DNA from: Rhodovarius crocodyli
GTDB lineage: Bacteria; Pseudomonadota; Alphaproteobacteria; Acetobacterales; Acetobacteraceae
Length of the DNA stretch: 64,000 nucleotides
Reading direction: 5' to 3'
Assembly (NCBI RefSeq): GCF_004005855.1
Contig: NZ_SACL01000008.1
Location: forward strand, 124,001 to 188,000
This document shows, in pieces, positions 1-64,000 of the stretch. A program made the position numbers and the translations under genes. Within the stretch, counting starts at the first letter, position 1; each line of letters begins with the position of its first letter. The notes beneath the pieces were generated by a model, which saw nothing but the letters and a program-made list of their open reading frames with translations, was not told the DNA's origin and made no database searches.

Positions 1-1001
1 CCCGGAAGCCGCTGCAACAGGTCCATCCAATAGGTGACGGACAGCCCGCCATCGGGCCGGTCCAGATAGTTCCAGCTGGCCCAGGCACGCCCCCGGCGGG
101 GCATCAGCGTCTGATCCCGATGCAGCACGACACGGTTGGGCGAGGTGGGCAGCGCGGCCAGCAGCGCGGCCTCGCTGTCCGAGGGGTCCTCCAGCATGGC
201 CAGCGCCTGGGGGGCGTGGGTCGCGATCACCACCTCGTCATAGCGCTCGGTGGCGCCGCTGCTGTCGGTCACCAGCACGCCGTCCTCGTCGCGGCGGATG
301 GCCTCCGCGCCGCAGCCCCGGCGGATGGAATGCTCGAAGGATGCGGTCAGGCGCCGGACATATTCCCGGCTGCCGCCCGAGACGGTTCGCCACACCGGCC
401 GGTCGCGCAGCTTCAGCAGGCCGTGATTCTCGCAGAACCGGATGAAGGCGGTGGCCGGATAGGCGCCGACCTCGCCGGCCGGGGTCGACCAGATGGCCGC
501 CGCCATGGGCAGCAGGTGGTCCTGCACGAAGCCGGGGCCGAAGCCCTGGTTGGCCAGGTATTCATCCAGGCTGATCAGCTCGCTCTCCAACCCTGGCGCG
601 TCCAGCGGTGCCTGGCGATAGAAGCGCAGCACATCGCGCAGCATGCCCCAGAAGCGGGGGCTCAACAGGTTGCTGGGCTGCGCGAACAGGCCGCGCAGGT
701 CGGTGCCCGCATACTCGCGCCGGCCGCCGTCCAGCGACACCGCGAACGACATGTCCGACGCCTGGGTCGGCACGCCCAGGTGGCGGAACAGCGCGATCAG
801 GTTCGGATAGGTCGCCTCGTTGTAGACGATGAAGCCCATGTCGACCGGCACGCCCGCGGGGGTATCGACGGTGCGGCTGTGGCCGCCGGTCCGGTTCTCC
901 CGCTCATAGACCGTCACATCCATGGCATGGGACAGCAGCCAGGCGGCCGACATGCCAGAGATGCCGGTGCCCACCACCGCCACGCGCCGCTGCTTGCCCA
1001 T
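1..1001 (-). CDS. FAD-dependent NAD(P)/FAD-binding amine-oxidase-like protein (COG2907 type), C-terminus off window
   Basis: About 333 residues are visible; the C-terminal part lies beyond base 1. The N-terminus carries a Rossmann FAD-binding motif (VVGTGISGMSAAWLLS) followed by the ERENRTGGHSRT stretch typical of flavin amine oxidases and the COG2907 family. Start chosen at 1001 because GGAAGG lies five bases upstream; in-frame ATGs at 1022 and 1025 lack such a site. It is divergent from the RpoE-ChrR cluster, with a TGATCC box upstream on its own strand. In other alphaproteobacteria this flavoprotein accompanies CFA-like methyltransferases under RpoE/ChrR control and is thought to act on membrane fatty acids. 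That role is inferred here from family and context. Confidence 0.85.
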   Translation of the reverse strand, partial: MGKQRRVAVVGTGISGMSAAWLLSHAMDVTVYERENRTGGHSRTVDTPAGVPVDMGFIVYNEATYPNLIALFRHLGVPTQASDMSFAVSLDGGRREYAGTDLRGLFAQPSNLLSPRFWGMLRDVLRFYRQAPLDAPGLESELISLDEYLANQGFGPGFVQDHLLPMAAAIWSTPAGEVGAYPATAFIRFCENHGLLKLRDRPVWRTVSGGSREYVRRLTASFEHSIRRGCGAEAIRRDEDGVLVTDSSGATERYDEVVIATHAPQALAMLEDPSDSEAALLAALPTSPNRVVLHRDQTLMPRRGRAWASWNYLDRPDGGLSVTYWMDLLQRLP

Positions 1002-1029
1002 GCGAACCTTCCATGCCGTCATCATGTCC

Positions 1030-1058
1030 AGCAACGGGCGGCCTGCTGGTCTGGATCA
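1030..1058 (-). promoter_or_regulatory. Putative RpoE (ECF11-type) promoter for the flavoprotein gene
   Basis: TGATCC (minus strand, 1058-1053) equals the -35 element of Rhodobacter-type RpoE promoters. With an 18-19 base spacer the -10 region is TTGCTG, a weak match. It stands back to back with a second TGATCC, 13 bases away, that faces the sigma gene. Confidence 0.5.
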
Positions 1059-1071
1059 CCCGAACAAGCGG

Positions 1072-1101
1072 TGATCCGAATGCGGCCGCCGGCCGTTATG
1101 G
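1072..1101 (+). promoter_or_regulatory. Putative autoregulatory RpoE promoter for rpoE-chrR
   Basis: TGATCC at 1072-1077, then 18-19 bases and TTATGG at 1096-1101. The -35 is a perfect RpoE element; the -10 is a partial match to TAAGA. Use of this promoter would place the transcript start near 1107, making the ATGs at 1080, 1098 and 1107 unlikely starts. Confidence 0.55.
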
Positions 1102-1160
1102 GGGTGATGGTTGATCTGGCGACACGACATGAAGCCAAGCGGCGGTCGGATTCCCGCGGG

Positions 1161-1730
1161 GTGAGCGACACGCTGCCCCCCGAGGAAGCCGTGGCCCTGC
1201 TGTGCCGCGTCGCGGCCGAGGCCGATCGCGCGGCCTTCGCGACGCTGTTCGCGCATTTCGCGCCCCGGCTGAAGACCTATCTCATGCGCCTCGGCCTGCC
1301 CTCCGCGGGGGCCGAGGAGCTGGCGCAGGAGACGATGCTGACGGTCTGGCGCCAGGCCGCGCAGTTCGACCCGGCGAGCACCGGCGTCGCGGGCTGGATC
1401 TTCACCATCGCGCGCAACCGGCGCCTGGATGCCGCGCGGCGGGACCAGGTGCGCAGCCGCCTGCGGGACCATCTGGACCCGGCGCAGCTGGAAACCTCCG
1501 CCCCTCCGGTGGCCGATACGGCACTGGATGAGGCCGAGCGCGGCGCGCGGCTTCACCAGGCCCTGCGGCACCTTCCGGCGGACCAGCTGGAGGTGCTGCG
1601 GCTCTCCTTCTTTGACGAACGCCCGCACGCGGAGATCGAACGCGCGCTCGGCATTCCGCTCGGCACGGTCAAGTCACGGCTGCGCCTGGGCATGATGCGG
1701 CTGCGGAAGCTGCTGGATGACATGCAATGA
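1161..1730 (+). CDS. rpoE: RpoE-type ECF sigma factor (ECF11, ChrR-controlled)
   Basis: A 189-residue group IV sigma factor. The region 2 helix includes AEELAQETMLTVWRQAAQF and FTIARNRRLDAARR; the region 4 helix-turn-helix ends LGIPLGTVKSRLRLGMMRL. The adjacent zinc anti-sigma of ChrR type identifies it as the singlet-oxygen/photooxidative-stress sigma factor family. A GTG at 1161 is chosen because it gives the family length (about 180-190) and lies downstream of the putative RpoE promoter; the frame stays open to an ATG at 1107 (207 residues), which remains possible. Its stop overlaps the chrR start (ATGA), so the two are translationally coupled. It probably drives its own operon and the divergent flavoprotein gene. 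Confidence 0.9.
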   Translation: MSDTLPPEEAVALLCRVAAEADRAAFATLFAHFAPRLKTYLMRLGLPSAGAEELAQETMLTVWRQAAQFDPASTGVAGWIFTIARNRRLDAARRDQVRSRLRDHLDPAQLETSAPPVADTALDEAERGARLHQALRHLPADQLEVLRLSFFDERPHAEIERALGIPLGTVKSRLRLGMMRLRKLLDDMQ

Positions 1731-2344
1731 CCGGTAACCATCCCTCCGACGCCACCTTGCTGGCCTATGCCGCGGGCAGCCTTCCCCTGGCCCATGCCAT
1801 GGTGGTGCGCACCCATCTGGCCCTGTGCCCCGATTGCCGGGAGGCCGCGCGCCTCGGCGTCTCGCTGGGCGGCGCCCTGCTGGAGGATGCCCCGCCCGCT
1901 GATCTGGCCGGCGATGCGCTGGAACGCACCCTGGCCCGGCTCGATGAGCAGGAACCGCTGGCCCCGGCGCAGCGCGTGCCCTCCACCATCGAGGAACTGG
2001 CGACCGGGCGCTGGATCTGGCTCGGCCCCGGCATCCGGTTGATGCCGCTGATCCGGCGCGGGGCGGACGGCGCCCGGCTGGACCTGATCCGCGTGAAGCC
2101 CGGCGCCTGCCTGCCCGGCCATGGCCATACGGGCATGGAGCTGGCCTGCGTGCTGAAGGGTGCCTTCCAGGACGAGACCGGCGAATACCGCGCGGGCGAC
2201 TTCGCCGAGGGCGACGAGGCGCTGGACCACTGCCCCGTGGCGCTGCCGGTGGACGGGGAATGCGTGTGCCTGATCTCCACCAGCGGCCGGCTGCGCGCGC
2301 ATAGCTGGCTCGCCCGGCTGATCCAGCCGATCTTCGATGTCTGA
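1727..2344 (+). CDS. chrR: ChrR-type zinc anti-sigma factor with cupin domain
   Basis: A 205-residue protein. The N-terminal anti-sigma domain carries the zinc ligands in the ChrR spacing: His5, His30, Cys34 and Cys37 (THLALCPDC). The C-terminal half is a cupin (PGHGHTGMELACVLKGAF), the part needed in Rhodobacter ChrR to respond to singlet oxygen. It would hold the upstream sigma factor inactive until photooxidative stress. The gene overlaps rpoE by four bases and the following esterase by eight. All visible metal ligands are present, so it should be functional. Confidence 0.92.
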   Translation: MTGNHPSDATLLAYAAGSLPLAHAMVVRTHLALCPDCREAARLGVSLGGALLEDAPPADLAGDALERTLARLDEQEPLAPAQRVPSTIEELATGRWIWLGPGIRLMPLIRRGADGARLDLIRVKPGACLPGHGHTGMELACVLKGAFQDETGEYRAGDFAEGDEALDHCPVALPVDGECVCLISTSGRLRAHSWLARLIQPIFDV

Positions 2345-3194
2345 ACCCATGCGCCGGCCGCTGCTCGCCAGCCTGGGGGCGTTGCTCGCCTCGGCCTGCT
2401 CGCCCGTCACGCTGCTGAACGCGGTGGCGCCGAGCGCCGGCGTGCGGGTGGCCAAGGACATCGCCTATGGCCCGCTGCCGCGCCACAGGCTGGACGTCTA
2501 CGCGCCCATGGATGCACGCGGGGCGCCTGTGGTGGTGTTCTACTACGGTGGCGGCTGGGAGGCGGGCGACCGCGCCATGTACCACTTCCTCGGCGCCGCC
2601 ATGGCCGCCGAGGGCATGGTCTGCGTCATCCCCGATTACCGGCTGTTCCCGGAAGTGCGCTTCCCGACCTTCATCGAGGACGGCGCGACCGCCCTGGCCT
2701 GGGCGAAGCGCGAGGCCACGGCCCAGGGCGGCGATCCGGCCCGGCTGTTCGTCATGGGCCATTCGGCGGGCGCGCATATCGCGGCCATGCTGGCGGTGAA
2801 CCCGCGCTATCTGGCGCCGCGGGGCCTGTCGCAGCGCGACCTGCGGGGCTTCGTCGGGCTCGCGGGCCCTTATGACTTCCTGCCGCTGACCAGCCAGCGC
2901 CTGCGTGAGATCTTCGGCCCCGAGCAAGGCTGGCCCGCCACCCAGCCGATCAACCTCGTCACCGCCGAGGCGCCGCCCGCCTTCCTGGCCACCGGCGACC
3001 GCGACACCACCGTCTATCCGCGCAACACCGAGAACCTGGCCGCGCGGCTGCGCGCTGCGGGCGTTCCGGTGGAGACCCGGACCTATGAGGCCATCGGCCA
3101 TGTCCAGATCATGGGCGCCATGGCCGGCCCGCTGCGCTTCCTGTGCCCGGTGCGGGAGGACGTGCTGCGCTTCATCCGGGGCCGCAGCGCATGA
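2337..3194 (+). CDS. Alpha/beta-hydrolase esterase, probable lipoprotein
   Basis: A 285-residue serine hydrolase of the esterase/lipase (COG0657) group. The N-terminus is a lipoprotein-like signal with a lipobox ending at Cys21 (LLASAC). The oxyanion loop is YYGGGW (69-74), the nucleophile Ser143 sits in GHSAG, the acid is Asp221 or Asp223 (TGDRD), and the base is His255. It starts eight bases inside chrR and ends in an ATGA overlap with the next gene, so it belongs to the RpoE operon. A role in turnover of oxidised or modified lipids fits the context but is inference. A second in-frame ATG at 2349 is possible. Confidence 0.85.
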   Translation: MSEPMRRPLLASLGALLASACSPVTLLNAVAPSAGVRVAKDIAYGPLPRHRLDVYAPMDARGAPVVVFYYGGGWEAGDRAMYHFLGAAMAAEGMVCVIPDYRLFPEVRFPTFIEDGATALAWAKREATAQGGDPARLFVMGHSAGAHIAAMLAVNPRYLAPRGLSQRDLRGFVGLAGPYDFLPLTSQRLREIFGPEQGWPATQPINLVTAEAPPAFLATGDRDTTVYPRNTENLAARLRAAGVPVETRTYEAIGHVQIMGAMAGPLRFLCPVREDVLRFIRGRSA

Positions 3195-3973
3195 TCGGCC
3201 CGCTGCTCGCCGGCTGGGCCGCGCTCTCGCTGGTGATGGCGCTGGCCTGGCAGGTGCAGCGGCGGCTGGGCAATGCCGGCTGGGTCGATGCCTTCTGGAC
3301 CTTCGGGCTGGGCGGCACGGGCACAGCCCTGGCCCTGCTGGCCGGGAATGGCGCGCGGCGCTTCCTGGTGGCGGGGCTGATCGCCGCCTGGGCCCTGCGC
3401 CTGGGCCTGCACATCGCGGCCCGCACCCGGGGCGCGCCGGAGGACAGCCGCTATGCCGGCTTCCGCCAGGAATGGGGCAGCGATTTCCAACGCCGCATGT
3501 TCAGCTTTCTGCAGATCCAGGCGGCAGCGGGCGCGCCGCTGCTGGTGCCGATGCTGGTGGCAGCGCGCAACCCGCATCCGCTGGGCTGGCCCGACGCCCT
3601 GGCGCTGATCCTCGCCGCCCTGGCCGTGGCGGGAGAGGCCTTGGCCGACCGCCAGCTCCAGGCCTTCCGCACCGACCCCGCCAACAAGGGCCGCGTCTGC
3701 GATGCCGGGCTATGGGGCTGGTCGCGCCATCCAAACTATTTCTTCGAGTGGCTGCACTGGTTCGCCTATCCGTTGTTCGCGCTGGGCGGCGGGCTCGCCT
3801 GGCTCGCCTTCATCGGGCCGGCCTTCATGTATGTGCTGCTCGTCCATGTCTCGGGCATTCCGCCGCTGGAGGCGCAGATGCTGCGCAGCCGGGGTGATGC
3901 CTATCGCGCCTATCGGCGCCGCGTCAGCGCCTTCTTCCCCTTTCCCTGGCCCATGCCCCGGAGGGCACCATGA
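3191..3973 (+). CDS. DUF1295 family membrane protein (steroid 5-alpha-reductase-like fold)
   Basis: A 260-residue polytopic membrane protein. The conserved C-terminal block GLWGWSRHPNYFFEWLHWF is the DUF1295 hallmark, shared with steroid 5-alpha-reductases and isoprenylcysteine methyltransferases. Several hydrophobic segments precede it. The start overlaps the preceding stop (ATGA), and its own end overlaps the next gene (ATGA). DUF1295 genes commonly sit beside CFA-synthase-like genes, so reduction or another modification of membrane acyl chains is likely; the reaction has not been read from sequence. Confidence 0.85.
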   Translation: MIGPLLAGWAALSLVMALAWQVQRRLGNAGWVDAFWTFGLGGTGTALALLAGNGARRFLVAGLIAAWALRLGLHIAARTRGAPEDSRYAGFRQEWGSDFQRRMFSFLQIQAAAGAPLLVPMLVAARNPHPLGWPDALALILAALAVAGEALADRQLQAFRTDPANKGRVCDAGLWGWSRHPNYFFEWLHWFAYPLFALGGGLAWLAFIGPAFMYVLLVHVSGIPPLEAQMLRSRGDAYRAYRRRVSAFFPFPWPMPRRAP

Positions 3974-4998
3974 ACCTCATCGCCGCCGCCACCCAGGCCG
4001 TGGAACGCGTGCCCCTGCCGGACAGCCTGACCCGCGCCGGCATTTCCTTCCTGGTGAACCGCACCGCGCGCAAGCTGCGCGACGGGGCCGCCAGCGCGGA
4101 ACTCGCCTTCGCCGAGGCGATGCGCGAACACCCGATCGCCCTGTTCCCCGAGGACGCCAACGCCCAGCATTACGAACTGCCGCCCGAATTCTTCGGCCTG
4201 ATGCTGGGTCCGCAGCGCAAATACTCCTGCTGCCTGTACCCGACCGCCACCACCACGCTGGCCGCGGCCGAGCAGCTGGCCCTGGCGGAAACCGCCATCC
4301 ATGCCGATTTGCGCAACGGCCATCGCATCCTGGAACTCGGCTGCGGCTGGGGTTCGCTCAGCCTGTGGATGGCGGAACGCTTTCCGCTGTCGCGCATCAC
4401 GGCGGTGTCGAACTCGGCGCCGCAGCGGGCATATATCGAGGCCCAGGCGGCCGCGCGCGGGCTGACCAACCTGACCGTGATCACCGCCGACATGAACGAC
4501 TTCGCCACCACGGACCGCTTCGACCGCGTGGTGTCGGTGGAGATGTTCGAGCACATGTCGAACTGGCCCGGCCTGCTGGCGCGCATCCATGGCTGGCTGG
4601 CGGATGACGGCCGGCTGTTCCTGCATGTGTTCAGCCATCACTCCGTGCCCTACCGCTTCGAGACCGGCGACAAGGCCGACTGGATCGCCCAGCACTTCTT
4701 CACGGGCGGCATCATGCCCAGCCACAACCTGATCCGGCATCTCGATGCGCCCTTCGTGCTGGAGGCCGACTGGCGCTGGTCCGGCACGCATTACGAGCGC
4801 ACGGCGCTGGACTGGCTGGCGCTGTACGACGCCAATGCCGAGGCGATCGAACAGGTGCTGCGCGAGACCTACGGTGCCGATTGGGCCCTGTGGCGGCGGC
4901 GCTGGCGGCTGTTCCTGCTGGCGACGGCAGGCCTGTTCGGCGCGGCGGAGGGCCAGGAATGGGGCGTCAGCCACTACCGGCTGCGACGCACCGGCTGA
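3970..4998 (+). CDS. cfa: Cyclopropane-fatty-acid-synthase-like SAM methyltransferase
   Basis: A 342-residue protein, shorter than E. coli Cfa (382). It has the family block QHYELPPEFFGLMLG followed by KYSCCLYP (66-91), then SAM motif I LELGCGWGSL (121-130). It would transfer a methyl group from SAM to unsaturated acyl chains of membrane phospholipids. It is last in the RpoE-ChrR operon. Related alphaproteobacterial enzymes near RpoE/ChrR make methylated fatty acids that lead to furan fatty acids instead of simple cyclopropanes; which product is made here cannot be told from sequence. Confidence 0.88.
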   Translation: MNLIAAATQAVERVPLPDSLTRAGISFLVNRTARKLRDGAASAELAFAEAMREHPIALFPEDANAQHYELPPEFFGLMLGPQRKYSCCLYPTATTTLAAAEQLALAETAIHADLRNGHRILELGCGWGSLSLWMAERFPLSRITAVSNSAPQRAYIEAQAAARGLTNLTVITADMNDFATTDRFDRVVSVEMFEHMSNWPGLLARIHGWLADDGRLFLHVFSHHSVPYRFETGDKADWIAQHFFTGGIMPSHNLIRHLDAPFVLEADWRWSGTHYERTALDWLALYDANAEAIEQVLRETYGADWALWRRRWRLFLLATAGLFGAAEGQEWGVSHYRLRRTG

Positions 4999-5004
4999 AC
5001 GCCG

Positions 5005-5021
5005 CCCGCCTGCCCGGCGGG
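5005..5021 (+). terminator. Hairpin after the lipid operon
   Basis: CCCGCC / GGCGGG six-base stem with a five-base loop just past the cfa stop; no T-run follows, so it is a weak terminator candidate. Confidence 0.35.
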
Positions 5022-5059
5022 GGCGTGCGGGGCGCCGTGGCGGGTGCTAGTCAACACCC

Positions 5060-5947
5060 ATGCACGGCCTCACCCTTCGCCAGATCCGGGCCTTTCTCGT
5101 CACCGTCGAGCTCGGCAGCATCGCTGCCGCCGCCCGCAACCTGGGCCTGACCCAGCCGGCCGTGGGCCAGCAGCTGCGGGAGCTTGAGGCCCAGCTGCGC
5201 GTGCGCCTGTTCGAGAAGATCGGCACGCGGCTGCAACCCACCCCCGCCGGCCAGGCCCTGCTGGAGCCCGCGCGCGAGGTGGCGGCCAGCATCACCCGGC
5301 TGCAGGAAACCGGCGCCCGTTTCCGCGCGGGCGATACGGGGCACATCCGCCTGGGCACCGGCGCCACCGCCTGCATCTACTTCCTGCCGGAGCGCCTACG
5401 CCGCGTGCGGCAGGCCATGCCGGGGGTTGAGATCGCCGTCAGCACCGGCAACACCGCGCCCATGTTGCAGGCGCTGATGGAAGGCAGCCTGGACGTGGCC
5501 GTGGTGACCGCCATGCCGCAGGACGTGCCCACCAGCCTGGTGGCGGAGCTTCTGTTCCACGACCCGCTGATGGCCCTGCTGCCTCGCGGCCTGGCGGGCG
5601 CCATGCCCGATGCCCTGCGTGCCGAGGAACTGCTGGCCCACCCGCTGCTGCTGCATGTGCGCGGCAGCGTCACGCGCAGCCTGGTGGACCGCTGGTTCCT
5701 GGAGAACGGCCACGGCGCCACCCCTGCGATGGAATTCGACAGCATCGCCGCGATCCGGGAGCTGGTGGCGGCCGGCCTCGGCTGCGCCATCGTGCCAGGG
5801 CTGGCCGCGCGGGTCGCGCACCCGGATCTGGTCGCCCGCCCCCTGGCACCCGCGCTGAACCGCCCCATCAGCTTGGTGCTGCGCGGCAACCAGGTGCCGG
5901 ATGCGGCACTGCGGCTGCTGCTGGCAGAGCTTCGCGCGCCCGCCTAG
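5060..5947 (+). CDS. LysR-family transcriptional regulator
   Basis: A 295-residue LysR regulator. The N-terminal winged helix-turn-helix (LTLRQIRAFLVTVELGSIAA to about residue 65) contains AAARNLGLTQPAVGQQLREL; the rest is the periplasmic-binding-like co-inducer domain. No divergent target gene is next to it: the cfa gene upstream runs the same way and a MocR-type gene lies downstream in convergent orientation. Its stop overlaps the MocR stop in a single CTAG at 5944-5947. Target and inducer are unknown. Confidence 0.88.
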   Translation: MHGLTLRQIRAFLVTVELGSIAAAARNLGLTQPAVGQQLRELEAQLRVRLFEKIGTRLQPTPAGQALLEPAREVAASITRLQETGARFRAGDTGHIRLGTGATACIYFLPERLRRVRQAMPGVEIAVSTGNTAPMLQALMEGSLDVAVVTAMPQDVPTSLVAELLFHDPLMALLPRGLAGAMPDALRAEELLAHPLLLHVRGSVTRSLVDRWFLENGHGATPAMEFDSIAAIRELVAAGLGCAIVPGLAARVAHPDLVARPLAPALNRPISLVLRGNQVPDAALRLLLAELRAPA

Positions 5948-7365
5948 CGGAAGCCGGCGAGACAATCGCCCAGCAGCGCCACGCCCTGCCCGATCGCCCC
6001 GACATCAAGGCCGGCATAGCCCAGCACCAGGCCGGCGAGCCCAGCCCCCGTGCCACCCGCATGCAGCGGCGCGATGGGATACAGGCCGAGCCCCATCGAC
6101 CGCGCATGCCCGGTGAAGGCGGCCTCACGCTCCGCCGGCACGTCGTTCAGCCAGGCCACCACATGCAGGCCGGCATCGGCGCCCGCCACCGTCACCTGTG
6201 CGCCGAGCCCCGCCAGCGCCTCCAGCAGGGCCGCGCGCCTTTCGCCGTTGCGGCGCCGGGCGCGCTGGACATGGCGCTCATAGGCGCCGCTCTCGATCAG
6301 CGCGGCCAGGGCCTCCTGTTCCAGCAGCGGCGCGTGGCGGTCCGTCAGCCGCTTGGCCTGGACGAAGGCATGGGCCAGCGCGGGCGGCACCACCAGATAA
6401 CCGAGCCTGAGCGTGGGCGAGAGCGTCTTGGACACCGTGCCGAGGTAGATAACCCGCTCCCCGTCATCGAGCGCCCTGAGCGGCGGCACCGGGGCGATGT
6501 CGTAGCGGTACTCGCTGTCGTAGTCGTCCTCGATCACATGGGCGCCGTGGCGCGCCGCCCAGGCGAGGAGTTCGCGCCTGCGGGCGGCGGACATCACGCA
6601 GCCCAGCGGAAACTGATGCGAGGGCGTGGCATAGGCCAGCCGGGCCGGCGGCAGCCCCTCGGTCGCCATGCCCTCGCGGTCGACCGGCGCGGGGTGCAGC
6701 GCCGCCCCCGCCGCCAGGAAGGCCTGGCGGGCCTGCTGATATCCAGGCTCCTCCATCACCGCGCGGTCGTCGGGGTCGAGCAGCAGCCGCGCGCAGAGGT
6801 CGAGCCCCTGCTGGGAGCCGTTGACGATGATGATCTGCGATGCGTCGCAGCGCAGCCCGCGCGCCCGCCACAGATAGCCCTGCAGGGCATGCCGCAATGC
6901 CTCGCTGCCCGCCGGGTCGCCATAGCGCAGCCGGGGCCGGCGACGCAGCAGCGCGGCCCCCACCGCCTTGCGCCAGGCCGGCAGCGGAAAGTCATCGGCG
7001 CTGAGGTCCCCATAGCGGAAATCCGCGACCAGTCGGGCATCATGCCTGAGCGGGGCGGGAAAACCCGAGACGCGCCGCCCATAGGCCGAGAGCATGACGG
7101 GCGCGGCCGTCCGGCGTGGTTCCGATGCCGCGGCCAGGCGGCCCAGCCCTTCCGCCACGCGCGCGCGGGCGCCCGGCCGCCCGATCAGGTAGCCCTCAGC
7201 CAGCAATTGCTCATAGGCGGCGGTGACAGTGGTGCGCGACACGCCCCACTCCAACGCGAGGGACCGGCTGGACGGCACGCGCTCCCCGGCCTGGAGGCTG
7301 CCGCGCGCGATCTGCGCCTTGATGGCCTCGCAGATCCGGCGCGTGAGGGTGTCTTCCGCAGCCAT
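5944..7365 (-). CDS. MocR/PdxR-type regulator: GntR winged helix fused to aminotransferase domain
   Basis: A 473-residue protein. Residues about 5-70 form a GntR winged helix (VPSSRSLALEWGVSRTTVTA). Residues about 115-470 are a fold-type I aminotransferase domain with the PLP lysine at Lys313 (GTVSKTLSPTLRLGYL) and the EDDYDSEYRY block. Start at 7365 is chosen for an upstream AGAAGG; the frame extends to 7443 without support. It faces the paiB-like gene across 89 bases holding an inverted repeat. MocR proteins usually control a divergent neighbour in response to PLP or an amino compound, so the PaiB-LysE pair is the likely target. Confidence 0.9.
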   Translation of the reverse strand: MAAEDTLTRRICEAIKAQIARGSLQAGERVPSSRSLALEWGVSRTTVTAAYEQLLAEGYLIGRPGARARVAEGLGRLAAASEPRRTAAPVMLSAYGRRVSGFPAPLRHDARLVADFRYGDLSADDFPLPAWRKAVGAALLRRRPRLRYGDPAGSEALRHALQGYLWRARGLRCDASQIIIVNGSQQGLDLCARLLLDPDDRAVMEEPGYQQARQAFLAAGAALHPAPVDREGMATEGLPPARLAYATPSHQFPLGCVMSAARRRELLAWAARHGAHVIEDDYDSEYRYDIAPVPPLRALDDGERVIYLGTVSKTLSPTLRLGYLVVPPALAHAFVQAKRLTDRHAPLLEQEALAALIESGAYERHVQRARRRNGERRAALLEALAGLGAQVTVAGADAGLHVVAWLNDVPAEREAAFTGHARSMGLGLYPIAPLHAGGTGAGLAGLVLGYAGLDVGAIGQGVALLGDCLAGFR

Positions 7366-7391
7366 GCCGACTGGCCTTCTCAATTTGGTCG

Positions 7392-7419
7392 AAACTGGCC
7401 GTTCAGCCCGGTCCAGTTT
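7392..7419. promoter_or_regulatory. Inverted repeat between the MocR gene and its divergent neighbour
   Basis: AAACTGG (7392-7398) and CCAGTTT (7413-7419) form a perfect seven-base dyad with a 14-base centre, placed symmetrically between the two divergent starts. A plausible MocR operator. Confidence 0.5.
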
Positions 7420-7454
7420 GCCGCCACTATGACGGCCGGACAAGGAGCCACGCC

Positions 7455-8075
7455 ATGTACCTGCCGCCCGCCTTCCGCGAGGATGACCACGCCGTGCTGC
7501 ACGAGGCGATGCGTGAGGCCCGCCTGGCGAACCTGGTGACCATGACGCCCGAAGGGCTGGTCGCCACCCCCCTGCCCCTGTTCCTGGCGGCCGAGGAGGG
7601 CCCGCACGGCACGCTTTATGGCCATGTCGCGCGCGCCAACCCGCAATGGAAGCTGCCGCCCCAGGGCGAGGCGCTGGCGCTGTTCACCGGCCCGCACGGC
7701 TATGTCAGCCCCAGCTGGTATCCATCCAAGGCCGAGCATCACAAGGTGGTCCCCACCTGGAACTATGTCGCTGTCCATGCCTATGGGCCGGTGGAGCTCT
7801 TCGAGGACGCCGACCGGCTTCTCTCGGTGGTCTCGCGCCTGACCGCGCTGCATGAGGGGCCGCGCGCGCAGCCCTGGTCCGTCTCGGACGCGCCGGCCGA
7901 TTTCATCCGCGCCCAGCTGCGCGGCATCATCGGCCTGCGCCTGCCGATCACCCGGCTGGAGGGCAAGCGCAAGCTGAGCCAGAACCGCAGCGAGGCGGAC
8001 CGGGCCGGCGTCGCCGCTGGGCTGGCGGCCAGCGAGAACCCGGACGACCAGGCGGTCGCCCGGCTGATGGGCTGA
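7455..8075 (+). CDS. PaiB-like FMN-binding protein
   Basis: A 206-residue protein of the PaiB family (FMN-binding split-barrel). Family blocks are all present: YLPPAFREDDHAVLHEAM at the start, HVARANPQW, and YVSPSWYP...VVPTWNYVAVHAYG in the middle. B. subtilis PaiB was described as a negative regulator, but many homologues are probably flavin enzymes. It stands between the divergent MocR gene and a LysE-type exporter, four bases from the latter, a combination suggesting response to and export of an amino acid or amine. Confidence 0.88.
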   Translation: MYLPPAFREDDHAVLHEAMREARLANLVTMTPEGLVATPLPLFLAAEEGPHGTLYGHVARANPQWKLPPQGEALALFTGPHGYVSPSWYPSKAEHHKVVPTWNYVAVHAYGPVELFEDADRLLSVVSRLTALHEGPRAQPWSVSDAPADFIRAQLRGIIGLRLPITRLEGKRKLSQNRSEADRAGVAAGLAASENPDDQAVARLMG

Positions 8076-8079
8076 GACC

Positions 8080-8718
8080 ATGATCGAGATCGGGCAGCTG
8101 GCACTGTTCCTCGCGGCCGCGCTGGTGCTGGCGATCACGCCCGGGCCCGGCCTCTTCTACGTCGCGGCACGCAGCCTGGCTGGCGGCCGGGCAGAGGGCG
8201 TCGCCTCCAGCCTGGGCACCGGCCTCGGCGGCATGGTGCATGTGCTGGCAGGCAGCCTGGGCGTCTCCGCCCTGGTCCTTGCCAGTGCGGAGCTGTTCGC
8301 GGCACTGAAGCTGCTGGGCGCCGCCTATCTGGTCTGGATCGGCCTGCGCACCGTGCTCGCCGCGCGGCAGGCGCCGGCGGAAATCCCGACGGGCTCCTCC
8401 GTCGGCACACGGCGCGCCTTCCGCGAAGGCGTGCTGGTCGAGGCACTGAACCCCAAGACGGCGGCCTTCTTCCTCGCCTTCCTGCCGCAGTTCCTCGACC
8501 CGGCGCGCGGTGATGTCGCGGCGCGGTTCGTCCTGCTGGGCTTCCTGTCGGTCGCGTTCAATACCGGGGCCGACATCGCGGTGGCGTTCCTGGCCGCACG
8601 GCTGCGGCAGGGCGCCGCCTCCCGGCCCGGGCTGATCCGCCGCCTGCGCCAGGCCTCGGGTGGGGCGATGGTCGCCCTCGGCATCGGCCTCGCCTTCGCG
8701 CGCCGCCCTTCTGCCTGA
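8080..8718 (+). CDS. LysE/RhtB family amino-acid exporter
   Basis: A 212-residue membrane protein with about six hydrophobic segments and the family motif near residues 20-40 (TPGPGLFYVAARSLAGGRAE). Members export amino acids such as lysine, threonine or homoserine lactones. It starts four bases after the PaiB-like gene and is probably under the same MocR control. A GC hairpin follows the stop. Substrate unknown. Confidence 0.88.
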   Translation: MIEIGQLALFLAAALVLAITPGPGLFYVAARSLAGGRAEGVASSLGTGLGGMVHVLAGSLGVSALVLASAELFAALKLLGAAYLVWIGLRTVLAARQAPAEIPTGSSVGTRRAFREGVLVEALNPKTAAFFLAFLPQFLDPARGDVAARFVLLGFLSVAFNTGADIAVAFLAARLRQGAASRPGLIRRLRQASGGAMVALGIGLAFARRPSA

Positions 8719-8719
8719 T

Positions 8720-8738
8720 CAAGCGGCGAATCCGCTTG
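8720..8738 (+). terminator. Hairpin after the exporter gene
   Basis: CAAGCGG / CCGCTTG perfect seven-base stem with loop CGAAT, directly after the stop codon; no T-run. Confidence 0.4.
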
Positions 8739-8855
8739 GCGTGCCCGCGGCTTATGCGGCGGCACCGCGCGCTGGCGCGTTCCTGGGCAGCGGCCCCGCG
8801 GCCTTCGCGCGCCCCCCGGCAAAGTCCTTGTTCACGGCGCGGAACGAGGAATAGC

Positions 8856-8875
8856 CTCCCTGCATAACCAGGGAG
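8856..8875 (+). promoter_or_regulatory. Hairpin that pairs with the ribosome binding site of the peptide-binding-protein gene
   Basis: CTCCCTG (8856-8862) pairs perfectly with CAGGGAG (8869-8875) around loop CATAAC. The second arm contains the Shine-Dalgarno AGGGAG of the gene starting at 8884, so the site would be closed when folded. Confidence 0.45.
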
Positions 8876-8883
8876 AATTCACG

Positions 8884-10473
8884 ATGGATGTTTCGCGCCG
8901 TGGCCTGATGGCCGCCGCCGGGTCCGCACCTGTGCTGATGACCGTGTCCGAGGCGCTGGCCCAGGGTGTGACCCCGCGCCGCGGCGGCACGCTGCAGATG
9001 ATGCTGACGCCGGAGCCGCCCGTGCTGCAGATCGGCGTGAACCAGCAGGGCCCGACCCTGGCCGCCGCCCCGAAGATCTTCCAGGGCCTTATCACCTTCT
9101 CCCCCACGCTGGAGCCGCAGCCGCAGCTGGCCAAATCCTGGACCATCAGCCCCGACGGCAAGGAATACATCTTCAAGCTGGAGGAGAACGTGAAGTGGCA
9201 TGACGGCCGCCCCTTCACGGCCGATGACGCGGTGTTCTCCATCACCAAGTTCCATGTCGAGCTCTCGCCGCGCGCGCGCGCCATCTTCACCCTGATCGAG
9301 ACCTGCGAGGCGACGGACCCGCACACGCTGCGCATCGTGCTGAAGCAGGCCTTCCAGCCCTTCCTGCTGATGTTCGACCCGACGGCCTGCGCCATCGTGG
9401 CCAAGCACCTGTTCGACGGCCAGGACTATCGCACCGCCCCCGCCGTCCAGCAGCTGATCGGCACCGGCCCCTTCAAGTTCACCGAATGGCAGCGCGGCAA
9501 CTTCATCCGCATGGACCGCAACGAGAATTACTGGAAGCCGGGCCAGCCCTATCTCGACACCATCATCTACCGCATCATCCCCGACAGCCAGAGCCGCCGC
9601 CTGGCGCTGGAAACCGGGCAGGTGCTGCTGAGCCAGGCCTCGGACATCGAGCCCTTCGACATCCCGCAGCTGCGCAGCCGCCCGAACCTGACGGTCGATA
9701 CCAAGGGCTGGGAGTATTTCTCGCCCCTGTCCTGGATCGAGCTGAACCACCGCGTGAAGCCGCTGGACGATGCGCGGGTGCGCCGGGCGATGTCGATGGC
9801 GATCGACCGCAACTTCATCATCAACCGGCTGTGGTTCGGCGTGGGCAAGCCCGCGACCGGCCCCGTCGCCTCCACCACCCGCTTCTACGACGCCAACGCC
9901 AAGATCGCGGCCTTCAACGTGCGTGAGGCCAACGCGCTGCTGGATGCGGCGGGCTTCCCGCGCAAGGCCGACGGCACGCGCTTCAGCCTGAAGCACATCC
10001 CCCTGCCCTACGGCGAGATCTGGACCCGGCTTTCCGAATACCTGCGCCAGGCGATGCGCCAGATCGGCATCACGCTGGAGCTGGAAAGCACCGATGCCGG
10101 TTCCTGGGCACGCCGCGTGGGCAATTGGGAATACGAGACGACGATCAACTTCGTCTATCAGTTCGGCGACCCGACGCTGGGTGTCGCGCGCACCTATGTC
10201 TCCTCCAACATCCAGCGCGTGACCTTCACGAACACGGGCGGCTATTCCAACCCGCGCGTGGACGCGCTGTTCGAGGAAGCCCGCACCACCCCCGCCGCGG
10301 CCGACCGCGCCCGGCTGTTCAGCGACGTGCAGAAGATCCTGGTCGACGAGGTGCCGCAGATCTGGCTGACGGAGCTGTCCTTCCCCACCATCCACGACAA
10401 GAAGGTGCACAACGTCATCACCACCGGCCTTGGGCCCAGCAAGTCCTTCGACGACGTGTTCATCGCTGGCTGA
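8884..10473 (+). CDS. ABC transporter substrate-binding protein, family 5 (peptide/nickel type)
   Basis: A 529-residue periplasmic binding protein. The N-terminus has a twin-arginine-like signal (SRRGLMAAAGSAPVL) with a likely cleavage after ALA near residue 26. Family 5 features follow: LKLEENVKWHDGRPFTADDA-type block near residue 100 and VRRAMSMAIDRNFIINRLW near residue 300. It begins a four-gene importer operon. The substrate could be a short peptide or another small polar compound; the RidA and hydrolase genes downstream hint at a nitrogen compound that is broken down inside the cell. Confidence 0.9.
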   Translation: MDVSRRGLMAAAGSAPVLMTVSEALAQGVTPRRGGTLQMMLTPEPPVLQIGVNQQGPTLAAAPKIFQGLITFSPTLEPQPQLAKSWTISPDGKEYIFKLEENVKWHDGRPFTADDAVFSITKFHVELSPRARAIFTLIETCEATDPHTLRIVLKQAFQPFLLMFDPTACAIVAKHLFDGQDYRTAPAVQQLIGTGPFKFTEWQRGNFIRMDRNENYWKPGQPYLDTIIYRIIPDSQSRRLALETGQVLLSQASDIEPFDIPQLRSRPNLTVDTKGWEYFSPLSWIELNHRVKPLDDARVRRAMSMAIDRNFIINRLWFGVGKPATGPVASTTRFYDANAKIAAFNVREANALLDAAGFPRKADGTRFSLKHIPLPYGEIWTRLSEYLRQAMRQIGITLELESTDAGSWARRVGNWEYETTINFVYQFGDPTLGVARTYVSSNIQRVTFTNTGGYSNPRVDALFEEARTTPAAADRARLFSDVQKILVDEVPQIWLTELSFPTIHDKKVHNVITTGLGPSKSFDDVFIAG

Positions 10474-10476
10474 GGC

Positions 10477-11463
10477 ATGGAACTGTCGCGCCTGCCGGGG
10501 TTTCTGCTCCGGCGCGGGGTGAAGGCGGCGCTCGTGATCCTCGCGATCGTCGTCTGCAACTTCTTCCTGATCCATGCCGCGCCGGGCGACCCGGCGAGCG
10601 TCATCGCCGGGCAGTCGGGTGCCGCGGATGAGCGGTTCCTGGCCCAGCTGCGCCAGCAGTTCGGGCTGGACCAGCCGCTCTATGTGCAGCTCTGGATCTA
10701 TCTGAAAGGCGTGCTCACGCTCGACCTGGGGTTCAGCCACCGCCAGCAGCTGCCGGTCTGGACGCTGATCGCGCAGCGCCTGCCGGCCACCCTGCTGCTG
10801 ACGGGGGCTGCCTTCGTGCTGGCCGTCACGGCCGGGGTCACGCTCGGCACGCTGGCGGCGCGGCGGGTGGGGTCATGGGCGGATTCCATCATCACGGTCA
10901 TCGCCCTCACCTTCTATGCCACGCCGCTGTTCTGGGTGGGGCTGATGCTGGTGCTGTTCTTTTCCGTCTGGCTCGAATGGCTGCCGAGCTTCGGGATGAA
11001 CAGTGTTGGGGTGGAACTGTACGGCATCGCCGCCATGCTGGACGTGGCGCAGCACCTGCTGCTGCCTGCGCTTACGCTCGGGCTGTTCTACCTGGCCGTC
11101 TATGCGCGGCTGACGCGCGCCACGATGCTGGAGGTAGCCGACCAGGATTTCGTGAAGACCGCCCGCGCCAAGGGCGTGCCCGAGGGACAGGTCGTGCGCC
11201 GGCATGTGCTGCGCAACGCGCTGCTGCCGGTGATCACCTTCGCCGGCATCCAGGCCGGGCAGCTGGTCGGCGGCTCCATCCTGGTCGAGACGGTCTTCGC
11301 CTGGCCGGGCATCGGCCGGTTGGCCTTCGATGCGCTGCTGGCGCGCGACTACGCGGTGCTGCTCGGCGTTTTCTTCTGCACCTCGGTCATGGTGGTGGGC
11401 TTCAACCTGATGACGGACCTTCTCTACGCCGTGGTGGACCCCAGGGTGGAGGTCGAAGGGTGA
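10477..11463 (+). CDS. ABC transporter permease, DppB type
   Basis: A 328-residue inner-membrane permease. It has the N-terminal segment of DppB/OppB proteins (FFLIHAAPGDPASVIAG) and the C-terminal LVETVFAWPGIGRLAFDALL block typical of the first permease of peptide importers; the cytoplasmic ATPase-contact loop lies near VKTARAKGVPEGQVVRRHVL. It starts three bases after the binding-protein gene and overlaps the next permease by GTGA. Confidence 0.92.
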   Translation: MELSRLPGFLLRRGVKAALVILAIVVCNFFLIHAAPGDPASVIAGQSGAADERFLAQLRQQFGLDQPLYVQLWIYLKGVLTLDLGFSHRQQLPVWTLIAQRLPATLLLTGAAFVLAVTAGVTLGTLAARRVGSWADSIITVIALTFYATPLFWVGLMLVLFFSVWLEWLPSFGMNSVGVELYGIAAMLDVAQHLLLPALTLGLFYLAVYARLTRATMLEVADQDFVKTARAKGVPEGQVVRRHVLRNALLPVITFAGIQAGQLVGGSILVETVFAWPGIGRLAFDALLARDYAVLLGVFFCTSVMVVGFNLMTDLLYAVVDPRVEVEG

Positions 11464-12305
11464 AGGATTTCTGGAGACGCTTCAGCCGCAATCGCGGCGC
11501 CGTGGTCGGGCTGGTCATCCTGCTGCTGGTCTGCCTGGTCGCCGCCCTGGCGGATGTGATCTTCCCCGGCAGCCCGTGGGACATGGCGACCGCACCCTTC
11601 ATGCCGCCCGGCGAGGAAGGGATGCTGCTGGGCTCGGACAGCCTGGGCCGCGACGTGGCGGCCGGCATCGCCCATGGCTCTCGCATCTCGCTGATGGTGG
11701 GCGCGGTTTCCACCGTGGCGGCACTGGCCATCGGCGTGTCGCTCGGCGCGCTGGCAGGCTATCTGGGGGGCTGGGTGGATGATGCGGTGATGCGCTTCAC
11801 TGAATTCTTCCAGACCATCCCGAGCTTCGTCTTTGCCATCCTGCTGGTGGCGATCTTCACCCCCACCATCGGGTCGGTGGTCTTCGCCATCGCGGTCGTG
11901 TCGTGGCCGCCGGTGGCGCGCGTGGTGCGGGCCGAATTCCTCTCCCTGCGTTCCCGCGAATTCGTCCAGGCGGCCGAGGTGCTGGGCAAATCCCGCCTCG
12001 CCATCGTGGTGACGGACATATTGCCCAACGCGCTGTCGCCCATCGTCGTGCTGTCCTCGCTGATGGTGGCGAGCGCCATCCTGCTGGAAAGCGCGCTGTC
12101 CTTCCTGGGCTTGGGGGACCCCAACCTGATGACCTGGGGCTTCCTGATCGGGTCGGGCCGCTCCGTCATCCGCATCGCCTGGTGGATGAGCGTGTTCCCC
12201 GGCCTCGCCATCTTCCTCACGGTGCTGGCCCTCAATTTGGTCGGGGAGGGGCTGTCGGATGCGCTGAACCCCCGTCTCGCCCGTAAGCGCGGAGGTGCGG
12301 CATGA
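11460..12305 (+). CDS. ABC transporter permease, DppC type
   Basis: A 281-residue second permease with a GTG start that overlaps the previous stop (GTGA). Residues near 55-65 hold the LLGSDSLGRDVAAGIAHG block characteristic of DppC/OppC, and the loop REFVQAAEVLGKSRLAIV contacts the ATPase. Its end overlaps the ATPase gene by ATGA. It pairs with the upstream permease to form the channel. Confidence 0.92.
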   Translation: MKDFWRRFSRNRGAVVGLVILLLVCLVAALADVIFPGSPWDMATAPFMPPGEEGMLLGSDSLGRDVAAGIAHGSRISLMVGAVSTVAALAIGVSLGALAGYLGGWVDDAVMRFTEFFQTIPSFVFAILLVAIFTPTIGSVVFAIAVVSWPPVARVVRAEFLSLRSREFVQAAEVLGKSRLAIVVTDILPNALSPIVVLSSLMVASAILLESALSFLGLGDPNLMTWGFLIGSGRSVIRIAWWMSVFPGLAIFLTVLALNLVGEGLSDALNPRLARKRGGAA

Positions 12306-13912
12306 CCCTGCTTTCGGTCGAGAACCTCACCGTCGCGCTGCCGCCGGGCGGCGACCGCCCCCATGCGGTGGAGGGCATCACCCTGGCGGTGAACCCCGGT
12401 GAGATCCTGTGCGTGGTGGGCGAGTCAGGGTCGGGCAAATCCATCACGGCCAACGCCACCATGGGCCTGCTGCCCAAGGGCCTACCCGTGACCTCGGGGC
12501 GGATCATGTTCGAGGGCCAGAACCTGCTGGCCCTGTCGCCCGAGGCGATGCGCCGCCTGCGCGGCCAGCGCCTGGCGATGATCTTCCAGGAGCCCATGAC
12601 CGCGCTGAACCCGGTGATGCGCGTGGGTGAGCAGATCGCGGAGGCCATGCGCGTGCATGGCGTGGGCGGCAATGCCGCAGCCCGGGTGATCGAGCTGCTG
12701 GCGGCGGTGAACCTGCCCGACCCGGCCGCGACCGCCCGCTCCTACCCGTTCCGGCTCTCGGGCGGGCAGCGCCAGCGCGTGATGATCGCCATGGCGCTCG
12801 CGCTGGAACCCACCCTGCTGATCGCGGATGAGCCGACCACCGCACTCGACGTCACGACCCAGATGCAGATCCTGCGGCTGATCCGGGAAATCCAGGGCCG
12901 GCGCGGCACCGGGGTGATGTTCATCACCCATGATTTCGGCGTGGTGGCGGAAATCGCGGACCGGGTGGCCGTGATGCAGAAGGGCCGCATCGTGGAACAG
13001 GGGCCGGCGGCGGAGGTGCTCAATAACCCGCAGCACCCCTACACCCAGGGGCTGATCGCCGCCGTGCCGCATGGCGGCGCCATGATGACGCCGCCCAGCA
13101 CCGCGCCCCTGGTGCTGCAGGCCAAGGGCATCGAAAAGACCTATCGCCGCCCCGGCGGCTGGTTCGGCCCCAAGCCCGTGGTGCGTGCCGTGCACGACGC
13201 CGATTTCGTGCTGCGCAAGGGCGAGACGCTGGGTCTCGTCGGGGAATCCGGGTCCGGAAAATCCACCTTGGCGCGCTGCGTGGTGAAGCTGGTGCAGCCC
13301 GAAAAGGGAGAGATCGTGTTCGAGGGCGCCGATCTGCGCCCGCTGTCGCGCGGGGCCTGGAAGCCCTATCGCAAGCGGATCCAGATGGTGTTTCAGGACC
13401 CCTTCGCATCGCTGAACCCCCGCCGCAAGGTGGGCGACATCATCGCCGAGGGGCCCATCACCCACGGCACGCCGCGCGCCGAGGCCCTGGCCCGCGCGCG
13501 GGAATTGCTTTCGCTGGTGCAGCTGGATGCCGGCGCGATGGAGCGTTTCCCGCATGAGTTCAGCGGCGGCCAGCGCCAGCGCATCGGCATCGCCCGCGCC
13601 CTGGCCATGGAACCCGAATTGCTGATCGCGGATGAGCCGGTCTCGGCACTGGATGTGTCGGTGCAGGCGCAGGTGCTGGCCCTGCTGGCCGATATCCGCG
13701 CCCGGCTGGGGCTGACCATGCTGTTCATCACCCACGACCTTCGCGTGGCCGCCCAGGTCTGCGACCGCATCGCCGTGATGCGGCGGGGCGCCATCGTGGA
13801 ACAGGGCCCGACCGCCGAGGTCTTCGGCAACCCGCAGCATGAATACACGCGACAGCTGCTGGACAGCATTCCGGGCCGCGGCTGGACACCGCCGGTGCTG
13901 GCGGCTGAGTGA
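12302..13912 (+). CDS. Fused double ATPase of a peptide-type ABC importer (DppD-DppF fusion)
   Basis: A 536-residue protein with two complete ATP-binding cassettes. First: Walker A GESGSGKS (40-47), signature LSGGQRQR, Walker [13 protein letters not shown], then the OppD/F tail [12 protein letters not shown]. Second, from about residue 265: Walker [10 protein letters not shown] near 313, signature FSGGQRQR, Walker [13 protein letters not shown], and tail [12 protein letters not shown]. In most systems these are two genes; here one chain powers the importer. It completes the operon with the binding protein and the two permeases. Confidence 0.93.
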
Positions 13913-13928
13913 GGGCCTGGACAGGCCC
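13913..13928 (+). terminator. Hairpin after the importer operon
   Basis: GGGCCTG / CAGGCCC palindrome with a two-base centre, starting just after the ATPase stop; no T-run, so partial termination at most. Confidence 0.35.
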
Positions 13929-13933
13929 GGCCC

Positions 13934-13963
13934 GATCATAAAGTATACGATATTCTTTCGATC
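13934..13963. promoter_or_regulatory. AT-rich palindromic operator-like site upstream of RidA
   Basis: An isolated AT-rich block in GC-rich DNA. It contains GTATAC (13943-13948) flanked by A and GAT, and outer arms GATC..AAAG / CTTT..ATC. The GTATAC core resembles sites bound by FCD-class GntR regulators (TNGTNNACNA); no such regulator gene is in the window. Confidence 0.4.
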
Positions 13964-13975
13964 GGAGCCTGAACC

Positions 13976-14365
13976 ATGACGACCCTTGAGCACATCTCCG
14001 TCCCCGGCCATCACAAGGTGCCCTCTCCCATCACCCCGGCGGTTAAGGTGGGCAACCTGCTGTTCGTGTCCGGCATTCCGGCCTTCGACAAGGACGGCAA
14101 GCTGGCGGTGGGCGATTTCCCTGCCCAGATGCGCCAGGTGATGTCCAACATCACGGACATCCTGAAGGAAGCCGGCACCGACTGGTCCAACGTCGCCAAG
14201 TGCAACATCCTGCTGACGCGGCGCGAGGATTTCGAGACGATGAACCAGATCTACGCCGAGTATTTCCCCGACGGCAAATGGCCCGCCCGCATTACCTCGG
14301 TGGTGTATTCCCTGCCCCGCGCGAACTTCCTGCTCGAAATCGAGTGCTTCGCGCTGGTTCCCTGA
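13976..14365 (+). CDS. RidA family (YjgF/UK114) enamine/imine deaminase
   Basis: A 129-residue single-domain protein. Family features include GNLLFVSGIPAFDKDG, QMRQVMSNITDILKEAG and the C-terminal PARITSVVYSLPRANFLLEI with the active-site arginine of RidA proteins. RidA hydrolyses reactive enamines such as 2-aminoacrylate to keto acids and ammonia. It lies just after the importer operon behind its own operator-like site and three bases ahead of an alpha/beta hydrolase, as RutC precedes RutD in pyrimidine degradation; the rest of that pathway is not in view. Confidence 0.88.
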   Translation: MTTLEHISVPGHHKVPSPITPAVKVGNLLFVSGIPAFDKDGKLAVGDFPAQMRQVMSNITDILKEAGTDWSNVAKCNILLTRREDFETMNQIYAEYFPDGKWPARITSVVYSLPRANFLLEIECFALVP

Positions 14366-14368
14366 GCC

Positions 14369-15133
14369 ATGCCGTTCATCGAGGCCGGTAACAGCCGCCT
14401 CTATCACGAGGTGCATGGCGAAGGGCCGCCCGTCGTGCTGATGCACGGCGTGGGCGGCAACCATGCCGGCTGGTTCAACCAGGTGCCGGCCTTCGCCCGC
14501 CGGCACCGCACCGTGGTGATCGACCAGCGCGGCTTCGGCCTCTCGACCGACGCCGAGGGGCTGGGCCGCAGCGCCATGGCCGATGACCTGGCCCTGGTGC
14601 TGGACCATCTGGGCATCGAGCGCGCGGCGATCGTGGCGCAATCCATGTCCGGCGGCGCGGCAGTGAATTTCGCCTGCCGGCATCCGGGGCGGGTCTCGGC
14701 CCTGGTCATGGCGGACACGGCGCAGGGCATCGCGCTCTCACCCGACCTCGCCGCCATCCAGGCGGAGGCCATGAAGGCCGGTGAGGCGCTGACGCCCATC
14801 GAACGCGTCTTCGGCCCCAGCTTCCTGGCTGCGGAGCCCAGCCTGGCCTTCCTCTATCGCCAGATCTCTGGCTTCAACCGCTACAACGCGCGCAGCATCA
14901 CGGGCGCCTTCCCGCTGAACGCGCCGGAGGCCCTGGCCGCCACCGGCATCCCGATCCTGTTCCTGGCGGGCGCGGAGGAGCGGCGCTTTCCCGTGCCGCT
15001 GCTGCGGGGCGTGCAGGCGCAGGTGGCCGGATCACGCTTCGTGCTGATCGAGCGCGCCGGTCATTCGGTGTATTTCGAACGGCCGGACGCGTTCAACGAG
15101 GTGGTGCTGGGGTTCTTGGCCGAGGCTGCTTAG
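14369..15133 (+). CDS. Alpha/beta hydrolase (RutD/3-oxoadipate-lactonase-like)
   Basis: A 254-residue alpha/beta hydrolase. The oxyanion block is LMHGVGGNHAGWFNQVPAF, the nucleophile Ser lies in AQSMSGGAA near residue 93, and the catalytic His is in RAGHSVYFERPDAF near residue 232. It follows the RidA gene by three bases. Family members include aminoacrylate hydrolases and enol-lactonases; the context supports hydrolysis of a product from the imported compound. Its TAG stop shares bases with the stop of the convergent PEP-carboxylase-like gene (TTAG at 15130-15133). Confidence 0.85.
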   Translation: MPFIEAGNSRLYHEVHGEGPPVVLMHGVGGNHAGWFNQVPAFARRHRTVVIDQRGFGLSTDAEGLGRSAMADDLALVLDHLGIERAAIVAQSMSGGAAVNFACRHPGRVSALVMADTAQGIALSPDLAAIQAEAMKAGEALTPIERVFGPSFLAAEPSLAFLYRQISGFNRYNARSITGAFPLNAPEALAATGIPILFLAGAEERRFPVPLLRGVQAQVAGSRFVLIERAGHSVYFERPDAFNEVVLGFLAEAA

Positions 15134-17886
15134 CCGAACGCCCCCACCTCATGCGTGATCGCTGCCGAGCATTCCCGGCTCAGCGCGAACAGGCGGCGCA
15201 TCGGCTCGAAGATCACCCGATGCTCCCGCGCATAGGAGGTGCCGGTGCGCGGCGGCGCGGCCTCGCCGAAATCGAGGCCCGCCGCGGGGTCGGGGGCCGC
15301 AGGAAACACCTCGGCCAGGATGGCCAGCACCGGCTCCACATCCAATTGCAGGATACGCGCGATCAGGCTCGCGCGCGTCGCGCCGTGGCGGGGGCTGAAC
15401 TCCGGCACTTCCACCGCCAGCAGCCAGATGCGCTGCACCAGGGAAAGCCGCAGGGCGTGCAGCAGCACCAGCCTGTCCGCCATGCGCGGCAGTTCGGGCC
15501 AGCACGCGCGCAGGTTCAGCGCATCGGCCTGCAACCGGCGGAACATGCGCCGCACATCGCTGGACAGGCCTAGCTTCTCCAGCGCCTCGGCCACCGCCAT
15601 CAGCGCCTCGCGCCGGCCGGGGCGGGTGGTGAAGCCCGCGCGGTCCAGCCAGGAACCCGGGTCCAGCGTATCCACCGCCGCCCGCAACACGCCCATGTCA
15701 CTGACCGCCGCCGCATGGGTGGCCAGGTCCACCGCGCGGGCGAAACGGGGGGAGCGGCTGCGCAGGTCCTGGAAGGCATCCGGGTTGGCGATCGCGGCCC
15801 GCCCCAGCCCGTGCAGCGTGTTCGCCAGCCACCCCAGCTGATGCAGGATGGCGTTGTTCGGAATGGCGCGCAGCTGCGACGGGTGGCTGATGCGCGCGGC
15901 GCCCCCCATGCCGTCGCTCTGCCGGGCCGCCGGGCGGCTGCCGGTGCGGTCCAGCATGCCGGGGCCGAAGGCGCCCAGCAGCGCGGCATAGCCGGGGTCC
16001 TCCACCAGATCCTGCACGGCGGCCCGCGCGGTGGCGAAGAAATCGGCACCCCAGTCGCTCTCGGCATAGATCGGGTCCGGCGTCGCGGGCGGGCTCGCGA
16101 AGGAATGCTCGGCGATGCGCGCGATGGTGGCCCGCGCCATCACCGGCGTGCCGAACAGCATATAGCCGTCGCCGCCCTGGAAGGCCGTCTCCTCCCGCAG
16201 CCACAGCCCCGCGCGCGCCAGCGACAGCCGCACGGCGGGCGGCGAGAGGTAGTCGAAGCGGTCCGCCAGGCTGGTCGGGTGGCCGCCACGGCCGATGCTC
16301 TCGCCATGGGTATCGAACAGCACCAGCTCGATGCCGGTCAGCCCATGGCGGCGCAGCTGCTCCGCCAGGCGCAGCTTCAGGCGCTCCGCCAGGTAGCTGG
16401 CCGCCAGCTGCCCGACATACCGCCCGGAATCCGAGTAGCCGAACTGCAAGGTCATGCGCCCGTGCTTGCGCAGATAGTCACGGAAATGCGGGCTGCGCAG
16501 CGCCTCCTCCAGCACGCGCTCACCACGTTCCAGCGCCTCGGCGGTCTCGAACAGCGGAGAGATCTCGACCCGGTCCTCGATGCCGAACTGCCGCGCCAGC
16601 CACAGGGCAGCCAGCAGCGTGTAGCCGGTCTCGGTCTCCGCGATCAGGAAGCGCACGGGCTGGCTCGCATCCACATGCTTCACGATCTGCGCGACGGTCA
16701 TCATCAACCGCGCCGCGCTCGCCTGCTCCCCCATCAGCGCGCCGAAATCGACCGGCTGAGCCTTCACCTCGGCCAGGGCGGTGTTGATCTGCGCCAGCAC
16801 GCCCCGGCGGGATGCCATGTCGTTGGGGGCCTCGGCCAGGCCCAGGCGCTGGCGCAGCGCGTTGTGGATCTGCGCCGCGTTCAGCCGCACATGGGTGTGG
16901 GCCAGGGCCAGCCCATGCGCCAGCAGCCCGGCGCGGGCGACGGCCAGCGCCTGCCGCTCCTCCTCCGGCGCCGCCATGATCGCGGCATCGAACAGGGCGG
17001 CCAGCGGCGCGGTATCGGTCAACGCCGCCTCGCGCCTGTCGATCAGGGTGGTGGCGAAGGTCTGGACCGCGCCGGGTTCCTGGTTGTCCGGGCTGGCGGC
17101 GATCTGGGCGCCGACGGCGGAAAGCGCCTCGGCCAGCCGCTCCCGCAGCGGCGCCGCGGCCTCGCCCAGCGGGGCCAACTGCGCGGCCAGGCGCTCCAGC
17201 TGCAGCCGCTTCATGGTCAGGCGCAGGCGCAGCGTGTCGTACCAATGGATGTCGGTGCGGCCGTCCGTGTCATAGCCGACCCAGCTGGACAGGATGATGG
17301 GCCGCGGCGCCAGCTGCAGCACGCGGTCGCCCCAGACGGCATGCCCGGCCTCGAACAATGCCGCCGCCAGCTCATCCAGCGCGTCGCGGCCACGGGTGAT
17401 CGCGGCATTGGCCTGGATGAACTCATCCATCAGCGTGGGCGCGGTGGGGCGGTGCGTCAGGCCGGTGGGCAGCGGCTCGCCGCTCGCGGCGCGGGCCAGG
17501 GCATCGGCGGTCGCGCGCGGCAGGCTGAAGGTGGGGTGGGCCGTGAACACCGCGGCGAAACGCGGATGCTCCAGCGCCTCCCGGAAACGGGCGAAGGGGA
17601 TGGGGCTGTCATCCGGGTCGGGGCGGATCAGGCGCTCCGCCACATCGCGGAAATCGGAGGCGGGCCCCACATAGGCGCGCATGCGGGCCGCGCGGTCCCC
17701 CGCCGCCGCATCCGCCAGGGACTGGATCACACCGGCCACCTTGTCGAGATCGAGCCGCCCGTCATCCAGCCGCCGGCTGATCGACAGGGCGATGGCCAGC
17801 ACCGGGTCCCCGAAGGGGTCCTGGTCGGCTGCCTCACGCGTCGCGTGCAGGCGGGTGAGCAGATCTTGGAGCTGTTCCTCGGGCAT
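15130..17886 (-). CDS. ppc: Divergent phosphoenolpyruvate-carboxylase-like protein
   Basis: A 918-residue protein of PEP carboxylase length and layout. Recognisable blocks are VFTAHPTF near residue 115 (canonical FTAHPTE, with the catalytic His), LQFGYSDSGRYVG near 480 (canonical GYSDSxKDAG) and LVLFDTHGESIGRGGHP near 530 (canonical FHGRGGxxGRGG). Several canonical active-site positions appear changed: the Lys of GYSDSxK is Arg, and the first His and Arg of the FHGRGG loop are Asp and His. The usual RNTG C-terminus is absent; the chain ends EVGAFG. It may still carboxylate PEP to oxaloacetate or be a repurposed relative. It stands alone, beside the pnt operon. Confidence 0.75.
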   Translation of the reverse strand: MPEEQLQDLLTRLHATREAADQDPFGDPVLAIALSISRRLDDGRLDLDKVAGVIQSLADAAAGDRAARMRAYVGPASDFRDVAERLIRPDPDDSPIPFARFREALEHPRFAAVFTAHPTFSLPRATADALARAASGEPLPTGLTHRPTAPTLMDEFIQANAAITRGRDALDELAAALFEAGHAVWGDRVLQLAPRPIILSSWVGYDTDGRTDIHWYDTLRLRLTMKRLQLERLAAQLAPLGEAAAPLRERLAEALSAVGAQIAASPDNQEPGAVQTFATTLIDRREAALTDTAPLAALFDAAIMAAPEEERQALAVARAGLLAHGLALAHTHVRLNAAQIHNALRQRLGLAEAPNDMASRRGVLAQINTALAEVKAQPVDFGALMGEQASAARLMMTVAQIVKHVDASQPVRFLIAETETGYTLLAALWLARQFGIEDRVEISPLFETAEALERGERVLEEALRSPHFRDYLRKHGRMTLQFGYSDSGRYVGQLAASYLAERLKLRLAEQLRRHGLTGIELVLFDTHGESIGRGGHPTSLADRFDYLSPPAVRLSLARAGLWLREETAFQGGDGYMLFGTPVMARATIARIAEHSFASPPATPDPIYAESDWGADFFATARAAVQDLVEDPGYAALLGAFGPGMLDRTGSRPAARQSDGMGGAARISHPSQLRAIPNNAILHQLGWLANTLHGLGRAAIANPDAFQDLRSRSPRFARAVDLATHAAAVSDMGVLRAAVDTLDPGSWLDRAGFTTRPGRREALMAVAEALEKLGLSSDVRRMFRRLQADALNLRACWPELPRMADRLVLLHALRLSLVQRIWLLAVEVPEFSPRHGATRASLIARILQLDVEPVLAILAEVFPAAPDPAAGLDFGEAAPPRTGTSYAREHRVIFEPMRRLFALSRECSAAITHEVGAFG

Positions 17887-17952
17887 GGCTCATGCTGCAT
17901 GCGCGAAGGGGCAAAAGGCAATGCTCATGAACGGCTTGGCCGAAAGGTCATG

Positions 17953-17983
17953 AAAAAGGCGCCGACCCTTCCGGGGCGGCGCC
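17953..17983 (-). terminator. Intrinsic terminator of the pnt operon
   Basis: GGCGCCG / CGGCGCC seven-base stem (17958-17964 and 17977-17983) followed, on the minus strand, by five T residues. It sits 21 bases past the pntB stop. Confidence 0.75.
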
Positions 17984-18003
17984 TTGGCGGGGCGTGGCGG
18001 CGA

Positions 18004-19413
18004 TTACCGCTGCAGCGCCTGCACGATCTCCTGCGTCACCTTCTTCGCGTCGCCGAACAGCATCATGGTGTTGGGGCGGAAGAACAGCTCGTTGTCGACG
18101 CCGGCATAGCCGCTCGACATGCCGCGCTTGATGAAGAACACGGTCTTGGCGCGCTCCACATCCAGGATGGGCATGCCGTAGATAGGGCTGGACTTGTCGG
18201 TCTTGGCGGCCGGGTTGGTCACGTCGTTGGCGCCGATCACGAAGGCCACATCGGCATCCGCGAATTCGGGGTTGATCTCCTCCAGCTCATGCACTTCCTC
18301 GTAGGGCACATTCGCCTCGGCCAGCAGCACGTTCATATGGCCGGGCATGCGCCCCGCGACGGGGTGAATGGCATAGGAAACCTCGGCGCCTTCCTTCTTC
18401 AGCAGGTCGCCCATCTCGCGCAGCACCTGCTGGGCCTGCGCCACCGCCATGCCATAGCCCGGCACGATGATGATCTTCTGGGCGTTCTTCATCATGTAGG
18501 CCGCGTCCTCGGGACTGCCGGCCTTCACCGGCGGGCGGTCACCGCCGCCGCCGCCGGCCGAAGCCGACCCGCTCTCGGACCCGAAGCCGCCCAGCAGCAC
18601 GTTGATGATGCTGCGGTTCATGCCCTTGCACATGATGTAGGACAGGATGGCACCCGAGGCACCGACCAGCGCGCCGGTCACGATCAGCAGCAGGTTGCCG
18701 ACGGTGAAGCCGATGCCCGCCGCCGCCCAGCCCGAGTAGCTGTTCAGCATGGACACCACGACCGGCATGTCCGCGCCGCCGATCGGGATGATCAGCAGGA
18801 AGCCCAGCCCGAAGGACAGCAGCGCGATCAGCCAGAACAGCAGCGGGTTGCCGCTGGCCACGAAGCTGACGACCAGCACCAGCAGCAGCAGCCCCAGCGC
18901 GGCGTTCAGCAGATGCTGGCCCTTGAAGGTGATGGGCGCGCCCGACATCCGGCCATCGAGCTTGAGGAAGGCGATGACGGAGCCCGAGAAGGTGATGGCG
19001 CCGATGGCCAGGCCGAGCGACATCTCGACCAGCGAGCCCGCCTTGATGTGGCCCTGCGCGTCCAGGATGCCGAAGCTCTCGGGCGCGTAGAAGGCCGCTG
19101 CCGCCACCGCCACCGCGGCCATGCCGACCAGCGAGTGGAAGGCCGCGACCAGCTGCGGCAGGGAGGTCATCTCGATCTTCTGCGCGACATAGGTGCCGAT
19201 GCCGCCGCCGATCAGCAGGCCCGCGATGATCAGCGCGATGCCGGAGAAGGACATGCCCGGCTGCAGCACGGTGGCCAGCACCGCGATGCCCATGCCGACC
19301 ATGCCGAAGGTGTTGCCCTTGCGGCTGGTCTCCGGGTGGGAGAGGCCGCGCAGCGCCAGGATGAACAGCACGGAGGCCGCCAGATAGGCGAAGGTGGAAA
19401 GCGTGTGGGCCAT
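18004..19413 (-). CDS. pntB: NAD(P) transhydrogenase subunit beta
   Basis: A 469-residue proton-pumping transhydrogenase beta subunit. The N-terminal two thirds are hydrophobic membrane segments; the C-terminal domain III binds NADP(H), with IIIVPGYGMAVAQAQQVLRE and the ending that contains YAGVDNELFFRPNTMMLFG. It uses the proton gradient to make NADPH from NADH. It starts four bases after pntAB, and a T-tailed hairpin follows its stop. Confidence 0.95.
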   Translation of the reverse strand: MAHTLSTFAYLAASVLFILALRGLSHPETSRKGNTFGMVGMGIAVLATVLQPGMSFSGIALIIAGLLIGGGIGTYVAQKIEMTSLPQLVAAFHSLVGMAAVAVAAAAFYAPESFGILDAQGHIKAGSLVEMSLGLAIGAITFSGSVIAFLKLDGRMSGAPITFKGQHLLNAALGLLLLVLVVSFVASGNPLLFWLIALLSFGLGFLLIIPIGGADMPVVVSMLNSYSGWAAAGIGFTVGNLLLIVTGALVGASGAILSYIMCKGMNRSIINVLLGGFGSESGSASAGGGGGDRPPVKAGSPEDAAYMMKNAQKIIIVPGYGMAVAQAQQVLREMGDLLKKEGAEVSYAIHPVAGRMPGHMNVLLAEANVPYEEVHELEEINPEFADADVAFVIGANDVTNPAAKTDKSSPIYGMPILDVERAKTVFFIKRGMSSGYAGVDNELFFRPNTMMLFGDAKKVTQEIVQALQR

Positions 19414-19417
19414 GGGT

Positions 19418-19813
19418 TCAGCCCTTCTTCTTGAACATGGCGAGCATTCGCCGCGTGACGGCGAAGCCGCCGAAGATGTTCACCGAGGCGAGCGTCACGG
19501 CGATGAAGCCGAACACCTTCGCGGCGATGGAATCGCTGAGCCCCGTTGCCAGCATGGCGCCCACCACGATCACCGAGGAAATCGCGTTGGTCACGCCCAT
19601 CAGCGGGGAATGCAGCGCGGGGGTCACGTTCCACACCACATAGTAGCCCACGAAGCAGGCCATCAGGAAAATCGTCAGCAGCAGCACGAAGGGCTCGGCG
19701 GCGGCCGCCGCCGGCGCCACATGGGTCTCGGCCACCACGCGCGCCTGGGCGGCCAGCGCCATGGCGTCCTGCGCCAGCACGGCCGCGCGGTTGGCCAGTT
19801 CGGTCGGGTTCAT
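19418..19813 (-). CDS. pntAB: NAD(P) transhydrogenase subunit alpha, membrane part
   Basis: A 131-residue protein corresponding to the C-terminal membrane part of E. coli PntA, encoded separately as in Rhodospirillum rubrum. Three or four hydrophobic segments are visible (FVLLLTIFLMACFVGYYVVW; SSVIVVGAMLATGL; VFGFIAVTLASVNIFGGFAV). Start at 19813 is chosen for the upstream GAGGAG; the frame extends to 19852 without a site. It lies between pntAA (10 bases upstream) and pntB. Confidence 0.93.
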   Translation of the reverse strand: MNPTELANRAAVLAQDAMALAAQARVVAETHVAPAAAAAEPFVLLLTIFLMACFVGYYVVWNVTPALHSPLMGVTNAISSVIVVGAMLATGLSDSIAAKVFGFIAVTLASVNIFGGFAVTRRMLAMFKKKG

Positions 19814-19823
19814 CTCTGTCTCC

Positions 19824-20972
19824 TCAGGCCAGGCCGGGGTGCACCACGGCACCGTTGCGGGTGATCGTCACGCCGCGCACCAGGTCGTCATCCTCGGGCA
19901 GCTTCGGCGCCTGGGCCTCCTTGTCCCAGAAGGTGGTCAGGAAGGTGAGCAGGTTGCGGGCATAGAGGGCGCTCGCGGCATTGGCGATGCGGCCGGGCCA
20001 GTTGGTGTGGCCCAGGATGGTCACGCCATTGGCCGTGACCGTCACCTCGCCCGGGCGCGTCAGGGCGCAGTTGCCCCCGGCGTCGGAGGCGATGTCCACG
20101 ATGATGCTGCCGGGCTTCATGCTGGCGACCATGGCTTCCGTCACCAGGATGGGCGCGCGGCGGCCCTGCACCAGGGCGGTGCAGACCACGATGTCCTGCT
20201 TGGCGATATGCGCCGCGACCACCTCGGCCTGCTTGGCCAGGAACTCGGGCGACATCGCCTTGGCATAGCCGCCCGAGGTCTGGGCCGCGCGGGATTCCTC
20301 ATCCTCATAGCCGACATAGCTCGCGCCGAGGGACTTGATCTCCTCCTTGGCGGCGGGGCGGACATCGGTGGCCGACACGCGCGCGCCCAGGCGCCGGGCG
20401 GTCGCGATGGCCTGCAGCCCGGCCACGCCCGCGCCCATGATGAAGGCATTGGCGGCGGGGATGGTGCCGGCGGCCGTCATCAGCATCGGAAAGGCACGGT
20501 CGAAGGCGGCGGCACCCTCGACCACGGCGCGATACCCCGCAAGGTTCGCCTGGGAGGACAGCACGTCCATGCTCTGCGCGCGGGTGGTGCGCGGCAGCAG
20601 CTCCATGGAGCACGCATCGACGCCGACCGAGGCGATGGCGCGCGCGCGTTCCGGGTTGGCGATCGCCTCCAGCGTGCCGATCAGCAGGGCGCCGCGATGG
20701 ATCAGGGAAAGCTCGTCGATCTCGCCCTCACCGGTGCCGAGCGGCGCGCGCACCTTCAGCACGATGCCCGCGCCGAACAGCGCGGCCTCGGCGTCGGGCG
20801 CGATCTCGGCGCCCGCATCGGCATAGAGCTGGTCAGGATAGCCGGCCGCGGCCCCGGCCCCGGCCTCGATCGCGACCGAACAGCCGAGCGCCGCGAGTTT
20901 CTTCGCCGTCTCGGGCGTAGCGGCCACGCGCGTCTCCCCCGCGCGGCGTTCCTTCAACACTGCAAGGCGCAT
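19824..20972 (-). CDS. pntAA: NAD(P) transhydrogenase subunit alpha, NAD-binding part
   Basis: A 382-residue soluble domain I, related to alanine dehydrogenase. It begins MRLAVLKERRAGETRVAATP, the typical N-terminus, and contains the Rossmann NAD-binding block FIMGAGVAGLQAIATARRLG near residue 170 and the mobile-loop region that follows. It delivers hydride between NAD(H) and the NADP site of PntB. First gene of the three-gene pnt operon, divergent from flagellin. Confidence 0.95.
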   Translation of the reverse strand: MRLAVLKERRAGETRVAATPETAKKLAALGCSVAIEAGAGAAAGYPDQLYADAGAEIAPDAEAALFGAGIVLKVRAPLGTGEGEIDELSLIHRGALLIGTLEAIANPERARAIASVGVDACSMELLPRTTRAQSMDVLSSQANLAGYRAVVEGAAAFDRAFPMLMTAAGTIPAANAFIMGAGVAGLQAIATARRLGARVSATDVRPAAKEEIKSLGASYVGYEDEESRAAQTSGGYAKAMSPEFLAKQAEVVAAHIAKQDIVVCTALVQGRRAPILVTEAMVASMKPGSIIVDIASDAGGNCALTRPGEVTVTANGVTILGHTNWPGRIANAASALYARNLLTFLTTFWDKEAQAPKLPEDDDLVRGVTITRNGAVVHPGLA

Positions 20973-21179
20973 CTATTCCTCCACCCTCCGGCCGCCATGT
21001 TCGGGCAACCTCCGCTTCGGTTCTTGCCGGGATGGCGCCTGGGTTGCAAGCACCGCGCCCGGCCACTTCATGGCAGGTGCATGTAATTTAGGCGTTTACC
21101 CGCCGTTTAGGTCGAGGTGCCAAGGATGCGGCCAGGGTCCGGATGTCCCGGTCCCGGATTGTCCTGAGGAAAAACCCCG
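20973..21179. other. Divergent intergenic region, pntAA / flagellin
   Basis: 207 bases that must hold the promoters of the pnt operon and of flagellin. A short AT-richer tract lies near 21080-21110 with TTTAGGCG and CGTTTAGG repeats, but no convincing sigma-28 or sigma-54 promoter was found. Confidence 0.5.
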
Positions 21180-22010
21180 ATGGCACTCAACAGCATCAAT
21201 ACCAATCTCGGCGCCCAGGTGGCGCTGCAATCCCTGAACCGCACGACGGACGAGCTGGCCTCGGTTCAGAAGCGCATCTCCACGGGCTATCGCGTGGCGG
21301 ATGCGAAGGACGATGGCGCGGCCTATGCCGTGGCCGAACGTGTGCGGGGCGAGATCGCCGCGACCACCTCGGCCAATGAGCAGCTGGGCGGGGCCAAGGG
21401 CCTGATCGACGTCACGAGCTCCAGCCTCCAGAACGTCTCGACCTCGCTGTCGAAGCTGAAGGAGATCACGGTGAAGCTGGCCGACGGCAGCATCACCACG
21501 GAGCAGCGGACGCAGTACCAGGCCCAGGCCAAGGAACTGACCAACAACGTCAAGGCCTTCGTGACGGACGCCACCTACAACGGGCAGAACCTGCTCAAGT
21601 CGGGTGGTGCCAGCGTGAATGTCGTGACGAACGGTTCGGGCAGCTCCTACACCGTGGCGGCGTATGACGCGGAGGCCAACATCTTCGACGGCGTCTCCGA
21701 CGCCAACACCTACACGGCCGGCGATGCGGCGGCGGCACTGACCACCACCGGCGCGCTGGGCGCGGCCATCACCAACACGCTCACCCAGCTCAATACCTTC
21801 GGCTCCTATTCCAACTACGTCGACACGCAGATCTCGTTCAACAAGGACAAGATCGACGCGATGGAGACGGGCATGGGCGCCCTCGTGGACGCGGACCTCG
21901 CCAAGGAATCGGCCCGGTTGCAGGCGCTGCAGATCCGTCAGCAGCTCGGCACCCAGTCGCTTGGCATCGCCAACCAGGCCCCGCAGGTCCTGCTGAGCCT
22001 GTTCCGCTGA
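21180..22010 (+). CDS. Flagellin
   Basis: A 276-residue flagellin, short for the family. The conserved N-terminal D0/D1 region (MALNSINTNLGAQVALQSLN to about residue 130) and C-terminal D1/D0 region (about 205-276, ending IANQAPQVLLSLFR) are intact; the variable centre is only about 75 residues, rich in Ser, Thr, Ala and Asn, giving many possible O-glycosylation sites. TGAGGA precedes the ATG. A hairpin with T-run follows, then flaF and two modification-type genes. Only one flagellin gene is in view. Confidence 0.95.
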   Translation: MALNSINTNLGAQVALQSLNRTTDELASVQKRISTGYRVADAKDDGAAYAVAERVRGEIAATTSANEQLGGAKGLIDVTSSSLQNVSTSLSKLKEITVKLADGSITTEQRTQYQAQAKELTNNVKAFVTDATYNGQNLLKSGGASVNVVTNGSGSSYTVAAYDAEANIFDGVSDANTYTAGDAAAALTTTGALGAAITNTLTQLNTFGSYSNYVDTQISFNKDKIDAMETGMGALVDADLAKESARLQALQIRQQLGTQSLGIANQAPQVLLSLFR

Positions 22011-22019
22011 TCCAGCCAA

Positions 22020-22050
22020 GGGCCTGGCAAAATGCCGGCCCGCCCTTTTT
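22020..22050 (+). terminator. Intrinsic terminator after flagellin
   Basis: GGGCC(T)GGC / GCCGGCCC stem with loop AAAAT, followed by GCCC and five T residues. It separates the abundant flagellin message from flaF; read-through could supply the downstream genes. Confidence 0.7.
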
Positions 22051-22078
22051 CCGCTGACCCCCAGAAAGTTCCCGCGCC

Positions 22079-22471
22079 ATGTCCGAAGCCCTGCTTTCCG
22101 CCCAGGCCTCCACGCCGGTGCAGCCCGGCGCCAGCGCCCCGCGCCCCGCGGGCGTCAATGCCTATGCCCGCCGCCGCAGCGCGAAGCAGCAGGAAGCCGA
22201 GGTCTTCGCCCGCGCCACGCGCAGCCTGCGCGAAGCGATGGGCACCGACCCCGCGCCCATGGCCGTGGCCCGCGCCGTCGCCGACAACCGCCGCCTGTGG
22301 GATGCGGTGAACATCGCCGTGATGGACCCCACCAACCAGCTTCCGCGCGAATTGCGCGCCCAGATCGCCTCCATCGCCCGCGCCGTGCTGCGCGAATGCG
22401 GCGAGGAGAAGCCCGATCTGTCCTTCATCGCCGACATGAACGAGCAGGTCGCCGGCGGCCTCTGGTCATGA
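22079..22471 (+). CDS. flaF: Flagellar biosynthesis regulator FlaF
   Basis: A 130-residue FlaF-family protein; the conserved core starts at NAYARRR and includes DNRRLWDAVNIAVMDPTNQL and LPRELRAQIASIARAV. In Caulobacter FlaF supports flagellin translation and secretion, opposed by FlbT; no flbT gene is in the window. Its stop overlaps the next start (ATGA), coupling it to the TPR-methyltransferase gene. Confidence 0.92.
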   Translation: MSEALLSAQASTPVQPGASAPRPAGVNAYARRRSAKQQEAEVFARATRSLREAMGTDPAPMAVARAVADNRRLWDAVNIAVMDPTNQLPRELRAQIASIARAVLRECGEEKPDLSFIADMNEQVAGGLWS

Positions 22472-23925
22472 GCGCCACCGCCGCCTGGGTGCCGCCCCTC
22501 GCCGCCCCGCCCCCGCTCGCCGACCGCCTGCTGGCCGAGGCCGGCCGCCTGATGGAGCGCGGCCAACCGGCCGAAGCCATGCCCCTGGCGCTCACCGCCA
22601 CCCGCCTGGCCCCCAGCGCCCCTGCCTGGATGGCGCTCGGCCGCGCCCGCGCCGCCCTGTCCGACGCGCCCGGCACCATCGAGGCCTGCGGCCGCGCCAT
22701 CGACCTGGGCGGCGACAGCGCCGAGGCGTTGCTGATGCGCGCCCGCGCCCATGCCCGTCTGGGCAATGCGCCGGCCCTGCTGGCCGATGCCGCGGGCGCG
22801 GTCTGCCTGGCCCCGCGCAGCACCGAGGCACGCATCCTGCTGGCCCACGCCCTGCTGATGGCCGAGGAATACGACGAGGCCCTGGCGGTGCTGGGCGACC
22901 TGTGGCGCGAGCAGCCCGAGGACCCTGTCGCGGCGCTCCGCCTGGCCGAGGCCTTTCAGCGCGCCGGCCGGCGCGAGGCAGCCGAGGAGCTGGCCTCCTC
23001 CATGCTCGATACCATTTCGCTCACGCCCGCGCAGCGGCGGCTGGCCCATGGCGTGCTGGCGCAATGCGCCCTGACCGCCGGTGACCCCGTGACCGCCCTG
23101 CACGCCGCCCAGCGCGGCATCGCCGATGCCGGCGCCGACATGCCGCTGTTGAGCCTGTCCGGCCATGCCCGCCTGAACAGCGGCGACGCGACCGGCGCCG
23201 CGCGCGACATCGAGGCGGCGCTGGCACTGGCCCCGCAGGACGGCTACCTGCGCCACCTCTCCGCCGCCCTGAACGATGATGTGGCGGAAGGCCGCGCGCC
23301 CGATGCCTATGTGGCGCATCTGTTCGACGGCTATGCCCGGCGCTTCGAGGCCTCGCTGTTCGGCCTGGGCTATCGCGTGCCCGGGCTGATGCTGCGCGCG
23401 CTGGAGGAACTGCGCCCGGGCCTCAGCCCCGCGCGGCCCATCGGCGATGTGCTGGACCTGGGCTGCGGCACCGGCCTTGTCGGCGTGGTGCTGCACGACA
23501 TGCTGGGCGGGCGGCTGGTCGGTGTCGACCTCTCCCCGGCCATGCTGCGGGAGGCCGAGACGAAACAGGTCTACAGCAGCCTGCACCGCGCCGAGCTCGG
23601 CAACTTCCTGCGCCAGGACCACGCCCGCTACCAGGCCGTGATCGCGGCGGACGTCTTCTGCTATTTCGGTGAGCTTCAGCCCGCCTTTGCCCTGGTGGCG
23701 CCCCGCCTGGCGCCGGGCGGCCATTTCCTGTTCTCCGTCGAACTGGGCGAGGGGACCGGCTGGGAGCTGGCCGGGTCGGGGCGCTATCGCCACGGGCTCG
23801 CGGCCGTCGAGGCAGCCCTTGCGGGCGCCGGGCTGACCCCCGTACTGCTGCGGCGGGAGGTGCTGCGCACCGAGCGCGAGCAGCCCGTGCAGGGCCTTCT
23901 GATCGCCGCCACGGTCGCGCCGTGA
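22468..23925 (+). CDS. TPR protein with C-terminal SAM-dependent methyltransferase domain
   Basis: A 485-residue protein. Residues about 20-285 are tetratricopeptide-like helical repeats (Ala/Leu-rich 34-residue pattern, for example ARAHARLGNAPALLADAAGA). Residues about 325-485 form a class I methyltransferase with SAM motif VLDLGCGTGLVGVV near 327 and an acidic DLSPAMLREAE loop. It overlaps flaF (ATGA) and the next glycosyltransferase gene (GTGA). The arrangement suggests the repeats dock a protein, likely flagellin or its glycosyltransferase, and the domain methylates it or its sugar. That job is inference. Confidence 0.82.
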   Translation: MSATAAWVPPLAAPPPLADRLLAEAGRLMERGQPAEAMPLALTATRLAPSAPAWMALGRARAALSDAPGTIEACGRAIDLGGDSAEALLMRARAHARLGNAPALLADAAGAVCLAPRSTEARILLAHALLMAEEYDEALAVLGDLWREQPEDPVAALRLAEAFQRAGRREAAEELASSMLDTISLTPAQRRLAHGVLAQCALTAGDPVTALHAAQRGIADAGADMPLLSLSGHARLNSGDATGAARDIEAALALAPQDGYLRHLSAALNDDVAEGRAPDAYVAHLFDGYARRFEASLFGLGYRVPGLMLRALEELRPGLSPARPIGDVLDLGCGTGLVGVVLHDMLGGRLVGVDLSPAMLREAETKQVYSSLHRAELGNFLRQDHARYQAVIAADVFCYFGELQPAFALVAPRLAPGGHFLFSVELGEGTGWELAGSGRYRHGLAAVEAALAGAGLTPVLLRREVLRTEREQPVQGLLIAATVAP

Positions 23926-26165
23926 ACCATATCCCGCCCTTCCGCCGCGCCATCCAGGCCCTGGCCGAGGGCCAGACGAGAGCCGCGCTGCCCTGGCTGC
24001 GTCAATCCATCGCCGAGGCGGACGAGCCGGAGCTGGCGCGGCTGAACCTGGGCATGGCGCTGGCCGATCTGGGCGAGTTCGGCGAGGCCGAGCCCCTGCT
24101 GCGCCGCGCCCTGCACGACATGCCCCGCCTGGCGGAGCCGCGCTTCCGGCTGGGCCGCATCGCCGCCCAGCGCCTGCAGCTGACCGAGGCGCGGGAGTGC
24201 TTCGAGGCCGCGCTTGCCACCGACCCCGGCCATGTCATGAGCCTCGTGGGTCTGGCCATGCTGGACGAAGCGGCGGGCAGGCCCGAGGCCGCGCTGGCGC
24301 TGCTGGACCACGCGGCATTGCTGGCGCCGTCGGACCGCGCGATCGCCCTGTTCCGCCTGCGCTGCCGGGCCGCGACCGAACCGGCGCATGCCGGCATGGA
24401 AATCGCGCTGTCGCTCCTCGCCTCGCCGGAAGGCTCGGTCGAGGACGCGCGGCTGGCGGCCAGCCTGCTGCCGCCCGCCGAGGCCCTGCCGAAGCTGGAG
24501 GCCGGTGCCGCCAATCAGCCGCTCAACTGGCGCTGGAGCTTCGCCATCGCGCTGGTCCAGCAGGCCGCCGGCGAGGATGAGGCCGCGGTCGCCAGCCTGC
24601 GGCTGGCCCATCTCGTCTCCGACGGGCTTCCGGCGGTGCAGGGCGAGTTGGGCATGCGCCTGGCCGGGCTTCGCCGCCATGCGGAGGCCGAGCCGCATCT
24701 CGCCCAGGCCACCCACTTCCTGCCGAGCGACCCGAGCTTCCGCAGCCAGCACGGCATCACGCTGTTCAAGCTGCATCGCTTCTCGGAAAGCCGCGCGGTG
24801 CTGGAGGCGGCAGTCCGGGATTTCGGCCCGCTGCCGACGCTGCTGGGCAATCTGGCACTGACGCTCAATGCCCAGGGGCTGCAGCGCGAGGCGCTGGCCA
24901 CCGCCCGGCGCACCCCGGAGAATGTGGCCGGCCTGGCCAACCGCCTTGGTGTGCAGCCCTATCATCCCCAGGAAGGAACGGCGGCCGCCCTGGCCGCGAC
25001 GGCCCGCGCGCTGGGTGCCCTGCTTCCTGCTCCGAGCCTGGCCTGCCACCCGCCGGGTTTCGACCCGCATCGACGGCTTCGCGTCGGCTTCCTGTCCAGC
25101 AGCTTCTCCCGCCACCCTGTCGGCTGGCTGACCCTGGCCGGCATCGAGGCACTGCCGCGCGAGGAAGTGGAGGTCGCCTGCTTCTCGCTGCGTCCGGGCT
25201 CGGACGCGCTGGCGCAACGCTTCCACGCCCGGGCCGATCTGTGGCGGGAACTGCCGAAGCTGGACGATCTGGCGCTGGTCGAGGCCATCCGCGCCGACCG
25301 GCCGGATATCCTGGTCGATCTGGGCGGCCATGGTGAGGGCGGGCGCGTGACTGCACTCGCCCACCGCGCGGCGCCCGTGCAGGTGAAGTGGGTGGGCGCA
25401 CAGAGCTGCACGACCGGCGTGCCCGGCCTGGACTGGATGCTGACCGACCGATGGGAAACCCCGCCCGGCAGCGAGGCCCACTATACCGAGCGCCTGCTCG
25501 CCATGCCCGATGGCTATGTCTGCTACACGCCGCCCGCCGCTGCGCCGCCCGTGGCCCCCCTGCCCGCTTCGACCCGGGGACAGGTGACCTTCGGCTGCTT
25601 CAACAACATGGCCAAGATGACGCCCGAGGTGCTGACAGCCTGGGCCGAGATCATGGCGGCGACCCCCGGCAGCCGCCTGGTACTGCGCACCCATGCGCTG
25701 GCCGATGCCGCCACCCGGCACCTTGTGCTGGAGCGCGCGGTGGCCTGCGGCCTCGACCCCGCCCGGATCGAGGCGCATGGGCCCGTGCCGCATGAGGCAT
25801 TGCTCGCCGCGTATGGGGAGATCGACATTGCGCTCGAGCCCTTCCCCTATGCCGGCGGGCTGACGGCCTGCGAGGCGCTCTACATGGGCGTGCCGCTCGT
25901 GGCGCTGGCCGGCAGCAGCTTTGCCGGGCGCCACGCCGTCTCGCACCTGTCCAATATCGGGCTGACGGATTGGATCACGGAGAGTGTTCCCGCCTATGTC
26001 AGGCGCGCCATCGCGGCAGCACAGGATGTGGTGGGGCTGCAGGACCTCCGGTCGGGTCTGCGGGCACGGATGGTGGCATCACCGCTGATGGACGCGCCCC
26101 GCTTCGGCAGGAACCTCGCCGTCGCCCTGCGCCATGCCTGGCACGAGCGCTGCCTGGCGCAGTAG
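23922..26165 (+). CDS. TPR/O-GlcNAc-transferase-like glycosyltransferase (FlmG-like, GT41)
   Basis: A 747-residue protein with a GTG start overlapping the previous stop. TPR repeats fill residues about 1-330; the C-terminal half (about 385-730) is SPINDLY/OGT-like, with RVGFLSSSFSRHPVGWL, the DILVDLGGHGEGGRVTALAH and PVQVKWVGAQSCTTGVPGLD blocks, FGCFNNMAKMTPEVLTAW, and PYAGGLTACEALYMGVPLVA. In Caulobacter FlmG has this same TPR-GT layout and glycosylates flagellin. Next to flagellin and flaF the same role is likely here. A tandem 17-base repeat and a two-way terminator follow. Confidence 0.87.
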   Translation: MNHIPPFRRAIQALAEGQTRAALPWLRQSIAEADEPELARLNLGMALADLGEFGEAEPLLRRALHDMPRLAEPRFRLGRIAAQRLQLTEARECFEAALATDPGHVMSLVGLAMLDEAAGRPEAALALLDHAALLAPSDRAIALFRLRCRAATEPAHAGMEIALSLLASPEGSVEDARLAASLLPPAEALPKLEAGAANQPLNWRWSFAIALVQQAAGEDEAAVASLRLAHLVSDGLPAVQGELGMRLAGLRRHAEAEPHLAQATHFLPSDPSFRSQHGITLFKLHRFSESRAVLEAAVRDFGPLPTLLGNLALTLNAQGLQREALATARRTPENVAGLANRLGVQPYHPQEGTAAALAATARALGALLPAPSLACHPPGFDPHRRLRVGFLSSSFSRHPVGWLTLAGIEALPREEVEVACFSLRPGSDALAQRFHARADLWRELPKLDDLALVEAIRADRPDILVDLGGHGEGGRVTALAHRAAPVQVKWVGAQSCTTGVPGLDWMLTDRWETPPGSEAHYTERLLAMPDGYVCYTPPAAAPPVAPLPASTRGQVTFGCFNNMAKMTPEVLTAWAEIMAATPGSRLVLRTHALADAATRHLVLERAVACGLDPARIEAHGPVPHEALLAAYGEIDIALEPFPYAGGLTACEALYMGVPLVALAGSSFAGRHAVSHLSNIGLTDWITESVPAYVRRAIAAAQDVVGLQDLRSGLRARMVASPLMDAPRFGRNLAVALRHAWHERCLAQ

Positions 26166-26170
26166 CCGGC

Positions 26171-26204
26171 GACTGGAAACGATCACCGACTGGAAACGAT
26201 CACC
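26171..26204 (+). repeat. Tandem 17-base duplication
   Basis: Two perfect adjacent copies of GACTGGAAACGATCACC (26171-26187 and 26188-26204), six bases after the glycosyltransferase stop. Looks like a recent slippage duplication; function unknown. Confidence 0.9.
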
Positions 26205-26212
26205 AGGGCAGC

Positions 26213-26247
26213 AAAAAACCCGCCTCCATTCAGGAAGGCGGGCTTTT
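26213..26247. terminator. Bidirectional intrinsic terminator
   Basis: AAAAAA, stem CCCGCCT (26219-26225) / AGGCGGG (26236-26242), then TTTT. It can stop transcription both of the flagellin-modification operon and, on the minus strand, of nepR; it overlaps the nepR stop codon by two bases. Confidence 0.85.
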
Positions 26248-26410
26248 AACGTTGCCGGTCCTTGTCGATCAGGGCCAGCAATTCGGGTGGGATAGGTTCA
26301 CGCGCGACATCATCGAACATGTCATGCAGGCCGCGTTTCAACCACAGGTCGAAAGCGTCCCGCGGGGAGGAAGCCCTCCCCTTTCGCGCCTGAACCGGGC
26401 GCGCGGGCAT
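26246..26410 (-). CDS. nepR: NepR anti-sigma factor of the general stress response
   Basis: A 54-residue protein carrying the NepR core FDLWLKRGLHDMFDDVAREP followed by IPPELLALID. NepR binds EcfG and is displaced by phosphorylated PhyR. The ATG at 26410 is chosen because a near-perfect anti-Shine-Dalgarno match AGGAGGTGAT lies six bases upstream; an in-frame GTG at 26443 would give 65 residues. It follows an ecfG gene on the same strand, the reverse of the usual nepR-ecfG order. Confidence 0.88.
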   Translation of the reverse strand: MPARPVQARKGRASSPRDAFDLWLKRGLHDMFDDVAREPIPPELLALIDKDRQR

Positions 26411-26469
26411 CTTCTCATCACCTCCTGGGGGAGTGTCGCTCACTTAGTCCTCGATCGCAGCCCGTTGCG

Positions 26470-27099
26470 TCAGTGCTGCAGGGAGATCCCAGCAGCATCG
26501 TTACGCATGTTACGCGAATCACGAGCCTGTGCGCCAGCCGTCTTAGCAGCACGGGGCGCCTTGGACCGGCTCGGGGCTTCCTCGCCCATCAGCCAGGCTT
26601 CCAGCTGCTTCCGTGCCCGGAAAACCCGGCACTTCAGCGTGCCGACGGCAACGCCCAGTTCCTCGGACACTTCCTCATAGGACATGCCCTGGACGGTCAC
26701 CATCATCAGCGCCAGGCGCTGATCGGCCGGCAGGCGCGCCAGGTTGCGGCGCAGTTCCTGCATCACCAGGCTGTCTTCCTGGCCGCCACTGCGGGCGAAG
26801 ATCTCGGCGGGCGCATCCTCGACCGCCACCGTCTCACGCTTGCGGCGCATGTCCGACAGGAAGCGATTGCGCACGATGCGCAGCATCCATGCCTTGAAAT
26901 TCGTGCCCGGCTGGAAGCTGTTCTTGGCGGCCAGGGCATTGCCCACCGCAGCCTGCACCAGATCGTCGGCGTCAGCGCGGTTGCGGGTCAACGCGTAGGC
27001 CTGCTGGCGGAGAGAGGGCAGAACCTCCACGAGGGCCGTGTGGAAATCCCACTCGGCGGCGGCGTCGTCCTGCACCAGGGTCTGGTCGTTCAGCGTCAT
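26470..27099 (-). CDS. ecfG: EcfG-family (ECF15) sigma factor, first copy
   Basis: A 209-residue ECF sigma factor. Region 2 contains NRADADDLVQAAVGNALAAK and NFKAWMLRIVRNRFLSDMRR; region 4 contains MSYEEVSEELGVAVGTLKCR. A basic, Ala-rich C-terminal tail of about 35 residues follows. Start at 27099 has GGAG eight bases upstream. It probably forms an operon with nepR. The region 4 block departs from the usual REALILVGAxGFSYEEAAE pattern (it reads RLALMMVTVQGMSYEEVSE), so it may be a specialised paralogue. A candidate EcfG-type promoter lies about 100 bases upstream. Confidence 0.87.
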   Translation of the reverse strand: MTLNDQTLVQDDAAAEWDFHTALVEVLPSLRQQAYALTRNRADADDLVQAAVGNALAAKNSFQPGTNFKAWMLRIVRNRFLSDMRRKRETVAVEDAPAEIFARSGGQEDSLVMQELRRNLARLPADQRLALMMVTVQGMSYEEVSEELGVAVGTLKCRVFRARKQLEAWLMGEEAPSRSKAPRAAKTAGAQARDSRNMRNDAAGISLQH

Positions 27100-27199
27100 G
27101 CTTCTGCTCCGTTCCTGATTGCACAACGCCACGTCCCTCCGATCGGTTGCCGAGGGCCGCAATAGAAAATGCATGGCAGACATGAGTTTTTCGGTGGGC

Positions 27200-27224
27200 A
27201 ACTTTGGCGACCGCGGAACATTCC
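27200..27224 (-). promoter_or_regulatory. Candidate EcfG-dependent promoter of the ecfG-nepR unit
   Basis: On the minus strand GGAAT (27224-27220), 17 bases, then GTT (27202-27200). The general-stress consensus is GGAAC-N16/17-cGTT; four of five -35 bases and the GTT core match with the right spacing. Suggests autoregulation. Confidence 0.45.
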
Positions 27225-27257
27225 ACCCGCATGTGCTTTTCCGCCCCCGCCACCGGG

Positions 27258-27752
27258 TCAGGACAGAGAATGACCATGGTTGGCGCGCAACCGTGCGCGT
27301 CCGCGAGAGATGCGCGCCTTCACCGTCCCCTCCGCGACGCCGCACAGCTGCGCGGCCTCAGCGATGCTGAAGCCCTGGGCGCCGAGAACGAGCGCCTCGC
27401 GTTCCAGCGGGGGCAGCTGCCTCAGCGCCTCCATCAGTTCCAACCGTCCGGTGCCCGAAGGGTTGCGCGCCTCCTCCTCGCCGGCCAGGTCGCTTTCCAG
27501 CGCCTGGCGGCGGCGGCCGCGCCGCAGTCCGGACAGCCACAGGTTGCGCAGGATGGTGAACATCCAGGCCCTGGGGTCATCGCCCTCACGCCATTGGTCC
27601 GCGTGGTCCAGCCCGCGCAGCACCGCGTCATGCACCAGGTCATCGGCGGCGGACGCATCACGGACCAGACTGCGCGCATAGGCACGCAGCGGCCCGAGCA
27701 GCCCCGGCAAGTGATCCCTCAGGCTGCCCCGGTTGTCCTGCGTGCTTGTCAT
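27258..27752 (-). CDS. EcfG-family (ECF15) sigma factor, second copy
   Basis: A 164-residue ECF sigma factor divergent from phyR. Region 2 includes ASAADDLVHDAVLRGLDHAD and WMFTILRNLWLSGLRR; region 4 reads LEREALVLGAQGFSIAEAAQ then LCGVAEGTVKARISRGRARL, close to the EcfG signature. Being next to phyR and near nepR, it is a strong candidate for the NepR-controlled stress sigma factor. The start is uncertain: ATG 27752 has GGGAGG directly against it, while a GTG at 27767 has no clear site. Confidence 0.85.
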   Translation of the reverse strand: MTSTQDNRGSLRDHLPGLLGPLRAYARSLVRDASAADDLVHDAVLRGLDHADQWREGDDPRAWMFTILRNLWLSGLRRGRRRQALESDLAGEEEARNPSGTGRLELMEALRQLPPLEREALVLGAQGFSIAEAAQLCGVAEGTVKARISRGRARLRANHGHSLS

Positions 27753-27798
27753 CCTCCCTATTCTCACATTGAATCACTGTTCCGTCAGGAGTGTCCCC

Positions 27799-28524
27799 AT
27801 GCCCACCATTGATCCCGAGGCGCTGAAGGCCGCCCTGCCCTTCGCCCGCCGCTTCGCGCGGGCGCTGACAGGCGACCAGGCCTCCGGGGACAGCGTCGTC
27901 GCCGCCTGCCTGCGCAAGGGCTTGCCGGATCTGCCCGGCCACCTTGCGCTGCATGCCGCCATCGCGCGCGAGGTTCCCGAGGCGCCTCCTTCGCCGGATG
28001 AGCCGCTGACCGGCATCCAGCGCCGCCTGATGCTGCTGACCGCGCTGGAGGAGCTCAGCCTCTCCGACGCCGCGATGGTGCTCGGCATTTCCGAGGAGGA
28101 AGCGACCGACGGGCTGGCCGGCGCGCGGGACAACCTGAAGCGCGCCGCCACCACCGATGTGCTGATCATCGAGGATGAACCGCTGATCGCCATGGATCTT
28201 CGCATCCTGGTGCAGCAGTGCGGCCATCGGGTGGTGGGTCTCGCCGCTTCCGAGGACGCGGCCATCCAGCTCGCGGCACAGCACCGCCCCGGCCTGATCC
28301 TGGCCGACATCAACCTGGGCCGCGGCGGGGACGGCATGAACGCCGTGCGCCGCATCCTGCGCACCAGCCATGTGCCGGTCATCTTCATTACGGCCTACCC
28401 GCAGAAGCTGCTGACCGCGGAGGGGCTGGAGCCCGCCTTCGTGATCAACAAGCCCTTCGACCGGCTGTCGGTCTCCATCGCGACCTATCAGGCGGTCTCG
28501 GCCGGAAAACTGCCGATCGCCTGA
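27799..28524 (+). CDS. phyR: PhyR general stress response regulator
   Basis: A 241-residue protein with the diagnostic inverted layout: N-terminal sigma-like domain (about 1-115) and C-terminal receiver (about 118-240). The receiver has the acidic pocket IIEDEP, phospho-acceptor Asp170 (LILADINLG) and a Lys in VINKPFD. When phosphorylated the sigma-like part mimics EcfG and captures NepR. It is divergent from the second sigma gene, with only 46 bases between. The histidine kinase that phosphorylates it (PhyK/HWE type) is not in the window. Confidence 0.95.
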   Translation: MPTIDPEALKAALPFARRFARALTGDQASGDSVVAACLRKGLPDLPGHLALHAAIAREVPEAPPSPDEPLTGIQRRLMLLTALEELSLSDAAMVLGISEEEATDGLAGARDNLKRAATTDVLIIEDEPLIAMDLRILVQQCGHRVVGLAASEDAAIQLAAQHRPGLILADINLGRGGDGMNAVRRILRTSHVPVIFITAYPQKLLTAEGLEPAFVINKPFDRLSVSIATYQAVSAGKLPIA

Positions 28525-28591
28525 AACCACCCATGACTAAGCACGTTTCTCAGACAGGCCGCTGACGCGGCACAGACAGAGGAGAAACGGA

Positions 28592-28789
28592 ATGAACTGG
28601 GACACCATCAAGGGTAACTGGAAGCAGGCGACCGGCAAGGTGAAGGAGCAGTGGGGCAAGCTGACCGATGACGACATGACCGTCATCGAAGGCCGCCGCG
28701 ACCAGCTCGTCGGCCGCATCCAGGAGCGCTACGGCGTGGCCAAGGATGAGGCGGAGCGCCAGGTCAAGGACTGGGAAACCCGCTACTGA
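28592..28789 (+). CDS. CsbD family stress protein
   Basis: A 65-residue CsbD-like protein beginning MNWDTIKGNWKQATGKVKEQ, the family signature, with GAGGAG upstream. Small, charged and soluble; CsbD homologues are typically induced by general stress sigma factors. Its place right after phyR fits that. A strong terminator follows. Confidence 0.9.
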   Translation: MNWDTIKGNWKQATGKVKEQWGKLTDDDMTVIEGRRDQLVGRIQERYGVAKDEAERQVKDWETRY

Positions 28790-28816
28790 TCCTCACTCGC
28801 CCTGAGTGACGAATGC

Positions 28817-28846
28817 GCCGTCGGCCACCAGGCCGGCGGCGTTTTT
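28817..28846 (+). terminator. Intrinsic terminator after csbD
   Basis: GCCGTCGGCC / GGCCGGCGGC ten-base stem (one wobble) with loop ACCA, followed by GTTTTT. Confidence 0.85.
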
Positions 28847-28946
28847 GCTTTCAGGTTCATATATTTACTTATCGCAATCCAGAAACTCCCTCCTTTCGTC
28901 TCGCGTTCTTCTGCCAGAGATCAACTCAACAGAAGGATGCGTCATC

Positions 28947-29111
28947 ATGTTATATTGGGCACTCGTATTCCTGGTGGTCGCACTCGTCGCCGGTGTTCTC
29001 GGCTTCGGCGGCATCGCCTCCACCGCCGGCGGCATCGCCCGCGTGCTGTTCTTCGTCTTCCTGGTGCTGTTCGCTGTTGCCCTGCTGACCGGACGCGGCG
29101 TCAGCCTGTGA
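28947..29111 (+). CDS. DUF1328 family small membrane protein
   Basis: A 54-residue protein, almost entirely two hydrophobic helices: [20 protein letters not shown] and, after a [11 protein letters not shown] hinge, [15 protein letters not shown]. This is the DUF1328 (YtjA-like) family. Function unknown; often found with stress genes. AGAAGG lies upstream of the ATG at 28947. An AT-rich leader of about 100 bases precedes it. The next gene starts two bases after its stop. Confidence 0.88.
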
Positions 29112-29113
29112 CG

Positions 29114-29767
29114 ATGCGCCGTCGTTCGCTCCTGCTCGGCGGGATGATGGCCGCGCCGGCACTGATGCTGGCGCGGCCGCTTCATGCGAGCGACGCCCGC
29201 CGCGTGTGGTTCGACCCCGCGCAGCTGCCTTCCTATTCCGGCCGGCTGGAACGCTGGCTGATCAACCCCGCCGGTGAGATCGATCGCGCCCTGTTGAAAG
29301 AGGGCACGCAGATCATCTTTCCCGCCACCGAGTCCAATGAGCTGGTGGCCGCCATCCGTCCCGGTGACAACCTGATCACCTGGGGCGTGCGCGCCCGCAA
29401 CGCCCCTGTCGTGACCATGCTCGCCTGGGGCAGCAGCGACAGCGAGCCCGCGAATTTCGTGCGCCAGCCCAGCTGGTTCGCACCCACCCGCCGGGGCGGC
29501 ACCCCGCAGACCGTAACGGGCCGCGTCGCCCAGCCGCTGCTGACGCCGCAGGGTGAGGCGATCGGCGTCATCCTCGACAATGGCGCCGTGGTGCGCCTGG
29601 CGGCCGATGTCCATGCCGCGCTCGGCGACAAGCTGGGCAACGGTGCGGCGGTCGCCGCCAGCGGTCCCGGCTCCGAAGCCCATGGCCTGAAGGCGCTCGA
29701 TGCCGAGCGCCTCGGCACCGCCCCCGACAAGCTCGAAGCCCTTCCCCAGCCGGAACGCCGCCCATGA
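29114..29767 (+). CDS. Exported protein of unknown function
   Basis: A 217-residue protein with an N-terminal signal (MRRRSLLLGGMMAAPALMLA, cleavage probably after HAS or ALA near residue 20-26). The mature part includes a stretch ending in TVTGRVAQPLLTPQGEAIGV and ILDNGAVVRLAADVHAALGD, which reads like a small beta-barrel domain that may bind a ligand. No family is recognised. It starts two bases after the DUF1328 gene and overlaps the ABC exporter gene (ATGA), so it may be the exporter's periplasmic partner. Confidence 0.75.
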   Translation: MRRRSLLLGGMMAAPALMLARPLHASDARRVWFDPAQLPSYSGRLERWLINPAGEIDRALLKEGTQIIFPATESNELVAAIRPGDNLITWGVRARNAPVVTMLAWGSSDSEPANFVRQPSWFAPTRRGGTPQTVTGRVAQPLLTPQGEAIGVILDNGAVVRLAADVHAALGDKLGNGAAVAASGPGSEAHGLKALDAERLGTAPDKLEALPQPERRP

Positions 29768-31572
29768 CCGAGAAACTGCAGGACCGCCCTGCGCGGCAGT
29801 TCCTGCGTCTGTTCATCCGTTGGCTGCGCGCCCCGGACCGGGGCACGGCGCGCTGGATGATCGTGCTGCTGCTGGTGCTGACCTGCGCGCAGGTCGCTGT
29901 GCAGATCCGCTTCAACCTGTGGAACCGCGACTTCTTCAACGCGCTGGAGAACCGCGACAGCGCCTCCTTCCGCAACCAGATCCTGGTGTTCCTGGTGCTG
30001 GCCGCCCTGTCCATGACGGCGGCGGTCTATCAGCTCTACATCAAGCAGTTGATCCAGCTTCGCTGGCGGGAATGGCTGACCGGCCACCTGCTGGACGGCT
30101 GGCTCAGCGACGGCCGGCAATACAAGCTGGAGCTGATGGACAGCGAGGCCGACAACCCGGACCAGCGCATCGCCGAGGACGTGCGGATCGCGACCGAGCT
30201 GGCGGTGGAATTCGTCACCGGCCTGCTGAACTCCCTTCTCATGTTCGGCGCCTTCGTGGGCATCCTCTGGAGCCTGTCCGGCCCGCTGCACGCCACGCTG
30301 ATGGGGCGCGAGTTCACCATCCCCGGCTACATGGTCTGGGCGGCGCTGCTCTATGCCTGCCTGGGCACGCTGGCCACCTGGCTGGTCGGCCGGCCGATGG
30401 TGAAGCTGAACGTGGAACGCACGACGCGTGAGGCCGATTTCCGCTTCGCCCTGGTCCGCGCCCGTGAATCCGGCGAGGGCATCGCCTTCGTCGGCGGCGA
30501 GGATGACGAGCGCGGCGTCCTGAAAAGCGGCTTCACCAAGGTGCGGCAATCCGTCCAGGCGCTGATGAAAAGCCAGCGCAACCTGATGTGGCTGACCAGC
30601 GCCTATGGCACCCTGGCCATGATCTTTCCCACCATCGTCGCCTCGCCCGGCTATTTCGCCGGCGTGATCACCCTCGGCGGGCTGATGCAGATCGGCGCCG
30701 CCTTCGGCCAGGTCCAGGCCGCGCTGAACTGGTTCGTGGACAATGTGGCCCGCATCGCCGAATGGCGCGGCGCGGTGGAGCGCCTGGCGGTGTTCGAGGG
30801 CGCCGTCGAGCAGCTCTCGGGCCTGGCGGCCGACCCCGAGCAGCCCACCATCACGATTGTCGAGGGCGATGGCTCCGTGCTCGCCTTCCGCAACCTGGAG
30901 GTCGCCTTCTCCTCCGGCACCACCGTCATCGGCGATGCGACGGCCGAGATCCAGGCCGGCGACCGCGTGCTGATCAAGGGTGAATCCGGCACCGGCAAAT
31001 CCACCCTGTTCCGCGCCATCGGGGGCTTGTGGCCCTGGGGTGCGGGCGAGATCGAGGTGCCGCCCGAGGGCCAGGCCCGCTTCCTGCCGCAGCGCCCCTA
31101 TCTGCCGCTGGGCAGCCTGCGCTTCGCGCTCGGCTATCCGGCAGCCGCCGAGAACTTCGACGACGAGGCGATGCGCGAGGCGCTGACCAAGGTGGGGCTG
31201 GAACGGCTAGGTGACCAGCTGGACGAGGAAGCGCGCTGGGACCGCACGCTGAGCCTGGGTGAGCAGCAGCGCCTGGCCTTCGCCCGCCTGCTGCTGCACA
31301 AGCCGAAATGGGTGTTCCTGGACGAGGCGACCTCCGCCCTCGATGAGAAGAACCAGGACATCATGATGGAATTGCTGGTGGAGGAACTGCCTGATTCGGC
31401 CGTCATCTCCATCGGGCATCGCCCCGGGCTGGAACGCTTCCACAACCGCACGCTGACCCTGACGCGCGCCGAGAACGGCGCCAGGCTGGTCCTGCCCAAG
31501 CGGCGGCGCATGGTCGGCGCCAGCTATCGCCTGCCGCCCGTGCCGCGCCCCCGGCTGCTCGGTGCAGATTAA
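29764..31572 (+). CDS. ABC exporter of the YddA/SbmA-BacA-like type
   Basis: A 602-residue half-transporter. The membrane domain (about 20-340) has the family features FNLWNRDFFNALENRD near residue 50 and LTGHLLDGWLSDGRQYKLEL near 105. The ATPase domain has Walker A GESGTGKS near 405, signature LSLGEQQRLAFAR and Walker B WVFLDEATSALD. Relatives (YddA, BacA-related proteins) move peptides, cobalamin-like compounds or very-long-chain fatty acids. It is coupled to the exported protein upstream. It ends in TTAA shared with the stop of the convergent LysR gene. Confidence 0.87.
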   Translation: MTEKLQDRPARQFLRLFIRWLRAPDRGTARWMIVLLLVLTCAQVAVQIRFNLWNRDFFNALENRDSASFRNQILVFLVLAALSMTAAVYQLYIKQLIQLRWREWLTGHLLDGWLSDGRQYKLELMDSEADNPDQRIAEDVRIATELAVEFVTGLLNSLLMFGAFVGILWSLSGPLHATLMGREFTIPGYMVWAALLYACLGTLATWLVGRPMVKLNVERTTREADFRFALVRARESGEGIAFVGGEDDERGVLKSGFTKVRQSVQALMKSQRNLMWLTSAYGTLAMIFPTIVASPGYFAGVITLGGLMQIGAAFGQVQAALNWFVDNVARIAEWRGAVERLAVFEGAVEQLSGLAADPEQPTITIVEGDGSVLAFRNLEVAFSSGTTVIGDATAEIQAGDRVLIKGESGTGKSTLFRAIGGLWPWGAGEIEVPPEGQARFLPQRPYLPLGSLRFALGYPAAAENFDDEAMREALTKVGLERLGDQLDEEARWDRTLSLGEQQRLAFARLLLHKPKWVFLDEATSALDEKNQDIMMELLVEELPDSAVISIGHRPGLERFHNRTLTLTRAENGARLVLPKRRRMVGASYRLPPVPRPRLLGAD

Positions 31573-32468
31573 GCAGCAGCCGCCGCTTCCCGCAGGTTAC
31601 CCGCCAGCCATTCGGTGAACAGCCGCCCTTCGGTCTGGCGGCTGAGCCCCGGGCGGGTCACCAGCCAATAGGCGGTGCCGGTTGGCATTTCCGCCCCCAT
31701 CGGCACCAGCGTGCCGCGCGCCAGGTCATCGGCCGCGACCGGCAGCCGCGCCAGCACCACCCCCATCCCCGCGGCCGCCGCATCCAGGGCCAGATGCGTC
31801 ATGTCGAAGGCAAGGCCGCGCGTGGCGTCCGGCACCGGAATGCCGGCCCAGCTTCCCCATGCCGCCCAGTCCTGGCGCAGCGACGTCACATGAATGGCGG
31901 GCACCTTGGCCAGCAGGGCCGGCAGAGGGGTGCGCGCATGGCAGGGGGCCGCCACCGGCACCAGCTTCTCATCGGCCAGGTGGCGCCATTCGCCGGGCCC
32001 GGCCGGGGCCTCGGCCAGCCGGATCGCCGCGTCGAAACGGCCGTCTCCCGGCAGCACGCGCTCGCGCTCGGTGCTGATGCGCAGGGCCAGCGCCGGATGC
32101 GCCCGCCGCAAGGCCGGCAGGCGCGGCATCAGCCAGCGCGTGGCGAAGCTGGGCGCGACCGAGACGGAGATACCCGCGGCCTTGGTGCCCTTCAGCCGGC
32201 TCATCGCGCGGGTGATGCCCTCGAAGGCGGCGGTGGCCTCGCCCAGCAGATCCTCGCCGGCGGGTGTCAGCGTCAGCCCTCGCGCATCGCGGCGGAACAG
32301 AGGCAGGCCCAGCACATCCTCCAGCGTGCGCACGGCATGGCTGACGGCGCTGGGCGTGACGCTCAGCTCGGCGGCGGCGGCGGTGAAGCCGCCCAGTCTC
32401 CCCGCGGCCTCGAAAAGCCGAAGCGGGGCCAGAGGAGGAAGGTGATGAGGTGGCAGGCTGCGTGACAT
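31569..32468 (-). CDS. LysR-family regulator (GcvA-like)
   Basis: A 299-residue LysR regulator. The winged helix-turn-helix (LPPLAPLRLFEAAGRLGGFT and AAAAELSVTPSAVSHAVRTL) is of the GcvA subgroup that often begins with a Pro/Leu-rich stretch. The start at 32468 has GGAGAG upstream; the frame is open to 32516. It is divergent from the DUF1127 gene. Target unknown. Confidence 0.88.
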   Translation of the reverse strand: MSRSLPPHHLPPLAPLRLFEAAGRLGGFTAAAAELSVTPSAVSHAVRTLEDVLGLPLFRRDARGLTLTPAGEDLLGEATAAFEGITRAMSRLKGTKAAGISVSVAPSFATRWLMPRLPALRRAHPALALRISTERERVLPGDGRFDAAIRLAEAPAGPGEWRHLADEKLVPVAAPCHARTPLPALLAKVPAIHVTSLRQDWAAWGSWAGIPVPDATRGLAFDMTHLALDAAAAGMGVVLARLPVAADDLARGTLVPMGAEMPTGTAYWLVTRPGLSRQTEGRLFTEWLAGNLREAAAAA

Positions 32469-32654
32469 GGCTCTCTCCGGCCATGATCGCAGCAAATCCG
32501 GGGCATGTTCCGCCACGAAAATGTCAGCATGACTGTCACGATAGCCACGCGGGTCTGTAATCTTGAAGCGTCCTCACGGCGCATGACGACCCCTCGCTGT
32601 TGCGGTGGCGCCCGAAACGTCAGGGTCCGGCTCCGGTCCACACAGAGCCTTGCC

Positions 32655-32870
32655 ATGACCCCTTTCGCCGCCCGGGCCTCGCGCCTGCTCCCCGCCCTGC
32701 CCCTGCGCAGCCCTTCCCTCATGCCGCTGCTCCGCTGGCTGCGGGATGCCCATGAACGCTGGCGCGAACGCCGCCTGCTGGAGGAGATGACCGACCGCGA
32801 CCTGCGCGACATGGGCATCACCCGCCACGATGCGCTGCATGAGGCCGCGAAGCCCTTCTGGCGCGACTGA
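32655..32870 (+). CDS. DUF1127 family small protein
   Basis: A 71-residue protein with the DUF1127 (YjiS) C-terminal core RRLLEEMTDRDLRDMGITRH following an Arg-rich helix (WLRDAHERWRERR). DUF1127 proteins are small RNA-binding or metabolic regulators in alphaproteobacteria. An in-frame ATG at 32583 would add 24 residues that look non-conserved, so 32655 is preferred. Confidence 0.82.
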   Translation: MTPFAARASRLLPALPLRSPSLMPLLRWLRDAHERWRERRLLEEMTDRDLRDMGITRHDALHEAAKPFWRD

Positions 32871-32963
32871 GCCGCCCGACCGGCCGGAAGAGCCAACGCT
32901 TGCATGGAAGCGGCGCCGCTGCCACGCTGCGCCCCGTCAGATAACCCGCCAAGGGAGACGTCC

Positions 32964-34187
32964 ATGTCCCATTTCACCCGACGCGCCGCCATCGGCGGCG
33001 CCGCCGGCGTTTTCGCGACCTCCGCCAGCCCCTCCTTCGGGCAGCAGCAGACGCTCAAGATCGGCGTGCTGGCCGATTTCTCCGGCCCCTACCGCTCCAC
33101 CTCCGGCCCGACCAGCCTGGCCGCCGCCCAGCAGGCGGTGGAGGATGCGGTGGGCCTCGGCTTCCGCGTCGAGGTACTACAGGGCGACCACCAGAACCGC
33201 CCCGATGCCGCCCTGGCCCTCGCCCGCCGCTGGATCGACCAGGACGGCGTGGACATGATCTGCGAGACCAACAACTCCGCCGTCGCGCTGGCCGTCGCGA
33301 ACCTGGTGAAGGAGAAGGACAAGCTCCAGCTCTCCTCCGGCGCCGCCTCCTCCGCGCTGACCGGCGCGCAGTGCAGCACCCATACCGTCCACTGGACCTA
33401 TGACACCTGGATGTTCGCCAATGTGGTGGGCGGCGCCACGGTGCGGGCAGGTGGTGACAGCTGGTACTTCCTGACCGCGGACTACGCCTTCGGCCACCAG
33501 CTGGAACGAGACGCCTCGGGCTTCGTGCAGCGCGCGGGCGGGCGGGTGCTGGGCAGCGCGCGCTTCCCCTTCCCCGGCACGACCGACTTCTCCTCCTTCC
33601 TGCTGCAGGCCCAGGCCAGTCGCGCGAAGGTGGTGGGCCTGGGCATGGCCGCCGCCGACACGGTGAACTGCGTGAAGCAGGCGCATGAATTCGGCCTGAC
33701 GCGGCGGGGCCAGAAGCTGGCCGGCATGATCATGTTCGCGCAGGACATCCGCGGCATCGGCCTGGAAGCCGCCCAGGGCATGCTGATGAGCGAGGTGTTC
33801 TACCACGACCTCAACGACCGCACGCGGGGCCTCGCGCAGCGCATCTTCCGCCGCACCCCCGACAACATGCCCAGCCAGGAACACGCCGGCACCTATTCCT
33901 GCGTCGTGCATTACCTGAAGGCGGTGAAGGAGGTGGGCATCGCACGCGCCAAGCAGTCCGGCATTGCGGTGCTGGAGGTGATGAAGCGCATGCCGACCGA
34001 CGACGACGCCTTCGGCCCGGGCCGCATCCGCGAGGACAACCGCAAGATCCACCCCGCCTATCTGTTCGAGGTGAAGTCGCCCTCCGAAAGCCGGGGCCCT
34101 TGGGACTTCTACAAGCTGGTCTCGACAGTGCCGACCGAGGAGGCGTTCCGCCCTATCGCCGAGGGCGGCTGCCCGCTGATCCGATAG
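32964..34187 (+). CDS. ABC-type substrate-binding protein, Peripla_BP_6 (branched-chain amino-acid type), orphan
   Basis: A 407-residue periplasmic binding protein with a twin-arginine-like signal (SHFTRRAAIGGAAGVFATSA). The mature part begins LKIGVLADFSGPYRSTSGPT, the standard LivJ-like opening, and has the ligand-loop block ICETNNSAVALAVANLV. GGGAGA precedes the ATG. No permease or ATPase genes adjoin it, so it either uses a transporter encoded elsewhere or acts as a sensor. Such orphans are abundant in Acetobacteraceae and Burkholderiales. Ligand unknown. Confidence 0.9.
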   Translation: MSHFTRRAAIGGAAGVFATSASPSFGQQQTLKIGVLADFSGPYRSTSGPTSLAAAQQAVEDAVGLGFRVEVLQGDHQNRPDAALALARRWIDQDGVDMICETNNSAVALAVANLVKEKDKLQLSSGAASSALTGAQCSTHTVHWTYDTWMFANVVGGATVRAGGDSWYFLTADYAFGHQLERDASGFVQRAGGRVLGSARFPFPGTTDFSSFLLQAQASRAKVVGLGMAAADTVNCVKQAHEFGLTRRGQKLAGMIMFAQDIRGIGLEAAQGMLMSEVFYHDLNDRTRGLAQRIFRRTPDNMPSQEHAGTYSCVVHYLKAVKEVGIARAKQSGIAVLEVMKRMPTDDDAFGPGRIREDNRKIHPAYLFEVKSPSESRGPWDFYKLVSTVPTEEAFRPIAEGGCPLIR

Positions 34188-34209
34188 GCCGTCCCCATCG
34201 CCGCCATCG

Positions 34210-34243
34210 GCCCGGCCCCCGTCGAGCGGGGCCGGGCGTTACT
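34210..34243 (+). terminator. Intrinsic terminator after the binding-protein gene
   Basis: GCCCGGCCCC / GGGGCCGGGC ten-base perfect stem with loop CGTCGAGC, then GTTACTTT as a T-rich tail. Confidence 0.75.
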
Positions 34244-34260
34244 TTAGGTTCCTTTCGAAG

Positions 34261-34311
34261 GCGCTGAAACAGCGCTAGATCACGAACCCGTGAGAACCCG
34301 CGACAGGCGGG
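34261..34311 (+). other. Two small hairpins in the leader of the papain-like gene
   Basis: GCGCTG-AAA-CAGCGC (34261-34275) and CCCGC-GACAG-GCGGG (34297-34311), the second ending just before the AGAGGA ribosome binding site. Could tune translation. Confidence 0.4.
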
Positions 34312-34328
34312 ATTCGAGAGGAATGCCC

Positions 34329-35057
34329 ATGACCACTGTTCTCGTCTGGAACAATCACCTCCGCCCCATCGGCAATTCCTTTCCGGGCCATGCCTCGGTT
34401 TCGATCGACGACAATTGGGCCAGCGACAAATCCTATGTCAGCTGGCTGCCGGGCGACGATCACAAGATCTTCCGCGAATTCGGCAGAGCCGGCGCCAGCA
34501 TCTCGACCGACCTGATGTTCGAGAAATACGCCCCCGACCACATCATCCGCATCACCGGCATGGACGTGATGGCCATGATGTCCAAGTGGAACGAGGTCCG
34601 CAGCAAGGAAAACGCGCATTACCGCTATACGCGCAAGAACTGCTCCACCATCGCCAGCCGCGTGCTGAAGGCAGGCAGTGCCCAGGGCGGGCTGAAACGG
34701 CATCACATCATCTGGACACCGCTGATGGTGAAGCGCCTGGCGCTGGAAATGGGCGGGACGACCATGCTCTGGACCGACCTGCTGCAGGAATGCCGGCAGC
34801 GGGGCCACCTGTCGCCGGGCGACGTGCTGGTGCTGCAGAACCTTCACAAGCGGGATGAACGGTCGGGGTCGTCCATGACGACCTTCCACTACAGCAGGGG
34901 CGCGCCCTCTCAGCCCAAGACAGGCATGCTGTGGGGCAACCGCCAGCACCACCTGCACATCAAGGACGGGGGCCGCTGCTATGTGAGCGACGGGACCCTG
35001 ATGAACACCCAGGTCGCGCATATCAGCGGCACCACCGCGAACTTCACCGACGAGTAG
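34329..35057 (+). CDS. Protein of unknown function, possible papain-like (permuted NlpC/P60) cysteine enzyme
   Basis: A 242-residue protein without signal peptide or membrane segment. Its N-terminal 120 residues resemble permuted papain-like folds: a His in a beta strand, His21 of PGHASVSIDD, precedes a Cys at the start of a helix, Cys105 of RKNCSTIASRVLKAG. This His-before-Cys order is that of LRAT/PPPDE-type enzymes. The C-terminal half is unrecognised. Start at 34329 has AGAGGA six bases upstream; ATG 34323 is too close. It could be a peptidase, amidase or acyltransferase, or an effector. It lies between an orphan binding protein and a convergent peptide-binding-protein gene. Confidence 0.65.
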   Translation: MTTVLVWNNHLRPIGNSFPGHASVSIDDNWASDKSYVSWLPGDDHKIFREFGRAGASISTDLMFEKYAPDHIIRITGMDVMAMMSKWNEVRSKENAHYRYTRKNCSTIASRVLKAGSAQGGLKRHHIIWTPLMVKRLALEMGGTTMLWTDLLQECRQRGHLSPGDVLVLQNLHKRDERSGSSMTTFHYSRGAPSQPKTGMLWGNRQHHLHIKDGGRCYVSDGTLMNTQVAHISGTTANFTDE

Positions 35058-35061
35058 CCGC

Positions 35062-36618
35062 CTACAGCTTCGCCTCCCAGAACATCGGATAGGCGGCCTG
35101 CGGCAGATCCCTGAGCCGGTCGCGATAACCCGCCGGAATGGTGAACTGCCCCCACATGACAGAGGGCGTGTGGCGCACCGCCGCCCCCTGGATCTCGGCC
35201 GCGATGCGCTTGCGGTCGTCCGCCGTGGGCGCCAGGGCGAACTCGCGCAGCAGCCGCTCGATATCCCGGTCGCAATCCCAGCCCGGATAGTCGGAACAGG
35301 TGTTGGACACATAGAAATGCGTGAGCGGTGAGAACATGTCCGTGCCGTTGGCGTAGACGGTGAACATGTGCCAGCCCTCACGCCGGGCGCGGCGGGCCAG
35401 CACCGTGCCCCAGTCCATCTGCTGTTCCTCGACGTTGAACCCCGCCAGCTTCATGTTCTGGATCATCACCTGGGCCGCCGTCTGGCTGATGCTGCCGGCC
35501 ACCGTCATGAAGATGATGTTCTGGCCGCGATAATTGGTGCGCGCCAGCATGCGCTTCGCTTCCTCGACATCGACACCCACCGCCTCGGCGCCCGCGCGGC
35601 TGTCCAGCGGTGCGTCGCACAGGAAGAAGGACGGGCAAGGCGGTGCCCGGAACCGCTCGGGAATGCCGATCGCCGTCAGCACCGAGGCCTGGTCCGAGCA
35701 GCGCCACAGCACCTGCCGGATCGCCGGGTCGTCGAAGGGCGCTGCCGCATGGTTCAGCCGGAAATTGCCCTGGAACATGTGGATGCCACCGAGGCCCAGC
35801 AGCCGCACGCCCCGCGCGCGCTCCAGCCGCGGCAGCAGGTCGAAGGGCAGATACTGCATGTAGTCGATCTCGCCCTGCATCAGGGCCGAGGCCCCCGTCG
35901 CCGCATCGGGCATGACGCGCAGGGTGATGGTGTCCAGATGCACGCGCTTGCCGCCGGCCAGGAAATCCACCGGCTCCTCACGCGGGACGTAATCGGGGTT
36001 GCGTTCCAGCACCATGTAGTTGCCCGGGCGCCAATCCGCCGCGCGGAAACGGAACGGCCCGCTGCCGACATATTCGCGGATGCGGGTCTCCACCGGCACG
36101 CGGGCCAGCCGCTCCGGCAGCATCACCGGCAGGGGCGCGTTGGGCTTGCCCAGCACATCCAGCACCAGCGGAAAGGGACGGGACAACACCAGGCGGAAGC
36201 TGCGCGCGTCGGTCGTCACGAGTTCGGACTTCGCGGCCCACAGCATGCGGCCCTGCGCATCGCGCGGCGCCCAGCGTTCCAGGCTGGCCACGCAGTCGGC
36301 CGCCGTCACGGGCGCGCCGTCATGCCATTTCAGCCCCTCACGCAGGCGGAAGGTCCAGGTCAGCCCGTCGGCGCTGGCCTCATGGCTTTCGACCATCTGC
36401 GGGCGGATCATGCCCTGCCCGTCCATGGCGTACAGCGTATCGAACACGTGATAGGCGAAGGTGCGGGTGATGGCCGCCGTGGTGGCATGGGGGTCGAGGA
36501 TCACCACCTCGCTTTCCAGCACCAGGTTGGCATTGCCTGCCGCGCGGGCCGGCGGTGCCATCCAGGGCAGCGCCAACCCCGCCAGCGCGCCTCGACGGCC
36601 GAACTCCATGCGGTTCAT
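35062..36618 (-). CDS. ABC transporter substrate-binding protein, family 5 (peptide type), orphan
   Basis: A 518-residue periplasmic binding protein with a twin-arginine-like signal (RMEFGRRGALAGLALP). Family 5 blocks include TWTFRLREGLKWHDGAPVTA near residue 90 and DDPAIRQVLWRCSDQASVLT near 290. Starts at 36627 or 36609 are also possible. No permease or ATPase genes are adjacent. It is divergent from the penicillin acylase gene, with 75 bases between, so the two may share control and the binding protein may supply the acylase substrate. Confidence 0.9.
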   Translation of the reverse strand: MNRMEFGRRGALAGLALPWMAPPARAAGNANLVLESEVVILDPHATTAAITRTFAYHVFDTLYAMDGQGMIRPQMVESHEASADGLTWTFRLREGLKWHDGAPVTAADCVASLERWAPRDAQGRMLWAAKSELVTTDARSFRLVLSRPFPLVLDVLGKPNAPLPVMLPERLARVPVETRIREYVGSGPFRFRAADWRPGNYMVLERNPDYVPREEPVDFLAGGKRVHLDTITLRVMPDAATGASALMQGEIDYMQYLPFDLLPRLERARGVRLLGLGGIHMFQGNFRLNHAAAPFDDPAIRQVLWRCSDQASVLTAIGIPERFRAPPCPSFFLCDAPLDSRAGAEAVGVDVEEAKRMLARTNYRGQNIIFMTVAGSISQTAAQVMIQNMKLAGFNVEEQQMDWGTVLARRARREGWHMFTVYANGTDMFSPLTHFYVSNTCSDYPGWDCDRDIERLLREFALAPTADDRKRIAAEIQGAAVRHTPSVMWGQFTIPAGYRDRLRDLPQAAYPMFWEAKL

Positions 36619-36693
36619 CCTGCCCATCCCTATCCGTTTCCGCCGCGACGGTATTTGATGGCGGCAAGACACGTCCAGCAAAGAGGTGAGCCG

Positions 36694-38985
36694 ATGGATT
36701 GGCAGAAGATCGCACGGGAGGCGGTGCCGCCGCTGGATGGAGAGCTGCGCATCCCCGGCCTGGACGGCCCGGCGACGGTTCTGCGCGACGATCTGGGCAT
36801 CGCGCACATCAAGGCGGGCTCCACGCGCGACGCCTTCCTGGCCCAGGGCTTCTGCCACGCGCAGGACCGGCTGTTCCAGATGGAGCTGAACCGCCGGCGC
36901 GCGCTGGGCCGCAGCGCCGAATGGCTGGGTGCTGCCGCCTTCGGCGCCGACGCGCTGGCCCGGCGGCTGGGGGTGGAGGCCGCGAGCCGCCGCGACGCCG
37001 CCGCCCTCACCGATGAGGCAAAGGCCATGATCGAGGCCTATGCCGCCGGGGTGAACGCCTTCATCGCCAGCGGCGCCCCGCTGCCCATCGAGTACACGCT
37101 GCTGGGCGCCACGCCCGAGCCCTGGGAGGGCTGGCACACCATCGCCGTCATGCGGCGCCTGGGCCTGCTGATGGGCAGCGTGTGGTTCAAGCTGTGGCGC
37201 GCCGCCGCCCTGCCAGTGGCGGGCGAGGCCGTGACCAGCCTGCGCTATGACGATGGCGGCCGCGACTTCCTGCTGATGCCCCAGGGCGCCGAGGCCGATC
37301 GCTGGCGCGCCAGCCTGGCCGAGCTGGCGCCGGCCGTGCAGGCGCTGATGGAGGCCGCCGCCCCGGACGCCACCGGCGGCGGCAGCAACAACTGGGCCGT
37401 CGGCCCCGCGCTCAGTGAAACCGGCCGCCCGGTGCTGGCCGGCGACCCGCACCGCGTGTTCGAGATGCCGAACATGTACGCCCAGGGCCATCTGGCCTGC
37501 GAAGAGTTCGACGTCATCGGCCTGACGGTGCCGGGCGTGCCTGGCTTTCCGCATTTCGCCCATAACGGGCGCGTGGCCTATTGCGTCACCCACGGCTTCG
37601 CGGACATCCACGATGTCTATGTCGAACGCTTCGACGAAGGCGCGCAGCACGCCGAGTTCCAGGGCAGTTGGGAAGCGGTGGAGCGGCGCAGCGAGACCAT
37701 CGCCATCCGGGGAGAGGCCCCGCGTGAGGTGGAGATCGTGGTGACGCGCCACGGCCCTGTCATCGCCGGCGAGCCCGCCGGCGGCCATGCCCTGACGCTG
37801 AAAAGCGTGCAGTTCGCCGAGACCGACCTCTCCTTCGACTGCCTGCCGCGCATGCTGCGCGCCGATGACGTGCGCAGCCTGTATGAGGCGACGCGCGGCT
37901 GGGGGCTGATCGACCATAATCTGGTGGCCGGCGACACCGCCGGGCACATCGGCTGGCTGCTGCGCGCCCGCCTGCCGAAGCGCGCGCGGGAAAACGGCTG
38001 GCTGCCCATGCCCGGCTGGACCGGCGATCACGAATGGCAGGGCTGGATCGCGCATGAGGACATGCCGGTGATCCATGACCCCGAGGGCCACATCATCGTC
38101 ACCGCCAACAACCGCATCGCCGATGAGGACCACCCGGACTACCTGCTGACCGACTGCCACCCGCCCTATCGCGCGCGCCGTGTGGCGGCCCTGCTGCTGG
38201 GCGATGCCGCCACCCGCAGCCCGGCCGGTGCCGCCGCCATTCATGGCGATGTGCAGTCCCAGCCCGCCGCCGATTTCCTGGCCCGCCTGCGCGCCCTGGC
38301 CTGCAGCGGCCCCGCCGAGGCGCTTCGCGCCGAACTGGCCGGCTGGGATGCCCGCATGGAGGCGGGCTCCGTCACCGCCGGGCGCTACATCGCCTTCCGC
38401 CTGGCGCTGACGAAGCGCTTCGCCGCCGTCAGCGGTCTGGGCGCGCTGGGCAGCCACCCGTACCTGTCGCCCGCCCCCGGCGTGGCGCCGCTGATGCAGC
38501 TGTGGTGGAACCTGCCCGCCCTGCTGCGCGCCGACGACGCCGCCCTGCTGAAGGGTGCAAGCTGGGATGACCTGCTGCGCGCGGCTTTGGAGGAAGTAGC
38601 GGCCAACCCGCCCTCCGAGCCCTGGGGCGAGACCCACCGCCCCAAGCTGGCTCACCCGCTGTCAGCGCTGTTCCCCGACGCCGCGGCCGTGCTGGACATC
38701 CCGGCCGAGGCGCTGGGCGGGGACGGCGATTGCGTCATGGCCAATGGGTTGATCGCGCAGATCGGCCCGCGCGCCGGCTATGGCGCGCTGTCGCGCTATG
38801 CCTTCGATGTAGGGAACTGGGAAAACAGCCTCTGGACCGTGTTCCACGGCGCCTCGGGCCATCCCGGCAGTCCGCATTACGCGGACCAGCACAAGACATG
38901 GGCGGCGGCGCGGATGACGCCGATGCGCTATGGCTGGGCCGGGCTGGAAGCCGCGGCCCGGGCCAGGCAGACGCTCCGGCCTTAG
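36694..38985 (+). CDS. Penicillin-acylase family Ntn-hydrolase
   Basis: A 763-residue penicillin amidase (S45) proenzyme. The predicted new N-terminus of the beta chain is Ser231 in GGGSNNWAVG, where self-cleavage would release an alpha chain of about 230 residues. The alpha chain carries the family block DDLGIAHIKAGSTRDAFLAQ and GFCHAQDRLFQMELNRRRAL. No signal peptide, so probably cytoplasmic. Substrates of this family range from beta-lactams to acyl-homoserine lactones and N-acyl amino acids. AGAGGTGAG precedes the ATG. Its stop shares TTAG with that of the convergent ggt gene. Confidence 0.9.
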   Translation: MDWQKIAREAVPPLDGELRIPGLDGPATVLRDDLGIAHIKAGSTRDAFLAQGFCHAQDRLFQMELNRRRALGRSAEWLGAAAFGADALARRLGVEAASRRDAAALTDEAKAMIEAYAAGVNAFIASGAPLPIEYTLLGATPEPWEGWHTIAVMRRLGLLMGSVWFKLWRAAALPVAGEAVTSLRYDDGGRDFLLMPQGAEADRWRASLAELAPAVQALMEAAAPDATGGGSNNWAVGPALSETGRPVLAGDPHRVFEMPNMYAQGHLACEEFDVIGLTVPGVPGFPHFAHNGRVAYCVTHGFADIHDVYVERFDEGAQHAEFQGSWEAVERRSETIAIRGEAPREVEIVVTRHGPVIAGEPAGGHALTLKSVQFAETDLSFDCLPRMLRADDVRSLYEATRGWGLIDHNLVAGDTAGHIGWLLRARLPKRARENGWLPMPGWTGDHEWQGWIAHEDMPVIHDPEGHIIVTANNRIADEDHPDYLLTDCHPPYRARRVAALLLGDAATRSPAGAAAIHGDVQSQPAADFLARLRALACSGPAEALRAELAGWDARMEAGSVTAGRYIAFRLALTKRFAAVSGLGALGSHPYLSPAPGVAPLMQLWWNLPALLRADDAALLKGASWDDLLRAALEEVAANPPSEPWGETHRPKLAHPLSALFPDAAAVLDIPAEALGGDGDCVMANGLIAQIGPRAGYGALSRYAFDVGNWENSLWTVFHGASGHPGSPHYADQHKTWAAARMTPMRYGWAGLEAAARARQTLRP

Positions 38986-40634
38986 CGCGGCGCGTCCGGG
39001 AAGAACCGGACGCCGGCGCGCGCCAGCCCGCCCGCCAGCCCGATCGGCGTGCCATCCGCACGCCAGCAGGCCGCACCTTCCATCATCCCGTCCTCCATGA
39101 ACCGGATGGCGCACATGCCGCCGCCCACATGCGGCACGCGCTGCACCACATGCCCCTTGGCCGCCAGCGCATCGCTGATCGCCTCGGGGAAGCCGCGCTC
39201 GACCTCCAGCGGGCCGCCCTGGGTCCAGATGCGCGGCGCCTCCACCGCTTCCTGCACGCTCATCCCATGGTCGATCAGGCTGATGGCCGCCTGGAAGGCG
39301 CTGCCGAAGATGCGCAAACCACCCGGCAGGCCCAGCGCCGCCCAGGGCTTGCCGTCCTTCAGGATGATCATGGGCGACATGGAGGTCGTGACCCGCTTGC
39401 CCGGCGCGATGGAGTTGGCGAGACCAGGACGCGGGTTGAACAGCGCCATGTAGTTGTTCGGGATCAGCCCCGTCTCCTTCAGCAGGAAGCGCGCCCCGAA
39501 CAGCGAGTTGATGGTGTGGGTCGCCACCACGATCCGCCCTTCGGCATCGGCGACCGTCAGGTGGGTGGTGTGCGCCTCGCCGGGCGTCACGCCGGCGGGC
39601 CAGGCGCGGCTGCGCGCGGGGTCGAACTCGGCGCGGCGCTGGGCCGCGTACTCCTTGCTGATCAGCTTGGCGACCGGCACCGGCACGAAGGCCGGGTCGG
39701 CGGTGGCCGCCGCGCGGTCGGCAAAGGCCATGCGCAGCGCCTCGGCCTTCAGGTGCAGATCCTCCACGCTGCCGAAGCCCATGGCGCCGACATCGAAGCC
39801 CTCCAGCAGGTTCATCATCTGCACCACATGCACCCCGGCCGCGGAGGGCGGAGGCGGCAGCACGATCTCAAAGCCGCGATAGGTGCCGCGCACGGCCTCG
39901 CGGGGGATCATGCTGTGCCCCGCCAGGTCGGCGTTGGTCACGATGCCGCCGCGCGCCGCGATCTCGGCGCAGGCCGAGGCACCGATGGAACCGCCATGCA
40001 GGGCGCCCGGGCCCTCCTTGGCGATGGTCTCCATCGTCTCGGCCAGGGCGCCGTTGATGACGCGGGTGCCGGGCTTCACCGGCTCGCCGCCCGGCATGAA
40101 CAGCGCCGCGATGCCCGGGTCCAGCAGCAGGTCCTCACCGGCGGTCGCGGCGCATTCACTCAGATAGGGGGTGGCCAGGAAGCCGCGCTTCGCCAGCCGG
40201 ATGGCCGGCTGCATCACATCAGCCAGCGAGAACCGGCCCTCGCGCTCCAGCGCCGCGGCCCAGGCCAGCAGATTGCCCGGCACGGCCACCGACAGCGCGC
40301 CCAGCGTGTTGGCCTTGTCCACCGCCTCGATCACCAGCGGGTCGTCGGGCTTGGCCGGGGTGTACATGGTGGCGTGGGCGGCGGCGGGCGCGATGGACTG
40401 GCCGTCCAGCACCGTGTGGGTGCCGTCCGCGCCGCGCATGTGGAACATGCCGCCGCCGAACATGCCCACCATCATGGGCTCCGCCACCGTCAGCGCCAGC
40501 AGGCCGGCGACGGCGGCATCGATCGCCGTGCCGCCCTCCGCCAGCATCGACGCCGCGGCCGCCGAGGCCGCCGGGTGGTTGGTGACGACCATGGAACGGC
40601 CGGTGGCGGGGCGCTTTTCGGTAACGATCTTCAT
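38982..40634 (-). CDS. ggt: Gamma-glutamyltransferase family Ntn-hydrolase
   Basis: A 550-residue GGT-family proenzyme. The self-cleavage nucleophile is Thr356 in GEAHTTHLTVADAEG; the later LPGGLRIFGSAFQA block replaces the usual GGSRI substrate-binding motif, and N-terminal ASAAAASMLAEGGTAIDAAV is typical. No signal peptide is visible, so unlike classic periplasmic GGT it may be cytoplasmic. Members cleave or transfer gamma-glutamyl groups, and some act as cephalosporin acylases. ATG 40634 preferred over 40658. It overlaps the convergent acylase gene by four bases and is followed upstream by a DUF1028 gene on the same strand. Confidence 0.9.
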   Translation of the reverse strand: MKIVTEKRPATGRSMVVTNHPAASAAAASMLAEGGTAIDAAVAGLLALTVAEPMMVGMFGGGMFHMRGADGTHTVLDGQSIAPAAAHATMYTPAKPDDPLVIEAVDKANTLGALSVAVPGNLLAWAAALEREGRFSLADVMQPAIRLAKRGFLATPYLSECAATAGEDLLLDPGIAALFMPGGEPVKPGTRVINGALAETMETIAKEGPGALHGGSIGASACAEIAARGGIVTNADLAGHSMIPREAVRGTYRGFEIVLPPPPSAAGVHVVQMMNLLEGFDVGAMGFGSVEDLHLKAEALRMAFADRAAATADPAFVPVPVAKLISKEYAAQRRAEFDPARSRAWPAGVTPGEAHTTHLTVADAEGRIVVATHTINSLFGARFLLKETGLIPNNYMALFNPRPGLANSIAPGKRVTTSMSPMIILKDGKPWAALGLPGGLRIFGSAFQAAISLIDHGMSVQEAVEAPRIWTQGGPLEVERGFPEAISDALAAKGHVVQRVPHVGGGMCAIRFMEDGMMEGAACWRADGTPIGLAGGLARAGVRFFPDAPR

Positions 40635-40676
40635 GGGGGCGAAGCCTGCCCCCATCACGGGCGGGCGGGAAGCCCC

Positions 40677-41330
40677 TCAGAACCCGGGCGCGGAGTCGGC
40701 ATCCAGCGCGCGGGCGATATAGGCCGCCTGCTGCGGGCGATAGCGTTCCCACAACCGGCGCAGCTCGGCCACCGGCTCCTCGTGCCAGTCGACGCGCAGG
40801 TCCACCACCGGCCAGTCGAAGCGATCCGCCACCAGCAGGCCCGCGCCATGCTCGTCGTCGAACTCGCCGCCGGCTTCGAGCCCCGCCTCCAGCGCGCGCA
40901 TCAGCCGCTCGGCCAGGGCCTCGCCGGCACTGGCCTCGAAGGCCGCGACCATGGCGGCCGGCACGGTATCGTTCGCCAGCAGATTGCCCATGGAGATGCA
41001 GTCGCGTCCCTGGGCCACCGCCGCCACCGCCATCGCCTGGTCGCCCGAGAAATGCGCGATGCCGCCCATGCGGTCCACGACCGCCACCTGGCGGTGCTGC
41101 AGCCCGCGGGTGGAGCGCGTCAGCAGGTCCACCACCGCCTGCGCCCCCAGCCCCTGGCGCAGCAGCACGAGGCCCTGCGGCCCCAGCGCCGGGTCGGACA
41201 GGTTCTGGGTGGCGACCGCCCCCATCGGCCCCGCCCAGGCGCAGCGCGCGGCGGTAGCGATGGAGGAGGAGGTGACGATGGTGCCGAAGGCACCCGTGGC
41301 GGCGCAGCGCGCGGTCAGCGAATAGGTCAT
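40677..41330 (-). CDS. DUF1028 family protein (putative Ntn-hydrolase-like)
   Basis: A 217-residue DUF1028 protein: it starts MTYSLTARCAATGAFGTIVT and has QNLSDPALGPQGLVLLRQGL and AQGRDCISMGNLLAND, family hallmarks. To my recollection the family is grouped with Ntn hydrolases, though its activity is unproven. ATG 41330 chosen; the frame runs to 41384. It is the first gene of a two-gene unit with ggt (42 bases apart), so they probably act on the same amide-bonded substrate. Confidence 0.85.
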   Translation of the reverse strand: MTYSLTARCAATGAFGTIVTSSSIATAARCAWAGPMGAVATQNLSDPALGPQGLVLLRQGLGAQAVVDLLTRSTRGLQHRQVAVVDRMGGIAHFSGDQAMAVAAVAQGRDCISMGNLLANDTVPAAMVAAFEASAGEALAERLMRALEAGLEAGGEFDDEHGAGLLVADRFDWPVVDLRVDWHEEPVAELRRLWERYRPQQAAYIARALDADSAPGF

Positions 41331-41610
41331 GGGCGCGAAGGCTGCCGCATCCCGCCCGCCCCCGAAAGCACCGATCGGCGGCATTCCGCCGTTTCCAGGC
41401 GCATGAAGCTTGCGTGTAAGGCAGGCGTCGCCCTTGCGAAGCGCACGCTTCCGTGGGAAGCCTTACGCGCGTTTCGCGGTGAGCTACCAGTTCTGGTGCC
41501 TCTGACGATTACTGGACACCAGTTGTGGTGGTCCGCCGTACCCGGCTGAAGCTGGCGGCGAGGCTGACCCTGTTCTGTCCGCCCCGTCGCCCTGGTGAAG
41601 GAGCGGCGCG
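41331..41610. other. Divergent intergenic region, DUF1028 / HNH nuclease
   Basis: 280 bases without a gene. It holds the promoters of both neighbours and a cluster of CCAGT/ACTGG dyads at 41486-41530 (separate entry). Nothing else recognisable. Confidence 0.6.
41486..41530. promoter_or_regulatory. Cluster of three CCAGT/ACTGG palindromes
   Basis: ACCAGTTCTGGT (41486-41497, dyad ACCAG-TT-CTGGT), ACTGG-ACA-CCAGT (41511-41523) and ACCAGTTGTGGT (41518-41529). The first and third are 32 bases apart, about three helical turns, so a dimeric regulator could bind both on one face. Confidence 0.5.
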
Positions 41611-42195
41611 TTGCCTGACGGTAGTCTTGTTGGTGGTGGCGTATCGGGCGGCTATCCGGCCCTGGTGCTGAATGCCGATTTCCGGCCGCTATCCTATTTT
41701 CCGCTGTCGCTGTGGTCCTGGCAGGATTCGGTGAAGGCGGTGTTCCTGGACCGTGTCTCCGTGCTGTCGGAGTACGAGACGGAGGTGCGTTCCCCGTCGC
41801 ATACCATGCGCCTGCCCTCGGTGATCGCGCTCAGGGAATACATCCCGGCGGCCCGGCGCCCGGCCTTCACGCGGTTCAATGTGTTCCTGCGCGATGCCTT
41901 CGAGTGCAAGTACTGCAACCTGCCCTTCCCGACGCATGAGCTGACCTTCGACCACGTCATTCCGCGCAGCCGGGGCGGGCGCACCAGCTGGGACAATGTC
42001 GTCACCGCCTGCGGCCCCTGCAACCTGCGCAAGGGCAGCAAGCTGCCGCGCGAGTGCAACATGCTGCTGCGTGACGAACCCCGGCAGCCCACCAGCTGGG
42101 AATTGCAGGAGAACGGCCGCAGCTTCCCGCCGCACTACCTGCACGAAAGCTGGCGCGACTATCTGTATTGGGACAGCGAGCTGGAACAGGGGTGA
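41611..42195 (+). CDS. HNH endonuclease
   Basis: A 194-residue HNH nuclease of the type conserved in alphaproteobacterial chromosomes. After the family opening YPALVLNADFRPLSYFPLSL come the zinc ligands Cys99/Cys102 (CKYC) and Cys134/Cys137 (CGPC), the HNH core FDHVIPRSRGGRTSWDNV with His115, and CNLRKGSK. The start is a TTG at 41611 with AAGGAG upstream; no in-frame ATG lies before the conserved opening. No restriction methylase is nearby, so it is more likely a housekeeping or repair nuclease. Confidence 0.88.
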   Translation: MPDGSLVGGGVSGGYPALVLNADFRPLSYFPLSLWSWQDSVKAVFLDRVSVLSEYETEVRSPSHTMRLPSVIALREYIPAARRPAFTRFNVFLRDAFECKYCNLPFPTHELTFDHVIPRSRGGRTSWDNVVTACGPCNLRKGSKLPRECNMLLRDEPRQPTSWELQENGRSFPPHYLHESWRDYLYWDSELEQG

Positions 42196-42247
42196 GAGGC
42201 CGCTTGGCATAGGCCGCCCGTGCTGTAAGGTCGCCCCAAGCCTGTAA

Positions 42248-42265
42248 CCCGACCGCAAGGTCGGG
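42248..42265 (+). other. GNRA-loop hairpin in the leader of the CoA-transferase operon
   Basis: CCCGACC-GCAA-GGTCGGG, a perfect seven-base stem with a GCAA tetraloop, 26 bases before the ATG at 42292. May end the HNH message or protect the operon's 5' end. Confidence 0.5.
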
Positions 42266-42291
42266 CGAAGCAGGCAGGAGGACCGAACCCA

Positions 42292-43116
42292 ATGCAGCCC
42301 ATCGCACTCGATGCCATGGCCGCCACCGTGCCGGACGGCGCGATGCTGGCCCTGCCGCCCGACAACTCCCTGCCCTCCGTGGCGCTGGCCATGGCCATCG
42401 CGCGGCGCGGCGTGAAGAACTTGCGCCTGGTGGGCGTGCCGGTCTCGGGCTTCGCCTCCGACATCCTGATCGGTGCCGGCTGCGTGGCCGAGATCCAGAC
42501 CAGTGCCGTCTCGCTCGGCGAGGCCGGCTTCGCCCCCCGCTTCACCGCCGCCCTGCGCGCCGGCAGCATCGTGGTGCGCGACGCCACCTGCCCCGCCATG
42601 CACACCATGCTGCAGGCCACCGAGAAGGGCGTGCCCTTCATGCCGCTGCGCGGGTTGATCGGCAGCGACATCCTGGCCAACCGCCCGGACTGGAAGGTCA
42701 TCCAGAACCCCTTCGGGCCCGAGGGCGACATCATCGTCCTGCTGCCTGCCCTCTCGCCCGATATCGGCGTGTTCCATGGCGTGATGGCGGACAGCCACGG
42801 CAATGTCTGGCTCGGCCGCCGGCGCGAATGCGCCACCATCGCCCATGCCAGCAAGCGCGCGCTGGTCACGGTGGAGCGCGTGGTCGAAGGCAATTTCCTG
42901 GAGGATGAGCGCCTGGCCTCCGGCACCATCAACGCGACCTATATCGACAGCATCGCGATCGCGGAGCGCGGCGCGCGCCCGGCGGCGCTGCTCGACGAAT
43001 ACGGTTTCGACGCGGCCTATGTCGCGGAATACGCCCGCATGGCCAAGACCGATGCCGGCTTCCAGGAATGGGCGGCGCGGGAGATCTTCCACCCCGTCGC
43101 GGCGGCCGCGGAGTAA
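42292..43116 (+). CDS. Class I CoA-transferase-like subunit A (GctA/IpdA type)
   Basis: A 274-residue protein resembling glutaconate CoA-transferase subunit A: VPDGAMLALPPDNSLPSVAL, LRLVGVPVSGFASDILIGAG, and the later ADSHGNVWLGRRRECATIAH. AGGAGGA lies upstream. It pairs with the next gene, four bases away, to make a heteromer. Whether the pair transfers CoA or, like IpdAB, hydrolyses a ring or thioester cannot be decided from sequence; the usual catalytic Glu is not evident in the partner subunit. Confidence 0.82.
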   Translation: MQPIALDAMAATVPDGAMLALPPDNSLPSVALAMAIARRGVKNLRLVGVPVSGFASDILIGAGCVAEIQTSAVSLGEAGFAPRFTAALRAGSIVVRDATCPAMHTMLQATEKGVPFMPLRGLIGSDILANRPDWKVIQNPFGPEGDIIVLLPALSPDIGVFHGVMADSHGNVWLGRRRECATIAHASKRALVTVERVVEGNFLEDERLASGTINATYIDSIAIAERGARPAALLDEYGFDAAYVAEYARMAKTDAGFQEWAAREIFHPVAAAAE

Positions 43117-43120
43117 AACC

Positions 43121-43870
43121 ATGGACTACAACACCGAGGAACTCCTCGCCGTCACGCTCGCCCGGCTGATCCGTGACCCGTCCGCGCCCCCCGCGCGGCA
43201 TATCGCGGTGGGCGCTGCCTCGCCCGTGCCGGCCGCCGCCTGCTGGCTGGTGGCGAAGTCCGGCGCGCCCGTGCGGCTCTCCCTGCTGCACAAGCGCAGC
43301 GGCAACCCCTTCACCGAAGGCACGCGAGAGCTGTTCGACCTGACCGGCCAGGGCCGCATCGACCTGTTCTTCTTGGGTGGCGGGCAGATCGACGGCCAGG
43401 CCAACCTGAACCTGGTCGGCACCGGCGAGTGGCCTGGGAAGGGCGTGCGCTTCCCCGGCAGCTTCGGCAGCGCCTTCATGTACATGATGACCCACCGCAC
43501 CATCCTGTTCCGGGAGGAACACTCCCCCCGCGTGCTGGTGGACCGCGTGGACAACATCTCCGCCCTCGGCATCTCGGCTCCCGGCGTGTTCCGGCGCGGC
43601 CATGCCCAGGCGCTGGTCACCGGCCGCTGCGTGTTCCAGTTCCACCCGGACCGCGGCCGCTTCAGCCTGCAATCCCTGCACCCCGGTGAGACGGTGGAGG
43701 ACATCCGCGCCGCCACCGGCTTCGATTTCGACGTCGAGGGGGATATCCCCTTCACCCCGGCACCCACCGCGGAGGAGCTCGCTTTGCTGCGCGGGCCGAT
43801 CTGCGACGAGATGCTGGAAACCTACCCGGAATTCTGCGCCCGGGTGTTCAACAGAAAGGCTGCCGCATGA
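43121..43870 (+). CDS. Class I CoA-transferase-like subunit B (GctB/IpdB type)
   Basis: A 249-residue partner subunit. Family blocks include RIDLFFLGGGQIDGQANLNL and the glycine loop VRFPGSFGSAFMYMMTHRT. In true class I enzymes a Glu just before a Ser/Asn-Gly forms the CoA thioester; the equivalent stretch here, near residues 55-62, reads LLHKRSGN with no Glu. Loss of that Glu is also seen in IpdAB, which is a hydrolase. The stop overlaps the CaiB-type gene (ATGA), so the three genes are one operon. Confidence 0.8.
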   Translation: MDYNTEELLAVTLARLIRDPSAPPARHIAVGAASPVPAAACWLVAKSGAPVRLSLLHKRSGNPFTEGTRELFDLTGQGRIDLFFLGGGQIDGQANLNLVGTGEWPGKGVRFPGSFGSAFMYMMTHRTILFREEHSPRVLVDRVDNISALGISAPGVFRRGHAQALVTGRCVFQFHPDRGRFSLQSLHPGETVEDIRAATGFDFDVEGDIPFTPAPTAEELALLRGPICDEMLETYPEFCARVFNRKAAA

Positions 43871-45102
43871 CGGACGCGCTTCCCATTTCGGAAGGCAAGG
43901 GTTTGGCCAAAAGCGCGGGTGCGCTGGCCGGCATCAAGGTGATCGACCTGACGCGCGTGCTGGGCGGGCCCTACTGCACCATGATCCTGTCGGACCATGG
44001 CGCCGAGGTGATCAAGCTGGAACCGCCCCTCGGTGACGAAGTGCGCGACTGGGGCCCTCCGTTCCATGAAGGCGACGCCAGCTACTTCATCGGCGTGAAC
44101 CGCAACAAGAAGTCGGTCGGCCTCGACCTCTCCAAGCCCGAGGGCGTGCAGGTGCTGCTGCGCCTGCTGGAAGAAGCCGACGTGCTGATCGAGAACTTCA
44201 AGCCCGGCAGCATGGAGAAGTGGGGCCTGGGCTACCAGGAGGTGCTGTCCAAGCGCTTCCCGCGCCTGATCCATTGCCGCGTCTCGGGCTTCGGCGCCAC
44301 GGGGCCGCTGGGCGGCGCGCCGGGCTATGACGCGATCGTGCAGGCCATCGTGGGCCTGATGTCGATCAACGGCACCGCCACCAGCGGTCCCACGCGCCTG
44401 GGTGTGCCGATGGTCGATATCGGCACCGGCCTGTATTCCGCCATCGCCATCCTGATGGCCGTGATCGAGCGCCAGTCGAGCAACCAGGGCCAGTACCTGG
44501 ACATGACGCTGCATGATTGCGGCATGGCGCTGCTGCACCCGCATGCCGCCAACCACTTCCTGAACGGCAAGCGTCCGGTCGCCACGGGCAACCCGCACCC
44601 GAACCTGGCGCCCTATGCCACCTTCACCACCAAGACCTGCGACATCTTCATGGGGGTGGGCAACGACGCCACCTTCCGCAAGCTGTGCAACTTCCTGGGC
44701 ATTCCGGAACTCGGCACCGACCCGCGCTTCGCCAAGAACGGCGACCGCGTGGTGAACCGCGTGGCGCTGACCGAGATCCTGGATGCGCGGCTGGCCGTCG
44801 AGGACGGCTTCGAGCTGTGCCCGCGCCTGCTGGCCGCCGGCCTGCCGGCCGGCCCGGTGACGCATGTGGACGAGGCGATGGCCGCCGAGCACACCGCCCA
44901 CCGCGAGATGGTGACGGAGCTCGGCTGGTTCCGTGGCCTCGGCACGCCCATCAAGATGTCCCGCACCCCGGGCGGCACGCGGCGCGAGCCGCCGCGCTAC
45001 GGCCAGGACACGGAAGCGGTGCTGAAGACGCATGGCTTCTCGGAGAAGGAAATCGAGAAGCTGCGCGATCTGGGGATCGTGCTGGACGCCCGCAGGAAGT
45101 AA
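43867..45102 (+). CDS. CaiB/BaiF (class III) CoA-transferase
   Basis: A 411-residue family III CoA-transferase. It has the opening LAGIKVIDLTRVLGGPYCTM, NRNKKSVGLDLSKPEG, ENFKPGSMEKWGLGYQ, and the catalytic Asp155 in GGAPGYDAIVQA, matching the active-site Asp of formyl-CoA transferase. It would move CoA between carboxylic acids by an acyl-anhydride route. It is third in the operon after a class I-type pair, a mix suggesting that the class III enzyme activates an acid and the pair processes the CoA ester. Substrate unknown. Confidence 0.9.
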   Translation: MTDALPISEGKGLAKSAGALAGIKVIDLTRVLGGPYCTMILSDHGAEVIKLEPPLGDEVRDWGPPFHEGDASYFIGVNRNKKSVGLDLSKPEGVQVLLRLLEEADVLIENFKPGSMEKWGLGYQEVLSKRFPRLIHCRVSGFGATGPLGGAPGYDAIVQAIVGLMSINGTATSGPTRLGVPMVDIGTGLYSAIAILMAVIERQSSNQGQYLDMTLHDCGMALLHPHAANHFLNGKRPVATGNPHPNLAPYATFTTKTCDIFMGVGNDATFRKLCNFLGIPELGTDPRFAKNGDRVVNRVALTEILDARLAVEDGFELCPRLLAAGLPAGPVTHVDEAMAAEHTAHREMVTELGWFRGLGTPIKMSRTPGGTRREPPRYGQDTEAVLKTHGFSEKEIEKLRDLGIVLDARRK

Positions 45103-45114
45103 CGGGCGCCTTCT

Positions 45115-45137
45115 CGCCAGGGGCACTGCCCCTGGCG
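45115..45137. terminator. Perfect hairpin between convergent operons
   Basis: CGCCAGGGGC / GCCCCTGGCG ten-base perfect stem with loop ACT, lying in the 38-base gap between the CaiB gene and the M23 peptidase gene. No T-run; may work in both directions or be a REP-like unit. Confidence 0.55.
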
Positions 45138-45140
45138 GGC

Positions 45141-45938
45141 TTACCCCGCCAGCAACGGCTGCGGGTCCAGCCAGGTGGAGTACCACCCGAGCGAGAAGTG
45201 CAGATGCGGCCCGGTCACCCGGCCCGTCGCCCCCATGGCCGCCACATGCTGGCCCTTCGCCACATCCGCCCCCTCGCCCACATGCTGCGCGGACAGATGC
45301 GCATACAGCGTGTGCACCCCATGCCCGTGGTCGATCACCAGCAGCTTGCCGAAGAAGAAGAAATCCCCGGCCAGCACCACGCGGCCCGGCATGGCGGCGC
45401 TGATCGGCGTGCCCACCGGCCCCGCCACATCCAGCCCGAAATGCGGCGCGCGCGGCTCACCGTTCAGGATGCGCTGGCTGCCATAGACACCGCTGATCCG
45501 CCCGCGCGCCGGCCAGGCCATGCCGTCCAGGAAACCGGTGCGCGCGCTGTCGGTGGCGCGGGCGGCGGCCAGGCGCTGGCGCTCGGCCGTGATGCGCGCC
45601 AGGGCGGCGGCGTCGGGCGACACCTGCGCGGGCGGCAGGCCCTGGATGCGCTGGACGTCCCATTCGCGCGGGCGCACCGCGATGCGGCGCTGGCTGGCGC
45701 GGCCCTGGGCATCGGTGATGTGCAGCACCGCCTCGGGCCCATGGTCGCGGCCGAAACCCAGCACGAACTCCCCGCCGGGCGCGACGCGGATGGCACGGCC
45801 TTCCAGGCTCAACCGCAGCCCCTGCGCGCCCCGGCCGATCAGCATGCCGCCCTGGGCGGCCTCGGCGGGCAGCTCCAGGGCCTGGGCAGGGGCGGCCAAC
45901 AGCAGGGCGGGGGTGGCAAGCAGGCTTCGACGCAGCAT
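45141..45938 (-). CDS. M23 family murein endopeptidase (LytM domain), exported
   Basis: A 265-residue protein with a Sec-type signal (MLRRSLLATPALLLAAPAQA). The C-terminal LytM domain keeps the zinc ligands His166 and Asp170 (HFGLDVAG) and the HLH pair His245/His247 (GPHLHFS), plus His213 of the YAHLS loop, so it should be active on peptidoglycan cross-links. The N-terminal part (30-130) is a beta-rich region of unknown role. Its ATG overlaps the xseA stop (ATGA), an operon seen in related genomes. Confidence 0.9.
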   Translation of the reverse strand: MLRRSLLATPALLLAAPAQALELPAEAAQGGMLIGRGAQGLRLSLEGRAIRVAPGGEFVLGFGRDHGPEAVLHITDAQGRASQRRIAVRPREWDVQRIQGLPPAQVSPDAAALARITAERQRLAAARATDSARTGFLDGMAWPARGRISGVYGSQRILNGEPRAPHFGLDVAGPVGTPISAAMPGRVVLAGDFFFFGKLLVIDHGHGVHTLYAHLSAQHVGEGADVAKGQHVAAMGATGRVTGPHLHFSLGWYSTWLDPQPLLAG

Positions 45939-47356
45939 CAGAACAGGCTCCCTTGCAGCGGCTCGGATTTGGGCTTGTCGGCGTGGACATGCGCCTCGCC
46001 ATCCTGGAAGGCGATGGTCAGCGCGGCGCCGGGCTTCACCTCGGCGGCATGCGTCACGGCGCGGCCCTTGGCATCGCGCACCAGCGCGAAGCCGCGCGCC
46101 AGCACTGATTGATAGGACACCGACTCAAGCCGCGCCGACAGCCCGTCCAGCGCCGTGCGGCGTTCCCGCAGCCGGGCCAGCACGGGCCCCTCGCTGAAGC
46201 GCGCCAGCATCGGCGCCGCGCGCCGCCGCGCCTGGCCGGCAGCGAAGCCGCCCCGCAGGCGCTCCGCCAGCAGAGCCAGCATGCCGCGCCGGGCCGCGAT
46301 GCCCTCACGCGGGTGCGGCAGGTGCAGGCGGGTCAGCGCCGCCCGCTTGGCACCGATCAGGCCAGGCAGCGCCTGGCGCAGCCGCTCCCCCCGGTCATCC
46401 AGCCGCTGACGCAGCCCGGCCACCACATCGGGCATGGCGGGCATGCCGCGCTCAGCCCGCAGCAGCGCACCGCGCGCGCGCTCCATCCAGCCCCGCATGG
46501 CGTGATGCAGCCGCCCGCCGCGCTGGGAAAGGTCGGCCAGCAGCTCGATCCGCGCCGGCACCGCCATCTCGGCGGCAGCCGTGGGCGTGGGCGCCCGGCG
46601 GTCGGAGGCGAAGTCGATCAGCGTGGTATCGGTTTCATGCCCCACGGCCGAGATCAGCGGGATCGGGCAATTCGCCGCCGCCCGCACCACGACCTCCTCG
46701 TTGAAGGCCATCAGGTCCTCCAGCGAGCCGCCACCACGCGCGACGATCAGCACATCCGGCCGCAGCCCGGGCGGCAGCGCGCCCATCCCCTCGATCGCGC
46801 GCGCGATCAGTTCCGCCGAGCCCTGCCCCTGGACCTGCACCGGCCACAGCAGGATCGGGCGCGGAAACCGGCGCGCGATGGTGGTGCGGATGTCCTGGAT
46901 CACCGCGCCCTTCTCGCTGGTCACGACACCCACGCGGGCCGGCAACAGCGGGATCGCTTTCTTGCGCTCTGCGTCGAACAGCCCCTCGGCCTTCAGCGCC
47001 ACGCGCAGCTTCTCGATCTTCGCCAGCAGCGCGCCTTCGCCCGCATATTCCAGCCGGTCGATCACCAGCTGGTACTTGCTGCGGTCGGCATAGGTATCGA
47101 TGCGGCCGGTCGCGATCACCTCCAGCCCGTTCTCGGGCTGCACCGCCAGGTTCCGCACCGACATCTTCCAGACCACGGATTCGAGCTTCGCGTCCGCATC
47201 CTTCAGCGACAGATAGATGTGGCCGGAAGGGTACCGCTTGCATTCCGTGATCTCGCCACGCACCCGCACGCGGCCGAAAGCCTCCCGCAACACGCCCTTG
47301 ATGGCGCCGGCAAGCTCACCCACCGCGAATTCGGGCATGTTGGTCTGGGTTTCCAT
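45938..47356 (-). CDS. xseA: Exodeoxyribonuclease VII large subunit
   Basis: A 472-residue XseA. The N-terminal OB-fold starts EFAVGELAGAIKGVLREAFG and includes the RVRGEITECKRYPSGHIYLS strand; the catalytic domain begins VGVVTSEKGAVIQDIRTTIA and includes ARGGGSLEDLMAFNEEVV. A coiled-coil Arg/Ala-rich region follows. With XseB (not here) it degrades single-stranded DNA. It is divergent from purD. ATG 47356 used; 47338 is also possible. Confidence 0.95.
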   Translation of the reverse strand: METQTNMPEFAVGELAGAIKGVLREAFGRVRVRGEITECKRYPSGHIYLSLKDADAKLESVVWKMSVRNLAVQPENGLEVIATGRIDTYADRSKYQLVIDRLEYAGEGALLAKIEKLRVALKAEGLFDAERKKAIPLLPARVGVVTSEKGAVIQDIRTTIARRFPRPILLWPVQVQGQGSAELIARAIEGMGALPPGLRPDVLIVARGGGSLEDLMAFNEEVVVRAAANCPIPLISAVGHETDTTLIDFASDRRAPTPTAAAEMAVPARIELLADLSQRGGRLHHAMRGWMERARGALLRAERGMPAMPDVVAGLRQRLDDRGERLRQALPGLIGAKRAALTRLHLPHPREGIAARRGMLALLAERLRGGFAAGQARRRAAPMLARFSEGPVLARLRERRTALDGLSARLESVSYQSVLARGFALVRDAKGRAVTHAAEVKPGAALTIAFQDGEAHVHADKPKSEPLQGSLF

Positions 47357-47429
47357 CCGCCCAACTTATGCTAACCCGCGCCCCAAGGCACCCCGCGCCC
47401 GGGGCGGCCGGGGCAGATGAGGTGCGCGC

Positions 47430-48695
47430 ATGAAGGTTCTGGTGGTCGGTGGCGGCGGGCGGGAACACGCTTTGTGCTGGAAACTGGCGCAGTCCCCCCT
47501 GCTGACGAAGCTGTGGTGCGCGCCGGGCAATGCCGGCATCGTGGATGTGGCCGAATGCGTGGCGATCGGCGCCGAGGACATCCCGGCCCTGGTGGCCTTC
47601 GCTACCGCCAACGCCGTGGACCTGGTCGTCGCCGGCCCCGAGGCCCCGCTGACGCTGGGCCTGGCCGATGCCTGCCGCGCCGCCGGCATCCCCTGCTTCG
47701 GCCCCAGCCAGGAAGCCGCGGCGCTGGAGGGCAGCAAGACCTTCACCAAGCAGGTCGCTGACGCCGCGAAAGCCCCCACCGCCGCCTGGGCCCGCTTCGA
47801 GGAAGCCGAGGCCGCCCGCGCCTATATCCGTGCCCAGGGCGCGCCCATCGTGGTCAAGGCCGACGGGCTGGCCGCCGGCAAGGGCGTGGTCGTCGCCATG
47901 ACGGTCGAGGAAGCCGAGGCCGCCGTCACCGAGATCATGGAGGACCGGGTGCACGGCAATGCCGGCGCCTCGGTCGTCATCGAGGAATGCATGATGGGCG
48001 AGGAAGCCAGCTTCTTCGCGCTCTGCGACGGCCGCGTGGCCCTGCCGCTGGCCGCCGCGCAGGACCACAAGCGCGTGGGCGATGGCGACACCGGCCCCAA
48101 CACCGGCGGCATGGGCGCCTATTCCCCCGCCCCCGCCTTCACCCCCGCCATCGAGGCCGAGGTGATGGAGCGCATCATCACCCCCTGCCTGGACGTGATG
48201 GCGGCCCGCGGCACCCCCTTCACCGGCGTGCTGTTCGCCGGGCTGATGCTGACCGCCACCGGCCCGCGCCTGATCGAGTTCAACGTCCGCTTCGGTGACC
48301 CCGAATGCCAGACGCTGATGCTGCGGATGAAAAGCGACCTGCTGCCGCTGCTGCTGGCCGCCGCGAAGGGCGAGCTGGCGGGCAAGACAGTGGAATGGCG
48401 CGACGACAGCGCCATGGTCGTGGTCATGGCCACCAGCGGGTACCCCGGCGCCTATGGCAAGGGCAGCGAGATCAAGGGCCTGGACAAGGCCGCCGCCATT
48501 CCGGGTGCCGTGGTGTTCCACGCGGGCACCGTGGCGAAGGAGGGCCAGGTGCTGGCCTCCGGCGGACGGGTGCTGGGGGTTTCCTCCAGCGCAGCGAACC
48601 TTACCGAGGCGCGCAAGATCGCCTATGCCGCCGTGGACGCCATCGACTGGCCGGAAGGCTTCTGCCGGCGGGATATCGGCTGGCGGGCGCTGTAA
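47430..48695 (+). CDS. purD: Phosphoribosylamine-glycine ligase
   Basis: A 421-residue GARS of full length. It starts [20 protein letters not shown] and has the ATP-grasp blocks [50 protein letters not shown] and [20 protein letters not shown]. Catalyses the second step of purine synthesis. It is divergent from xseA, as in many alphaproteobacteria, and convergent with the acyltransferase gene with one base between. Confidence 0.97.
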
Positions 48696-48696
48696 C

Positions 48697-49587
48697 TCAG
48701 CGCCAGCGCCGGTGCATCCATAGCCACTGGCCGGGGTTCTCGCGCACCCAGCGCTCGATCACCCGGTTCATCAGGGCGGTGGTCGCGGGCACATCCACCT
48801 TGCCGCGCGCGTCGCGCGGCAGCTCGAAGGGGCCTTCCAACTCCAGCCTGAACCGCCCCTCGGGCAGGCGGATCGCGCGCATGCCGTACATCGGCGCGCC
48901 ATACCGCGCGGCCAGGCGCGGCAGCAGCGGGTTGGCCGCCACGTCATGCCCGAAGAAGGGCACCTGCGGCCCGCGCCCGAAGCGCTGGTCCACCAGCATC
49001 CCCAGGTTCAGCCCTTCCTCATAGGCCTCGGCCAACTGAATGGGCGCGGTCATCTTGGCCGGGATCAGCCGGCCCATGATCGGCTCGCGCATCTTGCGGA
49101 TCATCTCCGCGATGCGCGGGTTGTTGGGCGTGCGGTACAGGATGGCTGCGTTCTGCCCCACCGCATGCGCCGCCACGGCGGGCATTTCCCAATTCGCCAG
49201 ATGCGCGGCAAACACCAAAACCGGCTTGTTCTCGGCCGCCAGGCGATGGAACAGCGCGAGGCCCTCCTCGCTCAGCGTCACGCGCGCGCCGGGGCTCGGC
49301 GGCCAGGCGCCCTCGAAAATCTCGGCCAGATGCACGTATTCGCAGGCGGTGCGGCCCAGATTGTCCCAGGCCTGGCGGGCGACGTCGCGGCGCCACGCCT
49401 CGTCCTTTTCCGGGAAGGCCAGGGCCAGGTTCTGCATCATGATGCGATGCGACCGCCCGACATAGGGCCCCAGGGCCCGCGCCACCCAGCCGCCCAGCGC
49501 CGGCGCCGCGCGCGAGCCCAGCAGCCGCATGAAGCCGAACAGGACGGCGACCAGCCCGGCCAGCAGCCGCTCCGCGAAAGCCGTCAC
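48697..49587 (-). CDS. LpxL/HtrB-type lipid A acyltransferase
   Basis: A 296-residue inner-membrane acyltransferase of the LpxL/LpxM/LpxXL family. It has an N-terminal hydrophobic segment, the HLANWE catalytic block (H-x4-E) near residue 128, and VDQRFGRGPQVPFFGHDVAA later. It transfers a secondary acyl chain to lipid A. It overlaps the dehydrogenase gene by four bases; the same dehydrogenase-acyltransferase pairing occurs at the end of the rhizobial very-long-chain fatty acid cluster (lpxXL), although acpXL and the fab genes of that cluster are not here. Confidence 0.87.
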   Translation of the reverse strand: MTAFAERLLAGLVAVLFGFMRLLGSRAAPALGGWVARALGPYVGRSHRIMMQNLALAFPEKDEAWRRDVARQAWDNLGRTACEYVHLAEIFEGAWPPSPGARVTLSEEGLALFHRLAAENKPVLVFAAHLANWEMPAVAAHAVGQNAAILYRTPNNPRIAEMIRKMREPIMGRLIPAKMTAPIQLAEAYEEGLNLGMLVDQRFGRGPQVPFFGHDVAANPLLPRLAARYGAPMYGMRAIRLPEGRFRLELEGPFELPRDARGKVDVPATTALMNRVIERWVRENPGQWLWMHRRWR

Positions 49588-50606
49588 AGCGTGACGACCA
49601 CCTTGCCGAACACCTTCCGGGTTTCCAGCCGCTCCAGCCCCTCACCGAAACGCTCCAGCGGCAGCACGCAATCGATCACGGGGGTGATGCCCTCGGCCAT
49701 CTTCGCCAGGCCCTCGCCCAGGCAATGCAGCGGCGACCCGAAGCTGCCCATCAGCTTCAGCTGGCGCTGGAACAGCATCATCAGGTTGGTCTCGGCCGAG
49801 ACACCGCTGGTGGACCCGCAGGTGACCAGCCGCCCGCCCATCTTCAGCGACAGCAGCGAACCGGCCCAGGTGCTGGCGCCCACATGCTCGAACACCACAT
49901 CCACGCCGACCTTCTTGGTCACACGCCGGGCCACGGCCTCGAAGCGGTCATCGGTGTAGTTCACCACATGGTCGACACCCAGCGCCTCGGCCTGGGCGCG
50001 CTTCGCCTCGCTGCCGATGGTGCCGATCACGGTGCAGCCGAGCGACTTGGCCATCTTCACCGCGATGGTGCCGATGCCCGACCCCGCCGCGTGCACGATG
50101 ATGGTCTCGCCCGGCTGCAGCTTCGCGTTGTCAAACAGCATGTGCTGCACGGTGGCGTAGGTCACGGCGGTGGTCGCCGCATCCTCGGTCTTCACCCCGT
50201 CGGGCACCGGCACGCACAGCCGCGCCGGCACATTCACGTATTCCTGCGCGAAGCCATCCACATGGAAGCCACGCAGCCCCTTCACGTTCTCGCACAGGTT
50301 CTCGCGCCCCGCGCGGCAGGCCGGGCAGGTGCCACAGACCAGCGCGCCATAGGGCACCACCCGCGTGCCCAGCGCCAGGGCGGACACGCCCTCGCCCAGC
50401 GCCGCGACCTCGCCCACCGCCTCGACCCCCACCGTGATGGGCAGCGTCCGCTTGGCGAAGGCCATGCCGCGGAAGCCCCACAGGTCGATGTGATTGAGGG
50501 CGATGGCGCGAATCCGCAGCTGCACCTCACCCGCGGCGGGCGGGGGCGGCGGCTCGATATCGGTCAGTCGAAGGTCGCGTTCGGCGAAGAGTCGGAGGGC
50601 TCGCAT
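49584..50606 (-). CDS. Zinc-type alcohol dehydrogenase/quinone-oxidoreductase-like protein
   Basis: A 340-residue medium-chain dehydrogenase. The structural zinc site is CGTCPACRAGRENLC; the catalytic-zinc Cys is missing, the equivalent position reading ALNHIDLWG. NAD(P) binding block: IIVHAAGSGIGTIAVKMAKS. This pattern is typical of the protein encoded next to lpxXL in rhizobia. It is coupled to the acyltransferase gene, so a role in making or reducing the acyl donor is plausible. Confidence 0.87.
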   Translation of the reverse strand: MRALRLFAERDLRLTDIEPPPPPAAGEVQLRIRAIALNHIDLWGFRGMAFAKRTLPITVGVEAVGEVAALGEGVSALALGTRVVPYGALVCGTCPACRAGRENLCENVKGLRGFHVDGFAQEYVNVPARLCVPVPDGVKTEDAATTAVTYATVQHMLFDNAKLQPGETIIVHAAGSGIGTIAVKMAKSLGCTVIGTIGSEAKRAQAEALGVDHVVNYTDDRFEAVARRVTKKVGVDVVFEHVGASTWAGSLLSLKMGGRLVTCGSTSGVSAETNLMMLFQRQLKLMGSFGSPLHCLGEGLAKMAEGITPVIDCVLPLERFGEGLERLETRKVFGKVVVTL

Positions 50607-50771
50607 GGCCGCGCGCCTAGCACGAAGGCAGGCTCACCGCCATTCCTGCGCGGATCTCCCACCGCGAAAGCGGAAAAACTGCAACGAACTGCTACGGAAA
50701 CCGGGCCCGCAACACGCCGATACCCTTTCCCCCTCAGCAACGGCGCGGGAAGCGCCTATTGTAACAGCGCT

Positions 50772-51488
50772 ATGGAAAACCAGCCGCACATCCTCGTCGT
50801 GGACGATGACAGGGAAATCCGGGAACTGCTCGCCCGCTTCCTGGAAAAACAGGGCATGCGCGTCTCGGCAGCACGGGATGCGCGCGAGGCCAGACGCCTC
50901 TGGCCGCTCGGGCGCTACCACCTCGTGGTGCTCGACATCATGATGCCGGGCGAGTCCGGCCTCGATTTCGCGCGCTGGCTGCGCGGCCAGTCCAACGTGC
51001 CGATCGTGATGCTGACCGCGATGGGCGAGGAGACGGACCGCATCGTGGGCCTTGAGCTGGGCGCGGACGACTATGTGCCCAAGCCCTTCAACCCGCGTGA
51101 GCTGCTGGCCCGCGTGCGCGCCATCCTGCGCCGGGCCAATGGCGAGGGGCCCACGGTCGAGACCGACCAGCGCCCGATCCGCTTCTCCGGCTGGATCCTC
51201 GAGCCCTCCCGCCGGCGCCTGCTGAGCACGGACGGCACCGAGGTCTCGCTGACCGGCGGTGAATACGAGCTGCTGCTGGCCCTGCTGGAACGGCCCAACC
51301 GGGTGCTGACGCGGGACATGCTGATGGACCTGCTGCGCGGCCGCCAGGCCGGCCCCTTCGACCGCGCCATCGACGTGGCCGTCAGCCGCCTTCGCCGCAA
51401 GCTGGAGGATGACGGGCGCAACCCCAACCTCATCAAGACCGTTCGCGGCGGCGGCTATGTGCTGGCCACCACCGTGGAGCGTTCGTGA
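50772..51488 (+). CDS. OmpR-family response regulator
   Basis: A 238-residue regulator. Receiver: acidic pocket DDD (11-13), phospho-acceptor Asp55 (VVLDIMMPG), Thr82 and Lys104 (VPKPF). C-terminal winged helix ends IDVAVSRLRRKLEDDGRNPN and IKTVRGGGYVL. It is divergent from the dehydrogenase-acyltransferase pair and overlaps its kinase gene (GTGA). Envelope stress control of lipid A modification would fit but is inference. Confidence 0.92.
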   Translation: MENQPHILVVDDDREIRELLARFLEKQGMRVSAARDAREARRLWPLGRYHLVVLDIMMPGESGLDFARWLRGQSNVPIVMLTAMGEETDRIVGLELGADDYVPKPFNPRELLARVRAILRRANGEGPTVETDQRPIRFSGWILEPSRRRLLSTDGTEVSLTGGEYELLLALLERPNRVLTRDMLMDLLRGRQAGPFDRAIDVAVSRLRRKLEDDGRNPNLIKTVRGGGYVLATTVERS

Positions 51489-52882
51489 CGCGCCTGCCGC
51501 TCTGGCCGCGCAGCCTGGCGGGCCGCACGGCGGCCATGCTGCTGTTCGGCCTGATGCTGGTGCAGGGCCTGGGCCTGACCATCCACGCGCTGGACCGCGT
51601 GGAGCTGCAAGGCATCATCCAGGCGCGCGAGATCGGCGGACGCACCCTCACGCTGTGGCGCAACCTGATCCTGACCCCGCCGGAACGCCGCGCGGCGCTG
51701 CTGGCCGACATCGACCTGCCGCCGGGGCTGCTCGCTTCCTACGACCCTATTCCCGTCGTCATCCCCGGCATGCCGCCCGTGCCGCCCGACATCGAGCGCC
51801 GCTTCCGCTTCGGCGGCCCGCCGCCGGTGCCCCCGGGTGAGGAACCGCGCATCCATCTGGACGCCATTCCCCCGCCCCCGCCCCTGCCCCCGCGCTTCCG
51901 CCCGCGAGAGATCCTGGCTGCCTCCGCGCCGCCTTCGGGCTTCCTGCTCTCCATGCGCTTTCCCGATGTGGGCTGGCTGAACCTGCGCATCGACCCGCCG
52001 GCGCCCCGCCCCTGGCACAGCGAGAGCTTCCTCTACGCCTTCATCGCCATGAGCCTGTGCGCGGCGTCGCTCATCCTGTGGGGCGTGCGGCGCCTGACGC
52101 GCCCGGTGGCGGAACTCGCCGCCGCCGCCGACGCGCTGGGCCGCGACGTGAACGCGCCGCCCCTGCCGGAATCGGGCCCGCTGGAGACCAGCACCGCCGC
52201 CCGCGCCTTCAACACCATGGCCAGCCGCATCCGCCGCTTCGTCGAGGACCGGACGCAGATGATCGCGGCCATCGGCCATGACCTGCGCACCCCCATCACC
52301 CGGCTGCGCCTGCGCGCCGAGTTCATGGAGGATGACGACCAGCGCGCGAAGATGCTGAAGGACCTGGCCGAGATGGAGGCCATGATCGACGCGACGCTCG
52401 CCTTCGCCCGCGACGACGCGGCCAAGGAGCCCAGCGTGCCCTTCGACCTGGCCGCCCTGTCCCAGACGGTGCTGGACGAGGCCGCCGACGCTGCCCCCGA
52501 CCTGGCGGAGAAGCTGTCCTATGACGGCCCCGACAGGCTGCGCCTGCACGGGCGCCCGGCTGCGCTGAAGCGCGCCCTGGCCAACCTCGTCGCCAATGCC
52601 CTGAAATACGCGGGCGACGCCAAGCTGTGCCTGACGGTGGAAAACGGCGCCGCCCTGATCCGCATCGACGACACAGGGCCGGGCATTCCCGAAAGCGAGC
52701 AGGAGCGCGCCTTCCAGCCCTTCCGCCGCCTGGAGGACAGCCGGAACCGGGAAACCGGCGGCACCGGCCTCGGCCTGACCATCGCGCGCAATATCCTGCG
52801 GGCGCATGGCGGTGACGTGATCCTGCGGAACCGGCCCGAGGGCGGGCTTTCGGCGCGGGTGACCCTGCCGCTGGCGAGCTAG
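51485..52882 (+). CDS. Sensor histidine kinase
   Basis: A 465-residue membrane kinase with a GTG start. Transmembrane helix near 10-30, a periplasmic sensor part (about 35-175) with a run of proline-rich sequence near residues 115-140 (PPPPPLPPRF), a second transmembrane helix near 180-205, HAMP, phospho-acceptor His265 in IGHDLRTPITRL, N box NLVANALKYAG, and G boxes DDTGPGIP and GGTGLGL. Partner of the upstream OmpR-type regulator. The proline-rich periplasmic segment is unusual. Confidence 0.92.
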   Translation: MTRLPLWPRSLAGRTAAMLLFGLMLVQGLGLTIHALDRVELQGIIQAREIGGRTLTLWRNLILTPPERRAALLADIDLPPGLLASYDPIPVVIPGMPPVPPDIERRFRFGGPPPVPPGEEPRIHLDAIPPPPPLPPRFRPREILAASAPPSGFLLSMRFPDVGWLNLRIDPPAPRPWHSESFLYAFIAMSLCAASLILWGVRRLTRPVAELAAAADALGRDVNAPPLPESGPLETSTAARAFNTMASRIRRFVEDRTQMIAAIGHDLRTPITRLRLRAEFMEDDDQRAKMLKDLAEMEAMIDATLAFARDDAAKEPSVPFDLAALSQTVLDEAADAAPDLAEKLSYDGPDRLRLHGRPAALKRALANLVANALKYAGDAKLCLTVENGAALIRIDDTGPGIPESEQERAFQPFRRLEDSRNRETGGTGLGLTIARNILRAHGGDVILRNRPEGGLSARVTLPLAS

Positions 52883-53003
52883 GACCATCTGAACGGAATT
52901 CCTGCCCTGGCCGGCGCCACCGACGGTTGCATCACGCAAATGCGAGTTCATTTTTTATACATCGCTGGTATAGAGGCGCCGTTTTCCTCGAGGTTCCCTG
53001 CAC

Positions 53004-53663
53004 ATGCGATCGATCGGGCAGCTGGCGCTGGCTATCGGGCTCGCCATCATCACGGCCGGCGCGGCACAGGCGCAGGGCAACCCGCCCGCGGCCTGCTTCC
53101 AGCAATGCGCCGCCCCCGCCCGGTCGCTGCAGGCCAACCCGCCGCCGGTCCAGGCCTGCCTGATCCGTTGCCGCGCGGCCAGTGAGTTCTCGGCACAGCA
53201 GAACCAGCGCCCACTGCGCGGCCCCGTCACGCGCGCGGCGTCCAACCCGTACAGCAGCGGCCGGGGCATCCCGGTGGCGGCCAGCGCCCTGCCGGCGACA
53301 GCGGGGCAGTGGGGCGCCATCTATGCCGCGCTGCCGCCCACGGCGGCGGTGGGCATCGTGGCCGGCCCGCGCGACCGCAACATCGCCCACACCCAGGCCG
53401 AGAGCCAGTGCCGCACCACCGCGCGCGGCGACTGCCGGCTGCTGACCGAGTTCTCCAGCGGCTGCGGCTCCGCGGCGCAGGCGGTGCGCAGCATGTCGAT
53501 CGTGCCGAGCAACCACCCCAGCACCTATCGCGTGACCTATGTGGCCAGCGGCACCGGCCCCAGCCGCAGCGACGCGGAACGCGCGGCCGTCGCCAGCTGC
53601 AACAGCCGCGACCCGCAGGCCACCTGCCGCGTGGTCAGCACCGCCTGCATCGGCGGCGGCTGA
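53004..53663 (+). CDS. DUF4189 family exported protein
   Basis: A 219-residue secreted protein with a Sec signal ending AGAAQAQG near residue 25. The C-terminal 120 residues look like DUF4189: QWGAIYAALPPTAAVGIVAG, then the pattern of paired cysteines in ESQCRTTARGDCRLLTEFSS and ASCNSRDPQATCRVVSTACI. An additional N-terminal Cys-rich part (ACFQQCAAPA...ACLIRC) suggests several disulfides. Function unknown. An AT-rich stretch around 52950-52975 upstream may hold the promoter. Confidence 0.8.
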   Translation: MRSIGQLALAIGLAIITAGAAQAQGNPPAACFQQCAAPARSLQANPPPVQACLIRCRAASEFSAQQNQRPLRGPVTRAASNPYSSGRGIPVAASALPATAGQWGAIYAALPPTAAVGIVAGPRDRNIAHTQAESQCRTTARGDCRLLTEFSSGCGSAAQAVRSMSIVPSNHPSTYRVTYVASGTGPSRSDAERAAVASCNSRDPQATCRVVSTACIGGG

Positions 53664-53669
53664 AGCGCC

Positions 53670-54317
53670 CTATTGGCTGGCCCAGACGATGCGATGCATC
53701 CAGGCCACCTCGGACAGTTCGAAATTGTAGTTCGGGTGGGCGGGGTTCAGGCTCTGCAACTCGATGCGCTTGGCGGATTGCCGCACCAGCTGCTTGGCCA
53801 TCACCTCACCCAGCCTGGTGCGCACCACCACGCGATCCCCGCGCCGGACCGGCGCCTGGGGTGAGACAATGACTATATCCCCATCCCTGAAGACGGGTTC
53901 CATCGAATCCCCGGAAATTTCCAGGGCATAGGCATTCGGATCGGCGATATCCGGGATGGAAATCTCATCCCAGCTGCCGCCGACAGGAAAACCGCCATCG
54001 TCGAAGAAACCATCCCCACCGGCCTGCGCCAGGCCGATCAGGGGAATGCGCCGCGCGACAGACCCGCGCGACCGGCCGGCCTGCGGCCCCTGGCCGGAGA
54101 CGAGCGACGCGAAATTCTCCACCGCCGTGCCGGTCGCGGCCAGCACCTTGGAGACGGATTCCGTTGACGGCCAACGCGCACGCCCATCCGGCCCCACCCG
54201 CTTGGAGGGGTTGAAGGCCGTAGGATCGAGCCCCGCGCGCCGCGCGAGACCGGAGGGCGAAAGCCCGTTCTCGGCGGCGATGGCATCGATGGCCCGCCAG
54301 ACGTCATCGTGTCGCAT
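53670..54317 (-). CDS. S24 family repressor-like regulator (HTH plus LexA-type peptidase)
   Basis: A 215-residue protein: N-terminal helix-turn-helix (about 1-75, GLSPSGLARRAGLDPTAFNP) and C-terminal S24 peptidase fold with the catalytic pair Ser138 (ISGDSMEPVF) and Lys175 (GEVMAKQL). Ala99-Gly100 (QAGG) is a candidate self-cleavage site. Close relatives with this HTH sequence are found in many alphaproteobacterial chromosomes outside prophages, so it need not be the prophage repressor. Its promoter places the transcript start at the ATG, so the mRNA is probably leaderless. It is divergent from the next gene across a palindrome-rich region. Confidence 0.88.
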   Translation of the reverse strand: MRHDDVWRAIDAIAAENGLSPSGLARRAGLDPTAFNPSKRVGPDGRARWPSTESVSKVLAATGTAVENFASLVSGQGPQAGRSRGSVARRIPLIGLAQAGGDGFFDDGGFPVGGSWDEISIPDIADPNAYALEISGDSMEPVFRDGDIVIVSPQAPVRRGDRVVVRTRLGEVMAKQLVRQSAKRIELQSLNPAHPNYNFELSEVAWMHRIVWASQ

Positions 54318-54320
54318 GCG

Positions 54321-54356
54321 CCTATTATCCTAGGGACGCATTCCCGAGGCAATAGG
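54321..54356. promoter_or_regulatory. Nested palindromes between the S24 regulator and its divergent neighbour
   Basis: Outer arms CCTATT (54321-54326) and AATAGG (54351-54356); inner arms GGGA and TCCC around CGCAT. The dyads cover the -35 and -10 of the regulator's own promoter, consistent with autorepression. Confidence 0.5.
54324..54352 (-). promoter_or_regulatory. Sigma-70-type promoter of the S24 regulator
   Basis: On the minus strand TTGCCT (54352-54347), 17 bases, GATAAT (54329-54324). The start site predicted seven bases downstream coincides with the ATG at 54317; there is no Shine-Dalgarno sequence. Confidence 0.6.
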
Positions 54357-54441
54357 AAAATATTGTTTTTACCACTTGCGGGTTCTGCAACCTGGGGTTT
54401 ATGTTCCCGTTGTGTTCTCTTACGCAGAAGGCGTCCCCCCC

Positions 54442-54873
54442 ATGGCCTCCGCCCCCCGCCCCCACCACGCCACCACCTTCGCGTCCATCGCCAAGGCCGA
54501 ACCCTTCGCCAGCGCCGAGGAAGCCTGGTTCTGGACCATGTCCGCGCTCATCGCCCGCCAGGACGGCGCGCGCGTCGTCGCCGGCCGCGGCGCCGCCATC
54601 CGCCCCTGCGAGCCGGACGATGTGGTGAAGTGCCTGGACCGCCTGTACCGCCAGCGCCGCATCGACCTGAACCACGCCCGCGTCCTGCGCCGCTGGGGTG
54701 AGCGCGGCAGCGCCCCCAACCCGCGCTACCCCACGGAGCGCGCCGATTTCCAGCAGTGGAAGGAAGCGCTCTCGCGCCTGGAATGGCCCTTGCGCAACAA
54801 GGGCATCGTGGCCGGCAACGGCTTCACGGCGCCGCCCGCCGATGACGACAACGTCGTGCCCCTGTTCGGCTGA
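54442..54873 (+). CDS. Conserved protein of unknown function upstream of the phage module
   Basis: A 143-residue soluble protein, Arg/Ala-rich, with a central block ARVVAGRGAAIRPCEPDDVV and KCLDRLYRQRRIDLNHARVL. No catalytic motif seen. It resembles short alphaproteobacterial proteins found near S24 regulators, from memory. The ATG at 54442 has no strong ribosome binding site; a GTG-type extension to 54376 looks like promoter DNA. It ends one base before the next start. Confidence 0.65.
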   Translation: MASAPRPHHATTFASIAKAEPFASAEEAWFWTMSALIARQDGARVVAGRGAAIRPCEPDDVVKCLDRLYRQRRIDLNHARVLRRWGERGSAPNPRYPTERADFQQWKEALSRLEWPLRNKGIVAGNGFTAPPADDDNVVPLFG

Positions 54874-54874
54874 C

Positions 54875-55636
54875 ATGCCCTCCGCCCGCCCCCCGAAAGG
54901 CGAGGGCCAGCAGGTCTGGATCCTGTTCGGCGGCCGGGCCGACATGGCCTGGCAGCGCCTGCTTTCCCCCCGCTTCCGCCACTGCTTCGCCGCGATCCTC
55001 GATGATCGCGGCTGGACGCTGCTCGACCCCATGACCAACCGCCTCCTCGTGGAACGCCTTGATCTGCCGGCGGATTTCGATCTGCCGCGCTTCTATCGGC
55101 GTGCCGGCTTCGCCTCGGCCGGCCCTTTCGTGCCGGCGCCCGCGCGTGCCTCCCTGTGGCCTGCCATCATGCCGATGAACTGCGTCGGCCTGTGCCGCGC
55201 CACGCTGGGAGGTAGTGCGCCCTTCGCCCTGACCCCGCATGGGTTGCATCGCGCCCTCACGACGCAACCGAACAACAAGAAAAAGTTCTTGACGTCGGAT
55301 AATGTTCCTGACTATAAGCTCCCTATCAACGGGCGAGCTGCGCCCGCTTCCAGGCTGGCATCGCTGAAGCGACTGCTGGCCTTTTTTGTGCCCCCCACAA
55401 TCAGGAGCGTACGGCCCATGGGCAGCGTCTTCAGCGCGCCGAAGCCCGTCGTCGTCTCGACGCCGGCTCAGACCATCGCCACCCCCGCCCCCACCGGCGA
55501 CGAGGCCGCCTCCGCCGCCCGCACCGACAACCAGGCCCGGCTGCGCCGCGGCCTGCAGGGCACCATCGCGACCTCGGAACGCGGCGTGCTCGCCGCCGCC
55601 CCCGCCGTCTCCCGCAAGACCTTGCTCGGCGAGTAA
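54875..55636 (+). CDS. Phage-module protein of unknown function, in frame with a second gene
   Basis: An open frame of 253 codons. Residues 1-130 look like a protein domain (QQVWILFGGRADMAWQRLLS; a MNCVGLCRATLGG block with a possible active Cys; ending FALTPHGLHRAL). Residues about 131-180 are low-complexity and AT-richer, and overlie a sigma-70 promoter and a ribosome binding site. The last 72 codons are the separate small gene starting at 55418. Most likely the ancestral stop after the first domain has been lost, giving a fusion; the product may be 253 residues. Function unknown. Confidence 0.6.
   Translation: MPSARPPKGEGQQVWILFGGRADMAWQRLLSPRFRHCFAAILDDRGWTLLDPMTNRLLVERLDLPADFDLPRFYRRAGFASAGPFVPAPARASLWPAIMPMNCVGLCRATLGGSAPFALTPHGLHRALTTQPNNKKKFLTSDNVPDYKLPINGRAAPASRLASLKRLLAFFVPPTIRSVRPMGSVFSAPKPVVVSTPAQTIATPAPTGDEAASAARTDNQARLRRGLQGTIATSERGVLAAAPAVSRKTLLGE
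55289..55318 (+). promoter_or_regulatory. Strong sigma-70-type promoter of the virion module
   Basis: TTGACG (55289-55294), 18 bases, TATAAG (55313-55318), within an AT-rich island unlike the surrounding GC-rich DNA. It precedes the small phage gene and portal and lies inside the open frame of the upstream gene. Confidence 0.65.
55418..55636 (+). CDS. Small phage protein preceding the portal gene
   Basis: A 72-residue protein with its own AGGAG ten bases before the ATG. Sequence MGSVFSAPKPVVVSTPAQTI then RTDNQARLRRGLQGTIATSE resembles the short protein commonly encoded just ahead of T7-like portal genes in alphaproteobacterial prophages (Pro-rich N-terminus, RRGxxGTIxTS C-terminal motif). 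It lies in the same frame as the upstream gene, so it may be made alone, as a fusion, or both. It ends three bases before the portal gene. Confidence 0.65.
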   Translation: MGSVFSAPKPVVVSTPAQTIATPAPTGDEAASAARTDNQARLRRGLQGTIATSERGVLAAAPAVSRKTLLGE

Positions 55637-55639
55637 AGC

Positions 55640-57052
55640 ATGACCCCGGAACAGATCATCGCCCGCATGGAGCGCGCGCTGGAACGCCGCCGCCCCTATG
55701 AAGCCACCTGGAAGGACGCCTACGACCATGTCCTGCCCCGCCCCGGCCAGGAGGCCGGCCTGTTCGACGCCACCGCGGCCGATGCGGCCGAGCAGCTCGC
55801 CGCCTCCCTCCTCGCGGAGCTGACGCCGCCCTGGTCACGCTGGTTCGGCCTCGCCCCCAGCGAGGAAATGGCCGACACGCCCGAAGGCCAGGCCACCGCC
55901 TTCGCCCTGGAAGGCACGGCGCGCTCCCTGCAGCGCGAGCTGGACCGCTCGAACTTCGCCATCGAGATGCACCAGGCCTTCCTGGATCTGGTCGTGACCG
56001 GCACCGGCGTGATCCTGGTGGAGGAAGCCCCGCTCGGCGAGCCTTCCGCCCTCCGCTTCACCGCCGTGCCGATCGCGAGCGCGGTGCTGGAGGAAGGCCC
56101 CTCCGGCCGCCTGACGACGATCTTCCGCGAGATGCGCATGACGTCGGAGGAAATCCTGCGCCGCTTCCCCTTCACGGAGCTGCCGCGCCAGGTCGCGGAG
56201 GACCGGGAGACCAGGCACAAGGTGATCGAGGCCGTCTGGCCCGATGCCTATGGCACCCATTTCGCGGCGGTGCTGGCCACCGGCGACAGCCAGCCCCTGA
56301 TGCTGGCCGAGGGCGGCTTTTCCGAAAGCCCCTTCATCGCCTTCCGATGGCTGAAGGCGCCCGGCGAGATCTATGGCCGCGGCCCGGTGATGAAGGCGCT
56401 GCCCGATATCCGCACCGCGAACCGCGTGGTCGAGCTCGTGCTGCGCAATGCCTCCATCGCCTGCACCGGCATCTGGCAGGCCGAGGATGACGGAGTGCTG
56501 AACCCCGCCACCATCGAGCTGAAGCCGGGCGCGATCATCCCGAAGGCCCCGGGCAGTTCCGGCCTCACGCCCCTTCAGGCACCGGGCAGCTTCGACGTGT
56601 CGCAGCTTGTGCTGAACGATCTGCGCGCGCGCATCCGCTCCGCCCTGCTGGCTGACCGGCTGACCATGCCCGACGGCAAGGCGCAGATGACGGCGACCGA
56701 GGTGCTGGAACGCTCCGCCACCGCCGCCCGGCTGCTGGGCGCGACCTACGGCCGGCTGCAGACGGAGCTGCTGACGCCGATGATCGCGCGCTGCCTGAAC
56801 ATCCTGGCACGCCGTGGCGAGGTGCCGCCCGTGCTGCTCGACGGCTCCGGGGTGCGGCTTTGCTACGAAAGCCCGCTCGCCCGTGTGCAGGGCCGCGCGG
56901 ATGCCGCCAACACGCTGCTCTTCCTCGACGCGGTCGGGAAGATCGGCGGCACGGCGGCCGCCCAGGTCGACGCGGCCTCGGCCACCCGCTGGCTCGCCCG
57001 CACTCTCGGTGCCCCCGCCGAGATCCTCGTTCCTACCCAAGTTGAGGAATAA
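55640..57052 (+). CDS. Phage head-tail connector (portal), T7 type
   Basis: A 470-residue podovirus portal protein. Family features: the opening ERRRPYEATWKDAYDHVLPR, then the TPPWSRWFGL block, the FIAFRWLKAPGEIYGRGPVM core with PDIRTANRVVELVLRNAS, and MPDGKAQMTATEVLERSATA. It forms the DNA gateway at the head vertex. At 470 residues it is a little short for the family (about 500-550) but shows no break. Confidence 0.92.
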   Translation: MTPEQIIARMERALERRRPYEATWKDAYDHVLPRPGQEAGLFDATAADAAEQLAASLLAELTPPWSRWFGLAPSEEMADTPEGQATAFALEGTARSLQRELDRSNFAIEMHQAFLDLVVTGTGVILVEEAPLGEPSALRFTAVPIASAVLEEGPSGRLTTIFREMRMTSEEILRRFPFTELPRQVAEDRETRHKVIEAVWPDAYGTHFAAVLATGDSQPLMLAEGGFSESPFIAFRWLKAPGEIYGRGPVMKALPDIRTANRVVELVLRNASIACTGIWQAEDDGVLNPATIELKPGAIIPKAPGSSGLTPLQAPGSFDVSQLVLNDLRARIRSALLADRLTMPDGKAQMTATEVLERSATAARLLGATYGRLQTELLTPMIARCLNILARRGEVPPVLLDGSGVRLCYESPLARVQGRADAANTLLFLDAVGKIGGTAAAQVDAASATRWLARTLGAPAEILVPTQVEE

Positions 57053-57058
57053 CCCCCC

Positions 57059-57808
57059 ATGACCGACAGCCTGCTCGATACCGCGCTCGAAGCCTCCCAG
57101 GCCGACAAGACCCACGCCGATGCCGCCAAGCCCGCGCAGCTCGACATCCCGCAGAAGTTCCTCGACCCCGCGACCGGCGAGCTGCGCGTCGAGGCCCTGC
57201 TGAAAAGCTATCGCGAGCTGGAGAAGCGCCTGTCCCAGCGCGTCGCCCGCCCCGACGTGAACGCCGACCCGGCGGAGCTGGAGCGCTGGCGTGAGCTGCT
57301 GGGCATTCCGCAGAGCCCGGACATGTACACCATCACGGACAAGGCCGGCCTCGGCATCGACCCCGCGGTGAACGCCACGCTGCATCAGGCGGGCTTCACG
57401 CAGGAACAGGTGCAGCTGGTCTATGACCTGGCCGAGCAGAAGCTGCTGCCGCTGATCGCCGAGGCCGCCCAGCAGTTCGAGGCCGAACGCCAGGTGGCCA
57501 AGCTGTCCGAGCATTTCGGCGGCGAGGAACGCTTCCGCCGCGTGGCCCGCCAGCTTTCCGCCTGGGGCCGCCAGAACCTGCCGGCGCCGGTCTTCGACGC
57601 GCTGTCCACTACCTTCGAGGGTGTGCTGGCGCTGGAGCGGATGATGGCCGGCAAGGAGCCCGAGATGGCCAAGGACAGCCAGCCGCCCGCCAATCTCAGC
57701 GAGGAGGAGCTGCGCGTGATGATGCGCGACCCGCGCTACTGGCGCTCTCGCGAGCCCGCCTTCGTGCAGCGCGTGACCGAGGGCTTCCGCAAGCTCGTGA
57801 ACGGTTGA
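57059..57808 (+). CDS. Phage scaffold / capsid assembly protein
   Basis: A 249-residue, acidic, helix-rich protein lying between portal and capsid, the place of the T7 gp9 scaffold. N-terminal DIPQKFLDPATGELRVEALL and SYRELEKRLSQRV are typical of such scaffolds. The C-terminus (EEELRVMMRDPRYWRSREPA) carries a positively charged tail that may bind capsid. It helps the head assemble and is then released. Confidence 0.82.
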   Translation: MTDSLLDTALEASQADKTHADAAKPAQLDIPQKFLDPATGELRVEALLKSYRELEKRLSQRVARPDVNADPAELERWRELLGIPQSPDMYTITDKAGLGIDPAVNATLHQAGFTQEQVQLVYDLAEQKLLPLIAEAAQQFEAERQVAKLSEHFGGEERFRRVARQLSAWGRQNLPAPVFDALSTTFEGVLALERMMAGKEPEMAKDSQPPANLSEEELRVMMRDPRYWRSREPAFVQRVTEGFRKLVNG

Positions 57809-57826
57809 GGCGCTGAACTCGGCATC

Positions 57827-58046
57827 GGGGCACGCGCCCCCTTCCTCCGCGTGCCCCGTTCGCCCGGGGGCTTGAGAGCCGGCTCTCGCCGAGTGCCCTC
57901 GCCCTTGGGCCGCCCGCCGGTCGTGTTCCCCCTCGCGACCGGCGGGCCCCCTTCCCCTTTGCCCCGGCACAACCGGCCGCCCCGCGCGGCAGGCGCCGAC
58001 GGCCTGCGCGCAACGAGGCCCCCTCGGGGTGAACCCCGTTGCGCGC
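57827..58046 (+). other. Structured leader with four hairpins ahead of the capsid gene
   Basis: Within the 269-base gap between scaffold and capsid genes: H1 GGGGCACGCG / CGCGTGCCCC (57827-57857, perfect); H2 GCCCGCCGGTCG / CGACCGGCGGGC (57912-57947, perfect); H3 GCGCG(G)CAGGC / GCCTGCGCGC (57984-58011, one bulge); H4 GCGCGCAACG / CGTTGCGCGC (58006-58046, perfect). H3 and H4 share bases 58006-58011, so only one can form at a time. No T-run follows any of them. Confidence 0.7.
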
Positions 58047-58077
58047 CTACCCCCCGAACCCTCTCCAGGAGACAGCC

Positions 58078-58914
58078 ATGTCCGCCTCCATCGACCAGGC
58101 CTTCATCAAGCAGTACGCCACCGAGGTCCACGAGGCCTACCAGCGCCAGGGCAGCAAGCTGCGCGCCACCATCCGCAGCAAGACCGGCGTGCGCGGCGCC
58201 TCCACCGTGTTCCAGAAGGTCGGCCGCGGCACCGCCGCGTCCAAGTCCCGCAACGGCGTCGTGCCGGTGATGAACCTGGACCACACCAGCGTCGAATGCT
58301 TCCTGCAGGACCACTATGCCGGCGACTGGATCGACCGGTTCGACGAGCTGAAGACGAACGTGGACGAGCGTTCGGTCGTGGCCAATGCCGGCGCCTTCGC
58401 GCTCGGCCGCAAGACGGATGAGCTGATCATCTCCGCGTTGGACACCAGCACGAACGAGGCGATCGGCACCAATGTCGGCGAGACCGACAATGACGGCATG
58501 ACGCGCAACAAGGTGCTGCTGGCCTTCCAGGCGCTGGGCGCCAACGACGTGCCGGATGATGGCCAGCGCGTGGCGATCGTGGGCTGGAAGCAGTGGTCGG
58601 AGCTGCTGACGATCACGGAATTCGCCCACGCCAACTACGCCGGCGCCGACGAGCTGCCCTGGAAGGGCGGCACCCAGGCGAAGAAGTGGCTGGGCGCGCT
58701 GTGGATGCCGCATTCCGGCCTGACGAAGAACGGCAGCCTTCGCTACTGCTACTTCTACCACAAGACGGCCGTGGCCCATGCGACGGCGTCCGAGGTCATC
58801 ACCGACGTGACCTGGCACGGCGACCGCGCGGCGTATTTCGTGAACAGCATGATGAGCCAGGGCGCTGTGCTGGTGGATGGCCAGGGCGCCGTGCGGATGC
58901 GCTGCAAGGAGTAA
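58078..58914 (+). CDS. Phage major capsid protein
   Basis: A 278-residue capsid protein, preceded by AGGAGA. It opens SASIDQAFIKQYATEVHEAY and has the block LDHTSVECFLQDHYAGDWID and later WHGDRAAYFVNSMMSQGAVL VDG-type ending common to capsid proteins of T7-like alphaproteobacterial prophages. Position after portal and scaffold supports the call. The gene is flanked on both sides by unusually structured intergenic DNA, as expected for the most highly expressed virion gene. Confidence 0.85.
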   Translation: MSASIDQAFIKQYATEVHEAYQRQGSKLRATIRSKTGVRGASTVFQKVGRGTAASKSRNGVVPVMNLDHTSVECFLQDHYAGDWIDRFDELKTNVDERSVVANAGAFALGRKTDELIISALDTSTNEAIGTNVGETDNDGMTRNKVLLAFQALGANDVPDDGQRVAIVGWKQWSELLTITEFAHANYAGADELPWKGGTQAKKWLGALWMPHSGLTKNGSLRYCYFYHKTAVAHATASEVITDVTWHGDRAAYFVNSMMSQGAVLVDGQGAVRMRCKE

Positions 58915-59008
58915 GGGGCTTCGCCCCTTAGACCCCGCCAAAGGCCGAAAGGCCTTTGGAAACCGGGTTTTGGCGCCCTACCCTGGCAGGTGGGGCGCCA
59001 TTTTCTTT
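58912..59008 (+). terminator. Hairpins and intrinsic terminator after the capsid gene
   Basis: TAAGGGGC-TTC-GCCCCTTA (58912-58930, including the capsid stop codon), CCAAAGGCC-GAAA-GGCCTTTGG (58938-58959, a GNRA-capped perfect stem), then TGGCGCCC / GGGCGCCA (58971-58978 and 58993-59000) followed by TTTTCTTT. The last is a good terminator; the first two resemble REP-like units of Acetobacteraceae. Confidence 0.75.
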
Positions 59009-59092
59009 ATATAATTCAAACAGTCCTGCCTTCCCAAGCCTTGGTGCCAATTGTTCGGGGTCCAGGGCCGCTACGGTCCTGGCGGGGATGCG

Positions 59093-59135
59093 AGGGGCAG
59101 CGCCCCTTGCTGGGGGTTCCGGGGGCAACGCCCCC
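59093..59135 (+). repeat. REP-like GC palindromes upstream of tail gene
   Basis: AGGGGC-AGC-GCCCCT (59093-59107) and GGGGGC-AAC-GCCCCC (59121-59135), short perfect hairpins in the gap between the capsid terminator and the tail tube A gene. Confidence 0.6.
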
Positions 59136-59189
59136 CGTAACGCCCCACCCCACCTTCGCTCACCCACCCACATTCCGGAGTTCCCGCCG

Positions 59190-59759
59190 ATGGCCCTCAC
59201 CGCCCTCGCCCTGTGCTCACGCGCGCTGCTCAAGATCGGTGCCCAGCCCATCGCTTCCTTCGACGACGGCACGACCGAGGCGGAGGTGGCGGCCAATCTG
59301 TATCCCGCCATCCGCGACACGCTGCTGTCCCTTCACCCGTGGTCCTTCGCCACGGGCCAGGAGGGCCTGCCGCGCCTGGCCGCGAGCCCGGTGGCGGACT
59401 TCAACCACGCCTACCAGCTGCCCGTGGGCTTCCTGCGCGTGCTGTCGGCCGGCGGCGCCATGGCGGGTGAGGGCCTGCGCTATCGCCTGTTCGAGGGCCG
59501 GCTGCACACGGATGCCGAGACCGTCACCCTCACCTACGTCTTCCGCCCGGATGAGAGCGCCTTCCCGGCCTTCTTCGCCTCGGCGCTGGTGGCGCGGCTG
59601 GCGGCGGAGTTCTGCATCCCGCTGACCGAGACCACCACCCGCGCCCAGCTGCTGTACCAGCAGGCCGAGAGCGAGCTGCGCGCCGCCCGCCATGCCGACA
59701 GCAGCCAGGACACGCCGCGTGCCCTGCGGGACTTCCCGCTGATCAGCGCGAGGGGGTGA
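59190..59759 (+). CDS. Phage tail tubular protein A (T7 gp11-like)
   Basis: A 189-residue protein matching the gp11 family: MALTALALCSRALLKIGAQP, IRDTLLSLHPWSFATGQEGL and FNHAYQLPVGFLRVLSAGG. It forms the gatekeeper ring between portal and nozzle. Start at 59190 has CGGAG upstream; the frame is open back to 58956 but that part is the hairpin-rich intergenic DNA. Three bases separate it from the tail tube B gene. Confidence 0.88.
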   Translation: MALTALALCSRALLKIGAQPIASFDDGTTEAEVAANLYPAIRDTLLSLHPWSFATGQEGLPRLAASPVADFNHAYQLPVGFLRVLSAGGAMAGEGLRYRLFEGRLHTDAETVTLTYVFRPDESAFPAFFASALVARLAAEFCIPLTETTTRAQLLYQQAESELRAARHADSSQDTPRALRDFPLISARG

Positions 59760-59762
59760 GCC

Positions 59763-61643
59763 ATGGCAGACAGCCGCACCGTCAAGACCAGCTTCACCGC
59801 CGGTGAGCTGGCGCCCGAGCTGCTGGGCCGCGCCGACCTGCGCGCCTATGCCAATGGCGCCCGCAAGCTGACCAACGTGTTCATCCAGCCCACGGGCGGG
59901 CTGACGCGCCGGCCGGGCCTGCGCCACATCGCCACCCTGCCCGGCTATGCGCGCCTGATCGCCTTCGAGTTCAACACCGAGCAGACCTATCTGCTGGTGC
60001 TGACCGACCGTCTGATGTCCGTCTACATGGGCGATGCCCAGGTGGCGCAGCTGGCCAGCCCCTGGGCCCTGTCCCAGCTCTCGCAGCTCAGCTTCACGCA
60101 GAGCGCGGACACGCTGCTGATCTGCCACCCGGATGTGGACCCGAAGCGCGTGACGCGCAGCAGCCACACCGCCTGGACGATCGACGCCTGGCCCTGGGTG
60201 GAGGTGCCGACGCACCGCTTCGTCGATGCAGGCGTGAGCATGACGCCCAGCGCCACCACCGGCACCATCACCCTCACGGCCGGGGGCAACGTGTTCCTGG
60301 CGGGCCATGCCGGCCAGCGTTGGCTGATCCAGGGCAAGCGGGTGGACATCGTGTCCATCGCCTCGCCCACCACCGCGACGGCCAATGTGCTCGACACGCT
60401 GCCCGGCATCGCCGCCACGAAGGATTGGGAGGAAAGCGCCTTCAGCACCATTCACGGCTGGCCCGTGACGGTGTGCTTCCACCAGGACCGGCTGGTGATC
60501 GGGGGCTCGCGGGACCTGCCGAACCGGCTGTGGCTGTCCCGGAGCGGGGATCTGTTCAATTTCGATCTCGGCACCGGCCTCGATGACCAGGGCATCAGCT
60601 TCGGCCTGGTCAGCGACCAGGTGAACGCCATCCGGGGCGTGTTCTCGGGGCGGCACCTGCAGGTCTTCACCTCGGGCGGCGAATGGATGGTCACGGGCGA
60701 CCCGCTCACGCCTTCCAGCATCCAGCTCAACCGGCAGACCCGGGTGGGCAGCATGGTGGCCCGCATGGTGCCGCCGGTGGATGTGGATGGCAGCACCATC
60801 TTCGCCGCCCGCAGCGGCACCTCGATCTACGAATTCGCCTATACCGATGTGCAACAGGTGTATCAGGCCAATGACCTGGCGCTGGTGTCCCAGCACCTGA
60901 TGCGCACGCCGGTTTCCATGGCCTATGACCAGCGGCGGCGCCTGCTGCATGTGGCGATGGACGACGGCAGCCTGGCCACGCTCACGCTGTATCGCGACGA
61001 GCAGGTCACGGCCTGGACCGGCCAATCCACCCAGGGCAGCTTCGTCATGCTCGCGGAGGTCGAGGGCACGGTCTATGCCGTGACCTGGCGCTGGGGCGTG
61101 TTCCGGCTGGAGCGCTTCGACCCCGAGCTGACGTTGGATGCGGCGCTGACCGGCACCGCCGGCGCCCCGCAGCTGACCTGGTCCGGCCTGTCGCACCTGG
61201 AGGGGCACGAGGCCGCCATCCTGGCCGATGGCGCCCCGCGCGACAGCCAGGTGGTCGATAACGGCGCTGTGGTGCTGGATGACGGCGCCACCGCCCTGCA
61301 GGTGGGCCTCGCCTATACCCACATGATCGAGCCCCTGCCGCCCGAGCTGCTGGGGGTGGGCGGCGCGCGTTCCGTGCCGCTGCGCCTGGTCGCCGTCACC
61401 TTCCGCCTGCTGAACACCAGCGCGCTCACGGTCGATGTCGGGCGCGGCGCGCAGCCGGTGCCATTCCGCAGGCTGGACACGAACATGCTCGATGCCGCCC
61501 CGCCGGTGTTTACCGGCGATGTGCGGCTGCGCGCGCTCGGCTGGCGGCGGGATGCGACGCGCCCCCTGTGGCGGATCGAGGATTCGACGCCCCTGCCCTT
61601 CACCCTGCTTTCCATCACCACCGAGATGAGGATCACCGACTGA
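59763..61643 (+). CDS. Phage tail tubular protein B (T7 gp12-like nozzle)
   Basis: A 626-residue nozzle protein. Typical opening: TVKTSFTAGELAPELLGRAD, then NGARKLTNVFIQPTGGLTRR (the T-GG-RP/RRPG motif) and FEFNTEQTYLLVLTD. Later VCFHQDRLVIGGSRDLPNRL and LWLSRSGDLFNFD are also family blocks. Its stop and the next start overlap as TGATG. Confidence 0.9.
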   Translation: MADSRTVKTSFTAGELAPELLGRADLRAYANGARKLTNVFIQPTGGLTRRPGLRHIATLPGYARLIAFEFNTEQTYLLVLTDRLMSVYMGDAQVAQLASPWALSQLSQLSFTQSADTLLICHPDVDPKRVTRSSHTAWTIDAWPWVEVPTHRFVDAGVSMTPSATTGTITLTAGGNVFLAGHAGQRWLIQGKRVDIVSIASPTTATANVLDTLPGIAATKDWEESAFSTIHGWPVTVCFHQDRLVIGGSRDLPNRLWLSRSGDLFNFDLGTGLDDQGISFGLVSDQVNAIRGVFSGRHLQVFTSGGEWMVTGDPLTPSSIQLNRQTRVGSMVARMVPPVDVDGSTIFAARSGTSIYEFAYTDVQQVYQANDLALVSQHLMRTPVSMAYDQRRRLLHVAMDDGSLATLTLYRDEQVTAWTGQSTQGSFVMLAEVEGTVYAVTWRWGVFRLERFDPELTLDAALTGTAGAPQLTWSGLSHLEGHEAAILADGAPRDSQVVDNGAVVLDDGATALQVGLAYTHMIEPLPPELLGVGGARSVPLRLVAVTFRLLNTSALTVDVGRGAQPVPFRRLDTNMLDAAPPVFTGDVRLRALGWRRDATRPLWRIEDSTPLPFTLLSITTEMRITD

Positions 61644-62083
61644 TGGCCGCTCTCGCTTCCGTAGCATCGCTGGTGGGCGCCGGCGCGGGCGTCTATGCCC
61701 AGACGCGCCAGGCACAGTCCCAGGCGGCGCTCGCCCAGGCCCAGGCCGCGCAGTCCCAGCAGGCCGAGGCCGCGCGCCAGCAGCAGCTGGTGGCCCAGCA
61801 ATCGGCCGATGCCGCCACGCGCCAGCTGCAACTGGCCCGCACCGTGGCCTCGGCGCGCGCGCGTGCCGGGGCTTCGGGCATTTCCGCCGATGACGGGTCG
61901 GCCGCGGCCGTCACCGCCGGGCTGACGGGCGATGCCGCCGCCGCGCAGAACGCCTCCGACCAGGTGTACCAGGCGCGCCTTGCCTCCGGCCGTGCCTCCC
62001 TGCTGAACCCGGATGCCAGCCTGACATCCTATGTGCGCGCGGGGCAGAGCTTCGGCAGCGCCGTCTCCAGCCTGCTCGGCTGA
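61643..62083 (+). CDS. Phage internal virion protein (T7 gp14-like)
   Basis: A 146-residue Ala/Gln-rich protein: a short hydrophobic N-terminus (ASVASLVGAGAGVYAQTRQA), then a long Gln/Ala-rich coiled-coil segment and RARAGASGISADDGSAAAV. Size, composition and position after gp12 fit gp14-like proteins, which are ejected and help DNA cross the outer membrane. The larger internal proteins (gp15/gp16-like) are not between it and the spike gene. Confidence 0.72.
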   Translation: MAALASVASLVGAGAGVYAQTRQAQSQAALAQAQAAQSQQAEAARQQQLVAQQSADAATRQLQLARTVASARARAGASGISADDGSAAAVTAGLTGDAAAAQNASDQVYQARLASGRASLLNPDASLTSYVRAGQSFGSAVSSLLG

Positions 62084-62094
62084 GGAGCCCCACC

Positions 62095-64000
62095 ATGGCT
62101 GACCATATCCAGATCGGCGACATCGCGCCGCGCGTCCACTACGTCACCAACGGGATGCAGGGTGCCTTCACCTACCCGTTTCCCATCTTCGAGATCGAGG
62201 ACCTGGAGGTCCGCCTCGACAATGTCCGGGAGTTCTCGGGCTTCACCGTCTCCGGCGCCGGCGACAGCAATGGCGGGCAGGTCACCTTCGACGTGCCACC
62301 CGCGCCCGGCCGCCGCCTGACCCTGCGGCGCAACCTGCGCCTGGCCCGCACCAGCGACTTCCAGTCCAACGGCGTGCTGCGCGCACGCGTGCTGAATGAC
62401 GAGCTCGACTATCAGGTCGCGGCCATGCAGGAGCAGCAGGACGCGCTGACGGGCGCCATGCGCCTCGACCCGTCGGAATACGGGGACCTGACCCTGCCCA
62501 GCGCCCCCGGCCGCGCCAACAAGGTGCTGGGCTTCGACGCCACGGGCGGCATCGCGCTGCTGGCCCAGACCGGCCTGATCACCAACGCCTTCACCGGCGC
62601 CGTGCCGCGCAGCGTGGAGGACAAGCTGGCCGAGGCCCTGACCGCGCGCGACTTCGGCGCGGTGGGTGACGGCGTGGCCGATGACGGCCCGGCGCTGCAG
62701 GCCGCGATGAATGCCGCGGCGGTCGCGGGCAAGCTGCTGGTCATCGGTGAGGGCACGCACCGCACCACCATGCCGCTCTCGCTCTCGGGCGATGCGGCGG
62801 GGCTGACCATGCGCGGCTCCATCCTCTATGCCGGCACCTGGGGCCAGGCGGCGCTGACCATCGGTTCCGGCGGGGCCGCGCGCAACGCCACCCGCCACTA
62901 CGCGGGCCTGCGCGTGATGCGCGCCACGCAGAGCGACTGGTCCAGCGAGAGCGATGTCGGCATCCGGCTGGTCAACCTCGACGCCTGCCATGTGGAGGTG
63001 CTGCAGGCCGAGGGCTTCTGCATCGGCATCCAGACGCTGGGTGACGAGCGCGGCTTCGAGGACAGCACGCTGCACCTCGGCCGCATCGCGAACAACCGCT
63101 ACGGGCTCGACATCCGCACCGGCAGCGCGGCGGGCTGGAACAACAGCATCACCTACATGGGTGGGCATTTCGCCAATGCCTCCAGCGTGAACCCCACGCT
63201 GTCGCGCTTCGGCGTGCGGTTCTCCTGCGCGGCGGGGGCCTATAACCGGCACAATGCCCATCATTTCGTGGGCCCCGCCTTCGAGCTGCAGCGCCAGGGC
63301 ACGCCGGGCACGGTGGATGCCATCCCCTTCCTGGTGGATGTGGCCGATGCGCGGGCGATCACCGCGCGCGGCATCCGGATGGAGCAGTGCAGCCCCTATG
63401 TCGCCCGCCACACCGGCGGGGCGAACGACTGCCTGTATGAGGTGGGCTATGTCGGCACCTATGGCTTCACCGGTGCCGGTATCCATTACCCCGCGGGCGC
63501 CACGCGGGCCGGCGGCACGGTGGTGGCCCTGCACCAGGCCGCCGCCGCCCATGGCAGCCCGCGCCTGGTCGCGGAAGCCGGCAATGTCCGCGCCCGTGCC
63601 TTCCGCTGGAACAGCACGGATATCGGCTTCGAGGGCATGACGGTGCTCTCGGGCAACCCCTCCGGCCCGCCCACCACCATGAACGGGCTGTGCTTTGCGG
63701 GCCTGTCCTCCATCACGCTGAACAACGACAACATCACCCTGCCGACCAGCCGGGGCATCGGCTTCGTGGTGGACTGCACCCTGTGCAAGGAGTTTTTCCT
63801 GGCCGCCGAGGGCACTACCCTGCGCCCCTTCATCGTGCAGTTCGACGGCAGCGAGACCGTGCTGAACGACAGCGCACCGGTGCTGTTCTCCAACATGAAC
63901 ACCGTCTGGCAGGGCTCGCCCTCCTCCTGGTGGGAGGGCAATGCGGATCTCGACAGCCTGTCGGCCGGCATCGCGCTGAACCGGCTGCAGCGGGTCACGC
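62095..64000 (+). CDS. Phage tail spike: T7-fibre-type N-terminus plus pectate-lyase-like beta-helix, C-terminus off window
   Basis: At least 635 residues, running past the window end. The N-terminal 100 residues (RVHYVTNGMQGAFTYPFPIF EIEDLEV-type) match the T7 gp17 virion-attachment domain. From about residue 180 the DFGAVGDGVADDGPALQAAM motif starts a pectate-lyase-3-like right-handed beta-helix, the fold of polysaccharide-depolymerising spikes. It probably binds and cuts a host surface polysaccharide. GAGGAG precedes the ATG at 62095. Confidence 0.87.
   Translation, partial: MADHIQIGDIAPRVHYVTNGMQGAFTYPFPIFEIEDLEVRLDNVREFSGFTVSGAGDSNGGQVTFDVPPAPGRRLTLRRNLRLARTSDFQSNGVLRARVLNDELDYQVAAMQEQQDALTGAMRLDPSEYGDLTLPSAPGRANKVLGFDATGGIALLAQTGLITNAFTGAVPRSVEDKLAEALTARDFGAVGDGVADDGPALQAAMNAAAVAGKLLVIGEGTHRTTMPLSLSGDAAGLTMRGSILYAGTWGQAALTIGSGGAARNATRHYAGLRVMRATQSDWSSESDVGIRLVNLDACHVEVLQAEGFCIGIQTLGDERGFEDSTLHLGRIANNRYGLDIRTGSAAGWNNSITYMGGHFANASSVNPTLSRFGVRFSCAAGAYNRHNAHHFVGPAFELQRQGTPGTVDAIPFLVDVADARAITARGIRMEQCSPYVARHTGGANDCLYEVGYVGTYGFTGAGIHYPAGATRAGGTVVALHQAAAAHGSPRLVAEAGNVRARAFRWNSTDIGFEGMTVLSGNPSGPPTTMNGLCFAGLSSITLNNDNITLPTSRGIGFVVDCTLCKEFFLAAEGTTLRPFIVQFDGSETVLNDSAPVLFSNMNTVWQGSPSSWWEGNADLDSLSAGIALNRLQRVT

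Follow-up and report, generated by a model that had tools for sequence, protein, structure and literature searches.

A conserved flagellin-linked pair of TPR enzymes in the Acetobacteraceae, and lineages that keep the TPR half of the methyltransferase without its catalytic domain

Directly downstream of a flagellin gene in Rhodovarius crocodyli, within the 64,000-nucleotide stretch of DNA that we analyzed (hereafter, the window), two TPR proteins, a methyltransferase and a GT41 glycosyltransferase, are encoded as a pair that forms a conserved module in the Acetobacteraceae. What is new here is that in 13 of 99 readable loci, belonging to four genera, the methyltransferase domain is missing while the TPR half of the protein stands intact beside the glycosyltransferase. 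We propose, with a probability of roughly 65%, that the operon encodes a module for modifying flagellin in the cytoplasm, in which the GT41 enzyme glycosylates flagellin, methylation is an optional last step, and docking is through TPR repeats.

The operon lies on the + strand as one tightly packed unit. Flagellin (21180..22010), the presumed substrate, has 276 aa and no outer domains (Pfam Flagellin_N and Flagellin_C: PF00669, 7e-23; PF00700, 1.5e-12). It is followed by flaF, a flagellin secretion chaperone/regulator (22079..22471; PF07309, 3.6e-18), by the gene for the TPR-methyltransferase (22468..23925; 485 aa) and by that for the TPR-GT41 glycosyltransferase of the SPINDLY/OGT type (23922..26165; 747 aa), which starts with GTG. 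Both joints are exact 4-bp overlaps, ATGA between flaF and the methyltransferase (22468-22471) and GTGA between the methyltransferase stop and the glycosyltransferase start (23922-23925). The unit that the sequence-only reading had described after flagellin, of flaF, a TPR-methyltransferase and a TPR-OGT-like enzyme with these two joints, is thus confirmed by coordinates and Pfam matches.

We also inspected the flanks. A sigma-54-like site, TGGCGC-N5-TTGC (21033-21047), 147 bp 5' of flagellin, was rejected as a flagellar promoter because it was found in one of 34 flagellin upstream regions and the window holds two such sites against 0.93 expected. An Rfam search of the whole window gave no match. 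On the 3' side of the glycosyltransferase stop lie a short tandem duplication (gactggaaacgatcacc twice, 26166-26203) and an inverted repeat between A and T runs (26215-26250), matched by the terminator scan on the minus strand only; together they are possibly a two-way terminator. Directly 3' of the cassette lies a general stress response locus (26473-28521), in which the - strand encodes two ECF-like members of the sigma-70 family and the + strand a PhyR-type response regulator. The same genome encodes a second flagellin, 75% identical to the first (L003 9530-10360; C11:1009530-1010360), with no adjoining modification genes; it may be modified in trans.

Both enzymes gave confident AlphaFold models, with folds assigned from model secondary structure and family matches only. 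The methyltransferase (mean pLDDT 91.6) consists of an all-helical repeat half (about residues 15-268; 22510..23271, +), which matches Pfam TPR_19, and a Rossmann-type class I SAM methyltransferase domain (about residues 277-485; 23296..23922, +), delimited by Pfam (Methyltransf_25, 4e-13), invariant columns and the model. This domain carries the glycine motif LDLGCGTG, the acidic D354 after strand 2 and an intact D395. Neither these two aspartates nor the key glycines vary among 20 members. Of 84 methyltransferases, 79 have the exact SAM motif; loosened versions (GCGAG, GCGGG) are still plausible, and only one protein (L108) was counted as degenerate. The glycosyltransferase (mean pLDDT 91.4) has a longer helical superhelix (about residues 6-367; 23937..25022, +; model helices and Pfam TPR) followed by a GT-B-like alpha/beta catalytic domain (residues 381-747; 25062..26162, +), placed by alignment to SPY and OGT and by invariant columns. 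It matches PF13844 above the cut-off (9.7e-35), and its catalytic domain comes closest to plant SPINDLY (4e-84) and the bacterial TPR-OGT of T. terrenum (5djs, 8e-75). In SPY, K665 is essential and H495 is an active-site residue (PMC9715652). SPY K665 aligns to Lys565 here, and the catalytic Lys565 and His398 are invariant in an alignment of 21 cassette members.

The arrangement is conserved far beyond chance. The two enzymes are adjacent, in the same order and on the same strand, in 45 of 150 Acetobacteraceae genomes, and flagellin lies 460-2106 bp upstream of the pair in 42 of these; in the other three (G103, G105, G134) the contigs end before flagellin. The assignment of both enzymes to flagellin biology therefore stands, as does the conservation of the pairing. 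Wider loci commonly follow the order flgE-flgK-flgL-fliC-flbT-flaF-DUF1217-methyltransferase-glycosyltransferase, of which flbT and DUF1217 are missing from the cassette in the window's clade. Co-occurrence with flagellin elsewhere, which the earlier reading expected, was found as well: short-flagellin genomes encode the glycosyltransferase in 57 of 69 cases, and the remaining genomes in 2 of 81 (Fisher p = 9e-27, uncorrected for relatedness). Eight short-flagellin genomes without it (G003, G005, G006, G028, G104, G108, G115, G127) keep flagellin-flbT-flaF, mostly followed by DUF1217; both enzymes are missing there, and the cassettes that could be read through end at DUF1217 or flaF. The flagellin centre is indeed small and Ser/Thr-rich (25%), as had been remarked, but its richness was rejected as a glycosylation signal: relatives without the cassette span 14% to 35%. 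Flagellin residues T188 and T202 differ between the groups with and without the cassette, groups that are also clades.

Outside the family, among 385 sampled genomes of the class, no adjacent same-strand pair in the same order was found. Looser links do occur there: GT41 and methyltransferase genes accompany flagellins at two loci (L246, L247), and one genome (G493; L231, L232) carries flagellin-flaF-DUF1217-TPR-methyltransferase twice, with a GT41 gene convergent to one copy. Elsewhere, GT41 genes form arrays in line with flagellins, six with three (L249 2144-16513) and four with two (L233 829-11150), a pattern that would suit one transferase per flagellin or per site.

We then widened the glycosyltransferase search to 397 genomes of the family, of which 126, in 43 genera, encode the enzyme, and, at 99 loci, classified the gene just upstream of it by hidden Markov models for the two methyltransferase halves. 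Eighty-three loci encode the full protein and 13 the TPR half only. The remaining three are one odd case each: a methyltransferase domain that is present with its motifs destroyed (L108), a TPR reading frame of only about 160 aa upstream of the glycosyltransferase (L122) and an empty slot (L105). One genus dominates the TPR-only set, with ten species of g96 next to G034, G051 and G535. The TPR-only genes are intact and seem to be orthologues of the TPR half rather than arbitrary TPR proteins: their position in the cassette is identical, they touch or overlap the start of the glycosyltransferase gene, and the TPR-half model scores them at 107-282 bits versus at most 78 (median 38) for the TPR parts of the glycosyltransferase genes. 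Over the TPR part, two of them resemble full enzymes of their own genera, at 71% identity over 252 residues (L270 with L081) and 64% over 264 residues (L262 with L095). In the four TPR-only proteins searched, Pfam detected essentially TPR-type repeats alone and no methyltransferase. The g96 gene evolves under purifying selection, with dN/dS of 0.11-0.39; values of 0.11 and 0.19 come from the two most similar pairs, and dS is near saturation in most others.

On an unrooted tree built from flagellin only, the methyltransferase state corresponds to five changes among genomes with the glycosyltransferase, and the TPR-only label to four. One clade displays stepwise decay: motifs are relaxed in g59 and destroyed in G023, and the domain is deleted in G034 and g96. 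The reverse loss, of the glycosyltransferase with the methyltransferase kept, was seen once (G099). The order proposed from the sequence alone, glycosylation and then methylation, fits this asymmetry. The docking idea, too, gained support, in an unexpected way and in refined form: the TPR half outlives the methyltransferase half. Its persistence where the methyltransferase domain has gone suggests a function of its own; a TPR partner can nevertheless be dispensed with, as the glycosyltransferase of one genome (G027) has none.

These observations lead us to the following mechanism, in which the sugar, its attachment sites, the acceptor of the methyl group, the order of steps and the docking partners are predictions from sequence. 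Flagellin would be made beside its chaperone FlaF; the TPR-GT41 enzyme would bind it via the TPR superhelix and add to Ser/Thr a sugar derived from a common nucleotide sugar; the TPR-methyltransferase would then dock on the same complex via its own TPR half and methylate the added sugar. Methylation would be an optional late step because the 13 loci lost the methyltransferase domain and kept the TPR half, which may also dock or present flagellin to the glycosyltransferase. Glycosylation by GT41 thus looks like the core reaction and methylation like a tailoring step given up by several lineages. We give about even odds to a stronger version, in which the TPR half is an independent flagellin adaptor to GT41, the methyltransferase domain is a detachable part dropped about four or five times, and both the adaptor and its link to the glycosyltransferase have mostly remained under selection.

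The loss pattern also bears on what is methylated. The methyltransferase fold is generic and its acceptor could be protein, not sugar; the enzyme might then methylate flagellin side chains directly, independent of any sugar, an outcome like that of Salmonella FliB, the precedent for flagellin methylation (PMC4875605), reached by another enzyme. G099, with its methyltransferase and no glycosyltransferase, would suit such an activity. However, the FliB family model does not match the methyltransferase, which is hit by generic methyltransferase and TPR models only, and a lone methyltransferase is confined to that one genome against about five changes in the opposite direction, so we regard direct methylation as unlikely, at perhaps one chance in five. 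G099 (L257) is also among the few genomes with NeuB, and a swap to another transferase is possible there.

A somewhat less probable alternative is that the TPR-methyltransferase acts mainly as a flagellin chaperone or export adaptor together with FlaF, with catalysis secondary. The purifying selection on the TPR half where it stands without the methyltransferase domain speaks for such a role. In the full proteins, however, the methyltransferase domain is better conserved than the TPR half (48% versus 40% mean pairwise identity), which argues that catalysis is selected for and that the domain is not decaying everywhere; moreover, relatives that have flagellin and flaF but no glycosyltransferase also lack the TPR protein.

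Which sugar the glycosyltransferase might use was approached by elimination. The sequence-only reading had called the enzyme FlmG-like, and its layout, TPR repeats followed by GT-B, is correct. FlmG of Caulobacter requires pseudaminic acid (PMC7591256), and FlmG-type chemistry did not hold up: of the 150 genomes of the family, 5 encode NeuB (PF03102), and none of the 45 with the adjacent pair is among them; the window's own genome lacks it too, while the Caulobacter control matches. A nonulosonic acid was therefore rejected as the shared donor, and a true FlmG system transferring pseudaminic or another nonulosonic acid, which the shared layout and the position beside flaF and flagellin genes (PMC7591256) would favor, is already contradicted and very improbable. 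GDP-fucose was rejected as well, a true GDP-mannose dehydratase (gmd) being absent in 18 of the 45 pair genomes by hand count. Nor does the enzyme align as a SPINDLY O-fucosyltransferase, since the guanine-stacking H728 and the phosphate-binding T748 of SPY are replaced by Leu627 and Leu647. With NeuB and gmd so distributed, a common nucleotide sugar is the likely donor; our best guess is UDP-GlcNAc, the simplest universal one.

That the pair modifies an envelope polysaccharide, its place by flagellin being incidental, is as improbable as a true FlmG system: related TPR-methyltransferases do lie away from flagellin in many genomes, but co-occurrence and synteny with flagellin are tight across dozens of genera, and the cassette showed no genes for sugar polymers. 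In other genomes, paralogous TPR-methyltransferases adjoin formate-tetrahydrofolate ligase (PF01268) or lie near it in several genera (L118 7058-9942, L120 7326-10207, L121 6794-10505; also near in L114-L116), and a link of this methyltransferase family to one-carbon metabolism is possible. The paralogue of the window's own genome (L109) has a different neighbor.

The combination of GT41 and methyltransferase in flagellin loci is already known from Enterobacteriaceae, which weakens the earlier statement that no description of the paired arrangement was known. Enterobacterial flagellin islands, which are variable insertions next to fliC and often include genes for sugar biosynthesis, encode SPINDLY-type GT41 proteins (COG3914), most of which have a fused methyltransferase domain; the fusion was found in 194 strains (PMC4875605). 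In the Acetobacteraceae as well, GT41 and SAM methyltransferase functions are encoded beside flagellin; unlike in the islands, they reside in two separate TPR proteins, whose genes share a 4-bp overlap; the pair has remained stable within the family, and no sugar genes turned up in the cassette. The literature we searched, which covered few subscription papers, held no description of the two-protein TPR form, its stability or the separable TPR half.

Among its wider relatives, the glycosyltransferase shares with SPINDLY and OGT the GT41 family, the TPR arrangement and the catalytic Lys and His, and differs from SPINDLY in the two leucines noted above; the absence of gmd from 18 of the 45 pair genomes makes a fucose donor unlikely. 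The methyltransferase resembles the stand-alone TPR-methyltransferases of its superfamily in joining TPR repeats to a class I domain; unlike it, the paralogue in its own genome (38% identity) is encoded elsewhere, away from flagellin. The idea that cytoplasmic O-glycosyltransferases select flagellin by TPR docking is based largely on one enzyme, FlmG of Caulobacter crescentus, which O-glycosylates flagellin in the cytoplasm (PMC7591256). A conserved operon of two TPR proteins, together with natural lineages that have the scaffold minus the enzyme, makes docking and catalysis separable by gene swaps. The Caulobacter control yielded a GT41 match above the cut-off, in a gene that is not named. 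In the enzyme described here, Pfam and AlphaFold give the same TPR N-terminus and GT-B C-terminus as in FlmG; it is longer (747 versus 596 aa) and coupled to a methyltransferase, whereas the FlmG paper names no such partner (PMC7591256). With NeuB absent where FlmG needs pseudaminic acid, the module suggests a soluble flagellin transferase of the GT41 family that can do without this sugar.
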